Under the pieces are notes generated by a model. It made no database searches, was not told the origin of the DNA, and worked only from the letters and a program-made list of their open reading frames with translations. A stretch of DNA of 64,000 nucleotides from an uncultured Geobacteraceae bacterium (GTDB taxonomy: Bacteria > Desulfobacterota > Desulfuromonadia > Geobacterales > Pseudopelobacteraceae): the NCBI GenBank assembly GCA_903875605.1, contig CAIQWT010000018.1, positions 1-64,000 of the forward strand. Direction: 5' to 3'. Made by a program: the position numbers and the translations under genes. Position 1 is the first letter of the stretch, and each line of letters begins with the position of its first letter. This document shows, one piece after another, positions 1 to 64,000 of the stretch.

Positions 1-198
1 ATCTCCGTACTCAGAACCTTTGTAGTGGTCAAAAAATGATTTTAAATGACCAACCTCTTCATTGGCCAGCATTTCTAGTACTCTGCGGGCTCTTTCGTTC
101 TTGGCAATAGATGCAGCCCTTCTATAAAAGTCCATACTATCCTTTTCTGCTTTGATCGCCAAACTGATCGCTTCCTGTAGTGTGTACTCTCTTCCCAT
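1..198 (-). CDS. Ferritin-like (rubrerythrin-type) protein, 3' end cut by window
   Basis: Reading the minus strand from the ATG at 198 gives an open frame of 66 codons running off the window edge. It begins MGREYTLQEAISLAIKAEKD and contains FYRRAA and LANEEVGHLKSFFDHY, the helix pattern with carboxylate and histidine ligands (E..H) of the ferritin-like/rubrerythrin superfamily. Such proteins bind a di-iron centre and act in peroxide or iron handling in anaerobes; this role is from family knowledge. A GGAGGG ribosome site lies just upstream of the start and a good sigma-70 promoter lies at 231-258. The C-terminal half is not visible, so a rubredoxin domain cannot be assessed. Confidence 0.75.
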   Translation of the reverse strand, partial: MGREYTLQEAISLAIKAEKDSMDFYRRAASIAKNERARRVLEMLANEEVGHLKSFFDHYKGSEYGD

Positions 199-230
199 GT
201 AAATCCCTCCTCAAGTTTATTATTGTTTAC

Positions 231-258
231 ATTATATCTATGAATCTTCAATGGTCAA
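231..258 (-). promoter_or_regulatory. Sigma-70 promoter of the ferritin-like gene
   Basis: On the minus strand TTGACC (-35) and a perfect TATAAT (-10) are separated by 16 bp. The -10 box lies about 33 nt upstream of the ATG at 198. Position, spacing and match support a housekeeping promoter. Confidence 0.6.
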
Positions 259-318
259 CATTATAGTCACGATTACTAAACTATTTACTTTGTATTATTA
301 ATTTACGGAACAATATGC

Positions 319-347
319 TTGACAAGCCATTTTGATAGTCGTACATT
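319..347 (+). promoter_or_regulatory. Candidate sigma-70 promoter of the PpsR-like gene
   Basis: TTGACA at 319-324 and TACATT at 342-347 are 17 bp apart. This would place transcription start near 354, downstream of an in-frame TTG at 319, and so favours the ATG at 403 as the true start of the following gene. Confidence 0.4.
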
Positions 348-402
348 CTCATTAGAATATGAGGCAAAAAAACTCATTAACGTAGCGGCTCAGGTCACGA
401 AC

Positions 403-1218
403 ATGAAAATAATTTACATACTTTCTGATTCAACAGGAGAGACTGCGGAGCGTGTAATACGTGCAGCTCTTTCACAATTTTATGAAGATGATGTACGTGT
501 TCATCATCTTTACAAAGTGTCTACGCAATCGGATGTACAGCAAGCTTTATCTGTTGCGGTTCTCTCGCCAGGACTAATTGTTTATACACTTGTTGATCCC
601 CATTTATCTGAGGCTGTTGAACGCGTCGCTGAGGAATGTGGTCTTATTACTATTGATTTGCTCAGTCCGTTACTTTATAGCCTTTCTCGTTATCTCGGTG
701 CTCATTCAAGAGAAAAACCGGGTTTGTTGCACCGTATTGATACTGATTATTATCGGAGAGTAGAGGCAGTTAACTTTACTGTTAAGCATGATGATGGCCA
801 GGAAACCAGATATTTACATAAAGCCGATCTGGTTCTTGTTGGTGTCTCTCGTTCTTCTAAAACACCTCTTGCAATGTATCTTGCCCATAAGGGTTACAAG
901 GTTGCTAATGTTCCGATTGTTTTTGGCATTGCACTTCCAGAAGAGCTGTTTGAAATAGATCAGACAAAAATTGTGGGTCTATTGATTGATCCAAAACGTC
1001 TTGTTGAAATTCGAACTTCTCGATTGATTAATATGCGGCAAAGTCCACGTGGCAGTTATAATGATTATCAACAAGTAGAGGATGAAATATCTGCATGTCG
1101 TCAGTTATATAGAAAGCATGCAGACTGGTATATTCTTAACATAACAAATAAATCAGTAGAGGAGGCTGCGTCTGATATTATGAGAAGGATGGAAATGAAC
1201 ACAGGAGCTGAATATTGA
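403..1218 (+). CDS. PEP synthase / pyruvate-phosphate dikinase regulatory protein (DUF299 kinase/pyrophosphorylase)
   Basis: This 271-residue protein matches the bifunctional serine/threonine kinase and phosphorylase family that inactivates and reactivates PEP synthase or pyruvate-phosphate dikinase, controlling the pyruvate/PEP branch point. It starts with IIYILSDSTGETAE, the conserved N-terminal signature, and carries the P-loop-like GVSRSSKTP near residue 147. The frame is open upstream to a TTG at 319, but the conserved region begins at the ATG at 403 and a candidate promoter overlaps the TTG, so 403 is chosen. No strong ribosome site precedes 403. The target enzyme is not in this window. 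A response regulator follows 36 nt downstream and may be co-transcribed. Confidence 0.85.
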   Translation: MKIIYILSDSTGETAERVIRAALSQFYEDDVRVHHLYKVSTQSDVQQALSVAVLSPGLIVYTLVDPHLSEAVERVAEECGLITIDLLSPLLYSLSRYLGAHSREKPGLLHRIDTDYYRRVEAVNFTVKHDDGQETRYLHKADLVLVGVSRSSKTPLAMYLAHKGYKVANVPIVFGIALPEELFEIDQTKIVGLLIDPKRLVEIRTSRLINMRQSPRGSYNDYQQVEDEISACRQLYRKHADWYILNITNKSVEEAASDIMRRMEMNTGAEY

Positions 1219-1254
1219 CTACTTAATTGTATGTAATTAAAAAAGGAGATCACC

Positions 1255-1926
1255 ATGAAAATTCTTATTGTTGAAGATGAGAAAAAAGTAGCCAGTTTTA
1301 TTAAAAGAGGCCTTGAGGATGATAGTTATTTGGTAACCGTTAGTCACGATGGAGCAGATGGGCTTAAGCGTGCAATTAGTGGTGAATTCGAGCTGGTTAT
1401 TCTTGACTGTATGTTGCCAAAGAAAGATGGTATTACTGTCCTTCATGAGTTGCGAGCTGCTGGTATTCAGGTTCCAGTGTTGATGCTGACAGCAAAAGCC
1501 GAAACAGTTGACGTGGTTACTGGCTTAGATGCAGGAGCAGATGATTATCTGGTTAAGCCTTTTGCTTTTGCTGAACTTCAGGCCAGAGTAAGGGCCCTTA
1601 CAAGACGCAGTAAACAGGATCGGGGCGCTGAAATTCGTTTCGCTGATCTTCGACTTGACCCGGTTAACCATAAAGTGTGGAGAGGTAACGCTGAAATCGT
1701 ACTCACAGCTAAGGAATATAACTTGCTGTCCTATATGGTTCGAAATGCAGGCAGCGTTCTTTCACGCGCAAATATTGCCGATAACTGCTGGGAGTATCCG
1801 TTCGAAACCTTTACCAATATTATTGATGTATATATTAACTACCTACGTAAAAAAGTTGATGGTAAGTTTCCTACCAAGCTTATTCACACCGTTCGTGGCA
1901 AAGGCTATATTTTAAAAGAGGGGTAG
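1255..1926 (+). CDS. OmpR/PhoB-family response regulator (orphan)
   Basis: A 223-residue two-component regulator. The receiver domain (about residues 1-115) has the acidic pocket E7/D8, the phosphoacceptor D51 in LDCMLPKKDG, T79 in MLTAK and K101 in LVKPF. The C-terminal winged helix (about 125-223) ends in IHTVRGKGY, the usual OmpR-family wing signature. AAAAGGAG lies upstream of the ATG. The subgroup resembles CusR/CopR-like regulators. No histidine kinase gene is adjacent: the neighbours are the PpsR-like gene upstream and a membrane ferredoxin downstream, so partner and target genes are unknown. Its placement suggests a link to central metabolism or redox control, which is inference. Confidence 0.9.
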   Translation: MKILIVEDEKKVASFIKRGLEDDSYLVTVSHDGADGLKRAISGEFELVILDCMLPKKDGITVLHELRAAGIQVPVLMLTAKAETVDVVTGLDAGADDYLVKPFAFAELQARVRALTRRSKQDRGAEIRFADLRLDPVNHKVWRGNAEIVLTAKEYNLLSYMVRNAGSVLSRANIADNCWEYPFETFTNIIDVYINYLRKKVDGKFPTKLIHTVRGKGYILKEG

Positions 1927-2144
1927 TAGGGGTTGATTTTTTTGTACTGAATGCTTATTCATATTTGATAGTGGTCAGGGGCGGCGTCGTGACTTTTACG
2001 ATTCCGCCCTTGCCTGTTAATATCGACTTTAAATGAATGGAAGCGGCCATATTATTAATTAATATGTTGTCCTATGCATATTTTGTTAGAGTAGAATACG
2101 CCTCCAAAAATTTTTTAAAATATTATCTGCATTCGGGGTTTGAA

Positions 2145-3119
2145 ATGTCTTCGCGTTACATGCAACCACTTAGAATTATTATACAATTATGTTATCTTGG
2201 TTTTATGATATGGCTTGGACGGTGTTTTTACTCTTTTGCACAAGCGCTGAGTTTCGGTACATCGGTACAAACAACAATTCGACCCGACGCTATTGAAGGC
2301 TTTCTCCCAATATCTGGCTTGTTAGGTGCGGCATCTTGGGTAAAAAACGGAGTAATAAATTCAATTCATCCGGCAGCTGTTATCATATTTGTGACAGTCA
2401 TTGTTGTTTCGCTACTTATGAGGCGCTCTTTTTGTTCATGGATATGTCCTGTAGCAACAGTATCTGAATGTTCCTGGAAAGTTGGATTTCGCCTGTTTCG
2501 TAACCTCTGGCGCCTGCCTTCTTGGCTTGATATTATGCTCAGGGGCCTGAAATATCTGTTGATGACTTTTTTTCTGTTTAGTATTGTACTATTCATGTCG
2601 CCTGAAGCGATGGATACATTTATTCGCTCAGATTACCACAAGATCGCCGACGTGCGTCTAATGAACTTTTTTCTTAACATATCTCCTTTAGCGCTGTTTT
2701 GTATTATTATTCTGCTGTCTGCATCAGTTGTGCTTCGAAATCCGTTTTGTCGTTATCTTTGCCCATACGGAGCTTTACTCGGACTTATCGCTATGATCTC
2801 TCCAGTGCGCGTAACCAGAAATATTAAACTTTGTGTCTCCTGTGGAGTCTGTAGTCAGGTCTGTCCGAGTAATATAGATGTAATGCACAAATCAAGTATT
2901 TTTTCACCTGAATGTATCGCTTGCTGGCGTTGTGTAAGCCATTGCCGTTTCAACGGAGCACTTTCCATGCGTGCATTTCAATATTTTGCTGTACCAGGAT
3001 TTGTTTTTGCCGTCCTTGTTGTCTTTTTGTTTTGGGGCGGTTCTGTTATCGGTAAACTAAGTGGCCATTGGCATAGTTTCATATCTCTTGAAGAATATAT
3101 CCGTTTATTGGGAAAGTAA
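2145..3119 (+). CDS. Membrane-bound 4Fe-4S polyferredoxin (NapH/NosR/CcoG-like)
   Basis: A 324-residue integral membrane iron-sulfur protein. There are about five hydrophobic segments, two membrane-proximal CxxxCP motifs (CSWICP and CRYLCP), and two C-terminal ferredoxin clusters, CVSCGVCSQVCP and CIACWRCVSHC. The second cluster lacks the usual proline after the last cysteine. Relatives pass electrons between the quinone pool or periplasm and cytoplasmic acceptors. The frame extends upstream to 2037, but that start has no ribosome site; the ATG at 2145 has GGGG about 8 nt upstream and gives the family-like start MSSRYMQPLRI. Upstream 1927-2144 holds an imperfect GC-rich hairpin without a T-tract. 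Substrate and partner are unknown. Confidence 0.8.
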   Translation: MSSRYMQPLRIIIQLCYLGFMIWLGRCFYSFAQALSFGTSVQTTIRPDAIEGFLPISGLLGAASWVKNGVINSIHPAAVIIFVTVIVVSLLMRRSFCSWICPVATVSECSWKVGFRLFRNLWRLPSWLDIMLRGLKYLLMTFFLFSIVLFMSPEAMDTFIRSDYHKIADVRLMNFFLNISPLALFCIIILLSASVVLRNPFCRYLCPYGALLGLIAMISPVRVTRNIKLCVSCGVCSQVCPSNIDVMHKSSIFSPECIACWRCVSHCRFNGALSMRAFQYFAVPGFVFAVLVVFLFWGGSVIGKLSGHWHSFISLEEYIRLLGK

Positions 3120-3137
3120 TCGAAAGGAATTACCATT

Positions 3138-4307
3138 ATGGGCGTTTATGCCAACACAGTAAGTATTACTCAGTTTTCAGTCTCTGGCGAACTAACTGGT
3201 GAAGACCTCTTTCAGTGGTTTTCAAAAAAACTGTCTGAACGTGGTTTTCAATCAATTGAAAATTCGACTGAAGAGTCTTCGGAAGGATGGGTGCTTGTAG
3301 ACAAGCCAGACGATGCTGCATTTGAATCTCCGACTGATTTCTGGCGAGACAATTATGTCGTCTTTTCGCTCCGAAAAGATCAGCGAAAAATTCCAGCAGC
3401 ACTTTTAAAATCACATGCAGGACGCGAAGAAGGAGTCTTCCTTGCTCAGAATCCTAATCTGCGACGCACTCCTAAACATAAGCGCGAAGAAATCAAGGAG
3501 CAGGTTCATGGTCGTCTTTTAACCCGATGTTTGCCCGTGCCATCTACCGTTGACATCGTGTGGGATCAAAAAAAATCAGTAATTAATCTGTACAGTCTAG
3601 GAACTAAAGTAATTGAGCGTTTTGAGGATATATTCCGTAAGACGTTTGAGGGATTTAGTCCTGTTATCATTCATCCGTTAGCCCGCGCGCGAAAACTATT
3701 GAAAGGGCAGATGCTAGATTCTTTAGAATCCTTTAATCAGTCCGGTTCTGATGCCGTAATTGCACTGATTCGAGATAATCAGTGGTTAGGGTGGGATTTT
3801 ATGTTATGGCTGCTTCAGAGAGGGGTAAACGGAGAAGGGGAATATCCTGTCTGTTGCTCAGGCAACCTCACAGAAAATGATAAATTTTCTGCGTGGATTG
3901 ATGATCGTATACAGTTTCAAGGTGGTGGAGAAGAGGGCGGCATTCAAAAGGTAACTGTTTCGGGTTCTCAGGATAGTTATCTGGAAGCTATATCTGCCTT
4001 AAAAGGCGGCAAGCGAGTTACAAGTGCAACAATCTGTATGGAAAAGGACGAGAATCTCTGGAAGTTAACTCTTAAAGGTGATACCTTTGGATTTTCTTCT
4101 TTTAAATGTCCGCAGGTACGAGTTGAAAAAGATTCTACTGTAGATCAGATGAGTGAGCGGGAAGCCGTTTTTTATGAACGTATGTTTTTAATAGAACAGG
4201 GGCTTCAAATGTTTGACAGTTTATTTACTGCTTTTTTACATGAGCGACTAACTGACGCATGGAACGGACGTTTATTGGCGATTCAAGCTTGGCAGGATGG
4301 GGAGTAG
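3138..4307 (+). CDS. RdgC-like recombination-associated protein
   Basis: A 389-residue soluble protein with no signal peptide or membrane segment. Its order of elements resembles RdgC, a ring-shaped DNA-binding protein that limits RecA loading: an N-terminal strand region, [20 protein letters not shown] (usual RdgC position of the K.LP.....A motif), a [17 protein letters not shown] segment, and a C-terminal [12 protein letters not shown] strand followed by an F.ERM...D.LF..FL..R helix. It is longer than E. coli RdgC (about 303 residues), and the resemblance is from recalled pattern, not alignment. AAAGGAAT precedes the ATG. obgE begins 4 nt after its stop, so the two are probably co-transcribed. 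Confidence 0.55.
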
Positions 4308-4311
4308 TCAG

Positions 4312-5328
4312 ATGAAATTTATTGATGAAGTTACTTTGTTCACGGCCTCTGGGCACGGTGGTGCTGGTTGTGTCGCATTCAGGCATGAAAAATTTATAGA
4401 ATTCGGTGGCCCAAGCGGCGGTGACGGTGGTAAGGGGGGCGATGTCATTTTTGAGGCAAAATCGGGCCTTTCAACTTTGTTAGAACTGCGCCACAGACCA
4501 CATCAAAAAGCTGAAAATGGCCATAACGGTATGGGCAAAAATCGTCATGGTGCAGGTGGTAATGATCTTCTGCTCAGGGTACCAATTGGGACTGTTGTCA
4601 AGGACGCTGAGACTGATGATATTTTGGCCGATCTGACAGAGAATGGGCAGCGCGTCATATTGCTAAAAGGTGGTAGGGGAGGGCAGGGCAATGCACGCTT
4701 CGCGTCGGCTACGAACAAAGCGCCAAAGTTTGCCCAACCAGGTGGAGAACATGAAGAATGTAAGCTTCGGTTGGAATTGAAGCTGATGGCCGATGTCGGA
4801 CTTCTTGGTTTACCGAATGCCGGTAAATCTTCTCTGATCAGTAAGATATCTGCCGCTCGCCCTAAGATTGCTGATTACCCTTTTACTACGATGGTCCCCT
4901 CTCTGGGAGTTGTCCCATATAAGGATTACCGCTCTTTTGTTATGGCTGATATTCCAGGTATTATTGAAGGGGCCCATGATGGTGCCGGTCTGGGACATCG
5001 TTTTCTAAAGCATCTGGAACGTTCAGGGATTTTATTACATCTTGTTGATATATCTTGGATGCCAGAACGTGACCCGCGTGCTGAATATGAATCTATAAAC
5101 CATGAATTAGCACTTTTTAGCCCTGAATTAGCTGCAAAAAAACAGATTGTTTTGATTACCAAGATTGATTTACCGCAGACAAGAGAGGAACTTCCAGAAA
5201 TTAAGGCATGGTTTGAAGGAAAGGGTGTTGCAGTGTTTCCTATCTCATCAGCTACAGGTGAGGGTGTTGATTCGTTGCTGGATGAGATAGCCCGTCGTTT
5301 GTGGGGTCCGCCTGAAGAGGTGTGGTAA
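4312..5328 (+). CDS. obgE: GTPase Obg/CgtA
   Basis: A ribosome-associated GTPase of 338 residues. The glycine-rich Obg fold (about 1-158; [13 protein letters not shown]) precedes a G domain with G1 [10 protein letters not shown]3 [10 protein letters not shown]4 TKID and G5 SSATGEG. The frame has an earlier ATG at 4297 inside the end of the previous gene; the ATG at 4312 is preferred because GGGGAG sits 7 nt before it and the family starts MKFIDE. The protein ends soon after the G domain, without the long acidic tail of some homologues. Obg acts in 50S subunit assembly and stress control. Its stop overlaps the proB start (TAATG). Confidence 0.95.
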
Positions 5329-6449
5329 TGCGGAAAGAGCTACTAAAAACCGTCAGACGCGTTGTAATAAAGATCGGTAGCAGGGTGCTGACTGATTCTG
5401 GTGGTGCACTTGACATGACTATTATTGGCAGAATCTGCGATGATATTGCCATATTGCGTCAACAGGGTTTGGAGGTTGTTATTGTCTCCTCCGGCGCCAT
5501 TGCAGCTGGAAGAAGTGAGTTGGGCCTTACTGATAAACCGCATACTATCCCTCACAAACAGGCTGCAGCGGCTGTAGGTCAGACCCGCTTGATGCATGCT
5601 TATGAAGGCTCTTTAGCGCCACATAATATTAAAGTTGCTCAAGTTCTTTTAACCAGTGAAGATCTTGGCAGTCGTCAGCGTTTTCTTAATGCAAGGGCTA
5701 CGATTGATGCATTACTCGGGTTTGGAATAATTCCGATAATAAATGAAAACGACACGGTTGTTGTTGAAGAAATAAAGTTTGGCGATAATGACAATCTATC
5801 CGCTTTGGTTACAAATGTTGCAGAAGCACATTTATTGCTGATTTTAACAGATATTGAAGGGTTTTATAGTGAAGATCCGCACACTCATCCGGATGCAACA
5901 CTGATCCCGTTGATTAAAGCGATTACCCGTGAGGTTGAGCGTGCAGCTGGCAGCACCTCTTCAACTGTCGGTACTGGTGGAATGGCAACTAAAGTTGCGG
6001 CAGCAAAGAAAGCCGGCAAAAATGGTGTAGCGACTATAATGGTCTCAGGAAAACAGCACGGGATAATTACAGCTGCACTGCGAGGCGAGCAAGTCGGCAC
6101 ACTTTTTCTCCCTTCCAGTATAGGTGTTAATAGAAGAAAACACTGGATTGCCTATACTCTTAAACCGTCAGGTAGGATAGTTGTTGATGACGGCGCGCGG
6201 AATGCTTTGCTAAAAAAAGGTAAGAGTCTTCTCCCCTCTGGAGTAGTTCGAGTAGAGGGGCGCTTTGAACGCGGGGCATGTGTCAGGCTGTACGGGTTGG
6301 ATGAAGTTGAATTTGCACGCGGATTGTCTGATTATTCCAGCAGTGAAGCAGATCGCCTGATTGGCTGCAAGAGTCTGGAAATAGAAGTGATTCTAGGCTA
6401 TCACTACGGCGATGTTATTATTCATAGAGACAACCTGGTTCTACTCTGA
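5328..6449 (+). CDS. proB: Glutamate 5-kinase
   Basis: A 373-residue enzyme that phosphorylates glutamate in the first step of proline synthesis. The amino-acid kinase domain (about 1-255) has [12 protein letters not shown] at the start, the NENDTV loop and [17 protein letters not shown]-terminal PUA domain (about 275-370) is present, as in full-length ProB. The start ATG at 5328 overlaps the obgE stop in TAATG, with GAAGAGG upstream, implying translational coupling; a GTG at 5322 is possible but less likely. The obgE-proB order is common in this lineage, where proA usually follows; here the next gene is on the other strand. Confidence 0.95.
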
Positions 6450-6458
6450 CTTGAAAAG

Positions 6459-6480
6459 CCTTAGAAGTATATGTCTAAGG
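6459..6480 (-). terminator. Weak hairpin between convergent genes
   Basis: CCTTAGA (6459-6465) and TCTAAGG (6474-6480) form a 7-bp stem with an 8-nt loop. On the minus strand it is followed by CTTTTC, so it probably ends the long operon transcribed from rpsU. proB ends on the other strand 10 nt before it. Confidence 0.4.
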
Positions 6481-6498
6481 AATCATGATATCGTTAGT

Positions 6499-7779
6499 TT
6501 ATTTGTCGGAACGTACCACAACAGATGCACTTGCAGTGAAAATGTCTTTTCTTTGCAGGTTTCCATTTACAATTTCTACATGCCCTCGTAATTCCTGACC
6601 GATCGCAGCATCATCGCGGATCTTTACATCAAGAAAAATTTCTGCCAGTTGTCCAATTGCAACCTGGTCCACTTTAAAGACCAGAGTACCGTTTTCCCCT
6701 TGATTGAATTTGAAATCCGGAGCCCCCTGGAAATCAATTTGAGGAGGTAGTTGAAGAGATACTGTCAGGCTTTTAGCTGGTAAAGAACCAACATTTAGAA
6801 CAGTAACCCGGTAACGCAGTTGTTCACCTGGAACTACTTTTTGCTTTACAAGTTTAGCAACGGCTCGAACTAGTGGAGCGGAGCTAATTACTACGGTTTC
6901 TTTCTGGAAGCTGATGTCGTCGAATTTGGCTGCTACAGCTTTGACCGAAACAGTTGATCGATGCCCATCAACTACTTCAGTTGGCATCCTGAATGCTATA
7001 GCTCCTTTAAACGTCTCGCCGGAAGAGAGCTTGATACGGGTTACGGTCTCATCAGATTGCCCTACTTTGTTCAAAACAGCATCATATTCTTTTGCTGCCG
7101 TTACCGTTAAAACGAATTCTTCGCTGTTCTTGCCCTTGTTGGATATCTCAATAGGTAGCCGACCATTACTTCCAACCGGAATTGCTCCTGATTCATCGCG
7201 AAGGGTTATAACCGCCTTTATACTCGCTTTTGCGATCTTTTCGGCTTGTACACGTTCTTTTTCACGCCGTTCTTCCTCTTGTTTAACGCGGGCAATTCGA
7301 TCCTGTTCAGCTTTAGCCTTAGCTGCTCGTTCAAGCTCAAGTTTCATTTCCACTGCACGTTCGCGTGCTATTCTGTCAGAACGGACTTTTTTTGATGCGG
7401 TCTGAAGTGTTTTGTCTGAAGTGAGTACGTCACCTTTTTGATGGCGTCCTGTAAGTACCTTGAGCTCTTCTTCTACGGATGTTTTCAGGTTGCTTTCAGG
7501 GAATTCGATAGAAAACATAGCAGCAGTTTTTGCCGCACGTTCATTGTCTCCAGATTTAAGACTGGCGCGGGCGATCAAAAGCAGAGTTACATCCCTAAGT
7601 GGTGAATCAGGAAAAACTTGATTCAATTGATCACATTTCTCAATAACTAAAAGATAATCTTTTTGTTGGTAGGCGTTGAAAGCCTCCACAAAAATAGTAG
7701 AATCATCAATTTCAGCCGATCTTGCTGGAGCAAAAGCAATAAAGATCATGAAAAATGTTAGAATAATCCGTGTTGTCAT
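6499..7779 (-). CDS. Exported protein with helical repeats, coiled coil and DUF11-like beta domain; unknown function
   Basis: A 426-residue protein of no recognised function. A signal peptide (IILTFFMIFIAFAPARSA) leads into TPR-like helices (AFNAYQQKDYLLVIEKCDQL), then a charged coiled coil (about 130-180, rich in RAAKAKAEQDRIAR-type repeats), then two Ig-like beta regions. The last resembles the DUF11/conserved-repeat domain of surface proteins (VAKLVKQKVVPGEQLRYRVTVLN). It is probably periplasmic or surface attached. The frame extends to a TTG at 7797; the ATG at 7779 gives the canonical signal peptide and is used, though neither has a good ribosome site. It lies 21 nt after rpoD, so it is probably the last gene of that operon. 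Confidence 0.75.
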   Translation of the reverse strand: MTTRIILTFFMIFIAFAPARSAEIDDSTIFVEAFNAYQQKDYLLVIEKCDQLNQVFPDSPLRDVTLLLIARASLKSGDNERAAKTAAMFSIEFPESNLKTSVEEELKVLTGRHQKGDVLTSDKTLQTASKKVRSDRIARERAVEMKLELERAAKAKAEQDRIARVKQEEERREKERVQAEKIAKASIKAVITLRDESGAIPVGSNGRLPIEISNKGKNSEEFVLTVTAAKEYDAVLNKVGQSDETVTRIKLSSGETFKGAIAFRMPTEVVDGHRSTVSVKAVAAKFDDISFQKETVVISSAPLVRAVAKLVKQKVVPGEQLRYRVTVLNVGSLPAKSLTVSLQLPPQIDFQGAPDFKFNQGENGTLVFKVDQVAIGQLAEIFLDVKIRDDAAIGQELRGHVEIVNGNLQRKDIFTASASVVVRSDK

Positions 7780-7800
7780 TTTTGGTATTAATATCAAAGC

Positions 7801-9549
7801 TTAGTCCACAAAGCTCTTTAATTTTTTACTACGGCTAGGGTGGCGTAATTTTCGTAATGCCTTTGCCTCAATCTGGCGAATACGCTCACGGGTAACCTCA
7901 AAATCCTGTCCAACCTCTTCGAGTGTATGGTCGCTTTTTTCTCCGATACCAAACCTCATTCTGAGGACCTTTTCTTCACGAGGTGTAAGCGTTGCAAGAA
8001 CTTTGGCAGTGCTTTCCGACAGATTGTTCTTAATCACTGCTTCAATCGGAGAGATTACCCCTTTATCTTCAATGAAGTCGCCCAAATGTGAATCTTCTTC
8101 TTCTCCGATAGGTGTTTCAAGAGAAATCGGCTCCTTGGCAATTTTTAAAACCTTACGCACCTTGTCAAGTGGCAGTTGCATACGTTCCGCAATTTCTTCT
8201 GGGGAGGGTTCCCGGCCGTTTTCCTGTACCAACTGGCGGCTTGTACGAATCAATTTGTTAATGGTTTCTATCATGTGAACAGGAATGCGGATTGTACGGG
8301 CCTGATCGGCGATAGCTCGGGTAATAGCCTGTCGTATCCACCAGGTAGCATAAGTAGAAAATTTATAGCCGCGTTGATATTCAAATTTATCAACTGCTTT
8401 CATCAGGCCGATATTTCCTTCCTGAATGAGGTCTAGAAACTGAAGACCACGGTTAGTATATTTTTTAGCGATTGATACCACAAGCCGTAAATTCGCTTCA
8501 ATAAGTTCACTTTTAGCAATCCGGGCTTTACACTCACCCTCTTCAATTGCTTTAAGAGCAGCAGCAAGATCGCGAGCCTTGAAACCGGATTCCTGCTCAA
8601 TTTTCTGTATTTTACGGGCAGCGGTACGAAGGCGCCTCTCCATTTTTAATGTTTCTTCTTCGTCTAATTTCAGCTTGTTAAGCTCTGTGGTGCATTTTTC
8701 ATCTTCATTTTGCAGCTTATCAAGAAGTGATTTCAGTTTTTCAACGGGAATTATCTTTTCTAAATCAGATAACTCGGCCTGTAACTTGTCAATTTTACCA
8801 GACAGTTCTTTAAGTCGCTCCGCAACTTTGTTTGTGTGACGGTCTTTAAGACGTAGCGATTTCAGTAGGTCAGCCTGATGGTCTTTACCTTCGCGCAACT
8901 TTTTTTCAAATTCTTTTTTCTTTGCTGGAGATTTAGCAGTCGCAACTGCTTCAGAAATCTCAATTAATAGCTGATCTTGTGCAACAATAGCGTCAATTAT
9001 TTCGAGAATTCTGGTCTTTTGAACATCTTCCTCATCATCTTCAAGAACTTCTTCTTCGACTTCTTTGCTGACTTCAGAAGGGTTCATTTGAAATTTACGA
9101 AGACGTTCACCTAAGGAGAGAACTTCTTTGACCGTAATCGGAGTATTAAGTATGACGCCGGCAACGTCACGCTCGCCATCCTCAATTCTTTTAGCTATCT
9201 CAACTTCACCTTCTCTGGTAAGAAGAGAAACAGAGCCCATTTCTCGTAAATACATACGGACAGGGTCACTTGTTCGTCCAATTGAGCCAGGTTCAAACTC
9301 GACTTCTTCAGATTCACCCTCCGCTTCGTCGTCCTCATCGAGATCGCTCTTCATTTTAGGTATTTTGATCTTCTGTGAAGAGTCAACAATTTCTATATCA
9401 AGATCACCAAACATTCCCATAACGTCGTCGATTTGATCGGTAGCAATGTCGGGTGGGAGTATATCATTGACCTCATCATACGTTAAGAAACCCTTTTCCT
9501 TACCAATGTCAATCAGCTGCTTAACGTCGTCTATATTCTTCTTAGCCAT
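7801..9549 (-). CDS. rpoD: RNA polymerase primary sigma factor (sigma-70)
   Basis: The 582-residue housekeeping sigma factor. Region 1.1 at the N-terminus ([20 protein letters not shown]), an acidic stretch, region 1.2 ([11 protein letters not shown]), a long non-conserved coiled insert (about 170-330), region 2 ([19 protein letters not shown] and the -10 recognition helix [14 protein letters not shown]), region 3 and region 4 ([17 protein letters not shown]) are all present and in order. AGAGGTGA precedes the ATG. It lies 30 nt after dnaG in the conserved macromolecular-synthesis arrangement. Several promoters in this window fit its TTGACA/TATAAT preference. Confidence 0.98.
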
Positions 9550-9579
9550 GTATTCACCTCTATGGAAAGTTGTTATTAA

Positions 9580-11331
9580 TTACAGTTTTGATTTTCGTGT
9601 TCGCAGAGTGTCCGCCTGCATCAATAGCCGGCTATATTCATCACTGCCTGGGTCTAAAACTGCTAATTGAGCTGCAATTTCCTTGATTGACGCTACTTTT
9701 TTCTTTTCGTTACTTCTTGAGCATTGATCGAATACTGTTCGCCATTCTACATTTGCCAAATAGTTATCAGAAACCATTATTCTCGAAAATAGAGTTTTTA
9801 ATTCAGGCTTCTCTATAACTTCGGCTAGTTGACTTAACCTCTGACTACTATTGAAATCAGTCAGGTTGGCAAGAACAAGTCGTGCCAGTTCAAGGTAATC
9901 ATTAGCGAACATGCTTTCAAGGCCAGTGTTTGTAATTTCTGCACGTGCTTCAGGATAATTAAGCAACAGCGCCATAAGGATATCTTGAACGTTGTCGCCA
10001 GGCTGTATGGATGTGTTCTTCCCTTCGACATCCTCGTTTCCAGAGAGCTTACCACCACCCATTCGCTTTCGTAATGCGTGAACCGTTATTCCAAGCAACC
10101 TACATATTTCTTTCTCATATAAATCCCTTTCAACCGAATCAACTATTTTACGAAAACGCGGAACTATTTCATCAATAATTCTCACTTTACTGTCGACGCT
10201 GTCGGGCGGTGTCTCAGCCAGGACAGAGCGGACAAAATATTCAAAAGCCGGACGTGCCTTGACACGAAGTGTGTCGAATTCCTCTGCTGGGTGCATGGCC
10301 AAAAAACTGTCCGGGTCATCTCCGGGTGGTAGTGAAATTACATACGCGGGTATTCGTTGCTCTAAAAAAAGTTCCATAGAGCGAATAGTTGCTTTTTTGC
10401 CGGCATTATCGCTGTCAAAAAGTGTATAAACCTTCTCTGCATGGCGTTTAATCATGCTGGAGTGTATGCCGGTAAGAGCAGTTCCACAGGTTGCAACAAC
10501 ATTAAGAACACCGGCCCTATACAATGCAAGGTGGTCGAAATAACCCTCTACTATAATGACGGAATTACCAATTCGAATCGATGGCAAAGCCATATCCAGG
10601 CCGAAAAGTACCGAACTCTTGTGATAGAGAGGTGATTCGGGTGAATTTATATATTTAGGCAATGCTGCATCCAGTACCCGACCGGCAAAAGCAATGACCT
10701 GACCGCGTGAGTCACGTATCGGAAATATCAGTCGGTTGCGGAAAAGGTCGTACCAACCGGTTTCCGATTTACGGACAATACCAAGCTTTAGTGCGCTGTC
10801 AAGATCAGCGCCGTTGTTTTTTAGATGTTTAACGAGTCCATCACGCCGGTCAGGTGCAAAACCAAGACGATAAGCATCGGAAATCGGTGATTCTACCGAA
10901 CGCTTTGCCAAGTACTGGCGAGCCGGTTCACCTTCCTGTCCATTAAGCAAAATTGAGCGGTAGTATGATGTTGTCAGATCATTGATTCGTAGAAACTGAG
11001 TGTGTTCATCCTGATTCTTTTTTTCATTAGGAGTCAGTTGTCGTTCTTCAATTTCAATTCCGGATTTTTTGGCAAGATGTTTAACCGCTTCCGGAAAGCT
11101 GATGCCCTCTATTTTCATTATGAAAGAAAACGCGTTGCCACCAGACCCACAACCGAAACAGTGGAATATCTCACGTGCAGGGTTAACATTAAATGAAGGT
11201 GTTTTCTCGCCATGAAACGGGCAAAGACCAAGAAAGTTACCGCCTGCGCGACGCAAAGCGACATATTCAGATACCACTTCGACTATTGATATCCGCTCGG
11301 CAACCTCACGAACTTTCTCTTCTGGTATCAT
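9580..11331 (-). CDS. dnaG: DNA primase
   Basis: A 583-residue primase that makes RNA primers at the replication fork. The N-terminal CHC2 zinc finger uses C37, H40, C58 and C61 (LCPFHGEKTPSF and FHCFGCGSGG). The TOPRIM catalytic core has VIIVEGYFD and the DxD of YTLFDSDNAGKKA. A helical C-terminal region for helicase contact follows (about 440-583). The ATG at 11331 overlaps the TGA of cvpA (ATGA), so translation is coupled. It sits between cvpA and rpoD in the macromolecular-synthesis operon. Confidence 0.97.
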   Translation of the reverse strand: MIPEEKVREVAERISIVEVVSEYVALRRAGGNFLGLCPFHGEKTPSFNVNPAREIFHCFGCGSGGNAFSFIMKIEGISFPEAVKHLAKKSGIEIEERQLTPNEKKNQDEHTQFLRINDLTTSYYRSILLNGQEGEPARQYLAKRSVESPISDAYRLGFAPDRRDGLVKHLKNNGADLDSALKLGIVRKSETGWYDLFRNRLIFPIRDSRGQVIAFAGRVLDAALPKYINSPESPLYHKSSVLFGLDMALPSIRIGNSVIIVEGYFDHLALYRAGVLNVVATCGTALTGIHSSMIKRHAEKVYTLFDSDNAGKKATIRSMELFLEQRIPAYVISLPPGDDPDSFLAMHPAEEFDTLRVKARPAFEYFVRSVLAETPPDSVDSKVRIIDEIVPRFRKIVDSVERDLYEKEICRLLGITVHALRKRMGGGKLSGNEDVEGKNTSIQPGDNVQDILMALLLNYPEARAEITNTGLESMFANDYLELARLVLANLTDFNSSQRLSQLAEVIEKPELKTLFSRIMVSDNYLANVEWRTVFDQCSRSNEKKKVASIKEIAAQLAVLDPGSDEYSRLLMQADTLRTRKSKL

Positions 11332-11819
11332 TTGTTATGCCCGTTGGCATCACGCCATTCAGAGAGAAAGCGATCTCCAGTTTGCGCCAGAATATTAGCT
11401 GACTCCGTAGTGTGGATTTTATTCCGAATCTGCTCCGGCATGAATCCGGAGACGGCAATACTGAAAACCATGCAGAGTAATAGTGCTCCCTCGGCGACCC
11501 CTATAAGAAGTCCACCTAGGCGATTAAGGCTTCCCAGCATGACAAGTCTCAGGGCAGTTGTTATAACATTACCTATAATATGGGCACAGATACCGGAAAT
11601 TAGAAGTATTATGATAAAAGCTAGGAACGAAGACAGGTGCGCAGGTAGATGTAGTGTGCTTTTTATAGGTACTGCAAGAAGCGGGTGAAACCGGTAGGCC
11701 AACCATCCGCCAAATAGTAAGCCAGCCAGAGATGAAGCTTCGTTGACAAGTCCTCTAACCAGCCCCTTGACTGCAAAAAAACAAAGAACCGTTAAGATGA
11801 TAATGTCAATAATATTCAT
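11328..11819 (-). CDS. cvpA: CvpA family membrane protein
   Basis: A 163-residue membrane protein with four hydrophobic segments, beginning MNIIDIIILTVLCFFAVKGL with the conserved GLVRG motif that marks the CvpA (colicin V production) family. Homologues are inner-membrane proteins of poorly defined role. It is located between yqeY and dnaG on the same strand and its TGA overlaps the dnaG ATG. Only a weak ribosome site (TAGGTT) precedes its start. A GC-rich hairpin lies in the 90-nt gap upstream. Confidence 0.85.
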   Translation of the reverse strand: MNIIDIIILTVLCFFAVKGLVRGLVNEASSLAGLLFGGWLAYRFHPLLAVPIKSTLHLPAHLSSFLAFIIILLISGICAHIIGNVITTALRLVMLGSLNRLGGLLIGVAEGALLLCMVFSIAVSGFMPEQIRNKIHTTESANILAQTGDRFLSEWRDANGHNK

Positions 11820-11845
11820 TGTAATTATATAACCTATTTACAAAG

Positions 11846-11872
11846 AAGGGGCTATCTCATTGAAAGCCCCTT
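11846..11872 (-). terminator. Intra-operon hairpin between yqeY and cvpA (attenuator or processing site)
   Basis: AAGGGGCT (11846-11853) pairs perfectly with AGCCCCTT (11865-11872) across an 11-nt loop. On the minus strand it is followed by CTTTG, a poor T-tract, so it may only partly terminate or may be an RNase target. E. coli has an attenuating terminator and an RNase E site at other junctions of the equivalent operon, so a dosage role is plausible. Confidence 0.4.
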
Positions 11873-11909
11873 TACATTGAAAATTCAATTTCAAGTCAAG
11901 TGTTCAGGC

Positions 11910-12353
11910 TTAAACAAGCAGCCTCCGGACTGTATCACTTACCGTTTTACCATCAGCTTTTCCAGCGGTAAGAGGGGTTACCGATTTCATTACACGGCCC
12001 ATTTCCCTGACACCCTGCGCACCTATATCCGAAATGACCTTTGATACAATCGTATCAATTTCATCCGTACTCAACTGAGTGGGCAGGAACTCCAGTAGTA
12101 TCGCAAGTTCCAATTCTTCTTTTTCAGCGAGCTCAAGGCGGTTGCCCTCTCGATACATCCGAATGGATTCACGCCGTTGTTTTACGAGTGTAGTTATAAC
12201 GTCAGTGACTGCCTGGTCGTCAAGTTCAAGCCTGGTATCAATCTCACGATTTGTTATTGCTGCACGCACCATACGGACAGCCGAAAGGCGCAGGGTGTCC
12301 CGCGCCTTCATGGCTGCTTTCATCGCATCGTTTAGTTGTTCTTTAAGTGTCAT
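11910..12353 (-). CDS. yqeY: GatB/YqeY domain-containing protein
   Basis: A 147-residue helical protein of the GatB/YqeY family, beginning MTLKEQLNDAMKAAMKARD and carrying the typical QRRESIRMYREGNR and LLEFLPTQLS segments. The domain resembles the tRNA-binding tail of GatB, but the function of stand-alone YqeY is unsettled. AGGAAA precedes the ATG. It lies 31 nt after rpsU and is commonly found between rpsU and dnaG. Confidence 0.92.
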   Translation of the reverse strand: MTLKEQLNDAMKAAMKARDTLRLSAVRMVRAAITNREIDTRLELDDQAVTDVITTLVKQRRESIRMYREGNRLELAEKEELELAILLEFLPTQLSTDEIDTIVSKVISDIGAQGVREMGRVMKSVTPLTAGKADGKTVSDTVRRLLV

Positions 12354-12384
12354 GCAATCATTTCCTGACCCTAAATTAAAAATA

Positions 12385-12582
12385 CTAATCGATCATCTTG
12401 CGCTGTTTTTTAAGGGCGCGCTTGCGGGCGGCGATGGCCTTCTTCTTGCGCTTGATGCTTGGTTTTTCGAAATGCTCACGCTTACGTACTTCAGAGAGGA
12501 TACCCGCTTTTTCGCACTGTTTTTTGAATTTCTTCAGTGCCATTTCAAACGGCTCACTATCCTTAATTTTTACTCCCGGCAT
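12385..12582 (-). CDS. rpsU: Small subunit ribosomal protein bS21
   Basis: A 65-residue basic protein beginning [20 protein letters not shown] with the conserved [15 protein letters not shown] segment, of normal bS21 length. A strong GGGAGGTGA ribosome site lies upstream of the ATG and a sigma-70 promoter lies at 12658-12685. It is the first gene of the macromolecular-synthesis operon. Confidence 0.97.
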
Positions 12583-12657
12583 GTAAAATCACCTCCCGTT
12601 CATTTGCAATTTAGAAAACAATATATCAATAACAATATGAAAAATTGTGAGTTATGC

Positions 12658-12685
12658 ACAATAACACACTGAGCTACTTTGTCAA
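12658..12685 (-). promoter_or_regulatory. Promoter of the rpsU-dnaG-rpoD operon
   Basis: On the minus strand TTGACA (+ strand 12680-12685) and TATTGT (12658-12663) are 16 bp apart. They lie about 75 nt upstream of rpsU and just after the hisE stop, giving the operon its own housekeeping promoter. Confidence 0.5.
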
Positions 12686-12713
12686 TACACAAAATAACAA
12701 AAGTGTCATTGAG

Positions 12714-13043
12714 TCAGAGCTGCACCCGGGATGCTTTTTCTGTCAAACCGGAAGTGCCGTGTCGCCGACGGAGTTCAGCAAAAATATCATCCGGATTAAT
12801 GTTTTGATGTCCGAGCAGTACAAGCAGGTGAAAAATGAGGTCAGCTGTTTCATAAACAATCTCCTCAGTTACTCCACCTTTTGCAGCAATAACAACTTCT
12901 GTAGCCTCTTCACCGACTTTCTTTAAAATCTTGTCAATACCGCCTCTCATAAGAGAAGTGGTATAGGAAGAGTCGGTCGGATTAGTCTTGCGATCGAGTA
13001 TTGTCTGATAAACTACCTGAAGAATCTCGCTTTCAGTTGTCAT
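12714..13043 (-). CDS. hisE: Phosphoribosyl-ATP pyrophosphatase
   Basis: A 109-residue enzyme for the second step of histidine synthesis (PR-ATP to PR-AMP). It shows the MazG-like helical signature: [15 protein letters not shown] with the metal-binding EExxE pattern and [14 protein letters not shown] with the distal E..D. No PR-AMP cyclohydrolase (HisI) domain is fused, so that step must be encoded elsewhere. The ATG overlaps the hisF TGA (ATGA), showing translational coupling. It is the last gene of the gly/his operon. Confidence 0.95.
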
Positions 13044-13801
13044 AGTCTGACCTCGACACCCTTCTCGTGGAGGTAGCGCTTAGCTTCTCCTATGGTATGT
13101 TCTCGATAGTGGAAGATCGAAGCGGCCAAACATGCGCTGGCACCGGCTGTTGTAAATCCGTCATATAGGTGTTCAAGGCTGCCGACCCCGCCAGAGGCTA
13201 TAACAGGAATTGAAACAGCATCCACAACGGCGCGAGTCAGCTCCAGATCATATCCGTCTTTTGTGCCGTCGCAATCCATGCTTGTGAGAAGGATTTCACC
13301 GGATCCGTACGATTCCATTCTGGTAGCCCATTCAACTACATCAATCCCCGTCGGTTTTCGCCCACCGTGAGTATACACCTGCCACCTATTTTCACCAGGT
13401 ATGCGCCGGGCATCAATAGCTACCACTGTGCATTGCGATCCGAAGCGTTCAGCTGCTTCACGTACAAAGTCGGGACGTTCAACCGCCGCAGTGTTTATGG
13501 ATGTTTTGTCTGCGCCGGCGTTGAGGAGGCGGCGAATATCTTCAACGGTACGTATACCTCCACCTACTGTCAACGGCATGAATACGCGTTCAGCCGTTCG
13601 CTGGACTATGTCAATTATAATATCGCGATCATCGCTTGATGCGGTGATATCCAGGAAGGTAAGCTCATCAGCACCCTGCTGGTCGTACATCTCGGCAATT
13701 TCAACAGGATCGCCAGCATCACGCAGTTCCAAAAACTGAACACCTTTTACTACACGACCACCTTTTACATCCAGGCAAGGAATGATGCGCTTAGTCAACA
13801 T
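13040..13801 (-). CDS. hisF: Imidazole glycerol phosphate synthase, cyclase subunit
   Basis: A 253-residue (beta/alpha)8 barrel that with HisH makes imidazole glycerol phosphate and AICAR. The two catalytic aspartates are visible in [14 protein letters not shown] near the start and VVAIDARR mid-protein, with phosphate-binding GGGIRT and ASGGVGS. Length is normal. AGGGAT lies about 10 nt before the ATG, and the gene starts 8 nt after hisA. Confidence 0.97.
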
Positions 13802-13809
13802 TATTAAAT

Positions 13810-14535
13810 TTATCCCTTTGTGAGAGCGATTGCTTCGCTCAGTTTTATCGCTCCGGTATAAACAGCTTTACCGGTGATGACGCCTGACACTCCGTAGGAT
13901 TCAATGGCCAATAGATGTTCAATGTCTTTGAGGCTTGAGACGCCACCTGAGGCAATTACGGGTATAGAAATGGCTTCAGCGAGAGATCTAGTCGCTTCCA
14001 GGTTTGGTCCCTGAAGCATACCATCTCGGCTGATGTCTGTGTAAATAACAGCCGAAACGCCGAAACCCTCAAACTTCTTTGCGAGATCTACTGCCGTTAC
14101 GTCAGTCATTTCGGCCCACCCCTGTACGGCCACCATTCCATTTTTTGCATCTATACCGACAACTATTTGCCCTGGAAATTTTGCACAGGCTTCGCGCACC
14201 AGTTCAGGGTTGCGCTGTGCAGCAGTGCCGATTATAACGCGGGAAAGACCAAGAGATAGATACGCCTCGATTGTAGCAATGTCGCGGATGCCGCCTCCTA
14301 ACTGGGCCGGAATAGTTATAGTTCTGAGAATATCCTCTATGGCTTCCCTGTTTTTAGGTAAACCTGCAAAGGCGCCATCAAGATCGACAATATGCAATAG
14401 TTCGGCACCCTGGAGTTCCCAGTCAAGCGCCTGCTCACCCGGATTGTTACTGAATACGGTCTCTTTTTCCATGAGCCCCTGTTCCAGGCGGACGCATTTT
14501 CCTTCTTTCAAATCTATTGCAGGAATAACTATCAT
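13810..14535 (-). CDS. hisA: ProFAR isomerase
   Basis: A 241-residue (beta/alpha)8 barrel isomerising ProFAR to PRFAR in histidine synthesis. [16 protein letters not shown] carries the first catalytic Asp and [10 protein letters not shown] the second; QLGGGIRD and IASGGVSS bind the two phosphates. The ATG overlaps the stop of hisH (ATGA). The hisH-hisA-hisF-hisE order matches the metabolic block. Confidence 0.97.
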
Positions 14536-15155
14536 TTTAGCTCCGCAAAATTTTTCAGGATCTGCAGACCGATTGTCTGCGATTTTTCAGGGTGGAACTG
14601 AGTTGCTACAACATTGTCCTTCCATACGGATGAACAAAAATCGAAGCCGTAGTTGGTTGTAGTCGCAATAACGCACTCGTCATCAGGTTTGACATAATAA
14701 GAGTGGACAAAATAAACGTTACTGCCATCTTTGACCCCTTTAAATGTTGGTGGATTACGTTTAAAGCTGATCTGGTTCCAGCCCATCTGCGGCACTTTTA
14801 ACTTTTCTCCTGACACCATCATTTTATCAGGAAAACGAAGAACGTGGCCGGGAATGACATTCAGTCCGTTGGACAGGCCAAACTCAACGCTGTCACTGAA
14901 TAGCAGTTGCATTCCAACGCAGATACCCAAAAAAGGCCTTCCCTGGGCGATAACCTTAAGGATCGGTTCAATAAAGCCACTCTGCTCCAGATTTTTCATG
15001 CAGTCGCGAAAAGCACCTACACCAGGTAATACAATTCTATCTGATTGCATTAGGACGCTGGGATCATTGGTTATAATCGCTTCAGATCCGATTTTTTCAA
15101 AACCTTTTTGTACCGAACGGAGATTCCCCATTCCGTAATCAATAATAGCAATCAT
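14532..15155 (-). CDS. hisH: Imidazole glycerol phosphate synthase, glutaminase subunit
   Basis: A 207-residue class I glutamine amidotransferase that feeds ammonia to HisF. It has the start [12 protein letters not shown], the oxyanion region GVGAFRD, the nucleophile Cys in [11 protein letters not shown] and the His-Glu pair in TQFHPEKSQ. The ATG overlaps the TGA of the chemoreceptor gene upstream (ATGA), an unusual coupling partner for a biosynthetic enzyme. Confidence 0.97.
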
Positions 15156-16708
15156 TTGATACCATTCTTGTTAAGGTGAGGACCGTAGCGCTTATCGACA
15201 CCTTTGATGTGGTTAATTAGCCAATCCTGAAGGAAATTTATTACGTCCTGGGTAATAAGTGGCTCACCGGCATTGAATTTTCCGATCAATTCGGTAACCT
15301 GGTCAAGCAGTTTTTTGTGCAATGCTTTATGCTGCGCCTCTTCAGGATAGTTTGTTTGAGCGAAGTTACGCTCCTCATCTGCAAAGTGATTAATTGTGTA
15401 TTCTGCGAGTCCGTTTAATACACGCCCGACAGCTTCCTTGCTTTTTTTCTGCTGCATGGCATCGGCTAGGTCGTTAACCATATTGAAGAGCGTTTTGTGA
15501 GCATTGTCATATTTATCGACATTAACGGTAAAGGATGCATCCCATTCCAGAGCCTTTGCCAAGCGGAAATGCCCTACCAATGCATGTAAATTATCAACTT
15601 CCCTGGCAAGTGTAGTCGTTGCCAGGGTTGTGCTTCGTGAATTTTCTACATTGCGATTAACTACGTCGGTGATCATCTGGATGTTGTTGGTGATTTCCTG
15701 CGTTGTTGCGGTCTGCTCTTCTGCTGCCGTTGCAACTTGACTTATCTGCATTGTTAATTCATTTATTTTATTGAGAATATCCTCTAGAGCCTCGCCGGAA
15801 CGGGCTGTCTCGGCGGTGCCACGCTTAACCTCATCTACTCCTTCAGACATAGAACCTACAGCACTCTGGGTTTCGCTTTGAATTGCCTTAATCATCGCAG
15901 CAATTTCTTTTGTTGCCTTAGTGGTGCGTTCTGCCAGAGCACGAACCTCATCTGCAACAACTGCAAACCCTCTGCCCTGCTCACCTGCCCGTGCTGCTTC
16001 GATAGCGGCATTCAAAGCCAGAAGGTTCGTTTGGTCGGCAATGTCCTGGATTGTGTTGACAATGGCACCTATCTGGTCGGATCGCTGTCCCAAGCCCTCA
16101 ACAGTTTGCGATGAAATGTTTACTCGTCGGGCGATATTTTCCATCAGTCGCGAGCTGCTCTGCACCAATTGTGAGCCGCTGTGTGTCTGCTCCGTTGCTT
16201 TTTGGGCGCTCTCCGCTGCGTATAGGCAGTTGCGAGCGATGTCGCCGGATGTGGCAGACATCTCTTCACTTGCAGTGGCAATTGTGCTGGCCTGAATAGC
16301 AACGTCTTCAGCAGCAGAAGCCATGGCATCAGTGGTGGAGCGTACCATAACAACGGAATCACGCACCGTGTCTGCAACAGAAAAAAACTGGCGCATGGCC
16401 TTATTCATATCGGTCATCATGCTGTTAAATGCTGTTGCCAATCTAGCAAAATCACCACCACCGGTAACATCGGCGCGGACTGACAGATCTCCGTCGGCCG
16501 CTTTCTCAAGTGCAGCTACAATTCCGGCCAACGGTTTGAAAGCTCTGTTACTCAGGATTCCCAGAATAACGGACATAACAATAATCAGTACGGTAGCGAT
16601 TGCAGCTGAAAGGAGAAGGTTGCCTTTGGAATTGAAGAGAGCCATGGTTACAACAGCTAGCGTTATTCCCAGGGAGTTCCCGACAATAATACGAGTAGCA
16701 AAAGACAT
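15152..16708 (-). CDS. Methyl-accepting chemotaxis protein with C-terminal bacteriohemerythrin domain
   Basis: A 518-residue chemoreceptor. Two transmembrane helices (about 8-27 and 31-53) are joined by only a few residues, so there is essentially no periplasmic sensor. HAMP (about 54-108) and the signalling domain with tip [20 protein letters not shown] follow. The C-terminus (about 385-518) is a hemerythrin with all ligand positions visible: H in DNAHKTLF, H and E in NHFADEE, two H in QHKALH, H and D in HIKGVD. A di-iron site there would sense O2, NO or redox state inside the cell (inference). AAGGAG precedes the ATG. It lies between glyS and hisH and overlaps hisH. Confidence 0.93.
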
Positions 16709-16738
16709 TTAAAACTCCTTTATAATGATAGTTTGAGT

Positions 16739-18802
16739 TTAGGCAATCTTTGAAAAATCTGCAATTCTACCGAATAAACGAGCGATTGTAGTCAGAAGTG
16801 CCAGGCGGTTTGCCCGTACCTGCAGGTTTTCCGCCATGACCATGACATTGTTGAAAAACAGGTCTACCGGTTCACGTAACGTGGCAATTACGGTTAATGA
16901 ATCAAGCCATGCGCCGGTCAATATTAAATTATCAGCCGAAACTTTTACTCTCTGGATTGACTCATATAGGCTGCCTTCGGCATCATCCTGAAAAAGAGAC
17001 GGGTCAACCGGTGCATCAACACCATCTTTGATGATATTGACAACGCGTTTGAATGCTACAGTCAACGGCTCAAAATCAGGATGTGACTTAAATTCTGCAA
17101 GTGCGGCAATGCGTGCTTTGACATCAACCAAATCATCGAAGCCGGCAGTAATTGCTGCTTCAACTGTATCCGTGGTAAAAGCACTGCCAAGCAGGTTTAT
17201 AAAGCGAGCACGGAAAAAATCTACAACTTCGCCGGTAATCTGCTCTTTTGGACGAGTTAATTTGTCGGACAGCAGGTTTAGCGACTCGTCTATAAGAGAT
17301 CGCAATGACAGGCGGTAACCTTTATCGAGAATAATGGCAATAATGCCGATAGTTGCCCGGCGAAGCGCATATGGGTCGGCAGCACCGGTCGGAATAAGCC
17401 CGACACCGAAGCAGCCACAAATTGTATCCAGTTTGTCTGAGATCGCTACAAAGGCGCCAATATCAGACTCGGGAAGGTCTCCCCCCGCCTGAGTCGGCAG
17501 GTAATGCTCGGCAATGGCATTCGCAACGTCCGGGCTTTCGCCTTCCAAAAGAGCGTACTCACGCCCCATTATGCCCTGAACTTCAGGAAATTCACCTACC
17601 ATGCCGGATACCAGGTCTGCCTTGCAGAGCCATGCAGCACGCGAGGTCTGGATTTTAACTTCAGGATTGATCTGATCTGCCAAGCTCTCGGCCAGTACTC
17701 TGAAGCGTTCCATCTTTTCAAAGGATGTGCCGAGTTTCTGCTGGTAGACAACTTTTTTTAGAGACTCTACTCGCTCGTCAAGGCGAACTTTTTGATCCTC
17801 CTCGTAGAAAAAACGAGCGTCAGACAAACGAGCGCGCAAAACACGCTCATTTCCCTTAACTACAACAGATGAATCCACAGTTAGAGTATTATTGATTGTA
17901 ATAAAACCTGGAAGTAAGCCACCATTGACATCAATAATTGAAAAATAGCGCTGATGGCTGCGCATTGAGGTAATTAGCACCTCTTTTGGCACTTTAAGGA
18001 ATTCAGAGGAGAAGGTACCGTGAACGGCACTTGGATATTCGACCAGATAAGTGACCTGTTCAAGTAAATCCTCATCCGGCAACAGGTGGCCGCCGGCGGC
18101 TACAGCAACACGGTGTGCTTCTTGCCGGATTATCTCCTTACGCTTCTCAGGATCAGGGATTACAAAGTGTCGTTCGCATTCAACCAGATAGCCTGCAAAA
18201 TCACTCACCGGAAAGGTGGTATTAGCCATAAACCTGTGTCCGCGAGAAATTTTTCCACTCTCAATAGTCCCGAAGGAGAATGGAACGACGGTACCACCAA
18301 ACAACGCAACGATCCAGTGGATCGGGCGCGCAAATCGTACTTCCTGATTCCCCCAGCGCATTGATTTTTTGAAGGGAATATTTGTAATCAGCGCCGGCAG
18401 AATTTCAGCTAGTAACTCATGGGTTGGGCGTCCTGTCTCATGCTTACTTACAAACAGATACTCACCTTTTTCTGTGGTAATAGCCTGCAGGTCTGCAACG
18501 TCAACACCATGGCCACGAGCAAAACCTTCTGCTGCTTTGGTCGGTTTACCGGAAGTGTCGTACGCAGCTTTAACCGATGGCCCTGTAGAGGTGATTTCTG
18601 CATCAGGTTGTACTGCCGGGAGACCATTTACTACAAGAACCAGGCGCCGGGGAGTCGCCAGCGTTTTTATCTCATTGAAAGAGAGACGGGCGAGAGCCAG
18701 TTCTTTAGTTATAATTGATTCCATTTCAGCGATAGCTCGCGGAATAAATCCGGCCGGTATCTCTTCACAGCCGATTTCAAGAAAAAGTTCTTTAGTGTTC
18801 AT
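16739..18802 (-). CDS. glyS: Glycyl-tRNA synthetase beta subunit
   Basis: A 687-residue subunit of the alpha2-beta2 glycyl-tRNA synthetase, starting [20 protein letters not shown] as in the family. The frame stays open upstream to 18967 inside glyQ, but the ATG at 18802 has AAAGGAGGT upstream and overlaps the glyQ TGA (ATGA), so it is the clear start. Conserved blocks include [11 protein letters not shown] and the C-terminal anticodon-binding-like helices. The chemoreceptor gene begins 30 nt after its stop, so glyQ-glyS-mcp-his genes probably form one transcript. Confidence 0.96.
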
Positions 18803-19680
18803 CGGACGCCACCTCCTTTCAACAATGGAAAGCCAAGTCGTTCGCGCATCCGTAGATAGCTTTCGGCGCAAGTACGGGCAACATTGCGTACGCGACCGAT
18901 GTAGGAAGCGCGTTCGGTAACAGAAATAGCCCCGCGGGCGTCGAGCAAATTGAATGTGTGGGAGCATTTCATGACGTAGTCGTAGGCAGGCAGAACCAGT
19001 TCCTTCTCAACCAGTCGCAGGCACTCTTTTTCATACATGGAAAAGAGTTGCAGCAGCATATCTACGTCAGCCTCTTCAAAATTGTGACGAGAGAACTCGA
19101 CCTCGCTTTCGTGGTGGATATCTCCGTATTTTATCCCCTTGACCCACTCAAGGTCATAGACATTGTCAACTCCCTGTAGATACATGGCAATGCGCTCACA
19201 ACCATATGTTATCTCTGACGGGATAGGTTTAAGATCTATACCGCCGGCTTGCTGGAAGTAAGTGAACTGAGTTATCTCCATGCCGTCAAGCCAGACTTCC
19301 CATCCCAAACCCCAAGCGCCGAGTGTCGGTGATTCCCAGTCATCTTCGACAAAGCGGATATCATGTTTGGCGGGGTCAAGCCCGAATGAACGGAGAGAAT
19401 CCAGGTATAAGTCAAGAATGTTAAGCGGTGAAGGTTTCATTATGACCTGAAACTGGTAATAGTGCTGCAACCGGTTGGGGTTCTCACCGTAACGACCATC
19501 AGTAGGGCGGCGGGATGGTTCGACGTAGGCTACGTTCCAAGGTTCCGGCCCGAGTACGCGTAAAAAAGTGGCCGGGTTAAATGTGCCAGCACCTTTTTCG
19601 GTATCATATGGCTGCTGGATGATGCATCCCTGGTTAGCCCAATAGCTCTGCAAGGAAAGGATAAGATCCTGAAATGTCAC
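18799..19680 (-). CDS. glyQ: Glycyl-tRNA synthetase alpha subunit
   Basis: A 293-residue catalytic subunit of the heterotetrameric enzyme. Family blocks include [17 protein letters not shown] at the start, [14 protein letters not shown], and [19 protein letters not shown]. It begins with GTG at 19680, with GGAGGT at suitable spacing; no ATG is available near it. It is the first gene of the likely gly/mcp/his operon. No T-box leader was found in the 150 nt upstream. Confidence 0.96.
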
Positions 19681-19831
19681 GCTTGTACCTCCGGATTGGG
19701 AGTATTTTCCGTCTTTCTGTGTAAGTTGTATCTATTAACAGGAATAGCTGCTTCGGTCAAGTTCGCGTAGCTTAATAGATAAAATTTGATCGTGACAGGT
19801 AAAGGAATCAAGCAAGGCGTCGTCGTAGTTT

Positions 19832-20509
19832 TTATAATAGTTCTGCGAGTGAATCTATAATAAATGATGCTTTAGCCAGTCTGGATGCAGGGTAGCTGTT
19901 AGTTACGGCACAAACTCTTAGGCCTGCGGACATGGCTGCCGATATCCCGGCTGGTGTGTCTTCTATGGCTATAGTTGACTCTTTAGTAAAGGCATTCTTA
20001 TGAGCAGAAAGCAACTGCTGAAAAGCAAGCTCATAGCACTCAGGATCGGGCTTACTGACTTTCACATCATCGGCCGTTACAATAACGTCGAAGCAATCTG
20101 ATATGCCGAGCATCGTTATGATCGGGTCAATATCGGAGCGGAGTGCTCCGCTACATATAGCCAATGGAGTTTTGTTCGCATGCAGGTTGAAAACCAGATC
20201 AAGCACCCCCGGGTATGCAACAACATCAGAGCAGATAATTTCCTGAAAGAAAGCCGCTTTTTGTTTAATCAGAGATTGTAGTGTAACCTGGTCGAGCATC
20301 ATTTCTTTAGAAGAGAATGCGTGCTTGAATGCGTCTCTGTCATCGAAACCAATATAAGTTTCAACATATTCCGGCCAGTCAAAATGAAGCCCTAGCGGCT
20401 CCAGTGCCCGTTGAAAAGCAGCATAATGGATCGGTTCCGTATCAACAATAACTCCGTCAAAATCAAAAATGACAGCCCCGGTTTTTATGCCATCCGCAAA
20501 AACCACCAT
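19832..20509 (-). CDS. HAD-superfamily hydrolase, beta-phosphoglucomutase-like
   Basis: A 225-residue HAD subfamily IA phosphatase or mutase. Motif I DFDGVIVDTEP supplies the nucleophile D16 and acid/base D18. A four-helix cap (about 30-95), motif II (ICSGA), motif III lysine in VSKPDPE and motif IV IEDTPAG follow. Substrate cannot be told from sequence; relatives include phosphoglycolate phosphatase and beta-phosphoglucomutase. It is divergent from gap and 150 nt upstream of glyQ on the same strand. The start codon (ATG, then GTG) has only a weak ribosome site. Confidence 0.85.
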   Translation of the reverse strand: MVVFADGIKTGAVIFDFDGVIVDTEPIHYAAFQRALEPLGLHFDWPEYVETYIGFDDRDAFKHAFSSKEMMLDQVTLQSLIKQKAAFFQEIICSDVVAYPGVLDLVFNLHANKTPLAICSGALRSDIDPIITMLGISDCFDVIVTADDVKVSKPDPECYELAFQQLLSAHKNAFTKESTIAIEDTPAGISAAMSAGLRVCAVTNSYPASRLAKASFIIDSLAELL

Positions 20510-20717
20510 AATTAAATATACCCTGTCCCTTATTATTGGTCTGTTTTAAATTCTGCCTGCCCAAATTAGCATTTCTGATATTCGTAAAACAACGGAAAAT
20601 CCTTTTATATGAGAAAAAGTCTATTTTTTTGTTTAGCAGAATGTTAGCAAAACGGTTAGGGAATCGGTGAAGTTTTTATGTAGTCACTTTTTTTTGAGTA
20701 AATTTACTTAAATATAG

Positions 20718-20745
20718 TTGACGATTCGCTATTATGCTCTATTAT
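20718..20745 (+). promoter_or_regulatory. Sigma-70 promoter of gap
   Basis: TTGACG (20718-20723) and TATTAT (20740-20745), each five of six consensus, are 16 bp apart. Transcription would start near 20752, giving a leader of about 57 nt before gap. Confidence 0.6.
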
Positions 20746-20808
20746 TCGCATTTGAATTTACCGTATACCGGTGCAAATGCAGTATATCTTTCAATCGAGG
20801 AGGCAGTG

Positions 20809-21813
20809 ATGGCGTTACGAGTTGCAATTAATGGATTTGGCAGGATAGGTAGGATGGTATTGAGAGCGGCAAGCAAAGATAAGAATATTGAATTTGTCGC
20901 GATAAATGATCTCACCGATGCAGCTACTTTGGCACATCTTTTCAAGTATGACTCCGTACATGGCACCTTTCCTGGAACGGTTGAAGCAAAAGATAATCAG
21001 TTGATTATCAACGGTAAGGCCATAAAGATTTATGCCGTGCGTAATCCAGCCGAACTCCCTTGGAAAAAAGACAAGATCGACGTTGTTCTTGAATCAACAG
21101 GCATTTTCACCTCCAAGGAAAAAGCTGGGATGCATATTCAGGCTGGTGCGAAGCGCGTCGTCATTTCAGCCCCTGCGACAGATGAAGACATTACGATTGT
21201 TATGGGTGTTAATGATCACCTTTATGATTCTAAAAAACATTTTATTATTTCTAACGCTTCGTGTACAACCAACTGCCTTGCCCCTGTAGCTAAAGTTCTT
21301 CATGATACTTTTGGCATTGAAAACGGATTGGTAACCACGGTTCATTCCTATACCAATGACCAGAGTATCCTCGATTTACCGCATAAAGATCTGCGCCGTG
21401 CGAGAGCTGCTGCAATGTCAATGATACCTACAACAACCGGAGCAGCCAAAGCGGTTTCTCTCGTATTGCCAGAACTGAAAGGCAAACTTGATGGCATGGC
21501 TATTCGCGTGCCAACTCCGAATGTTTCTGTTGTCGATCTGGTTGTGACTTTAACAAAAAAAACTGATGCAGCCAAAGTGAATGCTGCTCTCAAAAAAGCC
21601 TCCAAGGGCGCGCTCAAAGGTATTTTGGGTTTTGAGGAATCACCTCTTGTGTCAATTGATTTCAATGGCAATCCTCTGTCATCGATTGTTGATGCTTCCT
21701 GTACGAAAGTAATCGGCGACACAATGGTTAAAGTACTTTCTTGGTACGACAATGAATGTGGGTTTTCGAACCGTGTAGTAGACCTGTTCCGCTTGATCGA
21801 TTCAAAAAAATAA
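20809..21813 (+). CDS. gap: Glyceraldehyde-3-phosphate dehydrogenase
   Basis: A 334-residue NAD-dependent dehydrogenase of glycolysis and gluconeogenesis. [16 protein letters not shown] forms the Rossmann start, [12 protein letters not shown] carries the catalytic Cys and the downstream [10 protein letters not shown] the His; [12 protein letters not shown] closes the fold. The frame extends upstream to 20734, but the ATG at 20809 has CGAGGAGG before it and gives the standard N-terminus MALRV. A strong terminator follows, separating it from pgk. Confidence 0.98.
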
Positions 21814-21829
21814 CTCATAAATTCACTTG

Positions 21830-21857
21830 GAGGGGGGATTATCCCCCCTCTTTTTTT
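21830..21857 (+). terminator. Rho-independent terminator after gap
   Basis: GAGGGGGGA (21830-21838) pairs with TCCCCCCTC (21842-21850) around a TTA loop, followed by seven T. It lies 17 nt after the gap stop and only 40 nt before pgk. Confidence 0.9.
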
Positions 21858-21896
21858 GCAAGTTGTAGCATATTGATATCAAAACGGAGGTGAGCT

Positions 21897-23093
21897 ATGT
21901 CTATACGTTATATAGATGAAATTAAAGATCTTAAGGGGAAAAAGGTTTTCATTCGTGTCGACTTTAATATTCCTCAGGATGACAATGGCGTAATTACCGA
22001 GGATACTCGTATTGTCGGAGCGGTACCGACCATAAAATATGCTCTCGAGCAGGGAGCCAAGGTTGTGCTGGCCTCTCATCTCGGTCGCCCAAAGGGCGAG
22101 AAAAAAGTCAAATACAGTATGGCACCTGCTACAGCACGTCTCTCTGAGCTACTTGGCAAGCCGATAATCCAGGCACCTGACTGCTTTGGTCCGGATGTGG
22201 ATGCTCTGGTAAATGCTATGAAACCGGGAGAAGCGGTCATGTTGGAAAATGTCCGTTTTTATGCAGGCGAAGAAAAAAACGACGCTGATTTTGCAGGAAA
22301 GCTGGCAAACGGCTGCGAAATATTCGTCAATGACGCCTTTGCTGTATCACATCGAGCCCACGCATCTGTGGAAGCCATCACGAGGCATATTCCAGTCATT
22401 GCCGCCGGCTTTCTGATGAGAAATGAAATGACCTTTTTTGACAAAGCCATGCAGAATCCTGTCAGGCCGCTGGTAGCAATACTGGGTGGTGCCAAGGTGT
22501 CCGGCAAACTGGAGGTCCTTGAAACACTTATAAACAAGGTTGATAAGGTTGTTATCGGTGGTGGAATGGCTTTTACATTTCTAAAAGCAATGGGCTACAA
22601 CGTTGGTAAATCACTTGTTGAAGATGAGCTGATACCAACAGCGCGTACCATTATGGAAACTGCACGAACCAAGGGAGTCATGTTTTATTTGCCGGTGGAT
22701 TGTGTTGTTGCCAATGCTTTTGAGGCTAACGCAACCAATTTTATCACAACTGCTCAGGAAATTCCTGCAGGATGGATGGCTCTGGATATTGGGCCGGCGA
22801 CCACAACTCTGTTTGCTGAAACCTTGAGAGACGCAAAAACTGTTATCTGGAATGGTCCAATGGGCGTTTTTGAAATGGATGCCTTTTGTCGGGGAACATA
22901 TGCAATGGCGGAGGCCGTTGCAAATTGCTTTGCTACAACAATTATTGGTGGTGGTGATACAGACTCTGCCGTGCGTAAGGCTGGAGTAGAGAACCGAGTC
23001 AGTTATATTTCAACGGGTGGAGGAGCCTTTCTCGAACTTCTGGAAGGGAAAACACTTCCTGGTGTCAACGCACTTGAAGTTACTGTCAAATAA
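21897..23093 (+). CDS. pgk: Phosphoglycerate kinase
   Basis: A 398-residue glycolytic kinase. RVDFNIPQD and [10 protein letters not shown] belong to the N-terminal substrate domain, the basic patch and hinge follow, and WNGPMGVFE and [13 protein letters not shown] belong to the nucleotide domain. ACGGAGGTGA precedes the ATG. It starts 40 nt after the gap terminator, so it relies on read-through or a promoter not identified here. tpiA follows 13 nt downstream. Confidence 0.98.
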
Positions 23094-23106
23094 AAAGGGG
23101 AATCTG

Positions 23107-23862
23107 ATGCGCGTACCGGTGATAGCAGGAAACTGGAAGCTCTTTAAAACAATCGCTGAATCTGTTGCCTTGGTACATGAGCTTGCACCGCTCGTGGCAT
23201 CCAGTCATGGTGTGGAAATAGTTGTAGCACCGGTCTTTACGGCTTTAAGCAAAGTATCTGACGCTATTGAGGGTTCAAATATCAGGCTAGCCGCCCAGGA
23301 CTGTTTTTGGGAAGAAGAAGGAGCTTTTACAGGTGAAGTTGCTCCAAAATTATTAAAAGATGCCGGCTGTAGCCACGTAATTATAGGACATTCAGAAAGG
23401 CGTCAGTTTTTTGCTGAGACAGACATAACTGTCAACAGAAAAGCTAAGGCTGCCATATCTACAGGTTTGAGAGCCATTGTTTGCGTTGGGGAATCGTTAG
23501 CCGAGAGGGAATCAGGGTTAACATTTTCAGTAATAGAAACACAGATTCAAGGCAGTTTGGCAGGGCTTACAGTAGAGGACTTTACCAACACTGTTGTAGC
23601 CTATGAACCAGTATGGGCAATCGGTACCGGCAAAACAGCCAGTGATGCTCAAGCCCAGGAAGTTCATCTGTTTATTCGTAAATTGATTGCCAAATTGTTT
23701 GGTCAGTCTGTAGCAGATGCAGTACGCATTCTTTATGGAGGGAGTGTTAAGCCTGACAATGTCAAGGGCTTGATGGGACAGCCTGACATTGATGGTGCAC
23801 TTGTAGGTGGTGCAAGCCTTAAAGCAGATTCTTTTGCGGCAATAGTTACCTTTAACTCCTAA
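23107..23862 (+). CDS. tpiA: Triosephosphate isomerase
   Basis: A 251-residue (beta/alpha)8 enzyme interconverting DHAP and G3P. AGNWKLFK carries the catalytic Lys, GHSERR the His, and AYEPVWAIGTGKTA the Glu and flexible loop; LYGGSVKPDN binds phosphate. The frame is open upstream within pgk, but the ATG at 23107 with AGGGGA upstream gives the family start MRVPVIAGNWK. Co-transcribed with pgk, and secG follows about 110 nt later. Confidence 0.98.
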   Translation: MRVPVIAGNWKLFKTIAESVALVHELAPLVASSHGVEIVVAPVFTALSKVSDAIEGSNIRLAAQDCFWEEEGAFTGEVAPKLLKDAGCSHVIIGHSERRQFFAETDITVNRKAKAAISTGLRAIVCVGESLAERESGLTFSVIETQIQGSLAGLTVEDFTNTVVAYEPVWAIGTGKTASDAQAQEVHLFIRKLIAKLFGQSVADAVRILYGGSVKPDNVKGLMGQPDIDGALVGGASLKADSFAAIVTFNS

Positions 23863-23970
23863 TGTTACCTGGTCGTGGCTTCGTTTCAGCAACGACGCCA
23901 TTTTGGACTTTACATGGTATAAATTGCTGTGCTATATGTTTCTCTTTAAATTGCTGCAAGGGGATCTGGT

Positions 23971-24339
23971 ATGACAATTGTTCTTACAATATTGCATGTG
24001 CTCGTTAGTCTGTTTTTGATCGGTGTTGTTTTGCTGCAATCCGGAAAAGGTGCTGAAATGGGGGCATCATTTGGAAGCAGTGGAAGTCAGTCTGTTTTTG
24101 GCGCAGGTGGCGGAACTTCCTTTTTAAGCAAATTAACAACGAGCGCTGCTGTTATATTTATGTTGACGTCATTAACACTGGCGTACCTTTCAGGGCAACC
24201 ATCATCTTCTTCTATGATGTCCGGCAAAGGTAAAGCGGTTCCTCAGGCGCCGGTTTCTGCGCCCGTTCCACAGAAGATGGATTCGGCTCCTGTGCCTGTT
24301 GCACCGACAGCACCTGCAGTACCAGTTCAGAAAAAATAA
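23971..24339 (+). CDS. secG: Preprotein translocase subunit SecG
   Basis: A 122-residue inner-membrane protein with two hydrophobic helices (ILHVLVSLFLIGVVLLQ and a second near residues 52-72) and the conserved QSGKGAEMGASFG loop between them. The C-terminal tail (about 75-122) is low complexity, rich in Pro, Ala and Val, and ends KK. AAGGGGA precedes the ATG. tpiA-secG-tRNA-Leu is a common order in many bacteria. Confidence 0.93.
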   Translation: MTIVLTILHVLVSLFLIGVVLLQSGKGAEMGASFGSSGSQSVFGAGGGTSFLSKLTTSAAVIFMLTSLTLAYLSGQPSSSSMMSGKGKAVPQAPVSAPVPQKMDSAPVPVAPTAPAVPVQKK

Positions 24340-24459
24340 TATTTACACTTGATAAAACTGATAGGTTGTGTTAGAAAAGTCTCCCTTGTTCAGATAGTAT
24401 TGACAGGTTGAAAAAAATTTAAAAAAAACAGGCGTGCGCGATGTTTGCGTACACTGCTT

Positions 24460-24546
24460 GCGGTGGTGGCGGAACTGGTAGACGCACCAGCTTGAGGGGC
24501 TGGCGGGGGCAACTCCGTGATGGTTCGATTCCATTCCACCGCACCA
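24460..24546 (+). tRNA. tRNA-Leu (anticodon GAG)
   Basis: A class II tRNA of 87 nt with encoded CCA. The acceptor stem GCGGTGG pairs with CCACCGC, the anticodon stem CCAGC/GCTGG encloses TTGAGGG with anticodon GAG at 24494-24496, a variable arm follows, and the T arm has GGTTCGATTCC. A TTGACA at 24400 has no matching -10 box. A terminator follows at 24590, and then an integrase remnant, making this a likely past integration site. Confidence 0.97.
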
Positions 24547-24589
24547 GTTATAATGAAATCATGTAGTTAGCATGGTTCCAGCTAAAGAG

Positions 24590-24637
24590 AACCTGTTTTT
24601 GTCACAGTTTTACGACTGTGAGGAAGCAGGTTTTTTT
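24590..24637 (+). terminator. Terminator of tRNA-Leu
   Basis: A long hairpin: the outer stem AACCTG/CAGGTT and the inner stem CACAGT/ACTGTG are bridged by mostly U-A and G-U pairs, followed by seven T (24631-24637). It begins 44 nt after the tRNA. The integrase remnant's ATG directly follows the T-tract. Confidence 0.75.
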
Positions 24638-25002
24638 ATGTCCAAACATCTACTTGTCCGAAATGGTCACTTTTATTTCAGGCAGTGGATACCACTTGAC
24701 CTCCGGCACTCGTTTGAAGGAAAGGTAGACGTTACCACCTCGCTCAAGACAACGGATACCTACTCCAACAATTCCATAATCATGTCGAGATCCGAAAAGA
24801 ATCTCTCGCTCTCACCCTTCTATGTTCTGGTTTACAAATATCACTAACAGTCAATTTATCCACCTACGCACTCAAGCGCCTGATACCAGGCAAGAAGAAA
24901 CCCCTGATCCACCTGAATGATCTGTGTGAACTTTATGCCCTGATTAAATACAACAAAAAACGGATTATAAGCTTCAGAATTGACAGTATATTACAGATTT
25001 AA
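24638..25002 (+). pseudogene. Frameshifted, truncated tyrosine integrase (N-terminal part only)
   Basis: The first frame (24638-24847) reads MSKHLLVRNGHFYFRQWIPL and then DLRHSF and SLKTTD, the N-terminal arm-binding pattern (DUF6538-like) of phage-type integrases. About 45 codons in, homology shifts by a net -1 frame. The new frame continues through RKESLALTLLCSGLQ (family position of the F.LLRSG motif) and LNDLCELYALIKYN (family position of the S.L...Y motif), and stops at 25002. The catalytic domain (R..HxxR..Y) is absent. The location 91 nt after tRNA-Leu is classic for an integrase at its attachment site. The frame reconstruction was done by eye. Confidence 0.7.
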
Positions 25003-25306
25003 AATTAGATGACAGTGTCGTTTGCAAATAATAACTCTATAAAAAACCCTTGTTACCTGATTACTATTAATTTAGTCATATTTTAAAACATAAATTTGGG
25101 TTTTATCTATAAGTAATTGACAACAGAAATTCATAGCGTATAAAGATAACGTATAAGTGCTAATGATCGATCCATGTTAATTTGTTTCAAACACCAATCT
25201 ACATGTTTAGTCTTTGCGGCTATCCGATGTGCGAGATGTTTGATTGATATCGTCTGACCTTGTCCAGACTTATATGGCGGTGAAAACCAGTGGAAAGGAG
25301 TTTTAC
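25003..25306 (+). other. AT-rich spacer and leader, no gene seen
   Basis: About 300 nt between the integrase remnant and the FecR-domain gene. It holds the promoter at 25117-25144, giving a leader of roughly 155 nt. I see no cyclic-di-GMP riboswitch core, no other recognised RNA and no second copy of the tRNA-Leu 3' end. Confidence 0.6.
25117..25144 (+). promoter_or_regulatory. Sigma-70 promoter of the FecR/SLH/LPP20 cluster
   Basis: Perfect TTGACA (25117-25122) and TATAAA (25139-25144) are 16 bp apart. Transcription start is expected near 25151, about 155 nt before the GTG start of the first gene. Confidence 0.6.
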
Positions 25307-26353
25307 GTGTTTAGAACTTTTGTTATATTTGTTGCAACACTGTCTGCATTGTCAACATCACCTGCTTTTTGTTCATCAGTAGGAACCATTAAGAAATTCA
25401 GCGGAGATGTATCTTTTAGAGTAAAAGATAATGTCCCATATATACCGATAACATCAACAATTGAAATTTCTGAAGGGTGGTGGATTAAAACTGGAAAAAA
25501 CGGTTGGATTGAGCTTGATTTGATTGATAAAAGTAAGTTTACAATTGCCAACAATTCAGAGCTGGAAATTACGCGGCTTCAAATAGATAAAACCCGAAAA
25601 GATGGGCTCTTTACGCTTACTCATGGCAAGTTAAAAGCGGCAGTAGCCACCTCTCCGGGGTTGACTTCGTCATTTAAGGTTAAGAGCAAAAGTGTTGTTG
25701 CAGGTGTAAAAGGTACAGAATTTCTTATGCTTTCGGAGGGTCCGGCAAATGTTTTTTTCGGGAATGAGGGTAGTGTTGCGATAAGTGGTTATGACGACAA
25801 AGAGAAAACTCTTTTACCCTCATATATGACACAGTCTACACGCGGGTATACTCCAATTGACCCTATCGCGGTTGAGCCAAATACACCGGTTGCTGATGCT
25901 AAAGCGGCGTTTGACTCCGTTACCAGGACTGTGCCGCCTGAAGACTGGGTAGCCTCCGATAACCTCCCTTCCATTATAGCCCGTTGGAATGTAAGTTATG
26001 GGCATTACCTTGCTGATTCTGGGAAGTACGAGCAGGCGCTGCAGGTGTTCCAGATAGCTCTTGACCTAGCAAAAACCTCTGAAATACGCTCTGATGCCCG
26101 ATTGGAGCGCGGTGCGGTCTACTCAAGATTTCTTGGTAACTCAGAAGCAGCCTTGGCAGAAAATCTGCTTATTTTGGAGGAGTACCCAAAGTCTGCTCAG
26201 GCCGAGTCAGCTCTTTTTAATATTGGACAAATCCTGTTCGAACTTTCATTTAAAGAACAATCAAAGCAACGGTTCAATGAATATTTATTGAAATATCCTC
26301 AGGGTAAACACAAAAATAACGTTGAAACATTACTTGGTATACTTGATAAATGA
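25307..26353 (+). CDS. Exported FecR-domain protein with TPR-like C-terminus
   Basis: A 348-residue exported protein. A signal peptide (about 1-23, ending SPAFCS) leads into a FecR-like domain (about 24-150: VGTIKKFSGDVSF, ELDLIDKSKFTIANNSELE, SVVAGVKGTEFL). The C-terminus (about 220-348) has tetratricopeptide-like helices (YEQALQVFQIALDLA, FNIGQILFEL). The frame is open to a TTG at 25244, but the GTG at 25307 has AAAGGAG 6 nt upstream and produces a clean signal peptide, so it is used. No FecI sigma factor is nearby, so a FecR-type signalling role is unlikely; stand-alone FecR domains usually occur in envelope proteins. It is the first gene of the envelope cluster. Confidence 0.85.
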   Translation: MFRTFVIFVATLSALSTSPAFCSSVGTIKKFSGDVSFRVKDNVPYIPITSTIEISEGWWIKTGKNGWIELDLIDKSKFTIANNSELEITRLQIDKTRKDGLFTLTHGKLKAAVATSPGLTSSFKVKSKSVVAGVKGTEFLMLSEGPANVFFGNEGSVAISGYDDKEKTLLPSYMTQSTRGYTPIDPIAVEPNTPVADAKAAFDSVTRTVPPEDWVASDNLPSIIARWNVSYGHYLADSGKYEQALQVFQIALDLAKTSEIRSDARLERGAVYSRFLGNSEAALAENLLILEEYPKSAQAESALFNIGQILFELSFKEQSKQRFNEYLLKYPQGKHKNNVETLLGILDK

Positions 26354-26500
26354 GCACTTATACATACGTAATAATTTATATCGCTAGATAATTAATGCGC
26401 CTGATAAGCTGTTTCAGGGTGGAAACTTTCTCTACACTAGAGAATACCAAAAGTACTATTTAAACACTGGTTAACGATTTATTTCCAAGGAGGAAATTCA

Positions 26501-27712
26501 ATGAAAGACAGAATTATTCAGATGTCCCTGATGATTGCATCCGGCGTGGCGTTGCTGTCCGGTTGCTCAACTGTTCAACCCAAATGCACTGCAGCAGAAG
26601 ACAATCCTGCTCATCATTACCAAATCGGTATGAAGGCTCTTGAGGAAGGTAATGTTACGGTTGCTCAGGCAAAATTCGATCGTGCACTGTATTGTGACGA
26701 TCAGTTCAGCATTGCACATTCTGGATTGGCCATCGTTTCAGCTGAAAAGGTCAAAGCTCAAAATGACACAGGATTCAAGGCTGTTGAAATGGAACGGGTA
26801 TCTGATGAGCTGAAAAAAGCCAAAAAACAGTCAGAACGCCCTGATCAATACTTTGATTACTACACCGCAGTTATTCGCACCGACACACTTATGAAACAGA
26901 AAAACTGGCTTGCTGATTCAGAAGAAGCTTCTATAGAAGGAAACAAGCTGAAAGTTGACGAACGTAATCTGACCTATTATCAGGGAACAGAGGCAATGAC
27001 CTACTTTATGGGAGTCGCCTGGTTGGAAGGTAAAGAGTTTCAAAAAGCCCGCGACTCCTTCGGCGCTGTTCTTAATTCTAAGCGGGAAGGCAAATGGCAT
27101 GAGAAAGCAGACAAGGGTTGGAAACGGGTTGACAAAATTGTACGTGCTATGGGCGGCATCACAGTCGGTGATGTTGGTAAATCTATCGCAACAAAAGAGT
27201 CTGTCTCTCGTGCCGACCTGGCGGGACTCATTATTGATGAACTGAAAATTGAAAAAGTGATGGCTGGACGCATTCCTCTGGCAACTCAGGCCGCTAAGAA
27301 AGCTGAATTTACTCCGGCAGACATGACTAATCACCCATTCAAAGAGGAGGTTCTTACCTTAATGAAATGGAATGTTCGCGGTATGGAACCAAAATATGAT
27401 GATGCCACCCGAGCCTATTTATTCAAACCGGCTGATCCGGTTACTCGTGGTGAAATGGCCTTTATTCTGGAAGATGTTTTGATTAAGCTTACCGGTGATG
27501 AAAAAATAGCCACTGCTTATTTTGGCCAGGATAGATCGCCATTTGCAGATGTTAAGCCAACGTCGGCCCTATACAACGCAGTCATGAATATGACCACTCG
27601 TAATATCATGGAAAGTGAACTTTCCGGTGAATTCAGAGTTACTGCACCGGTAGACGGAGCCGAAGCGCTGTTGGCAATTCGTACACTTAAACAGAGAATA
27701 AATACTTACTAA
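26501..27712 (+). CDS. TPR lipoprotein with two C-terminal SLH-like domains
   Basis: A 403-residue predicted lipoprotein: the signal peptide ends at lipobox LLSGC. TPR-like helices (about 40-210, HYQIGMKALEEGNVTVAQAKF) precede two S-layer-homology-like repeats (about 265-330, with PADPVTRGEMAFILEDVL; and about 345-400, with FADVKPTSALYNAVMNM). SLH domains bind cell-wall polymers or peptidoglycan, so the protein could tie the outer membrane to the wall (inference). AAGGAGG precedes the ATG. A perfect 7-bp hairpin (26428-26444) lies in the 147-nt gap upstream; the next gene follows after 19 nt. Confidence 0.85.
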   Translation: MKDRIIQMSLMIASGVALLSGCSTVQPKCTAAEDNPAHHYQIGMKALEEGNVTVAQAKFDRALYCDDQFSIAHSGLAIVSAEKVKAQNDTGFKAVEMERVSDELKKAKKQSERPDQYFDYYTAVIRTDTLMKQKNWLADSEEASIEGNKLKVDERNLTYYQGTEAMTYFMGVAWLEGKEFQKARDSFGAVLNSKREGKWHEKADKGWKRVDKIVRAMGGITVGDVGKSIATKESVSRADLAGLIIDELKIEKVMAGRIPLATQAAKKAEFTPADMTNHPFKEEVLTLMKWNVRGMEPKYDDATRAYLFKPADPVTRGEMAFILEDVLIKLTGDEKIATAYFGQDRSPFADVKPTSALYNAVMNMTTRNIMESELSGEFRVTAPVDGAEALLAIRTLKQRINTY

Positions 27713-27731
27713 AACACCGGAGGAATAACCA

Positions 27732-28655
27732 ATGAAAACGATCATCATTACAATCCTGCTCTCCATGACTATGGCCATGGTTGCCCATGCCGACAGCGTT
27801 CAGGTAGACGTTGCTTTTACCAAAACCCGTAAATACCTTGATGATAATAAAGTTAACGTTACTGGTGGACCTGGTGGTGCCCGTGACGATCTGGCCGCTT
27901 TCGGGCAGGAAGCAATAATGTTTTATGGACAGGCTGCTGGAAACCCTAAGCATACCGGTTCACAGCGCGGGTTGTTGGCTCAACGGGCAGCGGTACTTGA
28001 TGCACAGCGCGCCATGGCGGAATACCTGGAGGGGTTTGTCATTGTTGGCGTCACTCTGGTGAAAGACAGTATGCTGCAGGACGATGTCATTTTGTCAACT
28101 GTGTCTGCACTTGTTAAGGGGAGTCAGGTAGTAGTGCAGGAATACAGCAAAGAGGCTGACACTGCTATCGCCGTTGTTAAGCTTGGCTTGCACGGACCTA
28201 AAGGTTTTGCTTCTACCTTCTATGAAAAAATGGGCAGTGATCCCAAGCTGAAAGAAACAGTCAAGAGTGACAAAAAACCATTCATTGTACCGGAAGCAGA
28301 GGTTAAGCATGATGTCGCGTATGACGGTCTCATAATTGACGCTACAGAGCAGAGCTTTAGGCCCGCTCTTATCAATCGTATCTTCGCCACAAAAGGTGAC
28401 ATCCTTTATGACCCTGCTAAAATAAGTCAGAAGGTGCTAGTTGAGCAGGGGTGCGGGGAATACACTAATAGCATCGATAAGGCCAAAGCTGCTCTGTCTA
28501 CAAGAGGGGTTAAAAATCCGTTGGTAATCAAGGCTTCAGGCGCTACCAGCGCCGCAGATCTTCAGGTAACCGATGATGATGCAGTGATAATTTACTCAGC
28601 TAATCAAAAAGGCAGTTTCATGGCGGCGGCAAAAGTTGCATTTGTGTTGAAATAA
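27732..28655 (+). CDS. LPP20-like exported protein (FlgP/FlgT-type N-terminal pattern)
   Basis: A 307-residue exported protein with a signal peptide cut near AHA-DS. Residues about 75-150 (LLAQRAAVLDAQRAMAEYLEG ... VSALVKGSQVV) match the LPP20/FlgP pattern of alternating Ala-rich helix and beta strand found in envelope and flagellar-basal proteins. The C-terminal half (about 185-307) includes a second alpha/beta module beginning VAYDGLIIDATEQSF. No flagellar gene is adjacent. CGGAGGA precedes the ATG. It is co-transcribed with the SLH lipoprotein and ended by a strong terminator. Confidence 0.75.
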   Translation: MKTIIITILLSMTMAMVAHADSVQVDVAFTKTRKYLDDNKVNVTGGPGGARDDLAAFGQEAIMFYGQAAGNPKHTGSQRGLLAQRAAVLDAQRAMAEYLEGFVIVGVTLVKDSMLQDDVILSTVSALVKGSQVVVQEYSKEADTAIAVVKLGLHGPKGFASTFYEKMGSDPKLKETVKSDKKPFIVPEAEVKHDVAYDGLIIDATEQSFRPALINRIFATKGDILYDPAKISQKVLVEQGCGEYTNSIDKAKAALSTRGVKNPLVIKASGATSAADLQVTDDDAVIIYSANQKGSFMAAAKVAFVLK

Positions 28656-28672
28656 ACATTATCAGGTGTGTG

Positions 28673-28704
28673 GCGGGGTGGCTTGGAGCTACCCCGCTTT
28701 TTTT
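28673..28704 (+). terminator. Rho-independent terminator after the LPP20-like gene
   Basis: GCGGGGT (28673-28679) pairs with ACCCCGC (28691-28697) around an 11-nt loop, followed by seven T. It separates the three-gene unit from the transglutaminase gene. Confidence 0.9.
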
Positions 28705-28758
28705 GTACCCGGGTCAATGACATAGCAGTAAGAATGCGTGCCATCTGGAGAAGAGTTG

Positions 28759-30717
28759 ATGGCATGTAACATACATACTTCGAGGCTCCTTATGACCAGA
28801 TGCAATATACTCTCATTCGTTTTTGGCTTGTTAATAATGTGTGCCGCTCCTGTACTGGCAAAAACTCTGGTGGTTGAAGGAAAACTTGACGGAACAGTGA
28901 CTGTTAAAAAAAACGTGACATTTTCAGCCGATCAGTCGCTCAGTAAGTTCACCTACCAGTTTTCAGTGCCTTCTGTCTATAACAGTGCCGGGAATATCCA
29001 GCGTCTTGATGATTTTCGGGTTTCGGCAACCCCGGAACCCTCTGAAGCTAAAGAAACGACGGATCAGTTTGGTAACCGATCCAGAAAATTGATCTGGCAC
29101 AATCTTCCAGGAGATGCCCAGGTTTCAATTAGTTATACTACCGGCATCACAGCTACGATTTCCCCTCGCACTAGTCGCGCGCCTTTCCCCCTGAAAATGG
29201 TGCCGGCATCCGAACGGGGCTTTCTGCAAAAAAGCAAGCTTGTTCAGAGCGAGTCAACGCAGATAATCGAACTGGCCCGAGAATTGACTGCCGGTGCAAC
29301 CACAGAACACCAGGCGGTGAGTGCCATTCTCACTCATGTTGCTGATGCTATAAAGTATCAGTATAACCCAAAACAGTATGACGCAATGTATGGCCTATCA
29401 ACAGGTTCCGGAAACTGTCAGAATTTTTCCCATCTTGCTGTAGCACTTATGCGAGCATCCGGTATTCCTGCGCGGGTTTCAATTGGCCAGACTTTAAAAG
29501 ATAAATGGAAAATTCCGTTGGATAAAAAAGGGTCGTCGCTCGTGCAGGGAATGGGTGAAGGGCTTCATGCCTGGATCGAAGTCTGGTATCCAGACCTGGG
29601 ATGGTTGCCGTGTGATCCTCAGCAATCGCGGCTGTTCACCTCAACTCGCCACATCAAGTTTGGTCACGGACTTGATGCTTCAGATGTTTTAGAATATTGG
29701 AGTGGAGCACCGGTGGTGCCAAGGATGAGTGAGAGTCTTGAAGCTAAATATTCTACTGACATAGTGGACCTTCGCCTTCGTGAAGCGCTTGATCAACCGA
29801 CAACGTATCTTCTTGCCGGTCCGGTTACGTCTATTGTTGTAGCCTTGAATGAACCTCCGCTGGTCCAACCCAAGCCGATTATTCCTGCACCGGCGCTTAA
29901 GCCTAAGCCACTACCGCCTAAGCCGGAGCCTGCTCCTCCAAAGCAGATAACCGCTGCCCAGGATGAGCCTCCTGTGGCTCAGCCTAAGCCGCTACCACAA
30001 CCAGCAAAGCCTAAACCCAAGCCGATTCCCGTGCCGGTGGTGGTCTTAGTGCCAGAGCCTGTTAAGCCGATAATTGTAGTACAGGATGAGCCGCCTGTTG
30101 TACTGCCAAAACCTGAACCGTCGCCCCAGTTACCCAAGCCCAAACTAGTTAAGGTTAAGCCGCTCCCAGCAAAACCTTTGCCAGGTTCGGCTATCGAGAT
30201 TGGCAACACCGATTTTCCTTCTTTGGTTGAGACTTTTAAAGTTGATGGTAACGTTGGTCAAAGGAGTTTTGATCGCGAGACAGCAGAATATGCAACATCC
30301 AAACATCTTTTTGCACAGGCATTTACTCTTGAAGCACCGCTTGCACTTAAGGATGTGGCACTTGCGATGCGCAAGTTTGGTGGGGACGGCACGGTATATC
30401 TTGACGTTGTACGTGACGAAGGTGGTAAGCCGAGCCTTGACGGTATTCGCTCTATGCCGGTATCACTGGAAAAAATTACTCGCAAGCCGGGATATTATTG
30501 GGTGGATTTCAAGCTGCCGGATAATTCGACGCTGCTTCCAGGCAAACACTGGCTGGTGCTGCGTCATTCAGGTGAAGCAATTATGAATTGGTTTTACACT
30601 CCAGGCAAGCGTGTCAATGGGCCGGATGACAGCCGATCCACGGCACTTGGTTGGCAGTGGGAGGATGTACTGTCGGGTGAATTTGTCTACCGTGTACGTG
30701 GTGTTATTGCGAAATAG
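28759..30717 (+). CDS. Exported transglutaminase-like protein with Pro-Lys-rich linker and C-terminal beta domain
   Basis: A 652-residue exported protein. After a signal sequence (ending APVLA) comes a beta-rich N-domain. A transglutaminase/cysteine-protease-like core follows with C220 in GSGNCQNFSH, H270 in GLHAWIEVW and D286 in WLPCDP, an intact triad. Residues about 364-475 are a Pro/Lys/Glu-rich linker like that of TonB, with three DEPPV-like repeats (one as NEPPL). The end (about 475-652) is a beta-sandwich-like domain. Two starts are possible: ATG 28759 (GGAG upstream) or ATG 28792, which gives a shorter signal peptide. Bacterial members often act as proteases or crosslinkers of surface proteins. 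It lies downstream of the SLH/LPP20 genes. Confidence 0.85.
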   Translation: MACNIHTSRLLMTRCNILSFVFGLLIMCAAPVLAKTLVVEGKLDGTVTVKKNVTFSADQSLSKFTYQFSVPSVYNSAGNIQRLDDFRVSATPEPSEAKETTDQFGNRSRKLIWHNLPGDAQVSISYTTGITATISPRTSRAPFPLKMVPASERGFLQKSKLVQSESTQIIELARELTAGATTEHQAVSAILTHVADAIKYQYNPKQYDAMYGLSTGSGNCQNFSHLAVALMRASGIPARVSIGQTLKDKWKIPLDKKGSSLVQGMGEGLHAWIEVWYPDLGWLPCDPQQSRLFTSTRHIKFGHGLDASDVLEYWSGAPVVPRMSESLEAKYSTDIVDLRLREALDQPTTYLLAGPVTSIVVALNEPPLVQPKPIIPAPALKPKPLPPKPEPAPPKQITAAQDEPPVAQPKPLPQPAKPKPKPIPVPVVVLVPEPVKPIIVVQDEPPVVLPKPEPSPQLPKPKLVKVKPLPAKPLPGSAIEIGNTDFPSLVETFKVDGNVGQRSFDRETAEYATSKHLFAQAFTLEAPLALKDVALAMRKFGGDGTVYLDVVRDEGGKPSLDGIRSMPVSLEKITRKPGYYWVDFKLPDNSTLLPGKHWLVLRHSGEAIMNWFYTPGKRVNGPDDSRSTALGWQWEDVLSGEFVYRVRGVIAK

Positions 30718-30768
30718 TATAACTTGCGGGAGATCGTGAGGAGAAAACACAAATGAATTTATGAAAGT

Positions 30769-30806
30769 AAAAAGGCACCTACAACGATTGTTGTAGGTGC
30801 CTTTTT
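30769..30806. terminator. Bidirectional terminator between transglutaminase gene and tRNA-Arg
   Basis: A perfect 17-bp stem (30769-30785 with 30790-30806) and 4-nt GATT loop, with five A on the left and five T on the right. It can end the plus-strand transglutaminase transcript and the minus-strand tRNA-Arg(TCT) transcript. Confidence 0.88.
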
Positions 30807-30811
30807 ATTAT

Positions 30812-30888
<77 letters not shown>

Positions 30889-30934
30889 ATAAATCAAGAA
30901 ATATGAGGAATGCTTATGGCGTTTCAAGAAAGCG

Positions 30935-30963
30935 ACTATACTGTTTACAATTAATATTGTCAA
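30935..30963 (-). promoter_or_regulatory. Promoter of tRNA-Arg(TCT)
   Basis: On the minus strand a perfect TTGACA (30958-30963) and TATAGT (30935-30940) are exactly 17 bp apart, about 47 nt upstream of the tRNA. This is one of the best sigma-70 matches in the window. Confidence 0.75.
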
Positions 30964-30991
30964 GGTTAGTGCCAATTAGGCTGTTAAAATA

Positions 30992-31031
30992 AAGAACCTG
31001 ATAACTCATTATCTGGAATTATCAGGTTCTT
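30992..31031 (-). terminator. Terminator of tRNA-Arg(TCG)
   Basis: A 13-bp perfect stem (30992-31004 with 31019-31031) and 14-nt loop. On the minus strand it ends in TTCTTTATTTT, a T-rich tract, 7 nt after the tRNA. Confidence 0.72.
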
Positions 31032-31038
31032 ACTGCTT

Positions 31039-31115
31039 TGGTACGCCCGGACCGATTCGAACGGCCGACACCCAGGTTCGAAGCCTGGTACTCTATCCAG
31101 CTGAGCTACGGGCGC
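31039..31115 (-). tRNA. tRNA-Arg (anticodon TCG)
   Basis: A 77-nt tRNA with encoded CCA. Acceptor GCGCCCG pairs with CGGGCGT (one G-U), anticodon stem CCAGG/CCTGG encloses CTTCGAA with anticodon TCG (31079-31081), and the T loop is GTTCGAATC. It begins only 8 nt after the stop codon of the upstream lipoprotein gene on the same strand, with no separate promoter between them. Confidence 0.97.
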
Positions 31116-31123
31116 GTATACTG

Positions 31124-31612
31124 CTAAAGTAAAGTTACACTAATCGGTAACTCCGCTCCAGTAATGGGAGTGTTGCTTGAGTCAAACAATTCGATAATAG
31201 TGGCCTTTTGAGGGAAGTCGGTGGCGTTAACAGTTACACCGGGTGCTATTGAACAGTTGATTGTAAGAAATTCACCTGAAACGAAACCGCTGCCTGAAAT
31301 AGTTCCAGGTGTCAAAGTTTTTGTGACTGCATCATAGGAAGAAGCTGTCAATGAACCCGAGATGGCATTTCCACTGGCTGTAACGGAATTGGTTGCATCG
31401 TTTCCGGACAAGACACTGGGAGTTACTCCGATCGGAAGAACAACGGAAAGTTGTGCGCCTCCCACACGAGTGCCCGAAGGAACATTTGCTGTGCTCACTT
31501 TAAGGATTGCTTTTGTATAAACGGGATTAGATCCTCCGCCTCCCCCCCCACAAGCCAACATAAGCACTGGGAGGCAGATACACATTAACAGTATTTTTAG
31601 TTTAGCAATCAT
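31124..31612 (-). CDS. Small lipoprotein with cohesin-like beta domain
   Basis: A 162-residue predicted lipoprotein: signal peptide with lipobox LMLAC followed by six glycines, a flexible tether typical of exported proteins in this lineage. The remainder is beta-rich and polar (VSTANVPSGTRVGGAQLSVVLP ... ISGSGFVSGEFLTINCSIAPG), resembling cohesin-type carbohydrate/protein-binding folds. GAGG lies upstream of the ATG. It may share a transcript with tRNA-Arg(TCG) directly downstream. Function unknown; the cohesin resemblance is a weak inference. Confidence 0.75.
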   Translation of the reverse strand: MIAKLKILLMCICLPVLMLACGGGGGGSNPVYTKAILKVSTANVPSGTRVGGAQLSVVLPIGVTPSVLSGNDATNSVTASGNAISGSLTASSYDAVTKTLTPGTISGSGFVSGEFLTINCSIAPGVTVNATDFPQKATIIELFDSSNTPITGAELPISVTLL

Positions 31613-31698
31613 GACCTAAGAACCTCAAACGTTTATCCGGATGGTTAAAATAGCACATAACGTTCAAAAACAGAATTAAAATTATAGTAATGTGACGG

Positions 31699-32607
31699 TT
31701 ATTTCCCATATTTATCAATAAAAGTTTGCACCTGTAGAGCCGTCTCACTTTTTGACTCCAGCTCAATATAGCGCTTCCACATAACGAGAGCCTTTGGGAT
31801 GTTGTTAAGATCAAAAGCGTATATATATCCGCTATTATAAAGACTTTCAAGATTGTAAGGATCGATTACGTTCGCTTTTTCGAAATTAACCAGTGCACGT
31901 TGGAAGTCGCCAGTCTGCCGATACATGGCACCCTGATCATTGAGGACATCTGTGTCGTCTGGGCGCAAAGCCACTGCTCGCTCATATGCTTTAATAGCCA
32001 GTTCAGACTGGTCAGTGTCAAAGTAGATATTCCCAAGTTCTTTCCAGGTGTCAGCAGAGGCTTCTGTTGAGGATGCTTGTTTTTTAAGAATATCGATCTG
32101 TCGTTGCTTTTCTAAGTTCAGTTTTACACCTTCTGCTGTCTCCTGTTCATTTGATTGTGCCTCTTCTTCAGCATTTTCAGCTTCCTCATCCAGAGTCGGG
32201 CATATTCGTAGCGCGGCATTGTCAAGTACAGACCCTGGTAGTATCAGATCTGACTGCATTCCACCCCTCAATCGCTTTAACCTCGCTCGTGAAGTTCCCA
32301 GAATGTCGATCAAGCCGAGTAACGCGGTCTGCTCGCTACAATCAATCTCATAGTATTCTAAGTGAGAACGATAACGCTTTTCCTTATACTCTGTTGCAGC
32401 CGATTTCCTCTCCGCTTCTCCACGTGGTATAAAGCGTAGCCATACTTCTAGTCTTCCTGACGGAGTCAGGCGGATAGACTGTTCATCATACGAAACCTTG
32501 TAGCGCGCAGTACCGTTAAGTGCCATCCACTGGACAGCATGAACTTCGTTCTGCCATCCACAAAGCATAGCTATAACTAAAAAAAGATGTATGATATATC
32601 GCTGCAT
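31699..32607 (-). CDS. Exported TPR protein with surface-adhesin-E-like N-domain
   Basis: A 302-residue exported protein. A signal peptide ends near VHA-VQW. The N-terminal domain (about 25-130) has the W..L..T..YKVSYDEQSI ... EIDCSEQ pattern of the surface-adhesin protein E-like family. An acidic linker (about 140-165) precedes TPR repeats (about 180-300: TWKELGNIYFDTDQSELAIK, DVLNDQGAMYRQTGDFQRAL). The frame also allows a GTG at 32616; the ATG at 32607 is used because it gives a standard signal peptide. A promoter lies at 32661-32688. Function unknown. Confidence 0.8.
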   Translation of the reverse strand: MQRYIIHLFLVIAMLCGWQNEVHAVQWMALNGTARYKVSYDEQSIRLTPSGRLEVWLRFIPRGEAERKSAATEYKEKRYRSHLEYYEIDCSEQTALLGLIDILGTSRARLKRLRGGMQSDLILPGSVLDNAALRICPTLDEEAENAEEEAQSNEQETAEGVKLNLEKQRQIDILKKQASSTEASADTWKELGNIYFDTDQSELAIKAYERAVALRPDDTDVLNDQGAMYRQTGDFQRALVNFEKANVIDPYNLESLYNSGYIYAFDLNNIPKALVMWKRYIELESKSETALQVQTFIDKYGK

Positions 32608-32660
32608 AATGGCCACATTCCGGTTGGTAAATAGTAAAAAACTTATAATTACGCGCTGAA

Positions 32661-32688
32661 TTTATCCTCATGATGTGCCGATTGTCAA
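32661..32688 (-). promoter_or_regulatory. Candidate promoter of the exported TPR gene
   Basis: On the minus strand a perfect TTGACA (32683-32688) and GATAAA (32661-32666) are 16 bp apart, about 54 nt upstream of the ATG at 32607. No comparable promoter was seen for shc on the other strand. Confidence 0.42.
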
Positions 32689-32842
32689 GCATGTTTGGTC
32701 TGTGCGGTAACGCTAATTAAAACAATCGAAAACTGAAAATAATGTACACTCTGACTCTATTGTGCTAATACTCAACGCCATTTTTATTGAGAAATTACTT
32801 CGTATGATCGTAGAACCGCTTGCCCGCTAGGAGCTTGTCTGG

Positions 32843-34903
32843 ATGAAAATGCACAAGTATTCAATTTCAAATTCACTTACATCGTTCAACATCCCCACAT
32901 CTGCTTCTGATCTGTTGCCAGCAGTTAAGATTCCTGGCAAAGTTCACCATCTCCCTCCCACTATTTGGAAAAAAATGGTTGGTGATTCACATATTCCACT
33001 TGATAAGGCCATTGAGCGCACTAGAGATTTCTTTTTTAGAGAGCAGTTGCCTGATGGTTATTGGTGGGCAGAACTTGAATCAAACGTAACTATAACATCA
33101 GAATACATAATGCTGTTTCATCTTCTTGGTATGGTTGACAAGTTGCGCGAACGTAAAATGGCTCATTATATTTTAAGTAAACAGACGACAGAAGGAGCCT
33201 GGTCGCTCTGGTATGGAGGCCCCGGGGACCTTTCAACAACGGTTGAGGCTTATTTTGCGCTCAAATTGGCTGGGTACGCCGCTGGCGATCCTGCCATGTG
33301 CAAAGCCCGCGAATTTATCCTTAGTGAAGGGGGGATTCTCAATACCCGTGTTTTTACCAAAGTTTTTTTGGCATTATTTGGTGAATTTTCATGGCTGGGC
33401 GTCCCATCAATGCCGATAGAGCTAATGATGCTTCCGGATTGGGCTTATTTCAATATCTACGAATTCTCCAGTTGGTCACGAGCTACAATTATTCCACTTT
33501 CAGTTGTTATGTCGGAAAAACCGGTCAGAAAGCTTCCTCCCCGATCCAGGGTTCAGGAGCTTTTCGTCCGACCGCCCCGTCCAAGTGATTATACATTTTC
33601 ACGCCATGACGGTATTTTAAGCTGGAAAAACTTTTTTATAGGTGTCGATCACCTGATTAAGATTTATGAAATGTCACCTATTCGCCCATTTAAAAATAAA
33701 TCGGTTGCTATTGCAGAGCAGTGGATACTGGACCATCAGGAATCAAGTGGCGATTGGGGTGGTATTCAGCCGGCTATGCTCAATTCAATTCTGGCGTTGC
33801 ATTGCCTTGGATATGCAAATGATCACCCTGTCGTTGTGAACGGACTGGAAGCACTTGCTAATTTTTGTATTGAGGATAAAGACAGCCTAGTACTGCAGTC
33901 GTGCGTTTCTCCCGTGTGGGACACTGCACTGGTCTTAGTTGCAATGCAGGAATCGGGTGTTCCAAATGACCATCCATCACTTGTAAAATCCGCTCAGTGG
34001 CTTCTGGACAGAGAGGTTCGTTTCAAAGGGGACTGGTGGATAAAATCTCCTGAACTTGAACCAGGCGGTTGGGCGTTTGAATTTTTAAACGACTGGTATC
34101 CTGATGTCGACGATTCCGGTTTCGTTATGCTGGCCATTAAAGACATCAAGGTGCGCGATAAAAAACAGAAAGATCAGGCAATCAAGCGCGGCATTGCCTG
34201 GTGTCTCGGGATGCAGAGCGAAAATGGAGGTTGGGGAGCGTTTGATAAAGATAATACAAAGCATCTTTTAAACAAGATTCCCTTTGCCGACCTAGAGGCA
34301 TTGATTGACCCGCCAACTGCCGACTTGACCGGTCGTATGCTGGAGCTTCTTGGTGCATTTAACTATCCGCGTAATCATCAATCTGTTATTCGGGCACTCG
34401 ATTTTCTCAGGGCTGATCAGGAACCTGAGGGTCCATGGTGGGGGCGTTGGGGAGTAAATTATATTTATGGCACCTGGTCTGTACTTAGTGGACTTGAGGC
34501 CATTGGCGAAGACATGTCGCAGGCGTATATCAGAAAGGCGGTTAACTGGCTTAAATCCACGCAGAACCTGGATGGCGGGTGGGGTGAAGTCTGTGAGTCT
34601 TATGATGACCGTTCGCTTATGGGGCGTGGTCCCAGCACTCCTTCTCAGACGGGTTGGGCACTTCTCTCTCTCTTTGCTGCAGGTGAAGTTCTTTCAAAAT
34701 CGGCCTTGCGTGGAGTAGAATTTCTAGTTGCCACTCAGAATACTGATGGCTCATGGAATGAAGATTCGTTTACCGGCACAGGATTTCCGAAGTATTTCAT
34801 GATAAAATACCATATTTACCGCAACTGCTTTCCACTGACTGCACTTGGTCGATACCGAAGACTGTTGCTTCTTAGTACCGAGCATAAAACAGGAGCGCCT
34901 TGA
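32843..34903 (+). CDS. shc: Squalene-hopene cyclase
   Basis: A 686-residue cyclase that folds squalene into hopene, the hopanoid precursor, as a monotopic membrane enzyme. The catalytic acid motif is D421-V-D-D424, and QW-type repeats appear several times (QLPDGYWWAEL, ENGGWGAFD, QNLDGGWGE, QNTDGSWNED). The residues after the acid motif are S-G where most homologues have T-A. TAGGAG precedes the ATG. It is followed by hpnA and dxs, a hopanoid/isoprenoid cluster. Confidence 0.95.
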   Translation: MKMHKYSISNSLTSFNIPTSASDLLPAVKIPGKVHHLPPTIWKKMVGDSHIPLDKAIERTRDFFFREQLPDGYWWAELESNVTITSEYIMLFHLLGMVDKLRERKMAHYILSKQTTEGAWSLWYGGPGDLSTTVEAYFALKLAGYAAGDPAMCKAREFILSEGGILNTRVFTKVFLALFGEFSWLGVPSMPIELMMLPDWAYFNIYEFSSWSRATIIPLSVVMSEKPVRKLPPRSRVQELFVRPPRPSDYTFSRHDGILSWKNFFIGVDHLIKIYEMSPIRPFKNKSVAIAEQWILDHQESSGDWGGIQPAMLNSILALHCLGYANDHPVVVNGLEALANFCIEDKDSLVLQSCVSPVWDTALVLVAMQESGVPNDHPSLVKSAQWLLDREVRFKGDWWIKSPELEPGGWAFEFLNDWYPDVDDSGFVMLAIKDIKVRDKKQKDQAIKRGIAWCLGMQSENGGWGAFDKDNTKHLLNKIPFADLEALIDPPTADLTGRMLELLGAFNYPRNHQSVIRALDFLRADQEPEGPWWGRWGVNYIYGTWSVLSGLEAIGEDMSQAYIRKAVNWLKSTQNLDGGWGEVCESYDDRSLMGRGPSTPSQTGWALLSLFAAGEVLSKSALRGVEFLVATQNTDGSWNEDSFTGTGFPKYFMIKYHIYRNCFPLTALGRYRRLLLLSTEHKTGAP

Positions 34904-34976
34904 TAACACAAAAAACGTGGCAATATGGTGCTCTTGGGTCGATTACATTAAAAGTGTCGTCGCTGGAGCCGATTAT

Positions 34977-35960
34977 ATGAAAACATTTGTAACCGGTGCT
35001 ACCGGCTTTATCGGCGCCAGTATCGTGCGGGAACTGCTTCGCGATGGGCGGGAAGTACGGGTGTTGGTTCGTCCGTCGTCTAATCTTTCAAACCTGAAAG
35101 GGCTCGATGTTGAAATCTGGAAAGGTGATCTGCTTGAGGCCCACGGGTTGCGCAACGGACTAAAAGGGTGTGATGTATTATATCATGCAGCAGCTGATTA
35201 CCGTCTCTGGACGCGTAATCCTGCAGAGATGTACCGAACTAACGTGGGTGGTACTAACGCTGTCCTTAGTGCGGCGCTTGAGAGCGGAGTTTCCAGGGTC
35301 GTCTATACCAGCAGCGTCGGAACACTTGGAAAGCCAGGTGATGGAACATCTGGAAATGAAAATACTAAAGTTTCCCTGGCCGATATGGTTGGGCCATACA
35401 AAAAAAGTAAATTCCTTGCTGAGCGGGAAGCAGAAAAATTTATTGCCAAAGGCTTGCCACTGGTGATAGTCAATCCTTCCACTCCAGTAGGGCCATGGGA
35501 CATCAAGCCCACTCCCACGGGTAAAATTATAGTAGATTATCTGAAACGGAAGATGCCGGCATATCTGGATACCGGGCTGAATCTCATAGCCGTTGAAGAG
35601 TGTGCTCGCGGACATATTCTTGCAGAGCAGAAAGGGTGCGTCGGACAAAAGTATATCCTCGGGAACACAAATCTTTCCTTGTGTGATATTTTCAGGATGC
35701 TTCAGGAAATAACAGGGATTCCGGCCCCCAAAGTCAGATTGCCATATACTCCGGTACTTGTTGCCGCGTGGCTTAATGAAGGATTCTCGCGAATGACTGG
35801 ACGCGAGCCTCTTATTCCACTTGCAGGTGTGCGGATGGCTCGACATCATATGTATTTTGACTCGGGAATGGCGGTTAGTGAACTTGGTCTGACCCAGGCA
35901 CCGGTAATAGAGGCTCTTGAACGTGCGGTTAGGTGGTTCCGCACGAACCAATATGCATAA
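34977..35960 (+). CDS. hpnA: Hopanoid-associated sugar epimerase HpnA
   Basis: A 327-residue SDR-family (extended) nucleotide-sugar epimerase/reductase. VTGATGFIGASIVREL is the NAD(P)-binding start, VYTSSVGTLG the active-site Ser region and YKKSKF the YxxxK pair; NPSTPVGPWDIKPTPTG is typical of HpnA. The frame is open upstream to 34845 inside shc, but the ATG at 34977 with GGAG upstream begins the Rossmann fold and is used. It is encoded between shc and dxs, matching a role in modifying hopanoid side chains. Confidence 0.92.
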   Translation: MKTFVTGATGFIGASIVRELLRDGREVRVLVRPSSNLSNLKGLDVEIWKGDLLEAHGLRNGLKGCDVLYHAAADYRLWTRNPAEMYRTNVGGTNAVLSAALESGVSRVVYTSSVGTLGKPGDGTSGNENTKVSLADMVGPYKKSKFLAEREAEKFIAKGLPLVIVNPSTPVGPWDIKPTPTGKIIVDYLKRKMPAYLDTGLNLIAVEECARGHILAEQKGCVGQKYILGNTNLSLCDIFRMLQEITGIPAPKVRLPYTPVLVAAWLNEGFSRMTGREPLIPLAGVRMARHHMYFDSGMAVSELGLTQAPVIEALERAVRWFRTNQYA

Positions 35961-35980
35961 AAAGCTAGAGGTATCATTAA

Positions 35981-37846
35981 ATGCTGCTTGAAACAATAAA
36001 CTCTCCCTCTGATCTTAAAAAACTGAAATTGGAGCAGTTGCCGGAGCTTGCTGCAGAAGTTCGTGCTTTCCTACTGGAAACTGTCTCTTCAACGGGTGGT
36101 CATCTCGGCTCCAATCTAGGAACAGTGGAATTATCTATCGCTCTGCACTACTGTTTCGACTCTCCTAATGACAAAATAATCTGGGACGTCGGTCATCAGG
36201 CTTATACCCACAAAATACTTACCGGAAGGCGTGACCGATTTCATACCCAGCGTCAGTACAAGGGTATTTCCGGCTTTCCTAAACGCTGCGAATCAGAGCA
36301 TGATGCTTTTGGGGTCGGACACTCATCGACTTCAATTTCCGCCGGACTCGGCATGGCTGCAGCTTCCAGTCTTGACGGCAAGCGGAGTCATTCAATTGCG
36401 GTGATTGGTGATGGATCCCTAACCGGTGGCATGGCTTTTGAGGCTCTGAATCAGGCTGGCCATCTCAAAAAAAATCTGATTGTTATTCTTAACGACAATG
36501 AAATGTCGATTTCAAAAAATGTCGGTGCTTTTTCCGCGTTTATATCCCGCAAAATGACCGGACGATACTACCGAGATTTAAAAAAAGAGATGCAGGCGTT
36601 ACTTAAGCATATTCCGGCTTTCGGCACTGATATTCTGCATTTTGCCCGTCGTGCAGAAAATTCTCTGAAGGGTTTTCTCACCCCCGGTTCACTGTTTGAA
36701 GCACTTGGTTTCGATTATTTAGGTCCTTTGGATGGACATGATCTGCGACAACTTGTTGAGGTGTTTAAGAACATAAATGAACTGGACGGTCCGCTGTTAG
36801 TGCACGTCATGACAACGAAAGGGAAGGGGTATAAGCTTGCAGAGGAAACTCCGGCAAAATATCATGGTGTGGGTGCTTTTGACGTTGCTACCGGCAAAGG
36901 AGCCGCTAAGCCGGTACTGAAATCTTATACGGATCTATTCGGTGAGACGCTGGTGCAGCTTGCGGATGAAGATCCTAAAATTATAGCCATAACTGCAGCT
37001 ATGCCTGATGGGACCGGGCTAAATCTTTTTTCGCAGCGATTCCCAGAACGTTTCTTTGATGTCGGCATTGCCGAACAGCACGCCATGACTTTTGCAGCAG
37101 GCCTTGCCAGTGATGGTTTCAGGCCGGTGGTGGCAATATATTCAACCTTTGTGCAACGCGCTTATGACCAGGTTTTTCATGATATATGTCTGCAAAACCT
37201 GCCGGTCACCATTGCTATGGATCGCGCCGGACTGGTGGGCGATGATGGTCCGACACATCATGGTGTTTTTGACATTTCCTTTTTACGGCATCTGCCTGGC
37301 TTAACTGTAATGGCTCCCAAAGATGAGAATGAACTACGCCATATGCTTAAAACTGCTGTGTATTCCGGACTTCCAATGTCTTTACGTTATCCGCGGGGGA
37401 CCGGGTATGGAGTCAAGCTTGACAATGAGTTGAGGTGCCTCGAAATCGGAAAAGGTGAGCAGCTGCTTGAAGGCAAGGATCTTACAATAATAGCCATCGG
37501 AGCAACCGTGTATCCCGCTATACAGGCGGCGGAGGTGCTCAGTTTGAGAGGATATTCCGTTGGAGTAGTAAATGCTAGGTTTGTAAAGCCTTTGGATGCG
37601 GAGCTAATCGTGGGTGTAGCGCGTTTGACCGGCAGGATAATGACGATAGAGGAAAATGCCCTGCAGGGTGGTTTTGGCAGTGCGGTTCTGGAGCTGTTAT
37701 ACGATAATAACCTTCAGGATGTTAAGGTGCGGCGCCTCGGTCTTCCTGACCATTATATTGAGCAGGGTAGCCAGGCTCAGCTCCGTAAGGATGTTGGCAT
37801 TGATGCAGATGGAATAACCACCGCAGCTATAGAATTTATGAAATGA
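35981..37846 (+). CDS. dxs: 1-deoxy-D-xylulose-5-phosphate synthase
   Basis: A 621-residue thiamine-diphosphate enzyme making DXP from pyruvate and G3P, the entry step of the MEP isoprenoid pathway. Visible are the TPP-binding [18 protein letters not shown] with LNDNEMSI, the transketolase-like [15 protein letters not shown], and the C-terminal domain. AGAGGT precedes the ATG. It follows hpnA by 20 nt, so the pathway that supplies squalene precursors is transcribed with the hopanoid genes. Confidence 0.97.
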
Positions 37847-37853
37847 GGACGAC

Positions 37854-38579
37854 ATGACACCAGAAGAAGCACGAAACAAAATCATATTTGCCCTGGATGT
37901 CCATGGCCTGAATGACATCGACCGCTGGACTGAAACACTGAATGGTAAGGTCGGAATGTTTAAAGTAGGCAAAGAACTGTTCACCTCATGTGGTCCGGCA
38001 GCGGTAAAGGCTGTTCAGCGACACGGAGGCCAGGTTTTTCTTGATCTTAAATATCATGACATTCCGAACACTGTTGCAAGTGCAATGCTCGAAGCCGCCC
38101 GACTTGGCGTCCAGTTGGCCAATCTGCATGCGCTTGGTGGTGCCGAAATGATGGAGGCTGCCGCTACTGCGATAAATAAAGAGTTTAGTAATTCTGAGCG
38201 CCCACGTATTTTGGCAGTGACAATCCTGACTTCTTCAACGATTGATACGCTAAGACAGGTGGGCATAGAATATTCAATACAGGACATGGTGGTACGTCTG
38301 GCGCGACTGGCCAAAGCATCCGGGATGGATGGAGTGGTGGCCTCTCCTCTAGAAATTGGACTGATCAGAGACGCGTGCGGGCCTGATTTCCTCATCGTTA
38401 CTCCGGGAGTTCGTCCGTCATTTGCTTCAGTTGATGATCAAAAACGTATTATGACGCCAGCAGAGGCGGTTTCGGCAGGGGCTGACTATCTGGTTATAGG
38501 TCGGCCAATTGCCAAAGCGGAAGATCCTGTCTGTGCTGCTGAGCGTATTACCATAGAAATTACAGAAGGTGGCCAATGA
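37854..38579 (+). CDS. pyrF: Orotidine 5'-phosphate decarboxylase
   Basis: A 241-residue (beta/alpha)8 decarboxylase making UMP. ALDV near the start and DLKYHDIPNTV supply the catalytic Lys/Asp network; TPGVRPSF and VIGRPIAKAEDP bind phosphate. GAGGAC precedes the ATG, 8 nt after dxs. Its TGA overlaps the start of rlmB (ATGA). Confidence 0.97.
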   Translation: MTPEEARNKIIFALDVHGLNDIDRWTETLNGKVGMFKVGKELFTSCGPAAVKAVQRHGGQVFLDLKYHDIPNTVASAMLEAARLGVQLANLHALGGAEMMEAAATAINKEFSNSERPRILAVTILTSSTIDTLRQVGIEYSIQDMVVRLARLAKASGMDGVVASPLEIGLIRDACGPDFLIVTPGVRPSFASVDDQKRIMTPAEAVSAGADYLVIGRPIAKAEDPVCAAERITIEITEGGQ

Positions 38580-39313
38580 AAGGTGAGCTGATATTTGGAG
38601 TAAACCCGGTTAAAGAATCTCTCCAGGGAACACGAGGCGTCTTTAACCTGTACGTGCAGATCAGTGCCACTGATCATCGCGTAGAGAAAATTATTAGATT
38701 GGCTGAAGAACGCGGTGTTGCAGTGCACCGACGGGACAAAGTAGATATTACCAAGATGTGCGCCTCTTCACATCATCAGGGAATTGCCCTGGAGGTTGAG
38801 CCTTTCCGTTATTCCGACTTTGACGATCTGTTAACATCAGCCGGTCAGTCTGGCGCGAGCGGATTTCTTCTGGTTCTCGATGCAATTCAGGACCCTCACA
38901 ACCTTGGTGCTTTGATACGTTCGGCAGCCTGTGCCGGGGTGGATGGTGTCATTATCCCCAAAGATCGTGCCTGCGGTATTACTGCCGCAGCCGAAAAAAC
39001 ATCAGCCGGTGCGGTAGAAACAGTTCCGGTTGCAATGGTAACCAATATTGCCCATACGCTTGAAACACTTAAAAAACTGGGCTATTGGGTATATGGACTT
39101 GATGGTGCTGCCCGGAATTCTGTCTATCAGACAGAATTCTCTGGAAACATAGCCTTGGTGGTTGGCGGGGAAGGGGAGGGCATCAGGCCACTAGTGCGTA
39201 AACAGTGTGATGTGGTGATGTCTATACCACAGTACGGTGGGGTAAGTTCTCTGAATGCTTCAGTTGCTGGGGGGATTGCGTTGTTTGAGATCGCGCGGAA
39301 GGTGCGATGCTAA
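38576..39313 (+). CDS. rlmB: 23S rRNA 2'-O-methyltransferase RlmB (SpoU family)
   Basis: A 245-residue SPOUT methyltransferase. An N-terminal substrate-binding domain (FGVNPVKESL) precedes the knotted catalytic domain with the SpoU motifs DPHNLGALIRSA, VGGEGEGIRPLV and SLNASVAGGIALFE. It is expected to methylate G2251 of 23S rRNA; assignment within the family (RlmB versus a related tRNA/rRNA enzyme) rests on overall pattern. The ATG overlaps the pyrF stop. Confidence 0.9.
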   Translation: MKGELIFGVNPVKESLQGTRGVFNLYVQISATDHRVEKIIRLAEERGVAVHRRDKVDITKMCASSHHQGIALEVEPFRYSDFDDLLTSAGQSGASGFLLVLDAIQDPHNLGALIRSAACAGVDGVIIPKDRACGITAAAEKTSAGAVETVPVAMVTNIAHTLETLKKLGYWVYGLDGAARNSVYQTEFSGNIALVVGGEGEGIRPLVRKQCDVVMSIPQYGGVSSLNASVAGGIALFEIARKVRC

Positions 39314-39366
39314 CATGATAACTCCAGAAGGGGCATAGCATTGTCACGCCTGGCGATTTAAAATAT

Positions 39367-40578
39367 TTACGATAGTTGCTGGAAGGTTACTTCAGGAGTT
39401 AAACAATGCGGAGGATACTTCTCCGCAAACAGCCTGAAATATTCACATCGGCACCAGTTTTCCACATCAACCAGTGCCTGGAACGCTTCTCGGAAGTCGG
39501 TCATGCCGACACTGAATATTCCGTGACCGTATACAATGGCCGATCCGGATTTGCCTATTACCGGCGGAACATTTTTAGCAATTCCGCCGGCGCCTATTTC
39601 TCCCGCTACGACCGGCGTTTCACCCAAATACCGAACTTTTGAACAATCTTTCCAGCAGTCCGAGATGTGACACGACTCTTTTTCAGAGCACATCATGCTC
39701 ATGACCACCGCGAAGCGCGGATGCCCGTGCAAAATGGCGTGGCAGCCGGTTGTTTCAAAAATGGATCGGTGTGCATCCAGTTCACTGGATGCTGTTATGC
39801 CTACGGTGGAGCTGTTTTCAAAAGGGACCGGATCGATACAGCCGTGGAGTGCGTCCAGGCTGGATGCTGTTTGTGAAATATAAAGCAAATTTCCGTTTGA
39901 GTATGAAATATTGCCGAAAAAAGAGTCAACTAAGCGTCGCTGGACGGTATAACTACCTACAGAGGCAATCTCTGCGAGAATTTCATCTCTTTCCAAAAAC
40001 GGCCCCCGACGAAATATAAGCCCGTCGGATGACAGCGGTACGAGCATTTCGTTGCGAAAACTGTCGAATACCTCATCTTCCCCTGGAAGTTTGAAGCCGC
40101 TCTCAAGTAGATCTTCAAGGTATTTGATATACGTTGAGTGAAAAACAGAGGACCAGTTAATATAAGCCTGCTCAACCGTCAATGCCCCGCATGCTATGAT
40201 TCCGATACCCTCAACAACAATACCTTTGCGATTTGCGAGGAGATTTGCAATGGTTTTTGCTGGATCAGATCCGATGTCACGCCTTCGAATAATTGGGATG
40301 TCATGGAGGAAAGTGCGGGTCTCAGTGTCACGCGGGACGATTTCCTGCTCAGAAGATTCAGCCCTTTGAATGAGGAAATCTGCAAAGTGAAGAGAGGGCA
40401 CAGCTGCTACTATTGCCAGGCAATTAAGCCGTATAAGTACCAATTCTGAGAGATCTGCAAGTATGGATTCTCCCGCAGAAATAATAGTGTCATCCTGTGC
40501 GGCAAAGGCAATTTGTCCGGTACAGGCAGATCCGTCAAAGATCAGTTTATCGGTGTATTTGGCAATTTGGTCGTACAT
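39367..40578 (-). CDS. Two-domain class II aldolase/adducin-family protein
   Basis: A 403-residue cytoplasmic protein of two aldolase-like halves. The C-terminal half (about 200-403) has the class II aldolase layout: SFFGNISY, YISQTASSLDAL and the metal-site HGHPRFAVV, with GIAKNVPPVIGKSGSAIVYGHG further on. The N-terminal half (about 1-190) is a diverged copy containing RDTETRTFLHDIP and EGIGIIACGALTVEQAY. Family members cleave or isomerise phosphorylated sugars; the substrate is unknown. Its ATG overlaps by one base the TGA of the M23 peptidase gene upstream (TGATG). It converges with rlmB across a 53-nt gap without a clear terminator. Confidence 0.8.
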   Translation of the reverse strand: MYDQIAKYTDKLIFDGSACTGQIAFAAQDDTIISAGESILADLSELVLIRLNCLAIVAAVPSLHFADFLIQRAESSEQEIVPRDTETRTFLHDIPIIRRRDIGSDPAKTIANLLANRKGIVVEGIGIIACGALTVEQAYINWSSVFHSTYIKYLEDLLESGFKLPGEDEVFDSFRNEMLVPLSSDGLIFRRGPFLERDEILAEIASVGSYTVQRRLVDSFFGNISYSNGNLLYISQTASSLDALHGCIDPVPFENSSTVGITASSELDAHRSIFETTGCHAILHGHPRFAVVMSMMCSEKESCHISDCWKDCSKVRYLGETPVVAGEIGAGGIAKNVPPVIGKSGSAIVYGHGIFSVGMTDFREAFQALVDVENWCRCEYFRLFAEKYPPHCLTPEVTFQQLS

Positions 40579-41498
40579 CAGGGGGTAGACACAGGAATGT
40601 TGGTAAACAGTATTGAGCCGTCTGAAAGCGTTTCACTGCGGAAACGAGGCCCGCGCTGGCTACTGGCGAGCAAAGTTGATTTAGGTAGCGTTACTCCGCT
40701 GTCGGAAAGAAAGGCCATTGTAACATTTGTTCCTGCTTGCCATGCTTCAAAATGGAGGTGAGGTCCGGTGGACCTTCCTGTTGAACCTGACAGAGCCAGT
40801 ATGTTTTCAGAGGTGACTGCTTGACCTTGAACTACCAGAATCCGGCTGTTGTGGGCGTACAGGGTAATTATCCCGTTGTCGTGCTCAACAACAACGGTGT
40901 TGCCATAGCCGGAACGGCTGCCACTGTAAACGATGATACCTGAGGCTACTGCTTTTACAGGAGTTCCGCTCGGGATCGCAATGTCAATGCCGTTATGATG
41001 TCGCCAGGACCCATCAATTGGATCAATTCTCATGCCTACTTTAGATGTTATTATACCGCCAACCTGCGGTAGATGAGGTTCAAAGAGGCTTTTATCAGTT
41101 TCGGATGGATTTAGAGCTGCTTTAACCGCTTTTTGAACAATCTCATCCAAAGAAATATCGTGAGTTTTTTGCGATTTTTGCGAGCTTTGCTGTTTTAGCA
41201 ATTTGCGCTGTTTGCTTGTGGTTGTAGAAGGCAATGCGGAACGGTCTTTAATAACCACGGTAGCACTCTTGTTGCTTGGCGAATCGGTAAACGTCTCAAC
41301 TCCGTCGATAGTTACAAAACGATAGATATCTGCTTTCGCAGGAGAGTCGGCCAAACTGAAAGCAAGAATTAGAGACAACAGGGACTTACGCTTAATCCTA
41401 TTGAGTAACTTAAAAAAGACTTTGGAGAAGGTTGTCAATTGTACTTGTTGTTCAGCACTTTTTCTGATAGTTAGATTCATTCTTGAGATATATATCAT
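40578..41498 (-). CDS. M23 (LytM-type) peptidoglycan peptidase with DUF4124-like N-region
   Basis: A 306-residue exported hydrolase. After a hydrophobic segment (about 38-55, ending PAKA) comes a DUF4124-like strip (IYRFVTIDGVETFTDSPSN), a basic coiled linker and the LytM domain with zinc ligands in HHNGIDIA and HLHFEAW and the catalytic YAHNS region. The tail has a DGSILFTNIP element echoing the N-terminal one. Two ATGs are possible (41498 or 41480), neither with a strong ribosome site. It cuts or remodels peptidoglycan crosslinks (family role). The gene is divergent from the PilZ gene. Confidence 0.85.
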   Translation of the reverse strand: MIYISRMNLTIRKSAEQQVQLTTFSKVFFKLLNRIKRKSLLSLILAFSLADSPAKADIYRFVTIDGVETFTDSPSNKSATVVIKDRSALPSTTTSKQRKLLKQQSSQKSQKTHDISLDEIVQKAVKAALNPSETDKSLFEPHLPQVGGIITSKVGMRIDPIDGSWRHHNGIDIAIPSGTPVKAVASGIIVYSGSRSGYGNTVVVEHDNGIITLYAHNSRILVVQGQAVTSENILALSGSTGRSTGPHLHFEAWQAGTNVTMAFLSDSGVTLPKSTLLASSQRGPRFRSETLSDGSILFTNIPVSTP

Positions 41499-41536
41499 TT
41501 TGAAAAATAGTTCAATTCATCTTCGGAGTGTCTGGA

Positions 41537-42250
41537 GTGTTTCAATATTACGACAAAGTCGTTCGAGGAACTGAACGGGAAGATATGCTGGTTATTCTCG
41601 AGTTTATGCAGATAATGATCGGGCAGACTTTTTCGTTTTTAAATTACTATAAAGAAATACCGGTTTCGTATGATGCAACCTTATTAAGTGTTGAGAATGA
41701 AATGGCGGAGTTTTCTGTTCATGAATATCAAGCCAAGGTCATCAACATGGAAAAAAAAACGCTCATCCATTCGCACCGCCTCAGTTCCTTTCCTGAAGAT
41801 ATTATCGGTGAGGCTTTTTATGTGAGCTCGTCAAAAAAGCGCGTTATTCTATGCAATTTCGGCTATGCAAATATACGTTCTGATATGAGGCGTTTTGTGA
41901 GAGTTTTACTTGATAATCCGGTTGAGGTAGAGCTGTTGTTTGAAGATGATTTTTTAAAGGGCAATGTTAAAGACTTATCGCTTGGTGGGGCTGCGATTAG
42001 TACAATGTCTGCGGAACTTTTGGTGCCGGGCCTGGATATAAACATGTTTTTGAAACTACCTGAAATTAACGGCAGTTCCAGATGTGAAGTAGGTATGAGT
42101 GCGACTATTGTTAAAGTAGTTGGAACGTGTGCTCCATTTATCTGCTACCTGGAATTTCATGCTGAAAAGCATTCGCAGCAGCAGATTTCGTACTATATTA
42201 ACCAGAGACAGGTTGAGATTATCAAGGAGTTGAAAGATATCAATGCATGA
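41537..42250 (+). CDS. PilZ-domain protein
   Basis: A 237-residue protein, probably a cyclic-di-GMP receptor. The PilZ domain (about 110-215) has the RxxxR-type motif in MRRFVR and the downstream DLSLGGAAI ([D/N]xSxxG). The N-terminal part (about 1-105) resembles the YcgR-type beta domain. A GTG at 41528 is also in frame; the GTG at 41537 is preferred because GGAG lies 8 nt upstream. Target process is unknown; an HD-GYP phosphodiesterase-type protein elsewhere in the window shows cyclic-di-GMP signalling is present. Confidence 0.8.
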   Translation: MFQYYDKVVRGTEREDMLVILEFMQIMIGQTFSFLNYYKEIPVSYDATLLSVENEMAEFSVHEYQAKVINMEKKTLIHSHRLSSFPEDIIGEAFYVSSSKKRVILCNFGYANIRSDMRRFVRVLLDNPVEVELLFEDDFLKGNVKDLSLGGAAISTMSAELLVPGLDINMFLKLPEINGSSRCEVGMSATIVKVVGTCAPFICYLEFHAEKHSQQQISYYINQRQVEIIKELKDINA

Positions 42251-42399
42251 TTTGGCTTGTTCTTTGTGCCTGTATTCTGTGCAATACTGAATGCCTTGTG
42301 ACTGTTTATTGATCAACTGCTACGGCAAAGAGTAGTTATGCAAGGGGACTAATTCTCCTAACTATCCAAATAAGCGTCTATAATATTTAGATGATTAAT

Positions 42400-42414
42400 T
42401 GGCAAGAAGCTTGC
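42400..42414 (+). promoter_or_regulatory. Sigma-54 (-24/-12) promoter of glnB-glnA
   Basis: TGGCAA (42400-42405), five bases, then TTGC (42411-42414): one mismatch to TGGCAC-N5-TTGC, with the invariant GG and GC at exact spacing. Transcription start is expected near 42426, about 86 nt before glnB. A lone TATAAT at 42379-42384 lacks a -35 box. No clear NtrC dyad was identified upstream. Confidence 0.75.
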
Positions 42415-42463
42415 TTTTAATGCATATGTGAATGAGATATGTTTTGATGTGATCGTATAGTAA

Positions 42464-42850
<387 letters not shown>

Positions 42851-42876
42851 ATAAAAAAACCCGAAAGGAGCAACAG

Positions 42877-44289
42877 ATGACACCGAAGCAAGTAATGGAG
42901 TTTGCAGCAGAAAACGGCGCTAAGATGGTTGATTACAAGTTTATGGATTTTATTGGCACATGGCAGCACGTTTCAGTACCAATGTCCGAGTTTAGTGAGG
43001 ATACCTTTGAAGAGGGCCAAGGCTTTGACGGTTCTTCAATTCGTGGTTGGCAACCAATCCACGCATCCGACATGATTCTGCTTCCCGATCCGACTACAGC
43101 CAAAATGGATCCTTTTATCAAGGTTCCTACCATGTCAATCATTTGCGATATCTTTGATCCGATTACTAAAGAAGATTACACACGCGATCCGCGCAACATC
43201 GCTAAAAAAGCTGAGATGTACCTGAAGTCTACCGGTATCGGCGATACTGCTTTCTTTGGCCCTGAAGCTGAATTTTTCATCTTTGACGACGTACGTTTTT
43301 CTTCAACAGCCAACCAGTCTTTCTATGCAGTTGATTCCTCAGAGGGCGCTTGGAATTCGGGTCGTGAAGAGTTTCCAAATCTAGGTTACAAACCGCGTCA
43401 CAAAGAAGGTTACTTTCCATGTTCACCTGTTGATTCCCAGAACGACCTGCGCAACGAAATGGTAACCGAATTGCAAAATGTAGGAATTCGCGTTGAGTGC
43501 CAGCACCACGAAGTTGCAACCGGTGGCCAGGCTGAAATCGATATGCGTTTTTCCTCACTGGTTGATATGGCTGATCAGTTACAGTGGTTCAAGTATGTCA
43601 TCAAAAACGTAGCATATCGCAATGGTAAAACTGTAACCTTCATGCCCAAGCCGCTTTATGGCGATAACGGTTCTGGGATGCACTGCCACCAGTCGATCTG
43701 GAAAGATGGGCAGAATCTCTTTGCTGGCGATAAATACGGTGGTCTTTCCCAGATGGCTCTTTGGTACATCGGCGGCATCATTAAGCATGCCAAAGCCCTC
43801 TGTGCTATCACCAACCCTACTACAAACTCTTACAAACGGCTTGTGCCAGGATTTGAAGCTCCGGTAAATATGGCGTACTCAAGCCGTAACCGCTCAGCAT
43901 CACTCCGTATCCCAATGATGTCCACTAATCCGAAAGCAAAACGTGTTGAATATCGTACACCTGATCCATCTTGCAATGGTTACCTGGCATTTGCCGCCAT
44001 GCTGATGGCCGGTCTTGATGGTATTGAAAACAAAATAGATCCAGGTCAGCCGCTTGATAAGGATATTTACGGCCTTTCTCCTGAAGAGCTAAAGGATATT
44101 CCGTCCGCACCGGGTACGCTTGAAGAAGCTCTGAAATGCCTCAAAGAAGACCACGATTTCCTTCTGAAGGGTGATGTATTTACCCCTGATGTTATTGAAA
44201 AATGGATCGAGTACAAAACTGAGGCTGAAGTTAATCCTGTTCGTATGCGTCCAGTACCACTTGAGTTTGAACTGTACTACGATATTTAG
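42877..44289 (+). CDS. glnA: Glutamine synthetase, type I
   Basis: A 470-residue GSI enzyme. Beta-grasp region [10 protein letters not shown], catalytic metal residues in FFGPEAEFF and [13 protein letters not shown]-binding [12 protein letters not shown] and the adenylylation tyrosine Y398 in [10 protein letters not shown] are present, so regulation by GlnE-type adenylylation is expected. AAAGGAG precedes the ATG. It follows glnB by 26 nt and ends at a strong terminator. Confidence 0.98.
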
Positions 44290-44316
44290 TTAAAATTGAA
44301 GCAGCAAAAAACCACG

Positions 44317-44341
44317 AAAGGCGGGAGCAATCCCGCCTTTT
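44317..44341 (+). terminator. Rho-independent terminator of glnBA
   Basis: A 10-bp stem (44317-44326 with 44331-44340) closed by a GCAA tetraloop and followed by TTTT overlapping the stem end. It lies 27 nt after glnA. Confidence 0.8.
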
Positions 44342-44366
44342 CTGCGTTTATGGGAGCGCCTTGCAA

Positions 44367-44395
44367 TTGACTTTACCTGGACACTCTGTTAGAAG
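44367..44395 (+). promoter_or_regulatory. Candidate promoter of the M50 peptidase gene
   Basis: TTGACT (44367-44372) and TAGAAG (44390-44395) are 17 bp apart, about 33 nt before the ATG at 44428 and just after the glnA terminator. Confidence 0.35.
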
Positions 44396-44427
44396 GGATA
44401 CAGATTTATCATTTAAAAGGACTCCAA

Positions 44428-45108
44428 ATGGAAAGTTTTTTTCTCAAGCTGTCGGTAATGCTTGTGCCTGGTATGTTGGCAATTGTCTGCCATGAAGTTT
44501 CCCACGGGTATGTTGCCTGGCGTTTTGGTGATCCTACAGCACGAATGATGGGGCGCCTGACTCTCAATCCTTTAAAACACGTTGATATCATAGGAACTCT
44601 CATGATATTTTTTGTCGGTATAGGGTGGGCTAAACCGGTGCCGGTTGTTTACGAAAACCTCCGTAATCCAAAGCGTGATATGATATGGGTTGCTGCTGCC
44701 GGCCCAATTACCAACATCGTGCTCGCAACGGTTTCTGCGTTTATACTCCGAGGACTCGTGGCATACGGTAATCCTGCCGCCTCCGGTTCTCCGCTTGCCA
44801 TGCTCGTGGAACCGGTGGTTCTGATGTTGGCTTTTTCGGTATACATAAACCTCCTCTTAGCTATATTTAATATGATACCGGTTCCACCTCTGGATGGTGG
44901 GCGGGTACTTGCCGGTTTGCTCCCGTATCGTCAGGCCGCAGCTCTGTCACGTGTTGAACCGTATGGTATGATCATTATAATTGTTCTAGTTTTTTTTACT
45001 AATATGTTTTCGTATATAGTGTCACCCGTTCTTAAAATAGGCGTCCAATTGTTAGCCGGCCCACAAAGTAACCTTGTCCTTGGCGTCACCAGGTTGATGA
45101 TGCATTGA
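44428..45108 (+). CDS. Site-2 protease family (M50) membrane metalloprotease
   Basis: A 226-residue polytopic membrane protein. The zinc motif H22-E23-V-S-H26 lies in the first helix and the second ligand motif NMIPVPPLDGG near residue 150, both intact. It lacks a PDZ domain, so it belongs to the short SpoIVFB/Rv-type group rather than RseP. Such proteases cut transmembrane substrates; the substrate is unknown. AAAAGGA precedes the ATG. The M29 aminopeptidase gene follows 28 nt downstream. Confidence 0.88.
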   Translation: MESFFLKLSVMLVPGMLAIVCHEVSHGYVAWRFGDPTARMMGRLTLNPLKHVDIIGTLMIFFVGIGWAKPVPVVYENLRNPKRDMIWVAAAGPITNIVLATVSAFILRGLVAYGNPAASGSPLAMLVEPVVLMLAFSVYINLLLAIFNMIPVPPLDGGRVLAGLLPYRQAAALSRVEPYGMIIIIVLVFFTNMFSYIVSPVLKIGVQLLAGPQSNLVLGVTRLMMH

Positions 45109-45136
45109 TTCTTACGTTTGCTACAAAGGGGTATTG

Positions 45137-46243
45137 ATGAACGATCCCAGAATTAAAAAGTTTGCAGAGATATTGGTTGATTATTCGACCAGAGTAAAAA
45201 AAGGTGATGTAGTGCTTATTAACGCGGCTGGCCTGGAAGCTCTGCCGTTAGTGAAAGAACTATACGCACTCTGTCTTCAGCGTGGTGCAGCTTACGTTGA
45301 ATACAATTTTACAATCCAGGAAATTGATCGTGTCTTTTACAATAGTGCCAATAAGCAACAGCTTGATTATTTTCCCCAACATAAACTGGACTTTTACAAA
45401 ACCGTAACGGCATATATCGGAATATCAGCCGGAAACAATTCGATGGTCATGGCCAATGCCTCGCAGGAAGCGGTTGTTAAATACTCTAAGCTCACCAGGC
45501 CACTAGTTGATCAACGTGTTAAGCATACTCGCTGGTGCGTTACCCGTTATCCAACCCATGCGGCTGCTCAGGAAGCCAGAATGAGTCTTGACGAATATGA
45601 GGATTACCTTTTTTCTGCCTGTTGTATTGACTGGAAAGCAGAATCTAAAAAACAGGAAAAACTCAAAAAACTAATTGATCGGACTAAAAAGGTGAGGATT
45701 TTGGCTCCAGATACGGACCTTCATTTCAGTATTGACGGACTGCCCGGTATCAAGTGTGATGGCCGTCTTAATATGCCAGATGGTGAGGTGTTTACTGCGC
45801 CGGTTAAAACTTCGGTTCAGGGCCATATAAGCTATAACTGCCCGAGTATTTACCAAGGAAAAGAATACAACGGTGTCCGCTTTGAATTTTGTGACGGTAA
45901 AATTATCAAGGCAACCGCTGATGGAGGCATGAGTCAAGCCCTCAATAAAATTCTGGATGCTGATGAAGGTGCCCGCTACATTGGCGAATTCGCTATCGGT
46001 GTCAATCCCGGAATTCGACAACCTATGCGCAATATCCTTTTTGACGAAAAGATTTTCGGCTCAATCCATTTTACACCTGGGCAGGCTTATGATGAGTGTG
46101 ACAATGGCAACCGGTCGTCCGTTCACTGGGATCTTGTCCGAATTTTAGCCGATGGTGAAATACAGTTTGACGATGTTGTTATTCAGAAAAACGGCCGATT
46201 TGTTCACAAAGACCTGTTGGAGCTTAATCCCGATTCGTTGTAA
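45137..46243 (+). CDS. M29 family aminopeptidase
   Basis: A 368-residue metallo-aminopeptidase (AmpS/PepS/T type), starting MNDPRIKKFAEILVDYSTRV with the family's KKGDVVLI. Metal-site segments include EIDRVFYN-like upstream helices, ADGGMSQALNKILDADEGARY, GEFAIGVNP and HWDLVRIL. It removes N-terminal residues from peptides in the cytoplasm. The ATG at 45137 is chosen over the TTG at 45134 because AGGGG lies a few bases upstream. Probably co-transcribed with the M50 gene. Confidence 0.9.
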   Translation: MNDPRIKKFAEILVDYSTRVKKGDVVLINAAGLEALPLVKELYALCLQRGAAYVEYNFTIQEIDRVFYNSANKQQLDYFPQHKLDFYKTVTAYIGISAGNNSMVMANASQEAVVKYSKLTRPLVDQRVKHTRWCVTRYPTHAAAQEARMSLDEYEDYLFSACCIDWKAESKKQEKLKKLIDRTKKVRILAPDTDLHFSIDGLPGIKCDGRLNMPDGEVFTAPVKTSVQGHISYNCPSIYQGKEYNGVRFEFCDGKIIKATADGGMSQALNKILDADEGARYIGEFAIGVNPGIRQPMRNILFDEKIFGSIHFTPGQAYDECDNGNRSSVHWDLVRILADGEIQFDDVVIQKNGRFVHKDLLELNPDSL

Positions 46244-46324
46244 TAAACATAATTAGTATGTTTATCAATCGGATCTACAAAAAAAGTTGATTAATATTTT
46301 CGATAACTAAGAAAGAGTCTTCAT

Positions 46325-46825
46325 ATGATGTCACAAAGTAATGGAATTGATTTTGAACCTGAGGATTTTGAGTTTGATACGATAGATGAGGAGTTACTGG
46401 TCGACAGTCGTTGTCAACAGATTCTGAAACAATTCTATCAGTTTCTTCAACAGCAGGGAATGAGCGCTGAACAGGCTTCTGACTTGGCTTTTAGTGCTGA
46501 TCTCTATCTACGGGATTATCTGATTGACTTTGGTCGTCAGAATATCGTGCGTCCTCAATCTGGTATTATTACAAAGTTTGCTGGTTCCTGGTTCATTACT
46601 CATACGCTTGACCCTGAGCTTGCTATTATTGAGCGTCATCTAACTGCGCTAATAGAATTATACCGTTTTATGCATCGGCAGCATCTGATTTCTGCATATG
46701 AATTGGCTTTTCTTCTGAAAGAGGCCGGGCAGCTTGATTATTACCGCCAGCGTATTGATTCATTTCTCAATCTTACTGCTGACGGTTTTGTCGCGTGGGA
46801 TGCCGAATGTCCGGCTGCTTTTTGA
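46325..46825 (+). CDS. Hypothetical protein, acidic N-terminus and helical core
   Basis: A 166-residue protein I do not recognise. The N-terminus is very acidic (DFEPEDFEFDTIDEELL). A helical body follows (QQILKQFYQFLQQQGMSAEQASDLAF; DYLIDFGRQNIV; LTALIELYRFMHRQHLISAYELAFLLKEAG). No signal peptide, membrane segment or catalytic motif is seen. It starts with ATG-ATG at 46325. The next gene follows after 22 nt and is also unknown, suggesting a pair. Codon use resembles the neighbours, so it is probably native. Confidence 0.7.
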   Translation: MMSQSNGIDFEPEDFEFDTIDEELLVDSRCQQILKQFYQFLQQQGMSAEQASDLAFSADLYLRDYLIDFGRQNIVRPQSGIITKFAGSWFITHTLDPELAIIERHLTALIELYRFMHRQHLISAYELAFLLKEAGQLDYYRQRIDSFLNLTADGFVAWDAECPAAF

Positions 46826-46847
46826 TTTATAGTGTGGAGTGAAAGAA

Positions 46848-47243
46848 ATGTCTATTGGTAAACAAATTGTCATGACAATCCATGAGCATAAATACCTCAG
46901 AAACGATTGGTATTTTGATTTTACCGGTCAGGTCTTTCAGGAGTATCTTGTAAATCTAATTGAGGAGATGCAGCGTTTAGGCGTGCTTCTGACGGTCATG
47001 CACAATTCAGCTTCAATTATTACAATCAATAGTTATACAGACCTGCTGAATGTGGTGAAAATATCTTCCCCGCAGGATGGCCATAGCAATCAATGCATTG
47101 GTCACATTATCGGGAAAAGTCCGCAGTTGAAAATTATGGAAGATATTAGGACCGCTGTAAGACGAGTTGCGTTTGCACCAGAAACGATAGCCCCGTCCGG
47201 CGAATTCAGGAAAGTATGTCATAACTGTGGTTGTGGATGTTAG
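46848..47243 (+). CDS. Hypothetical protein with C-terminal CxxCxCxC motif
   Basis: A 131-residue protein of unknown function. The N-terminal 95 residues are mixed alpha/beta (KQIVMTIHEHKYLRNDWYFD ... SIITINSYTDLLNVV). The end is CHNCGCGC at the extreme C-terminus, a clustered cysteine motif suited to binding iron, copper or zinc. The ATG at 46848 has GGAG about 8 nt upstream; a GTG at 46839 is less likely. It forms a likely operon with the previous unknown gene. Confidence 0.72.
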   Translation: MSIGKQIVMTIHEHKYLRNDWYFDFTGQVFQEYLVNLIEEMQRLGVLLTVMHNSASIITINSYTDLLNVVKISSPQDGHSNQCIGHIIGKSPQLKIMEDIRTAVRRVAFAPETIAPSGEFRKVCHNCGCGC

Positions 47244-47386
47244 GGAGTTGTTTTAAGTAATATTACACCTTACCTCTCTGGTCATCAATTATGCAAGAAC
47301 GGTGACTTTCGGGCGAATCAGGGCAGCAGTATGACTTTAAGCAGGTAGTGGGTGGTTGTCTATTAATCTATTTGAGGAGGTCTGCA

Positions 47387-48232
47387 ATGTCTTCAGCGTA
47401 TATTCCGGAAACAGTTCGTAGATTGCTTGCATCGCAGCCGATAGAGTTGCCGATTTTCCATCCTGTAGCGTTAAAACTTCAAAAAATGCTTCTAAATTAT
47501 GATTTTACGGTTGATGAGGTCGCTCAAGTAGCTAATGAGGATATGTCACTGGCAAGTCAAATGCTCAAAATTGCCAACTCCCCGATGTATATGGGGCGCT
47601 CCAAAGTTGCTACAATCAAAGAGGCCGTAATCCGACTCGGAGCTCAGCAGGTCATTAATCTGGTGATTGCGGCTTCTCAGGCATCGGCCCATTCATCCCA
47701 TAATCCAGCGCTTGATCATTATATGAAAGAGCTGTGGCTACACAGTCACGGCAGTGCCCTTGGAGCTCGCTGGTTAGCCAATTCCTGCGGCATGCGCGGA
47801 GTGGCTGACGAAACATACCTGGCAGCGCTTCTACACGATGTCGGTAAGTTATACCTGCTTAAGTCGATTGAACGACTAGTTGGGGCCGGAGTTATAAGCT
47901 CAATGTTTGATGATGAGCTTATTCTGGAAATATTTGAAGCAATGCATGTTGAACAGGGATATCGCATGATGCAGCACTGGAACTTTCCGGCGATGTACTG
48001 TGATGTGATTCGTGACCATCACGCTGAAGATTGGGATAGCGTCAATAAAATGCTAGCCATTGTCAGGTTTGTAAATCTGGCCTGTCACCGTATCGGTCTT
48101 GGTCTGAAGCATGAACCGGATCTCGTTCTGATAAACACGAAAGAAGCAGAGGTATTGGATATTACGGACACCCAGATAGTGGAGCTTGAGGGTATGTTAG
48201 AGGAGTCCAGAGAGGCCGCTCTGGATGGCTGA
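47387..48232 (+). CDS. HDOD-domain signalling protein
   Basis: A 281-residue protein spanned by an HDOD domain: LPIFHPVALKLQKML, VAQVANEDMSLASQMLKIANSP, IKEAVIRLGAQQVINLV, then an HD pair in LLHDVGKLYLL and a later DHHAED. Most HDOD proteins are catalytically inactive and act as signalling scaffolds; here several HD-type histidines are retained. The ATG at 47387 has GAGGAGG upstream, better than a start at 47348. Confidence 0.88.
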   Translation: MSSAYIPETVRRLLASQPIELPIFHPVALKLQKMLLNYDFTVDEVAQVANEDMSLASQMLKIANSPMYMGRSKVATIKEAVIRLGAQQVINLVIAASQASAHSSHNPALDHYMKELWLHSHGSALGARWLANSCGMRGVADETYLAALLHDVGKLYLLKSIERLVGAGVISSMFDDELILEIFEAMHVEQGYRMMQHWNFPAMYCDVIRDHHAEDWDSVNKMLAIVRFVNLACHRIGLGLKHEPDLVLINTKEAEVLDITDTQIVELEGMLEESREAALDG

Positions 48233-48306
48233 TATTCAGACTTCCAGTTATGCGAACCGCGTCAGATTTATCCGGTTTTAAATGCGGTGGCTTCTACGTA
48301 ACGCTG

Positions 48307-48489
48307 CTATTCAATAGGAGCCGGATCGCAGAGATTTTCAGAACAATTTGCTTCACCACCGCAGGTAAAACAGTAAAATTTCGGATCACTGCTAATTTCG
48401 GCAATATCATCATACAGTCCGTTACTTCTCAACATACAGAGATGGCCATGGTGATTTGCACCGCAGCGGCATGGAGTCTTGGTTGTCAT
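48307..48489 (-). CDS. Small Cys-rich protein, putative metal-binding
   Basis: A 60-residue protein. It begins MTTKTPCRCGANHHGHLC, then has FYCFTCGGEANCSENLC, giving eight cysteines and several histidines, enough for one or two zinc or iron sites. AAGGAG is well placed before the ATG, which supports a real gene despite its size. It lies alone between an HDOD gene and the rhamnose genes, both on the other strand. No function is known to me. Confidence 0.7.
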   Translation of the reverse strand: MTTKTPCRCGANHHGHLCMLRSNGLYDDIAEISSDPKFYCFTCGGEANCSENLCDPAPIE

Positions 48490-48660
48490 AGAATTTCTCC
48501 TTGAAAAACATATTCTGGCAGCAAAAACGGAATTACTATACCAGAATGACTTGTAAATGAAAACAGTCTGAATACTGGTTGCTCCATGCCATCAAAAAGG
48601 GAAGTGGTTATTGATATAATCTGGAAATTACCAATAATCCTAAAACCGGCAGATCAATAA

Positions 48661-48785
48661 CACGGAGACACAGAGAACACGGAGAGAACAAAGGCTTAAG
48701 ACCTAAAAAAAATACTTTTTTGTGAGCCATTAACTACCTGTTTTATAAGTAATTCGCTAATTTTAATCCGTGTTCTCCGTGTTTC
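48661..48785. repeat. Inverted repeat element of CACGGAGAACACGG type
   Basis: 48661-48686 carries CACGGAGACACAGAGAACACGGAG-type sequence, and 48766-48785 carries its near reverse complement (ATCCGTGTTCTCCGTGTTTC). About 80 nt of AT-rich DNA lies between. This low-complexity GGAGA/ACAC repeat is a familiar intergenic element in deltaproteobacteria and other phyla. The 342-nt gap 48490-48831 holds no gene besides this element. Confidence 0.65.
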
Positions 48786-48831
48786 AAATGCTTTTTGTTG
48801 GATAATAATATTTCAGTAGTTAAAGGACATT

Positions 48832-49911
48832 ATGACCATGGCATTTTCACCTAAATCGCTTCTTGTTACCGGTGGAGCCGGCTTCATCGGCGCTAATTTT
48901 ATTCACTCTTTCATTGCTGGTAATCCTGGAAGCAAGGTTACCAATCTAGATTGTCTGACTTATGCCGGAAATCTAAAAAATCTGACTTCTTTAGAGGGTA
49001 ATCCGAGTTATAATTTTGTTAAAGGTGATATTGGTGACGCAGCTCTTGTCGCTCAGAAACTTTCCGAACAACGGGTTGACGCAGTTGTGCATTTTGCCGC
49101 TGAGTCCCATGTCGATCGTTCAATTACCGGACCTGAAATTTTTGTCCGCACTAACGTTCTTGGCACACAGGTTTTACTTGAAGAGAGCCGCAAACACTGG
49201 CAGTCTGGCATTGTAACGGATTTTCGTTTTCTTCAAATATCAACGGATGAAGTCTATGGTAGCCTAGGGGATACCGGATATTTTACCGAGGAGACCCCGC
49301 TGGCCGCTAACTCGCCATATTCCGCCAGTAAAGCTGGAGCTGACCTGTTAGTGCGCGCCTATCATGAAACATTCGGTATGCCAACTCTTAACACTCGCTG
49401 CTCTAATAACTATGGTCCATACCATTTCCCTGAGAAATTGATTCCGCTTCTTATCCACAATATCATTAATAAAAGTCCACTACCCGTCTACGGTGACGGC
49501 TTGAATGTCCGTGACTGGCTGCATGTTCGTGATCATGCAGTGGCAATTGAGACCGTGCTGAAAACCGCAGCACCGGGTTCAATCTATAATATTGGTGGTA
49601 ACAACGAGTGGAAAAATATTGACATAGTTAATCTTGTCTGTGACCTTTTGGATGCTCGCCTTGGTCGTGCCAGCGGAGAAAACCGTAAGCTGATAACTTT
49701 TGTGAAAGACCGGCTTGGTCATGATCGGCGCTATGCGATTGATGCCACCAAACTGAAGAATGATCTCAATTGGAGTCCGTCATACACCTTTGAGCAGGGC
49801 ATTGCCGAGACGATAGACTGGTATCTTGCCAATCAGGAATGGGTTTCTGAGGTTACTTCCGGTGCGTATCGTGAATATTGTCAAGGTCAGTATGGTGGAG
49901 GTGTATCATGA
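48832..49911 (+). CDS. rfbB: dTDP-glucose 4,6-dehydratase
   Basis: A 359-residue extended SDR enzyme making dTDP-4-keto-6-deoxyglucose for rhamnose and other deoxysugars. VTGGAGFIGANFI binds NAD, STDEVYGSLGD carries the catalytic T-D-E and YSASKAG the YxxxK pair; NNYGPYHFPEKLIP and RDWLHVRDH are typical. Two ATGs (48832, 48838) are possible. Its TGA overlaps the start of rfbD (ATGA). Confidence 0.96.
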   Translation: MTMAFSPKSLLVTGGAGFIGANFIHSFIAGNPGSKVTNLDCLTYAGNLKNLTSLEGNPSYNFVKGDIGDAALVAQKLSEQRVDAVVHFAAESHVDRSITGPEIFVRTNVLGTQVLLEESRKHWQSGIVTDFRFLQISTDEVYGSLGDTGYFTEETPLAANSPYSASKAGADLLVRAYHETFGMPTLNTRCSNNYGPYHFPEKLIPLLIHNIINKSPLPVYGDGLNVRDWLHVRDHAVAIETVLKTAAPGSIYNIGGNNEWKNIDIVNLVCDLLDARLGRASGENRKLITFVKDRLGHDRRYAIDATKLKNDLNWSPSYTFEQGIAETIDWYLANQEWVSEVTSGAYREYCQGQYGGGVS

Positions 49912-50735
49912 TACTTGTTATAGGTGCAAATGGCATGCTGGGTCGCGACTTGATGACGCTACTTGGCGACAGAGGGCTGGGGGTCGATATTGCTGAAATT
50001 GATATTACTTCTCCAGAATCTGTCTTGAGAGTTGTTGGCGAGATAAAGCCGGAAGTGGTCATCAACTGTGCCGCTTATACCGATGTAGATGGTTGTGAAA
50101 GCAACACTGAGTCAGCTATGTCTGTTAATGGTGAAGGGGTGGCATATTTGGCTATGGCCTGTCGGGACAACGGTGCTCTGCTGGTTCAGATCAGTACTGA
50201 TTATGTTTTTGATGGAGGTAAGGGGACGCCGTACGTTGAGGATGATGCACCGTGCCCGCTCAGCGTTTATGGTGAGTCAAAACAGGCCGGTGAAATGAAT
50301 GCAGCCTTCAGTCCTGAACATCTAATTGTGCGGACACAGTGGTTGTATGGCTTGCATGGTAAAAACTTTGTTGAGACCATGCTGCGTTTTGGAGCTGAAA
50401 AGGATGAATTGACCGTTGTTGATGATCAAGTTGGTTCACCAACCTGGACAGTTGATCTTTCCCGAGCAATTATTGCTCTAATTGATGCTGGTTGCCGTGG
50501 TACCTATCACGCAGTAAATTCTGAATTCTGTTCGTGGAATACGTTTGCCAAGGCTATTTTTGAAGAAGCCGGTTTAAATGTTTCAGTTAAGCCGATGACT
50601 ACCGTGGAGTTGAATCGACCGGCGAAACGTCCTCTCTATTCAACACTTGCGTGTGACAAGCTGAATGCCGATACCGGATTCAAGCCTCAGCATTGGCGGG
50701 ATGCATTAAGAGAATATCTGAAACTTAGAGTATAA
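49908..50735 (+). CDS. rfbD: dTDP-4-dehydrorhamnose reductase
   Basis: A 275-residue SDR reductase for the last step of dTDP-rhamnose synthesis. ILVIGANGMLGRDL binds NADPH, ISTDYVFDGGKGTPY and YGESKQAGE form the active site, and RTQWLYG and VDDQVGSPT follow. The ATG at 49908 with GGAGGTG upstream overlaps the rfbB stop. The partners rfbA and rfbC are not adjacent. Confidence 0.96.
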   Translation: MILVIGANGMLGRDLMTLLGDRGLGVDIAEIDITSPESVLRVVGEIKPEVVINCAAYTDVDGCESNTESAMSVNGEGVAYLAMACRDNGALLVQISTDYVFDGGKGTPYVEDDAPCPLSVYGESKQAGEMNAAFSPEHLIVRTQWLYGLHGKNFVETMLRFGAEKDELTVVDDQVGSPTWTVDLSRAIIALIDAGCRGTYHAVNSEFCSWNTFAKAIFEEAGLNVSVKPMTTVELNRPAKRPLYSTLACDKLNADTGFKPQHWRDALREYLKLRV

Positions 50736-50762
50736 ATATATATAACCTGAAAGGATTGAAAA

Positions 50763-51122
50763 ATGGAACGTGGTGAACGCCCCTGGGGAACTTATACTGT
50801 TCTGGATGAAAGCACGAGTTATAAAATCAAGCGCATTGAAGTCACGCCGGGTCAACGCTTGTCGCTTCAGAAACATCATCATCGCAGTGAACACTGGATT
50901 GTAGTATCAGGAACCGCTCTGGTAACTTGCGGTAATCAACAGCTGACTGTAAATGTAAACGAATCAACATTTATTCCTATTGGCCACAACCACCGTCTTG
51001 AAAATCCTGGTAAAATACCTCTTGTAATCATTGAGGTGCAGAGCGGTGAATATCTCGGAGAAGACGATATCGTGCGCTTTGATGATGATTACCATCGCTG
51101 CGAAAGCCATAATGTTGAATAA
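50763..51122 (+). CDS. Mannose-6-phosphate isomerase type II cupin protein
   Basis: A 119-residue single cupin, matching the C-terminal isomerase domain of ManC/AlgA proteins. It has ERPWGTYTVLDE, the metal motif LQKHHHRSEHW, and LENPGKIPLVIIEVQSGEYLGEDDIVR. It would interconvert fructose-6-P and mannose-6-P for GDP-mannose. It is a separate gene rather than fused to the guanylyltransferase, which lies about 540 nt downstream. AAAGGAT precedes the ATG. Confidence 0.88.
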   Translation: MERGERPWGTYTVLDESTSYKIKRIEVTPGQRLSLQKHHHRSEHWIVVSGTALVTCGNQQLTVNVNESTFIPIGHNHRLENPGKIPLVIIEVQSGEYLGEDDIVRFDDDYHRCESHNVE

Positions 51123-51645
51123 GGCCGTATTCTTCAGGTTTGCTCTTCGACCGCTATTCTGCGTATATCTATTGTTTATGTGCGCCGGATGTGCCGCTTC
51201 CTCTGCCGCTATAATTGAAGAGGAGGTTGTCACGAATCCCAAGCCGATGTATAGCTATACATCACTTCTGATACGTAATTTAGAACTTAATCCTAAACTT
51301 TACTCAGATGTTTCTGATAATGGAATGAGCCAGCGCGAACTCCGGTATGCAAAGTTTCCGGGAGAATTGTCTGAACATATAGAGCGCTATGTCAAGTCTC
51401 ATCGAACCTATAATAGCGTCTCCCGCGATGGGGCTCCAGACACCTCAACTCTTATACTGACTGGTAAATTCATACGTCTAGGACGCTTCAAAATATCGGT
51501 TGTGGTAAGTTTGCTTGATGGAGTGACTGGTCAGGAAGTAGCTCGTTTTCGTCAGACACTGTGGGATGTTTTGGACACAACGGACTCTTTTAGTGATCTT
51601 GGACGTGAAGTAGCGGATTTTATCAGTCGAATTCAGTACAAATAA
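51112..51645 (+). CDS. Exported protein, probable lipoprotein, unknown
   Basis: A 177-residue protein starting at an ATG that overlaps the end of the cupin gene by 11 nt. A hydrophobic leader ends MCAGCAASSAA, a lipobox-like site but with Cys where Leu is usual, so lipidation is uncertain. The mature part is alpha/beta (YTSLLIRNLELNPKLYSDVS ... LILTGKFIRLGRFKISVVVSLLDGVTGQEVA), similar in style to DUF4410-type envelope proteins. It is embedded in the sugar-nucleotide operon, so an envelope role is likely. Confidence 0.7.
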   Translation: MLNKAVFFRFALRPLFCVYLLFMCAGCAASSAAIIEEEVVTNPKPMYSYTSLLIRNLELNPKLYSDVSDNGMSQRELRYAKFPGELSEHIERYVKSHRTYNSVSRDGAPDTSTLILTGKFIRLGRFKISVVVSLLDGVTGQEVARFRQTLWDVLDTTDSFSDLGREVADFISRIQYK

Positions 51646-51658
51646 TGGGAGTCTAGCT

Positions 51659-52753
51659 ATGTATATTGTTATTCTTGCCGGAGGGTCAGGAACCAGATTT
51701 TGGCCCTTGTCGCGTGCCGCCCGTCCTAAACAACTGATCTCAATCACCGGTGACAGGAGTATGCTGCAAAGAACGGTGGAACGCGTATTGCCGAGTAATC
51801 CAAAACGAATACTTATCATTACTAACCACCTCCAGGCAGACGAAACCGCACGGCAGATGCAACAGTACAATTCGGTACCAATTGACGTCATTGCCGAGCC
51901 TGCCGCCAGGAATACTGCGCCGGCCATCGGACTTGCCGCTGCTCTTATTGCTGCGCATGACCCCTCTGGAATTATGGTTGTTCTGCCTGCGGATCATTTC
52001 ATTAAAAAAGAAGATACTCTCCGTAATACGTTATCATATGCCGGCACCGCTGCTAAAAAAGGTTTCTTGGTGACGCTAGGAATATTGCCATCACGTCCTG
52101 AGACCGGATATGGCTATATTGAAGCTGAAATGGAGTCGAACGCTGATTCTGGTGAGGAGTGCCAGGGGCCGTTTCCTGTCCGACGTTTTGTAGAAAAACC
52201 GCCACTGACTGAGGCCATTCGCTATCTTGATGAGGGTAATTTTTTCTGGAACAGCGGCATGTTCATCTGGCGCGCTGACACTATTCTTGATGAGTTGGGC
52301 TCGTTTATGCCCTCTTTGTACGAAAAACTTTTACAGGCATTTCCGGGCGGAACTTCCTGGGAGCTCTCAAGCCTTAAGGAACAGATTACTGTTCTCTATC
52401 AGGATATTGACAGCGTTTCCATCGATTACGGCGTCATGGAAAAATCTACACGGGTATTGATGGTTCCAGTCGAGATGGGATGGAGTGATGTCGGCAGTTG
52501 GAGTGCTCTACCTGAAGTAATCGAGCCAGACGACCTCGGAACGGTATGCGTCAATGCGGCTGGACATATTGCAGTGGATTCCTCTGATTGCTTGATTTAT
52601 GCTGATGACAGGATGGTTGCCACTGTGGGCATCCATAACCTTGTGATTGTATCCACTCCTGACGCTATTCTTGTCTGCGACCGTGAACGCTGTCAAGATG
52701 TGAAAAAAGTCGTGGAATTTTTGAGTGCTTCCGGTCAGACAGCCTACCTCTAG
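51659..52753 (+). CDS. manC: Mannose-1-phosphate guanylyltransferase
   Basis: A 364-residue nucleotidyltransferase. LAGGSGTRFWPLSRAARPKQ is the GTP-binding signature; LPADHFI, GYIEAE and RRFVEKP belong to the active site; FFWNSGMFIW and DYGVMEK are typical. It covers only the guanylyltransferase half of bifunctional ManC proteins; the isomerase cupin is a separate upstream gene. A ribosome site (GGGAG) precedes the ATG. Confidence 0.93.
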   Translation: MYIVILAGGSGTRFWPLSRAARPKQLISITGDRSMLQRTVERVLPSNPKRILIITNHLQADETARQMQQYNSVPIDVIAEPAARNTAPAIGLAAALIAAHDPSGIMVVLPADHFIKKEDTLRNTLSYAGTAAKKGFLVTLGILPSRPETGYGYIEAEMESNADSGEECQGPFPVRRFVEKPPLTEAIRYLDEGNFFWNSGMFIWRADTILDELGSFMPSLYEKLLQAFPGGTSWELSSLKEQITVLYQDIDSVSIDYGVMEKSTRVLMVPVEMGWSDVGSWSALPEVIEPDDLGTVCVNAAGHIAVDSSDCLIYADDRMVATVGIHNLVIVSTPDAILVCDRERCQDVKKVVEFLSASGQTAYL

Positions 52754-52841
52754 GGGGCAATCCTGATTCGGTAATTTTTTTAAACCCATTGTCAACCCTG
52801 TGCTGTAAAAAGGTTAACCAGTAATAGGGTCGGGGTGTGTC

Positions 52842-54014
52842 ATGCAAAGAACCATTCAAAGTGAACTTCAAGAGATAAAAAACCGCGGATTGCTACGTAG
52901 CACCATACTCATCAATGGTCGACAGGCCGCTAAGGTCACCTGCAATGGGCACGACGTCCTGCTGCTCTGTTCAAATAATTATCTGGGCCTTGCTGATCAC
53001 CCCTCTTTGGCTGCCGCATCAATAGCGGCAATCCAGCAGTATGGCACATCCAGCGGGGCTTCGCGATTGGTGTCCGGGACTATGGCGCTCCACGAACAGC
53101 TGGAAAATGCCGTTGTCTCCTTTAAAAAGAGCGAATCGGCGCTACTGTTCAACAGCGGTCACGCTGCTAACACCGGTATCATTCCGGCTCTGGTAGGTCG
53201 TGGTGACGTCGTTTTTTCGGACCGGCTTAATCATGCCAGCATAGTAGACGGGATACTTCTCTCCGGTGCACGTTTGGTGCGCTACCCACATAATGACCAC
53301 CAGCAGCTGGCGCGACTTATGGAAAAACACGCCTCCGGACGCACTCTTATTGTAAGCGATGGTGTTTTCAGTATGGATGGGGACATTGCCCCGTTGGTAG
53401 AGCTGGTTACACTAAAGCGGAACCACGGTGCTCTGCTTATGGTAGATGACGCCCATGGCAGTGGTGTTTTGGGGGAGCAGGGCCGGGGGAGTGCCGAGCT
53501 ACTAGGGGTGGGAGGCGAAGTCGATATTCTGATGGGAACATTCGGTAAGGCGCTGGGCAGTTTTGGAGCATATGCTGCGGTTTCGGCTGAATTGCGTGAG
53601 CTGCTTATTAATCGGGCGCGCAGCTTTATATTTTCAACTTCTTTGCCGCCTTCGGTGCTGGCGGCTTCTCTGGCGGCCATCCAGTTAGTACAGAGTCAGG
53701 AAGGTGATGGTCTAAGAGATATGCTGCGTGCAAACGCACACTTTTTCAGACGCAGCCTCTCAGAAGCCGGTTTCAAAATTCCCGACGGTACGACACAGAT
53801 TGTGCCAATTCTCATCGGGTCTGCTGTGACAACTATGCAGTTTTCTGAAGCATTGCTTGCTCAAGGTCTGTTTGCACAAGGTATCCGCCCTCCAACAGTG
53901 CCTGCCGGAACCAGTCGTCTCCGGTTTACTCTTATGGCCACCCATTCACACGCAGATCTTATTGGAGCTGTTGAGATTATCCGTCAGGTAGGTCAGGCTC
54001 TTGGAGTTGTGTAA
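52842..54014 (+). CDS. bioF: 8-amino-7-oxononanoate synthase
   Basis: A 390-residue PLP enzyme joining pimeloyl-thioester and alanine for biotin. [31 protein letters not shown] and the PLP lysine in [13 protein letters not shown] are present. GGGGTG precedes the ATG. A close relative, KBL (2-amino-3-ketobutyrate ligase), cannot be excluded from sequence alone, but the bioC neighbour supports BioF. Its TAA overlaps the next ATG (TAATG). Confidence 0.93.
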
Positions 54015-54844
54015 TGGCGTGGTATAAAAACCGTAAAGGTGAACAGTTGTGGTACGAAGATGAAGGGACAGGGTGCCCTGTTGTTCTGTTACATGGCTGG
54101 TGCATGTCATCAGTTGTGTGGAAATATCAGTACGATGCGGCCACAAGTCTATTTCACGATTCACTGAGGCTCCTGGCACCTGATTTGCGTGGCCATGGTC
54201 GCTCACGTGAAATATCTGGAGGCCTCAGTTTCGAAAGCTGTGCAAATGATCTGGTAGATCTGTTTAATTGTCTCGACCTCTCTAATGCTGTTATGATCTG
54301 TTGGTCTATGGGGGCTCAAATTGCTTTGCAATCTTATGCTGAGCTGTCGGGAAAGCTGGCCGGCATGGTGCTTGTCTCTGCTACACCCTGCTTTACCTCC
54401 TCGAGTGATTTTCCGCACGGCATTGCCGAGTCTGAAGCCAGCGGAATGCGCCTTAAAGTACAACGTAGTGTAAGGCGTGCTATTGATGGTTTTTTTTCAC
54501 GCATGTTTGCAGCAACCGAACTCGAAAACCATCACTTATTGTCAGAGATCACTCAGCTGTTGGAGTCTGTATCGCCTCCTGATACTACTATCGTTCTGGA
54601 CGCGCTTGATGCGCTTGTACACACTGACATGCGCAAATTACTGAACACGGTTACCATCCCGACTCTGATAGTTAATGGTAGTGAGGATCGGATCTGTCTA
54701 CCCAAAGCATCGAGCTATATTAAAACACACATCCCAGGTGCTGAGCAGGTCGTTTTTCCGAACTGCGGACATGCACCATTTTTGACTTATAGCCACCAAT
54801 TTAATACCGAACTTCTTCGGTTCATAAGGAGCGTTAGTGGATAG
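54014..54844 (+). CDS. Alpha/beta hydrolase, BioH-like
   Basis: A 276-residue alpha/beta-hydrolase. The oxyanion region is LHGWCMSS, the nucleophile Ser sits in ICWSMGAQ, the acid in GSEDRICLP and the His in NCGHAPFL. The location between bioF and bioC makes it a probable pimeloyl-ACP methyl ester esterase (BioH role), an inference from context. Its end overlaps the start of bioC by 8 nt. Confidence 0.85.
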   Translation: MAWYKNRKGEQLWYEDEGTGCPVVLLHGWCMSSVVWKYQYDAATSLFHDSLRLLAPDLRGHGRSREISGGLSFESCANDLVDLFNCLDLSNAVMICWSMGAQIALQSYAELSGKLAGMVLVSATPCFTSSSDFPHGIAESEASGMRLKVQRSVRRAIDGFFSRMFAATELENHHLLSEITQLLESVSPPDTTIVLDALDALVHTDMRKLLNTVTIPTLIVNGSEDRICLPKASSYIKTHIPGAEQVVFPNCGHAPFLTYSHQFNTELLRFIRSVSG

Positions 54845-55661
54845 AGTGCCTGATGCCAGCTGTATTGCTGCAGCCTTTCATAAAAGAGCCGACGCGTATG
54901 ATCAGCACGTTCTTGTACAGAAACGCGTTACAGCTAATCTAGCTGCGTTGGTAGATAAGCGTCTTTGCCTGGAGCCCAATAAAATTCTTGACGTCGGTAC
55001 GGGTACAGGTGCTCTGCTAGAACGTATGCATATACTTTATCCTGCAGCCTCTCTGACTGGAGTTGATGTCGCTTACAATATGTGCTTGTTCGCTCAGCAA
55101 AAACTTGGTGCAGGCTGTCACATTATTAACGGTGACGCAGAATCACTCCCATTTAGATCCGGATCATTTGATCTGGTTGTTTCCTCATCGGCCTTGCAGT
55201 GGGTAAGCAATTTATCAGATACTCTACATGAGCTGCATAGAGTCGTACGACCTGGAGGAACTATTAGTCTGGCTTTTTTTTGTGACGGGACACTGACGGA
55301 GTTGCAGGGATGTTTTCGCAATGCGTCCAGGCGGTTGAGTGATGAGAGCAGCCAGACAAGCTCGCGTCTGCACGGTTTTTGGACTGTTGATGAGGTAACA
55401 TCTATTGTGAAAGACATGGATTTAGAAGAGGCTGTTATTGCGCTTGAAACAGAAATAGACTGGTATGAAGATTTACACTCTCTGTTGCGGTCAATAAAAA
55501 GCATAGGAGCTGGAACTGTGACTGGAGGGACAGGGCGTGGCTTAGGATGGAGGGGAATATTGCATGAATCTTCCCGTCTGTACCAGGAACAATATGGTTG
55601 TAACGGTAGGATTCCTGCTACGTATAAAGTGCTTTATCTGTCAGCGCGAACAAGATCGTAA
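54837..55661 (+). CDS. bioC: Malonyl-ACP O-methyltransferase
   Basis: A 274-residue SAM-dependent methyltransferase that starts pimelate synthesis. It begins AFHKRADAYDQHVLVQKRV, the typical BioC start, followed by SAM motif I ILDVGTGTGALLE, motif II region DVAYNM and SSSALQWVSNLSDTLHELHR. The start is GTG with AAGGAG upstream. bioA, bioB and bioD are not in the window. Confidence 0.92.
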   Translation: MDRVPDASCIAAAFHKRADAYDQHVLVQKRVTANLAALVDKRLCLEPNKILDVGTGTGALLERMHILYPAASLTGVDVAYNMCLFAQQKLGAGCHIINGDAESLPFRSGSFDLVVSSSALQWVSNLSDTLHELHRVVRPGGTISLAFFCDGTLTELQGCFRNASRRLSDESSQTSSRLHGFWTVDEVTSIVKDMDLEEAVIALETEIDWYEDLHSLLRSIKSIGAGTVTGGTGRGLGWRGILHESSRLYQEQYGCNGRIPATYKVLYLSARTRS

Positions 55662-55697
55662 CTAAGTTTAAACATAAGGTCACTAATAAATAGCAAG

Positions 55698-55970
55698 TTA
55701 CAGCGAGTTTATTATTTTTTTAGCTAAATCGTTTATTACACTGTAGTGAACCTCAACCCCATCACGTTTACCGTCAATTATACCCTTGTTCTTAAGCAGT
55801 GCAAGATGCTGCGAAACCGTGGCCTGCGGCAGTCCGAGGCATTCCCAAATATGTTTTACGTTACACTCTCTCGTACAAAGTCCTGCTACAATTTTCAAAC
55901 GGATGGGGTGACCAAGTACTTTTAGTACGTCTGCTTCAGAAGTGAATTTCTTTTCTTTATCAAAGGCCAT
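55698..55970 (-). CDS. ArsR-family winged-helix regulator
   Basis: A 90-residue repressor-type protein: LKVLGHPIRLKIVAGL, the recognition helix LPQATVSQHLALLKNKGII and the wing GKRDGVEVHYSV. Cysteines at TRECN and WECLG could sense metal or thiols but do not form the classic ELCVCDL site. AGGAG precedes the ATG and a promoter lies at 56001-56029. Targets unknown; the oligopeptide ABC genes are just upstream on the same strand. It converges with bioC. Confidence 0.88.
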   Translation of the reverse strand: MAFDKEKKFTSEADVLKVLGHPIRLKIVAGLCTRECNVKHIWECLGLPQATVSQHLALLKNKGIIDGKRDGVEVHYSVINDLAKKIINSL

Positions 55971-56000
55971 TTTTAAGGCTCCTATTCGGTGTTTTTTATT

Positions 56001-56029
56001 ATCATATATATGGAATTTGAGTACGTCAA
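56001..56029 (-). promoter_or_regulatory. Promoter of the ArsR gene
   Basis: On the minus strand TTGACG (56024-56029) and TATGAT (56001-56006) are exactly 17 bp apart, about 31 nt upstream of the ATG. AT-rich partial dyads overlap the -10, a plausible place for autorepression. Confidence 0.55.
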
Positions 56030-56067
56030 TCTAAAATTGCGTTCTCAAATAGCAGTTCAGAAACACA

Positions 56068-57042
56068 TCAGCCGTATAAGCTGTTGCTAAGATGGCAAGC
56101 TGCTGCATGGCCGTCTGCATATTCTACCATGTCGGGAATTTCATGGCGACAGATGTCAATTGCGTGGCGGCAGCGAGGATGAAATCTACACCCCGATGGG
56201 ATAGATAGCGCTGAAGGTAAGTCATCCTGCAGTAAAACTATTTTTACTGCAGTAGATGTATGTAAACCTGGAATTGATGCGATGAGGGCCTCCGTATACG
56301 GATGCCTGCAAACTTTAAACAGTTCTGCAGGAGGCCCGCACTCAACTATTGAGCCGAGATACATAATAATGATTCGGTCACAGATATGTCGTAATATCAG
56401 CAAATTGTGTGAGACAATCATCATGGTTAATGAATAGTCGATCTTCATCTGCAGAAGGATGTTTATGATCTGTGCTTGAATTGATATGTCGAGAGAAGAT
56501 ACCGGCTCATCAGCAATTAGGATCTCTGGAGATGCAGCCAAAGCACGAGCAATGCCGATTCTCTGGCGTTGACCACCAGAAAATTCATCTGGAAAACGAT
56601 TGGCCGCATCTTTTGATAAGCCGACTGCAGACATGATGCGCTCAAGCTCAGCCTGTTGGAGAAGTGCGGGCATGCCGGCTATTTTTAACGGTTCCGAGAT
56701 GCTGTCAGCTATCCGCATTCTTGGGTTCAGTGATGAAAATGGATCCTGAAAAATCATCTGCGTTTTACGGCGAAAGAATGTCTTCTCATGCTGGCTGAGT
56801 TGTGACAACGGTGTGCCATTATAATGGACTTTCCCAGCGTCAGGCATCAGAAGGCCAGCCATTATTTTTGCCAGTGTTGACTTGCCACAACCAGATTCAC
56901 CGGCAATTCCCAGGGTTTCACCGGTTGAAAGATGCAATGATACTCGATCCAGTGCTGTCAGTAAACGAGAGGAATGTCCGCGAGTCGTTACTTTGAACTT
57001 TTTCTGCAGATCAACTGCGCTAATAATAGGGTGCGGTTTCAT
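56068..57042 (-). CDS. Oligopeptide/dipeptide ABC transporter ATPase, OppF/DppF type
   Basis: A 324-residue ATPase: Walker A GESGCGKST, Q-loop MIFQDPFSSLNPRM, signature FSGGQRQRIGIA, Walker B ILIADEPVSSLD, H-loop VSHN, and a C-terminal oligopeptide-transporter tail with paired Cys (FHPRCRHAIDIC). The ATG at 57042 overlaps the stop of the partner gene (ATGA) and is preferred over upstream ATGs at 57048 and 57057. No permease or substrate-binding gene is nearby. Confidence 0.88.
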   Translation of the reverse strand: MKPHPIISAVDLQKKFKVTTRGHSSRLLTALDRVSLHLSTGETLGIAGESGCGKSTLAKIMAGLLMPDAGKVHYNGTPLSQLSQHEKTFFRRKTQMIFQDPFSSLNPRMRIADSISEPLKIAGMPALLQQAELERIMSAVGLSKDAANRFPDEFSGGQRQRIGIARALAASPEILIADEPVSSLDISIQAQIINILLQMKIDYSLTMMIVSHNLLILRHICDRIIIMYLGSIVECGPPAELFKVCRHPYTEALIASIPGLHTSTAVKIVLLQDDLPSALSIPSGCRFHPRCRHAIDICRHEIPDMVEYADGHAAACHLSNSLYG

Positions 57043-58001
57043 GAGCATTTCCAACATCTAATTATATGTAACGGTCTGATTTCTCTGAGATACTGCGTTT
57101 CTGTGCGGCACTCAAAAGTTGCAATCGGACAGCGCTCAGCAAAGCTGCAGCCACCGGCAGACGCAGTCCTGATGTTTAGCTGACCGGGTAGGGTGGGCAG
57201 TGGTTTGCCTGGTTCGGCGTATTGCGGCAGAGAGGCCAGAAGTGCCTGCGTGTATGGGTGACGCGGAGTCGATAGGAGTGTAGCGGTGGGAGCCGACTCA
57301 ACAACCTGACCGGCATACATTACAGCTGTGTGATCGGCGCGTTCGGCTACTATTCCCAAATCGTGGGTAATTAGCAAAATTGACAGGCCGCTTGCCCTTC
57401 TCTGTGAGTCTAGAAGTTCCAGTATCTGTGCCTGAATGGTGACATCCAATGCGGTAGTCGGTTCATCAGCAACCAGTAACGAGGGGCGACACGCAAGAGC
57501 CATGGCAATCATAACCCGCTGTCGCATCCCGCCACTCAGTTGGTGAGGGTAATCACGCATTCTGTCATCGGCAGATGGAATGCCGACGTTTGTCAGCAGC
57601 TTGATTCCTTGCTCCTGAGCATCACTCCGGGATAAGCCCAGATGCAGAATCAGTGGCTCACAAAGCTGGTCAGCAATACGCAGCACCGGATTGAGTGACG
57701 TCATCGGTTCCTGAAATACCATTGAAATACGTCTTCCACGGATACTGCGTAAAGACACTTCCGGGATATTCAACAGATGTTGTCCCTCAAAAACTATTTC
57801 TCCAGAAGTTATTAAGCCGGGCGGTGGAACAAGCCGCATAATGGAGAGTGCTGTCACGGTCTTTCCAGACCCTGATTCTCCTACAAGTGCTAATACGGAT
57901 CCGGTTGACAGAGAGAGAGAAATACCCCTGACAGCATTAAATGTACCTTCATATGTTGGAAAGGAGACATGGAGGTTGCTAATTGATAGTAGTTCAGTCA
58001 C
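57039..58001 (-). CDS. Oligopeptide/dipeptide ABC transporter ATPase, OppD/DppD type
   Basis: A 320-residue ATPase: Walker [22 protein letters not shown]-loop, signature [12 protein letters not shown], Walker [13 protein letters not shown], and the C-terminal Cys-containing tail ([14 protein letters not shown]). The start is GTG at 58001 with a weak ribosome site. It begins 30 nt after the HD-GYP gene and overlaps the OppF-type gene, so all three are probably co-transcribed. Confidence 0.88.
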
Positions 58002-58031
58002 GGGAAGCTCAATGAAGAATAGGGAGTCGTG

Positions 58032-60122
58032 TCAGCCACGCAAAGCTGTTTGAGAAACAGCTGAACTATTATCATGACGTGAAGCAAAAAAGATACCTTC
58101 TTCAAGGATGGATGTAAAAATTTCGACAATTGCAGGATCAAACTGTGTTCCGGAATTTTCAGATAACTCGGTAATAGCAACTTCCAACGAGAGTGCTTTC
58201 CTGTAGGGGCGATCTGATGTCATTGCATCAAACGCATCTGCTACGCCAATTATACGAGATTCGATTAGCTGATCAACGCATTTGATTCGCCCTGGATATC
58301 CCATGCCGTCAAAGCGCTCGTGATGTTGGCCGATGCAGGTACGGACATCCCTCAGAAATTCAATCGGCTCAAGAATCTTCATGCCAATCACTGGATGTAA
58401 CTGAAGTTCGCTCACATCATGTGATGACAGTTTACCTTCTTTGTGCAACAGGCTGAGATCGATGCCAATTTTCCCGATGTCGTGTAAAATTGCAGCCCGC
58501 TCGAGGATTTGCAGCCGATCAACAGAAAGATTAAATCTGCGTCCTATTTCCACGCTATAGCGGGTAACCCGCTCAGAGTGACCCTTAGTGTAGCTGTCGC
58601 TGGCCTCAATAGCTGTTACGAGGGCCTGAATAGTGTTCAGATATGTTTGCTGCTGTTCGTCATACAGAGTCGCATTCTTTATGGCAATTGCAGCCTGAGC
58701 AGCAATGGTTGTAAGCATTTCCAATTCGGATGAATAAAACTGTGAATTATCCGATTTGTTAACGACACTAATGGTCCCTATAATCTCATCCATGACCATC
58801 AGCGGGGCGCATATTAATGTTTTGCGCTCGTAGCCCAGTTCACTGAAACGGTCGAACTGCGGTGTCTGGTTTATGTCGGCTATCAGCAGAGGTTTGCGGT
58901 TGTTGATAACCCATGTAGAAACGCTGGTCTCCTTCATGGTGATAGCTTTTTGAGGCGCGATCAGTTTGCCATTGCCGATCAGGTTAGTAACATTCAGAGT
59001 TTTCAGATCTTTGTCATAAAGAATGATATAGCCAATCTGTGCATCCAGGGTTGTAGTTGTACTCCGGACAATAAGATTGAACAGACGATCAATATCCATG
59101 GTTGAATTGATAGCTAAGCCGATTTTGTATATCGTAGAAAGACGCTCAATAGCGTGCTCAAGATTCGAATTTTTCTGTTCAAGTTCGGCGGCAAGATCGG
59201 CAATTGTATAACTTGCCAGTTCTACCTCCTCGATACGCTCTTCAAGAGATACGTTCAAATTTTCAATCTCTTTAAGCTGCTCTTCTAGTCTCAGGTTCAT
59301 CAACTGAGTATCGTGATGGTGAGCCAGCTTCTCTTCGGCACGGGCAAGTTCACGTTCGTTTATCACTGTTATGTACATCAGATCTTTTAACTTAGCGGCC
59401 ATTGAGTTGAAGTGCAGAGAGAGGGTACTCATTTCGTTCGAACTTTGAATGGAACTGCTTACTTCAAAATTGCCGAGCTCGATCTGCTTCATGTCCGCAA
59501 TCAAAGAGCGGATCGGTTGATCAACATATAGGGTTAAAAAGGCAAAAATAGACCCGACAATCAGCATTATCATCACAGATGAGGAGAGGATGGAGTTCCT
59601 TTTCTCAGCTCGGATATAACTGGTTAATTCATGCAGAGATATTTCAGTTTCGATAATAGCTATGAATGGTTTTCGTGCGTCATGGCATCCATGACAATCA
59701 GGTGTATTCAGGATACGGGTGTATGAGTCGAGGTTGAAATCCTTATTAGTGAAATAAAAATGATTCTGTTTCGTATTAAAGATTTTTTCACGCTCTTCTT
59801 CAGAAAGTTCTTTGCCGATATCATTCTTATCAGCAGAATGAATAATCGTACCTTCCTGATCAATTATTCGCAGTTCTTTGATGTGATCATGGATTTTAGC
59901 GTCGTGCAAGATTTGATTTATTGCGGTTGTGTGGCCGGTTTTCATGGCGTTTTGGATGTTTGCTGCGACACTTTCACTCAACACTACGGAACTTTTTTCG
60001 ACAATTGATTCAATTACCATTTTCTGGTCGTTATAGTGATTCCACGACACAAAAGAAATAACGGCAATGACGATGAGTGAAACCATACCAACTATTTTAA
60101 TTTTAAGAGAATTTAAAATCAT
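58032..60122 (-). CDS. Membrane HD-GYP protein with periplasmic CxxCH heme motif, HAMP and GAF domains
   Basis: A 696-residue signalling protein. TM1 is about 7-26; the periplasmic domain (about 28-175) contains CHGCH (residues 143-147, DNA 59682-59696), a c-type heme attachment motif. TM2 is about 179-199, then HAMP (about 195-250), a coiled coil (about 255-330), GAF (about 345-485) and HD-GYP (about 495-680) with H547-D548 in ILHDIGKIG and HHERFDGMGYPG. It probably hydrolyses cyclic-di-GMP under redox or ligand control through the heme (inference). The ATG at 60122 is used; an in-frame TTG at 60137 also exists. Confidence 0.9.
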   Translation of the reverse strand: MILNSLKIKIVGMVSLIVIAVISFVSWNHYNDQKMVIESIVEKSSVVLSESVAANIQNAMKTGHTTAINQILHDAKIHDHIKELRIIDQEGTIIHSADKNDIGKELSEEEREKIFNTKQNHFYFTNKDFNLDSYTRILNTPDCHGCHDARKPFIAIIETEISLHELTSYIRAEKRNSILSSSVMIMLIVGSIFAFLTLYVDQPIRSLIADMKQIELGNFEVSSSIQSSNEMSTLSLHFNSMAAKLKDLMYITVINERELARAEEKLAHHHDTQLMNLRLEEQLKEIENLNVSLEERIEEVELASYTIADLAAELEQKNSNLEHAIERLSTIYKIGLAINSTMDIDRLFNLIVRSTTTTLDAQIGYIILYDKDLKTLNVTNLIGNGKLIAPQKAITMKETSVSTWVINNRKPLLIADINQTPQFDRFSELGYERKTLICAPLMVMDEIIGTISVVNKSDNSQFYSSELEMLTTIAAQAAIAIKNATLYDEQQQTYLNTIQALVTAIEASDSYTKGHSERVTRYSVEIGRRFNLSVDRLQILERAAILHDIGKIGIDLSLLHKEGKLSSHDVSELQLHPVIGMKILEPIEFLRDVRTCIGQHHERFDGMGYPGRIKCVDQLIESRIIGVADAFDAMTSDRPYRKALSLEVAITELSENSGTQFDPAIVEIFTSILEEGIFFASRHDNSSAVSQTALRG

Positions 60123-60494
60123 ATCAGATGCTCTCAAATATTAGTGAAGTGTCTTTTACCGCATTGCTTTGGCGATATAGCTAAAAACATAATATTATAA
60201 TACACTTATGTTGCGTTGAGTTGAGGCAGTAGGTTTAAAGAAATAAAAGCTGTAGCTACAGGTGTTTAATCCTGAATGTAACTATTCAATAAGGAAAAAA
60301 AGTTCAAATGTAACCGTATAAAACTTGATATTGTCAGCGGTTTACTGGTGCGCTGAACATTTTATACAGAATGTGTGCCAAATTAGCTGGCTGGAATTAC
60401 TAGCCTGTAATAACTAAAGAACAGGTAATCAAAAAAATTGACACAATGCGTCATTATGTGTTTTTATCCTCAGGTTTTGTGGCCATCGTATCGT
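60123..60494. other. Intergenic region between divergent HD-GYP and SpoIID-like genes
   Basis: About 370 nt with no gene. The minus strand has a TATAAT without a matching -35 upstream of the HD-GYP gene; the plus strand has a TTGACA-type promoter candidate near 60438. Nothing else recognised. Confidence 0.5.
60438..60467 (+). promoter_or_regulatory. Weak candidate promoter of the SpoIID-like gene
   Basis: Perfect TTGACA (60438-60443) and TTTTAT (60462-60467) with an 18-bp spacer. It coincides with an in-frame TTG, suggesting that the true start is the ATG at 60495. Confidence 0.27.
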
Positions 60495-61619
60495 ATGCGC
60501 ATATTTATCCTCATCTCCATGGTGATGGTTCTTCTATCGCTGTCTGGTTTGAGTAGGATAAATGCAGCCGTTTTGGATGAAACCATCCGGGTTGCTATAG
60601 TCAAATCCGCTTCCGAAATTTTGGTAGGTGGGGAAGGGCTTCTTGTCACAAAAGAGAACGGTGATGCGCTTATAATTGCGTTCCCCGTCACGGTAGCGCT
60701 GGCAAAGGATGGGATGCTGGTAGAAGGTAAGCTTTACAGGCGCCTCACGTTTTCAGCTTCCACTGCAGTCTATGTAAATAATAAGCCTTACCGAGGACTC
60801 GCGGAGTTGACCGTCTCAGAGAAGGGAATTCTGGTTATAAACCAGTTGCCTCTTGAGGAATACCTGGTCGGATTGATTAATTGTGAAATATCGTCTGCAT
60901 GGCCTATTGAGGCAGTAAAAGCGCAGGCGATTATCGCCAGAACATATGCTCTGAATAGAAAAATGGCTCGTATTACCTCACCGTACCATCTGGAATCTTC
61001 AGTTATTGATCAGGTCTATGAAGGAAGTTTGATCGAGGACAGTCGTGCCCGCCGTGCGGTTTCAGAAACAGAGGGTGAAGTACTGACTTTTGGCGGTGGA
61101 ATAATTCAAGCCTTTTACCACTCAAGTTGTGGCGGGCGGACTGAAGCGTCTGAGAATGTGTGGGGAACCCCGTTACCATATCTAAAAGGTGTTGAATGCC
61201 TGTATTGTCTGACAGCACCTTCTGCGACAATTTGGGAGTTCAAGTCCTCATTAAAAGATTTGGAAGATAAGCTGCGGACTGCAGGCTATAAAATATCAGG
61301 TCTATATGATATAAAACCGGGCGCGGTCAATTCGCGTGGCCGCTTGAAACAAGTCACTCTGATGGCATCAAAGGGTGGTGTTGCAATTAGTGGTGAGCAG
61401 TTTCGCAAAGCTATAGGTTATGCTGTTATTAAAAGTACACGTTTTACTGTAAAAAATACCAAAAATGAAATCAGCTTCTCTGGAAGCGGCAACGGGCATG
61501 GTGTGGGGTTATGCCAATGGGGAGCCAAACAGCGAGCACTTGACGGCTTCGGTTTTGGAGAGATTCTCTCTTACTATTACCCCGGCACGGAGTTGAAGAA
61601 GCTCTCTGATATTCGTTGA
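60495..61619 (+). CDS. SpoIID/LytB-domain protein
   Basis: A 374-residue exported protein: signal peptide (about 1-24, ending INA), then a SpoIID domain with LEEYLVGLINCEISSAWPIE and VKAQAIIARTYAL, FYHSSCGGRTEASENVWG, and GSGNGHGVGLCQWGAK followed by YYPGTELK. SpoIID-type enzymes are lytic transglycosylases acting on denuded glycan strands. In this lineage the gene commonly precedes queA-tgt. The start is placed at the ATG at 60495; a TTG at 60438 and an ATG at 60456 are in frame but do not give a signal peptide at the N-terminus. Confidence 0.88.
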   Translation: MRIFILISMVMVLLSLSGLSRINAAVLDETIRVAIVKSASEILVGGEGLLVTKENGDALIIAFPVTVALAKDGMLVEGKLYRRLTFSASTAVYVNNKPYRGLAELTVSEKGILVINQLPLEEYLVGLINCEISSAWPIEAVKAQAIIARTYALNRKMARITSPYHLESSVIDQVYEGSLIEDSRARRAVSETEGEVLTFGGGIIQAFYHSSCGGRTEASENVWGTPLPYLKGVECLYCLTAPSATIWEFKSSLKDLEDKLRTAGYKISGLYDIKPGAVNSRGRLKQVTLMASKGGVAISGEQFRKAIGYAVIKSTRFTVKNTKNEISFSGSGNGHGVGLCQWGAKQRALDGFGFGEILSYYYPGTELKKLSDIR

Positions 61620-61644
61620 CTGCAGGATTGATAGCAGGGATTGA

Positions 61645-63800
<2,156 letters not shown>

Positions 63801-63822
63801 ACTGAAAAGGGAGGATAATTAC

Positions 63823-64000
63823 ATGTTTGGATTGGCTTTTGCGATGGGGGGGGCACCTGGAGGGGCAGCAGGTGGTGCCGGTGGTGCCGGTGGTGGAATG
63901 GCGGCGTTTCAGCAGATAATTCCGCTTGTTTTCATGTTTGCAATTTTTTATTTTTTACTTATACGTCCGCAGCAGAAAAAGGCCAAGGAACACAAAGCTC
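63823..64000 (+). CDS. yajC: Sec translocase accessory subunit YajC, 5' part
   Basis: Open to the window end (59 codons). It starts MFGLAFAMGGAPGGAAGG, a Gly/Ala-rich N-terminus, followed by IIPLVFMFAIFYFLLIRPQQK, the conserved single membrane helix and RPQQKK motif of YajC. AAAGGGAGG precedes the ATG. secD and secF usually follow. Confidence 0.92.
   Translation, partial: MFGLAFAMGGAPGGAAGGAGGAGGGMAAFQQIIPLVFMFAIFYFLLIRPQQKKAKEHKA

Follow-up and report, generated by a model that had tools for sequence, protein, structure and literature searches.

A four-gene cluster from a relative of Geobacter appears to specify components of an undescribed cell-envelope system

The window, the whole stretch of 64,000 nucleotides that was analysed, carries four neighbouring genes between a tRNA-Leu and a tRNA-Arg gene (Table 1). 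The features named in the original prediction (the four genes, a promoter-like site, a terminator, a tRNA gene and an integrase-type open reading frame) were all recovered at or near the positions assigned to them, and the run of three genes for exported proteins, which encode a FecR-domain protein, an SLH lipoprotein and a FlgP-type protein (25307-28655), is followed by a hairpin (28672-28698), as had been proposed. The intergenic gaps measure 147 bp between the FecR and SLH genes, 19 bp between the SLH and FlgP-type genes, and 136 bp, with the terminator inside, between the FlgP-type gene and the gene for a transglutaminase-like enzyme. The SLH and FlgP-type genes are thus the only tightly spaced pair, and their two products are the core of the cluster.

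Table 1. Features of the cluster and of the tRNA site that holds it
Feature	Position	Strand	Evidence
tRNA-Leu(gag), left flank of the site (vacant in relatives)	24460..24546	+	ARAGORN; synteny
Truncated integrase-type ORF, DUF6538 domain	24572..24847	+	Pfam (37.7 bits, cut-off 27); tblastn
Promoter-like site, TTGACA-16-TATAAA	25117..25144	+	consensus match only
Exported FecR-domain protein, TPR-like C-terminus	25307..26353	+	Pfam; gene neighbourhoods in relatives
Lipoprotein of outer-membrane type, TPR region then SLH region	26501..27712	+	Pfam, structure model, fold comparison, Cys22
Exported protein, FlgP-type (LPP20/SHS2) domain and Tp0624-D2-like C-terminal domain; proposed scaffold subunit	27732..28655	+	PDB profile matches, model, fold comparison
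Intrinsic terminator, 12-bp stem with T-run	28672..28698	+	terminator scan
Exported transglutaminase-like enzyme, proline-rich linker, C-terminal domain weakly similar to choice-of-anchor R	28792..30717	+	Pfam, NCBIfam, alignment
Hairpin with T-run adjoining tRNA-Arg	30774..30806	.	read by eye; absent from the terminator scan list
tRNA-Arg(tct), right flank of this site	30812..30888	-	ARAGORN; synteny

Upstream of the FecR gene, TTGACA (25117-25122) and TATAAA (25139-25144) are separated by a 16-bp spacer and match the consensus at 11 of 12 positions. A promoter scan omits this site because its rule demands a T at the last position of the -10 element. Since promoter-like matches in the region do not exceed chance (20 versus 18.1 expected, SD 4.6), the site, earlier described as a good promoter, keeps its consensus match and is judged from its sequence to be a plausible promoter. 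Terminator-like matches are likewise at chance level across the region (14 versus 11.9), and the hairpin at 28672-28698 is the one richest in G-C pairs among those listed.

The start of the FecR gene that fits the homologues is the GTG at 25307, preceded by GGAAAGGAG. Its product contains a FecR domain (43.9 bits, Pfam cut-off 24) and a C-terminus that is TPR-like at scores under the Pfam cut-offs. In 14 of 18 genomes the FecR gene lies at most 3.5 kb from a gene for a CHASE2 adenylate cyclase, while in the genome of the window this cyclase is encoded elsewhere, apart from the FecR gene. The SLH match of the second protein reaches 49 bits (cut-off 20.8) in two stretches, so that Pfam counts two repeats where comparison of the structure model with known folds gives a three-repeat fold (6bt4, Z 14.5 over 158 residues). 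The lipobox cysteine, Cys22, is present in all 53 aligned homologues. At 57 of the 66 loci that have at least 1.4 kb of upstream sequence (72 loci in all), the SLH gene lies no more than 400 bp upstream of the FlgP-type gene, and the other nine have no adjacent SLH gene.

The third protein had been called LPP20-like. Its match to the Pfam LPP20 family falls below the cut-off (17.6 versus 25.9), and the label rests on profile matches to FlgP: membership of the FlgP/LPP20-SHS2 family holds by sequence profile, with flagellar FlgP as the nearest relative. Five PDB sequences were matched at 3.1e-12 to 3.2e-6, two of them named FlgP and the rest 'lipoprotein'. The best, 9hmf_C (3.1e-12), is a 171-residue lipoprotein from a Campylobacter jejuni flagellar motor entry, which we take to be FlgP, and a chain named FlgP was matched at 2.5e-9. 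The alignment to 9hmf_C is ungapped over 79 positions and runs through the insert between the SHS2 helix and the second strand, which by this measure is present in the window protein; an extract of PMC12222027 links this insert to ring formation. The corresponding stretch is 30 residues long in 53/53 homologues, with a mean conservation of 0.70. The window protein has no lipobox, and a cysteine within residues 11-30 occurs in 9 of the 53 homologues. The structure model is of moderate quality (pLDDT 76, pTM 0.46; insert residues 105-123 below pLDDT 50). Its Z-scores to Lpp20 (5ok8, 6.6) and FlgT (3w1e, 5.0) lie in the range of common arrangements, with part of the insert below pLDDT 50, and may reflect no closer likeness; the relation to FlgP is for this reason drawn from sequence.

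For the transglutaminase-like enzyme, the ATG at 28792 agrees with the homologues better than the GTG at 28738. The core domain scores 97 bits in Pfam, and the predicted Cys-His-Asp triad is intact: Cys209, His259 and Asp275 (numbered from ATG 28792; codons 29416, 29566 and 29614) do not vary across the 31 homologues aligned. The resemblance of the C-terminal domain to choice-of-anchor R (NCBIfam) stays below the cut-off (20.7 versus 30 bits). A PHROGs search with five proteins gave nothing useful, the sole match being of the SLH protein to a Cor family (0.004).

FlgP-type genes of this kind occur in named, mostly cultured strains, namely Geobacter sp. OR-1, Trichlorobacter thiogenes, Geomonas sp. 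Red32 and Geomesophilobacter sediminis. Ortholog cut-offs were chosen once the match lists had revealed clear gaps. We compared 23 carriers of the FlgP-type gene with 35 non-carriers (ortholog cut-off E <1e-70, which drops weak or partial matches in G004, G007 and G024 and second matches elsewhere; a genome is said to lack a gene when it gives no match at its stated completeness). The SLH gene was found in 19/23 carriers and 0/35 non-carriers (E <1e-100; weak matches were dropped, as was the G020 match, a remnant of 35 residues), and the FecR gene in 18/23 and 1/35 (E <1e-60), the single non-carrier being G024, which is 66% complete. A CHASE2 cyclase of the type seen beside the cluster genes was present in 18/23 and 4/35 (cut-off above 900 bits; 6/35 if the dropped matches in G003, 888 bits, and, partial, in G022, 856 bits, are included). 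Generic transglutaminases occur in all 58 genomes; at a best match of E <1e-150, which drops these, the cluster enzyme was found in 18/23 carriers and 0/35 non-carriers, that is, only together with the FlgP-type protein.

The co-occurrence of linked genes could stem from co-transfer alone. Where present with the FlgP-type gene, the transglutaminase gene is linked to it in 14 of 18 genomes and the FecR gene in 12 of 18, and in G001, G002, G011 and G012 the three genes lie on three different contigs. An independent-pairs test gave a median p of 0.0039 both for the transglutaminase and for FecR; its tree was built from PGK, TpiA and SecG for 54 of the 58 genomes (G012, G024, G026 and G029, without a secG match, were left out), 20 of which have an incomplete marker set (one or two absent). 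These counts uphold the expectation that the parts belong together. All four families share one stretch at 12 of 71 other loci, so the original prediction's own check, a search for them in other genomes, finds them together elsewhere. In Geobacter sp. OR-1 a single stretch (L067) holds the SLH, FlgP-type, FecR, CHASE2 cyclase and transglutaminase genes. Some carriers have no transglutaminase (5/23), FecR (5/23) or full SLH gene (4/23), and therefore no single partner is obligatory.

In other genomes the set is larger and includes FlgT-like, CsgG-family and GNA1162-like proteins; the four genes of the window are its compact form. The FlgT-like family is found in 9/23 carriers and 1/35 non-carriers and is therefore an optional partner, under a weak label: the FlgT_N match is below the Pfam cut-off in two of three representatives, and the family profile matches the FlgP chain 9hmf_C at only 0.0023. 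FlgT-like and CsgG/FlgO-family neighbours at many loci, together with the sequence relation to FlgP, would suit a ring or disc accessory to the flagellar motor, with genes located apart from the flagellar ones, in which the FlgP-type protein and the SLH lipoprotein stabilise the motor at the outer membrane, comparable to Vibrio FlgO, FlgP and FlgT. Among 112 genomes of the order, FliG is indeed present in 39 of 42 carriers, but also in 54 of 70 non-carriers; this weak association (p 0.038, uncorrected) is not seen in 54 genomes tested with tree correction (median p 0.63), and the strong tie is to the transglutaminase and FecR instead. Moreover, three carriers that are at least 92% complete (G035, G040 and G080) give no FliG match, and G035 holds the SLH, FlgP-type, transglutaminase, FecR and CHASE2 cyclase genes. 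With no FliG match in 3 of 42 carriers, flagella appear not to be required for the FlgP-type protein, and we consider a role in the motor unlikely.

To much the same low degree we credit a CsgG-like export or adhesin-assembly system, in which the outer-membrane proteins would form or gate a pore for a surface polymer or adhesin and the transglutaminase would cut or cross-link the cargo. Transglutaminase-like enzymes act on surface proteins, and CsgG-family genes were found on 31 of 72 loci with our own profiles (above 50 bits); five of six CsgG-type representatives pass the Pfam CsgG cut-off, and the sixth, which carries fibronectin type III domains, scores under it. However, there is no CsgG match among the scanned window proteins, the one match in the genome being on another contig. 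A substrate was also sought beside the enzyme where it stands alone (L151-L154), but only housekeeping-type genes recur there (GuaB-like at 4/4 loci and GuaA-like at 3/4, names assigned by eye), plus a small cysteine-rich protein at three.

The cluster occupies a site between two tRNA genes. The gap from tRNA-Leu to tRNA-Arg is 6265 bp in the window, and it is empty at two loci of relatives (231 bp at L144, 221 bp at L145). The original prediction of a possible acquisition, made from an integrase scar beside a tRNA, therefore stands as to arrival at this site. The scar is the truncated open reading frame with DUF6538, an integrase N-terminal domain; a similar stub lies behind the same tRNA-Leu at L131, in a relative that has no cluster there. 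The scar is for that reason a poor clue to acquisition, and the relatives in which the site is empty provide better evidence. An integrase-borne island with attachment repeats was rejected, as repeats of the tRNA-Leu 3' end within 24561-30830 do not exceed 9 bp and the stub occurs without the cluster at L131; a full integrase, sought by eye at L131 among the listed open reading frames of at least 90 amino acids, was not found. The hairpin at 30774-30806 is probably part of the site rather than of the cluster, because a similar one adjoins tRNA-Arg at L146, where the cluster is absent. A chance grouping of genes at a tRNA hotspot, where the SLH and FlgP-type genes alone truly belong together, would accord with the other DNA that occupies the same gap at L142 and L146, with the spacing and terminator around the outer genes and with a gene order that varies among loci, yet it is very improbable given that the transglutaminase and FecR genes accompany the FlgP-type gene even on separate contigs.

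Taken together, our results suggest an envelope system, in partial agreement with the original prediction of a system anchoring or processing surface proteins; the anchoring or processing of other surface proteins would be a possible task. The core protein appears related to a flagellar ring protein and apparently occurs also without flagella, and its apparent partners are a lipoprotein that would bind the wall, an enzyme of transglutaminase type and a protein of sensor type. The prediction is altered in that the LPP20-like protein is nearest to FlgP, the usual neighbour of FecR is a CHASE2 adenylate cyclase and the four genes belong to a larger set. The reading we tentatively prefer, at somewhat less than an even chance, is a wall-tethered outer-membrane scaffold of FlgP type with cyclase-linked sensing and enzymatic maturation, whose mechanism we infer as follows. 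After its entry at the tRNA site, the cluster would encode a scaffold independent of the flagellum. The SLH lipoprotein would sit in the outer membrane through the lipidated Cys22 and, with the SLH region whose fold the model supports, grip peptidoglycan or a wall polymer. Its TPR region may recruit the FlgP-type protein encoded immediately downstream. That protein, itself without a lipid anchor, could by its homology use the FlgP-type insert to self-assemble beneath the outer membrane as a ring, disc or patch. The exported enzyme encoded past the terminator, to judge from its active-site residues, may mature or cross-link the scaffold or a surface partner, and the FecR-TPR protein would monitor the scaffold or envelope from within the periplasm and signal to the inner-membrane CHASE2 adenylate cyclase, as the pairing of their genes in relatives suggests. 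In many relatives this core is accompanied by further outer-membrane-type proteins (FlgT-like, CsgG-family and GNA1162-like).

More broadly, it is doubtful, although conceivable, that there is a whole class of non-flagellar outer-membrane scaffolds in Geobacterales, Nitrospirota and others, in which FlgP-type rings or discs are combined with a wall hold by an SLH lipoprotein, a dedicated transglutaminase and cyclic-AMP coupling through FecR-CHASE2, the flagellar FlgO/FlgP/FlgT rings being one specialised use. FlgP is said to derive from a broad protein family (extract of PMC12222027). Among the matches listed from the open-licence PubMed Central literature, no paper treats this cluster or SLH combined with proteins of FlgP/LPP20 type. 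The origin of the extra outer-membrane rings in some flagellar motors is a standing question, for which the cluster offers a concrete subject: a conserved, apparently mobile set that joins a FlgP-type protein to a putatively wall-binding lipoprotein, often with FlgT-like or CsgG-family proteins in relatives, and that occurs also without FliG. It further places the D2 fold of Tp0624 in a new context and connects the pairing of FecR with a CHASE2 cyclase to defined components of the envelope.

Known systems resemble single parts of the cluster. With FecI-FecR sigma regulation it shares the FecR domain. The Burkholderia BiofilmReg operon, according to an extract of PMC5192318, likewise sets an exported protein with a FecR domain next to a sensor of CHASE2 type; its two members are a LysM-FecR protein and a histidine kinase with CHASE2, whereas here a FecR-TPR protein stands, in relatives, beside a CHASE2 adenylate cyclase, the pair being split in the window genome. 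The enzyme has the transglutaminase core and intact Cys-His-Asp of bacterial transglutaminase-like enzymes (PDB 3isr, 6g49), but adds a proline-rich linker and its own C-terminal domain. SLH repeats and fold are those of surface-layer proteins (Bacillus anthracis Sap, SpaA), joined here to a TPR lipoprotein rather than to an S-layer protein. The modelled C-terminal domain of the FlgP-type protein appears to have the D2 fold of Treponema pallidum Tp0624 (5jir_A; Z 14.9, 2.2 Å rmsd over 118 residues, 20% identity, in an alignment shown that spans residues 184-307 only). In Tp0624 an OmpA-like domain is fused behind the D1-D2 unit (extract of PMC5104382), whereas the window protein ends after the D2-like part, without the OmpA-like D3, and a separate SLH lipoprotein adjoins instead. 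To FlgP, of the Campylobacter basal disk and as a Vibrio flagellar lipoprotein, the relation is one of sequence profile, ungapped across the ring-linked insert; in contrast to FlgP, the window protein has no lipobox, carries the extra C-terminal domain, is encoded beside an SLH lipoprotein and is found also in genomes without FliG.

On re-examination of the window, the original prediction was found to describe the cluster genes accurately, and the starts of the FecR-domain and transglutaminase-like genes were refined by homologue fit. The Pfam LPP20 match of the "LPP20-like" protein (LPP) lies under its cut-off. The names secG, PGK, TpiA, squalene-hopene cyclase, HpnA-like and DXS were assigned by eye.

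Features of the window in gene order
Feature	Position	Strand	Remark
secG			left of tRNA-Leu; name by eye
tRNA-Leu(gag)			left of FecR gene
Truncated integrase-type ORF			after tRNA-Leu
Promoter-like site			after integrase-type ORF, left of FecR gene
FecR-domain protein	start GTG 25307		refined start
TPR-SLH lipoprotein			after FecR gene
LPP20-like exported protein			after SLH gene
Terminator			after LPP gene
Transglutaminase-like exported enzyme	start ATG 28792		refined start
Two tRNA-Arg genes		minus, opposite to cluster	after transglutaminase gene
Two minus-strand genes		minus	beyond tRNA-Arg pair
Squalene-hopene cyclase, HpnA-like and DXS genes			right of two minus-strand genes; identities by eye

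A search of LPP against named prokaryote genomes yielded 71 loci (72 with the window), which by title belong mostly to Geobacterales and their relatives and to Nitrospirae, with a few from Syntrophorhabdales, Nitrospinota and others. The SLH lipoprotein (SLH) and LPP are a conserved pair: among the 66 loci with at least 1.4 kb of upstream sequence, 57 carry the SLH gene on the same strand no more than 400 bp upstream of LPP. With our own profiles (>50 bits, some matches being weak), the transglutaminase-like enzyme (TG) was found on 36 of the 72 loci, FlgT-like proteins on 36, CsgG-family proteins on 31, FecR on 16, accompanied on 12 of these by a CHASE2 cyclase, and GNA1162-TPR on 14. The family names derive from Pfam searches with single representatives, in which the cut-off was passed by 5 of 6 CsgG representatives, by GNA1162 and by one of three for FlgT_N. 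The original prediction took the four families for one system; 12 of the 71 loci besides the window carry all four together on a single fetched stretch. Another locus type (n = 17) adjoins ROK-kinase-like and malic-enzyme-like genes, named by eye, and no TG, FlgT-like or CsgG-family genes were found on the fetched stretches of these loci. In a tree of 70 LPP proteins, Nitrospirota rows fall into at least two separate groups amid Thermodesulfobacteriota rows, which is no proof of transfer. At L081:13480-18175 in Geomonas sp. Red32, TG stands as a tandem pair and LPP has an additional copy that has diverged strongly. A protein at L095:15169-17388, adjoining a TPR-CsgG protein, contains five fibronectin type III stretches and has an N-terminus weakly like CsgG, below the cut-off.

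The partner genes were each searched, together with LPP and the flagellum marker FliG, in the window genome and 57 relatives. LPP was present in 23 of these 58 genomes; carriers differed from the 35 non-carriers in SLH (19 vs 0), TG (18 vs 0), FecR (18 vs 1), CHASE2 cyclase (18 vs 4) and FlgT-like proteins (9 vs 1). On a tree of 54 genomes built from three marker proteins, LPP changes in step with TG and with FecR (median p 0.0039 for either pair). Co-transfer of linked genes can also give joint change, and therefore the unlinked cases matter: TG lies on another contig or more than 10 kb from LPP in 4 of 18 genomes, FecR in 6 of 18. LPP, TG and FecR each occupy their own contig in genomes G001, G002, G011 and G012, the separation being less certain in G002 because this assembly is only 76% complete and consists of small contigs. 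A substrate for the transglutaminase is presumed.

The CHASE2 cyclase lies within 3.5 kb of FecR in 14 of 18 genomes, and at all six fetched FecR loci away from LPP (L155-L160) it adjoins FecR. In the remaining four, FecR directly precedes SLH (the window genome, G015 and G032) or a remnant of SLH and LPP (G020); the cyclase of G032 shares a contig with FecR, at a distance of about 6 kb. The window genome has its own CHASE2-type cyclase (G000:C50:45880-47967), and no FecR of this family was found on the stretch fetched around it (L161). In Burkholderia, an operon tied to biofilm formation also has FecR and CHASE2 as neighbours (PMC5192318), and by this analogy a part in controlling the cell surface or biofilms is plausible; signalling would run through FecR-CHASE2. 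No paper on the combination of these parts was among those listed by searches of open-licence PubMed Central literature.

The tRNA site is empty in two relatives. Among 20 secG regions fetched for comparison, locus L144 (genome G015) repeats the window order of secG, tRNA-Leu, two tRNA-Arg, two minus-strand genes, squalene-hopene cyclase, HpnA-like and DXS, and the gap from tRNA-Leu to the first tRNA-Arg (24547-30811 in the window) measures 6265 bp in the window vs 231 bp in L144 and 221 bp in L145 (G027), where the two minus-strand genes are absent. A small exported protein encoded on the minus strand (31124-31612), with a Gly-rich stretch after a lipobox-like Cys, gave no Pfam match; a relative occupies the corresponding place in L144. 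In L142 and L146, where tRNA-Leu differs in sequence, the gap contains other DNA, about 1.8 kb and 3.0 kb respectively. No tRNA-Arg pair was found behind tRNA-Leu in the other 16 secG stretches, some of them short. G015 has the cluster at another place (L059), with TG 165 bp from tRNA-Asp, and in G025 (L064) TG lies about 40 bp from tRNA-Asp. Since the site is empty in two relatives and the cluster stands elsewhere near tRNA-Asp, the cluster changes places; it is near tRNA genes in three genomes, which are few cases, and the G015 and G025 placements may be one shared event. L064 has LPP twice (8840-9808 and 10001-10921), as divergent copies that point in opposite directions; no SLH gene adjoins them, and TG comes next, with tRNA-Asp behind. 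An integrase-type stub at L131:7991-8131, 60% identical to that of the window over 47 residues, follows the same tRNA-Leu in a genome that lacks the cluster at this place.

A flagellar role was weighed by means of FliG, which is present in 21 of 23 carriers vs 25 of 35 non-carriers (p 0.10, 58 genomes) and does not change together with LPP on the tree of 54 genomes (median p 0.63). In a wider sample of 112 genomes of the order, at least 90% complete, LPP was found in 42 and FliG in 93, with FliG in 39 of 42 LPP carriers vs 54 of 70 others (raw p 0.038); this association, weak but present, speaks against a flagellum-independent reading. LPP occurs without FliG in three genomes, no FliG match being obtained in G035, G040 and G080 (99, 92 and 99% complete). 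G035 has SLH, LPP, TG, FecR and the cyclase; in G040, SLH, LPP and TG were found and FecR was not.

Cys22 of the SLH lipoprotein is conserved in 53/53 homologues. A Ser behind the lipidated Cys generally directs lipoproteins to the outer membrane, and outer-membrane placement is predicted here because such a Ser follows the Cys. In the structural model (pLDDT 84.5, pTM 0.78), the SLH part matches Sap and SpaA and the TPR region matches many TPR proteins, including PilF and PilW; the latter region may serve in recruitment. Between FecR and LPP at L005 (G020), only the C-terminal 35 residues of the SLH protein are still encoded; either most of the gene was lost naturally or the assembly is at fault.

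A profile of 53 LPP homologues matched five PDB sequences at E ≤ 0.001, two of them named FlgP. The best match (3.1e-12) was 9hmf_C, a C. jejuni flagellar-motor lipoprotein taken here to be FlgP; the alignment is gap-free over 79 positions and crosses the insert, which PMC12222027 gives as a mark of the family's ring-forming members. The insert stretch is 30 residues long in 53/53 homologues, with a mean conservation of 0.70; the two flanks score 0.64 and 0.62, the C-terminal domain 0.79. At the level of sequence LPP is thus related to FlgP, and it may form rings. The predicted structure of LPP is moderate (pLDDT 76); residues 184-307 of the model match domain D2 of Treponema pallidum Tp0624 with Z 14.9 (Foldseek E 1.4e-8 for the chain), so that this part of LPP has the D2 fold. 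The authors of the Tp0624 structure called this fold previously uncharacterised and found it only alongside D1 (PMC5104382). Whereas D2 of Tp0624 is followed by an OmpA-like domain, LPP has instead a separate SLH lipoprotein encoded 19 bp upstream, which would parallel the OmpA-like domain of Tp0624.
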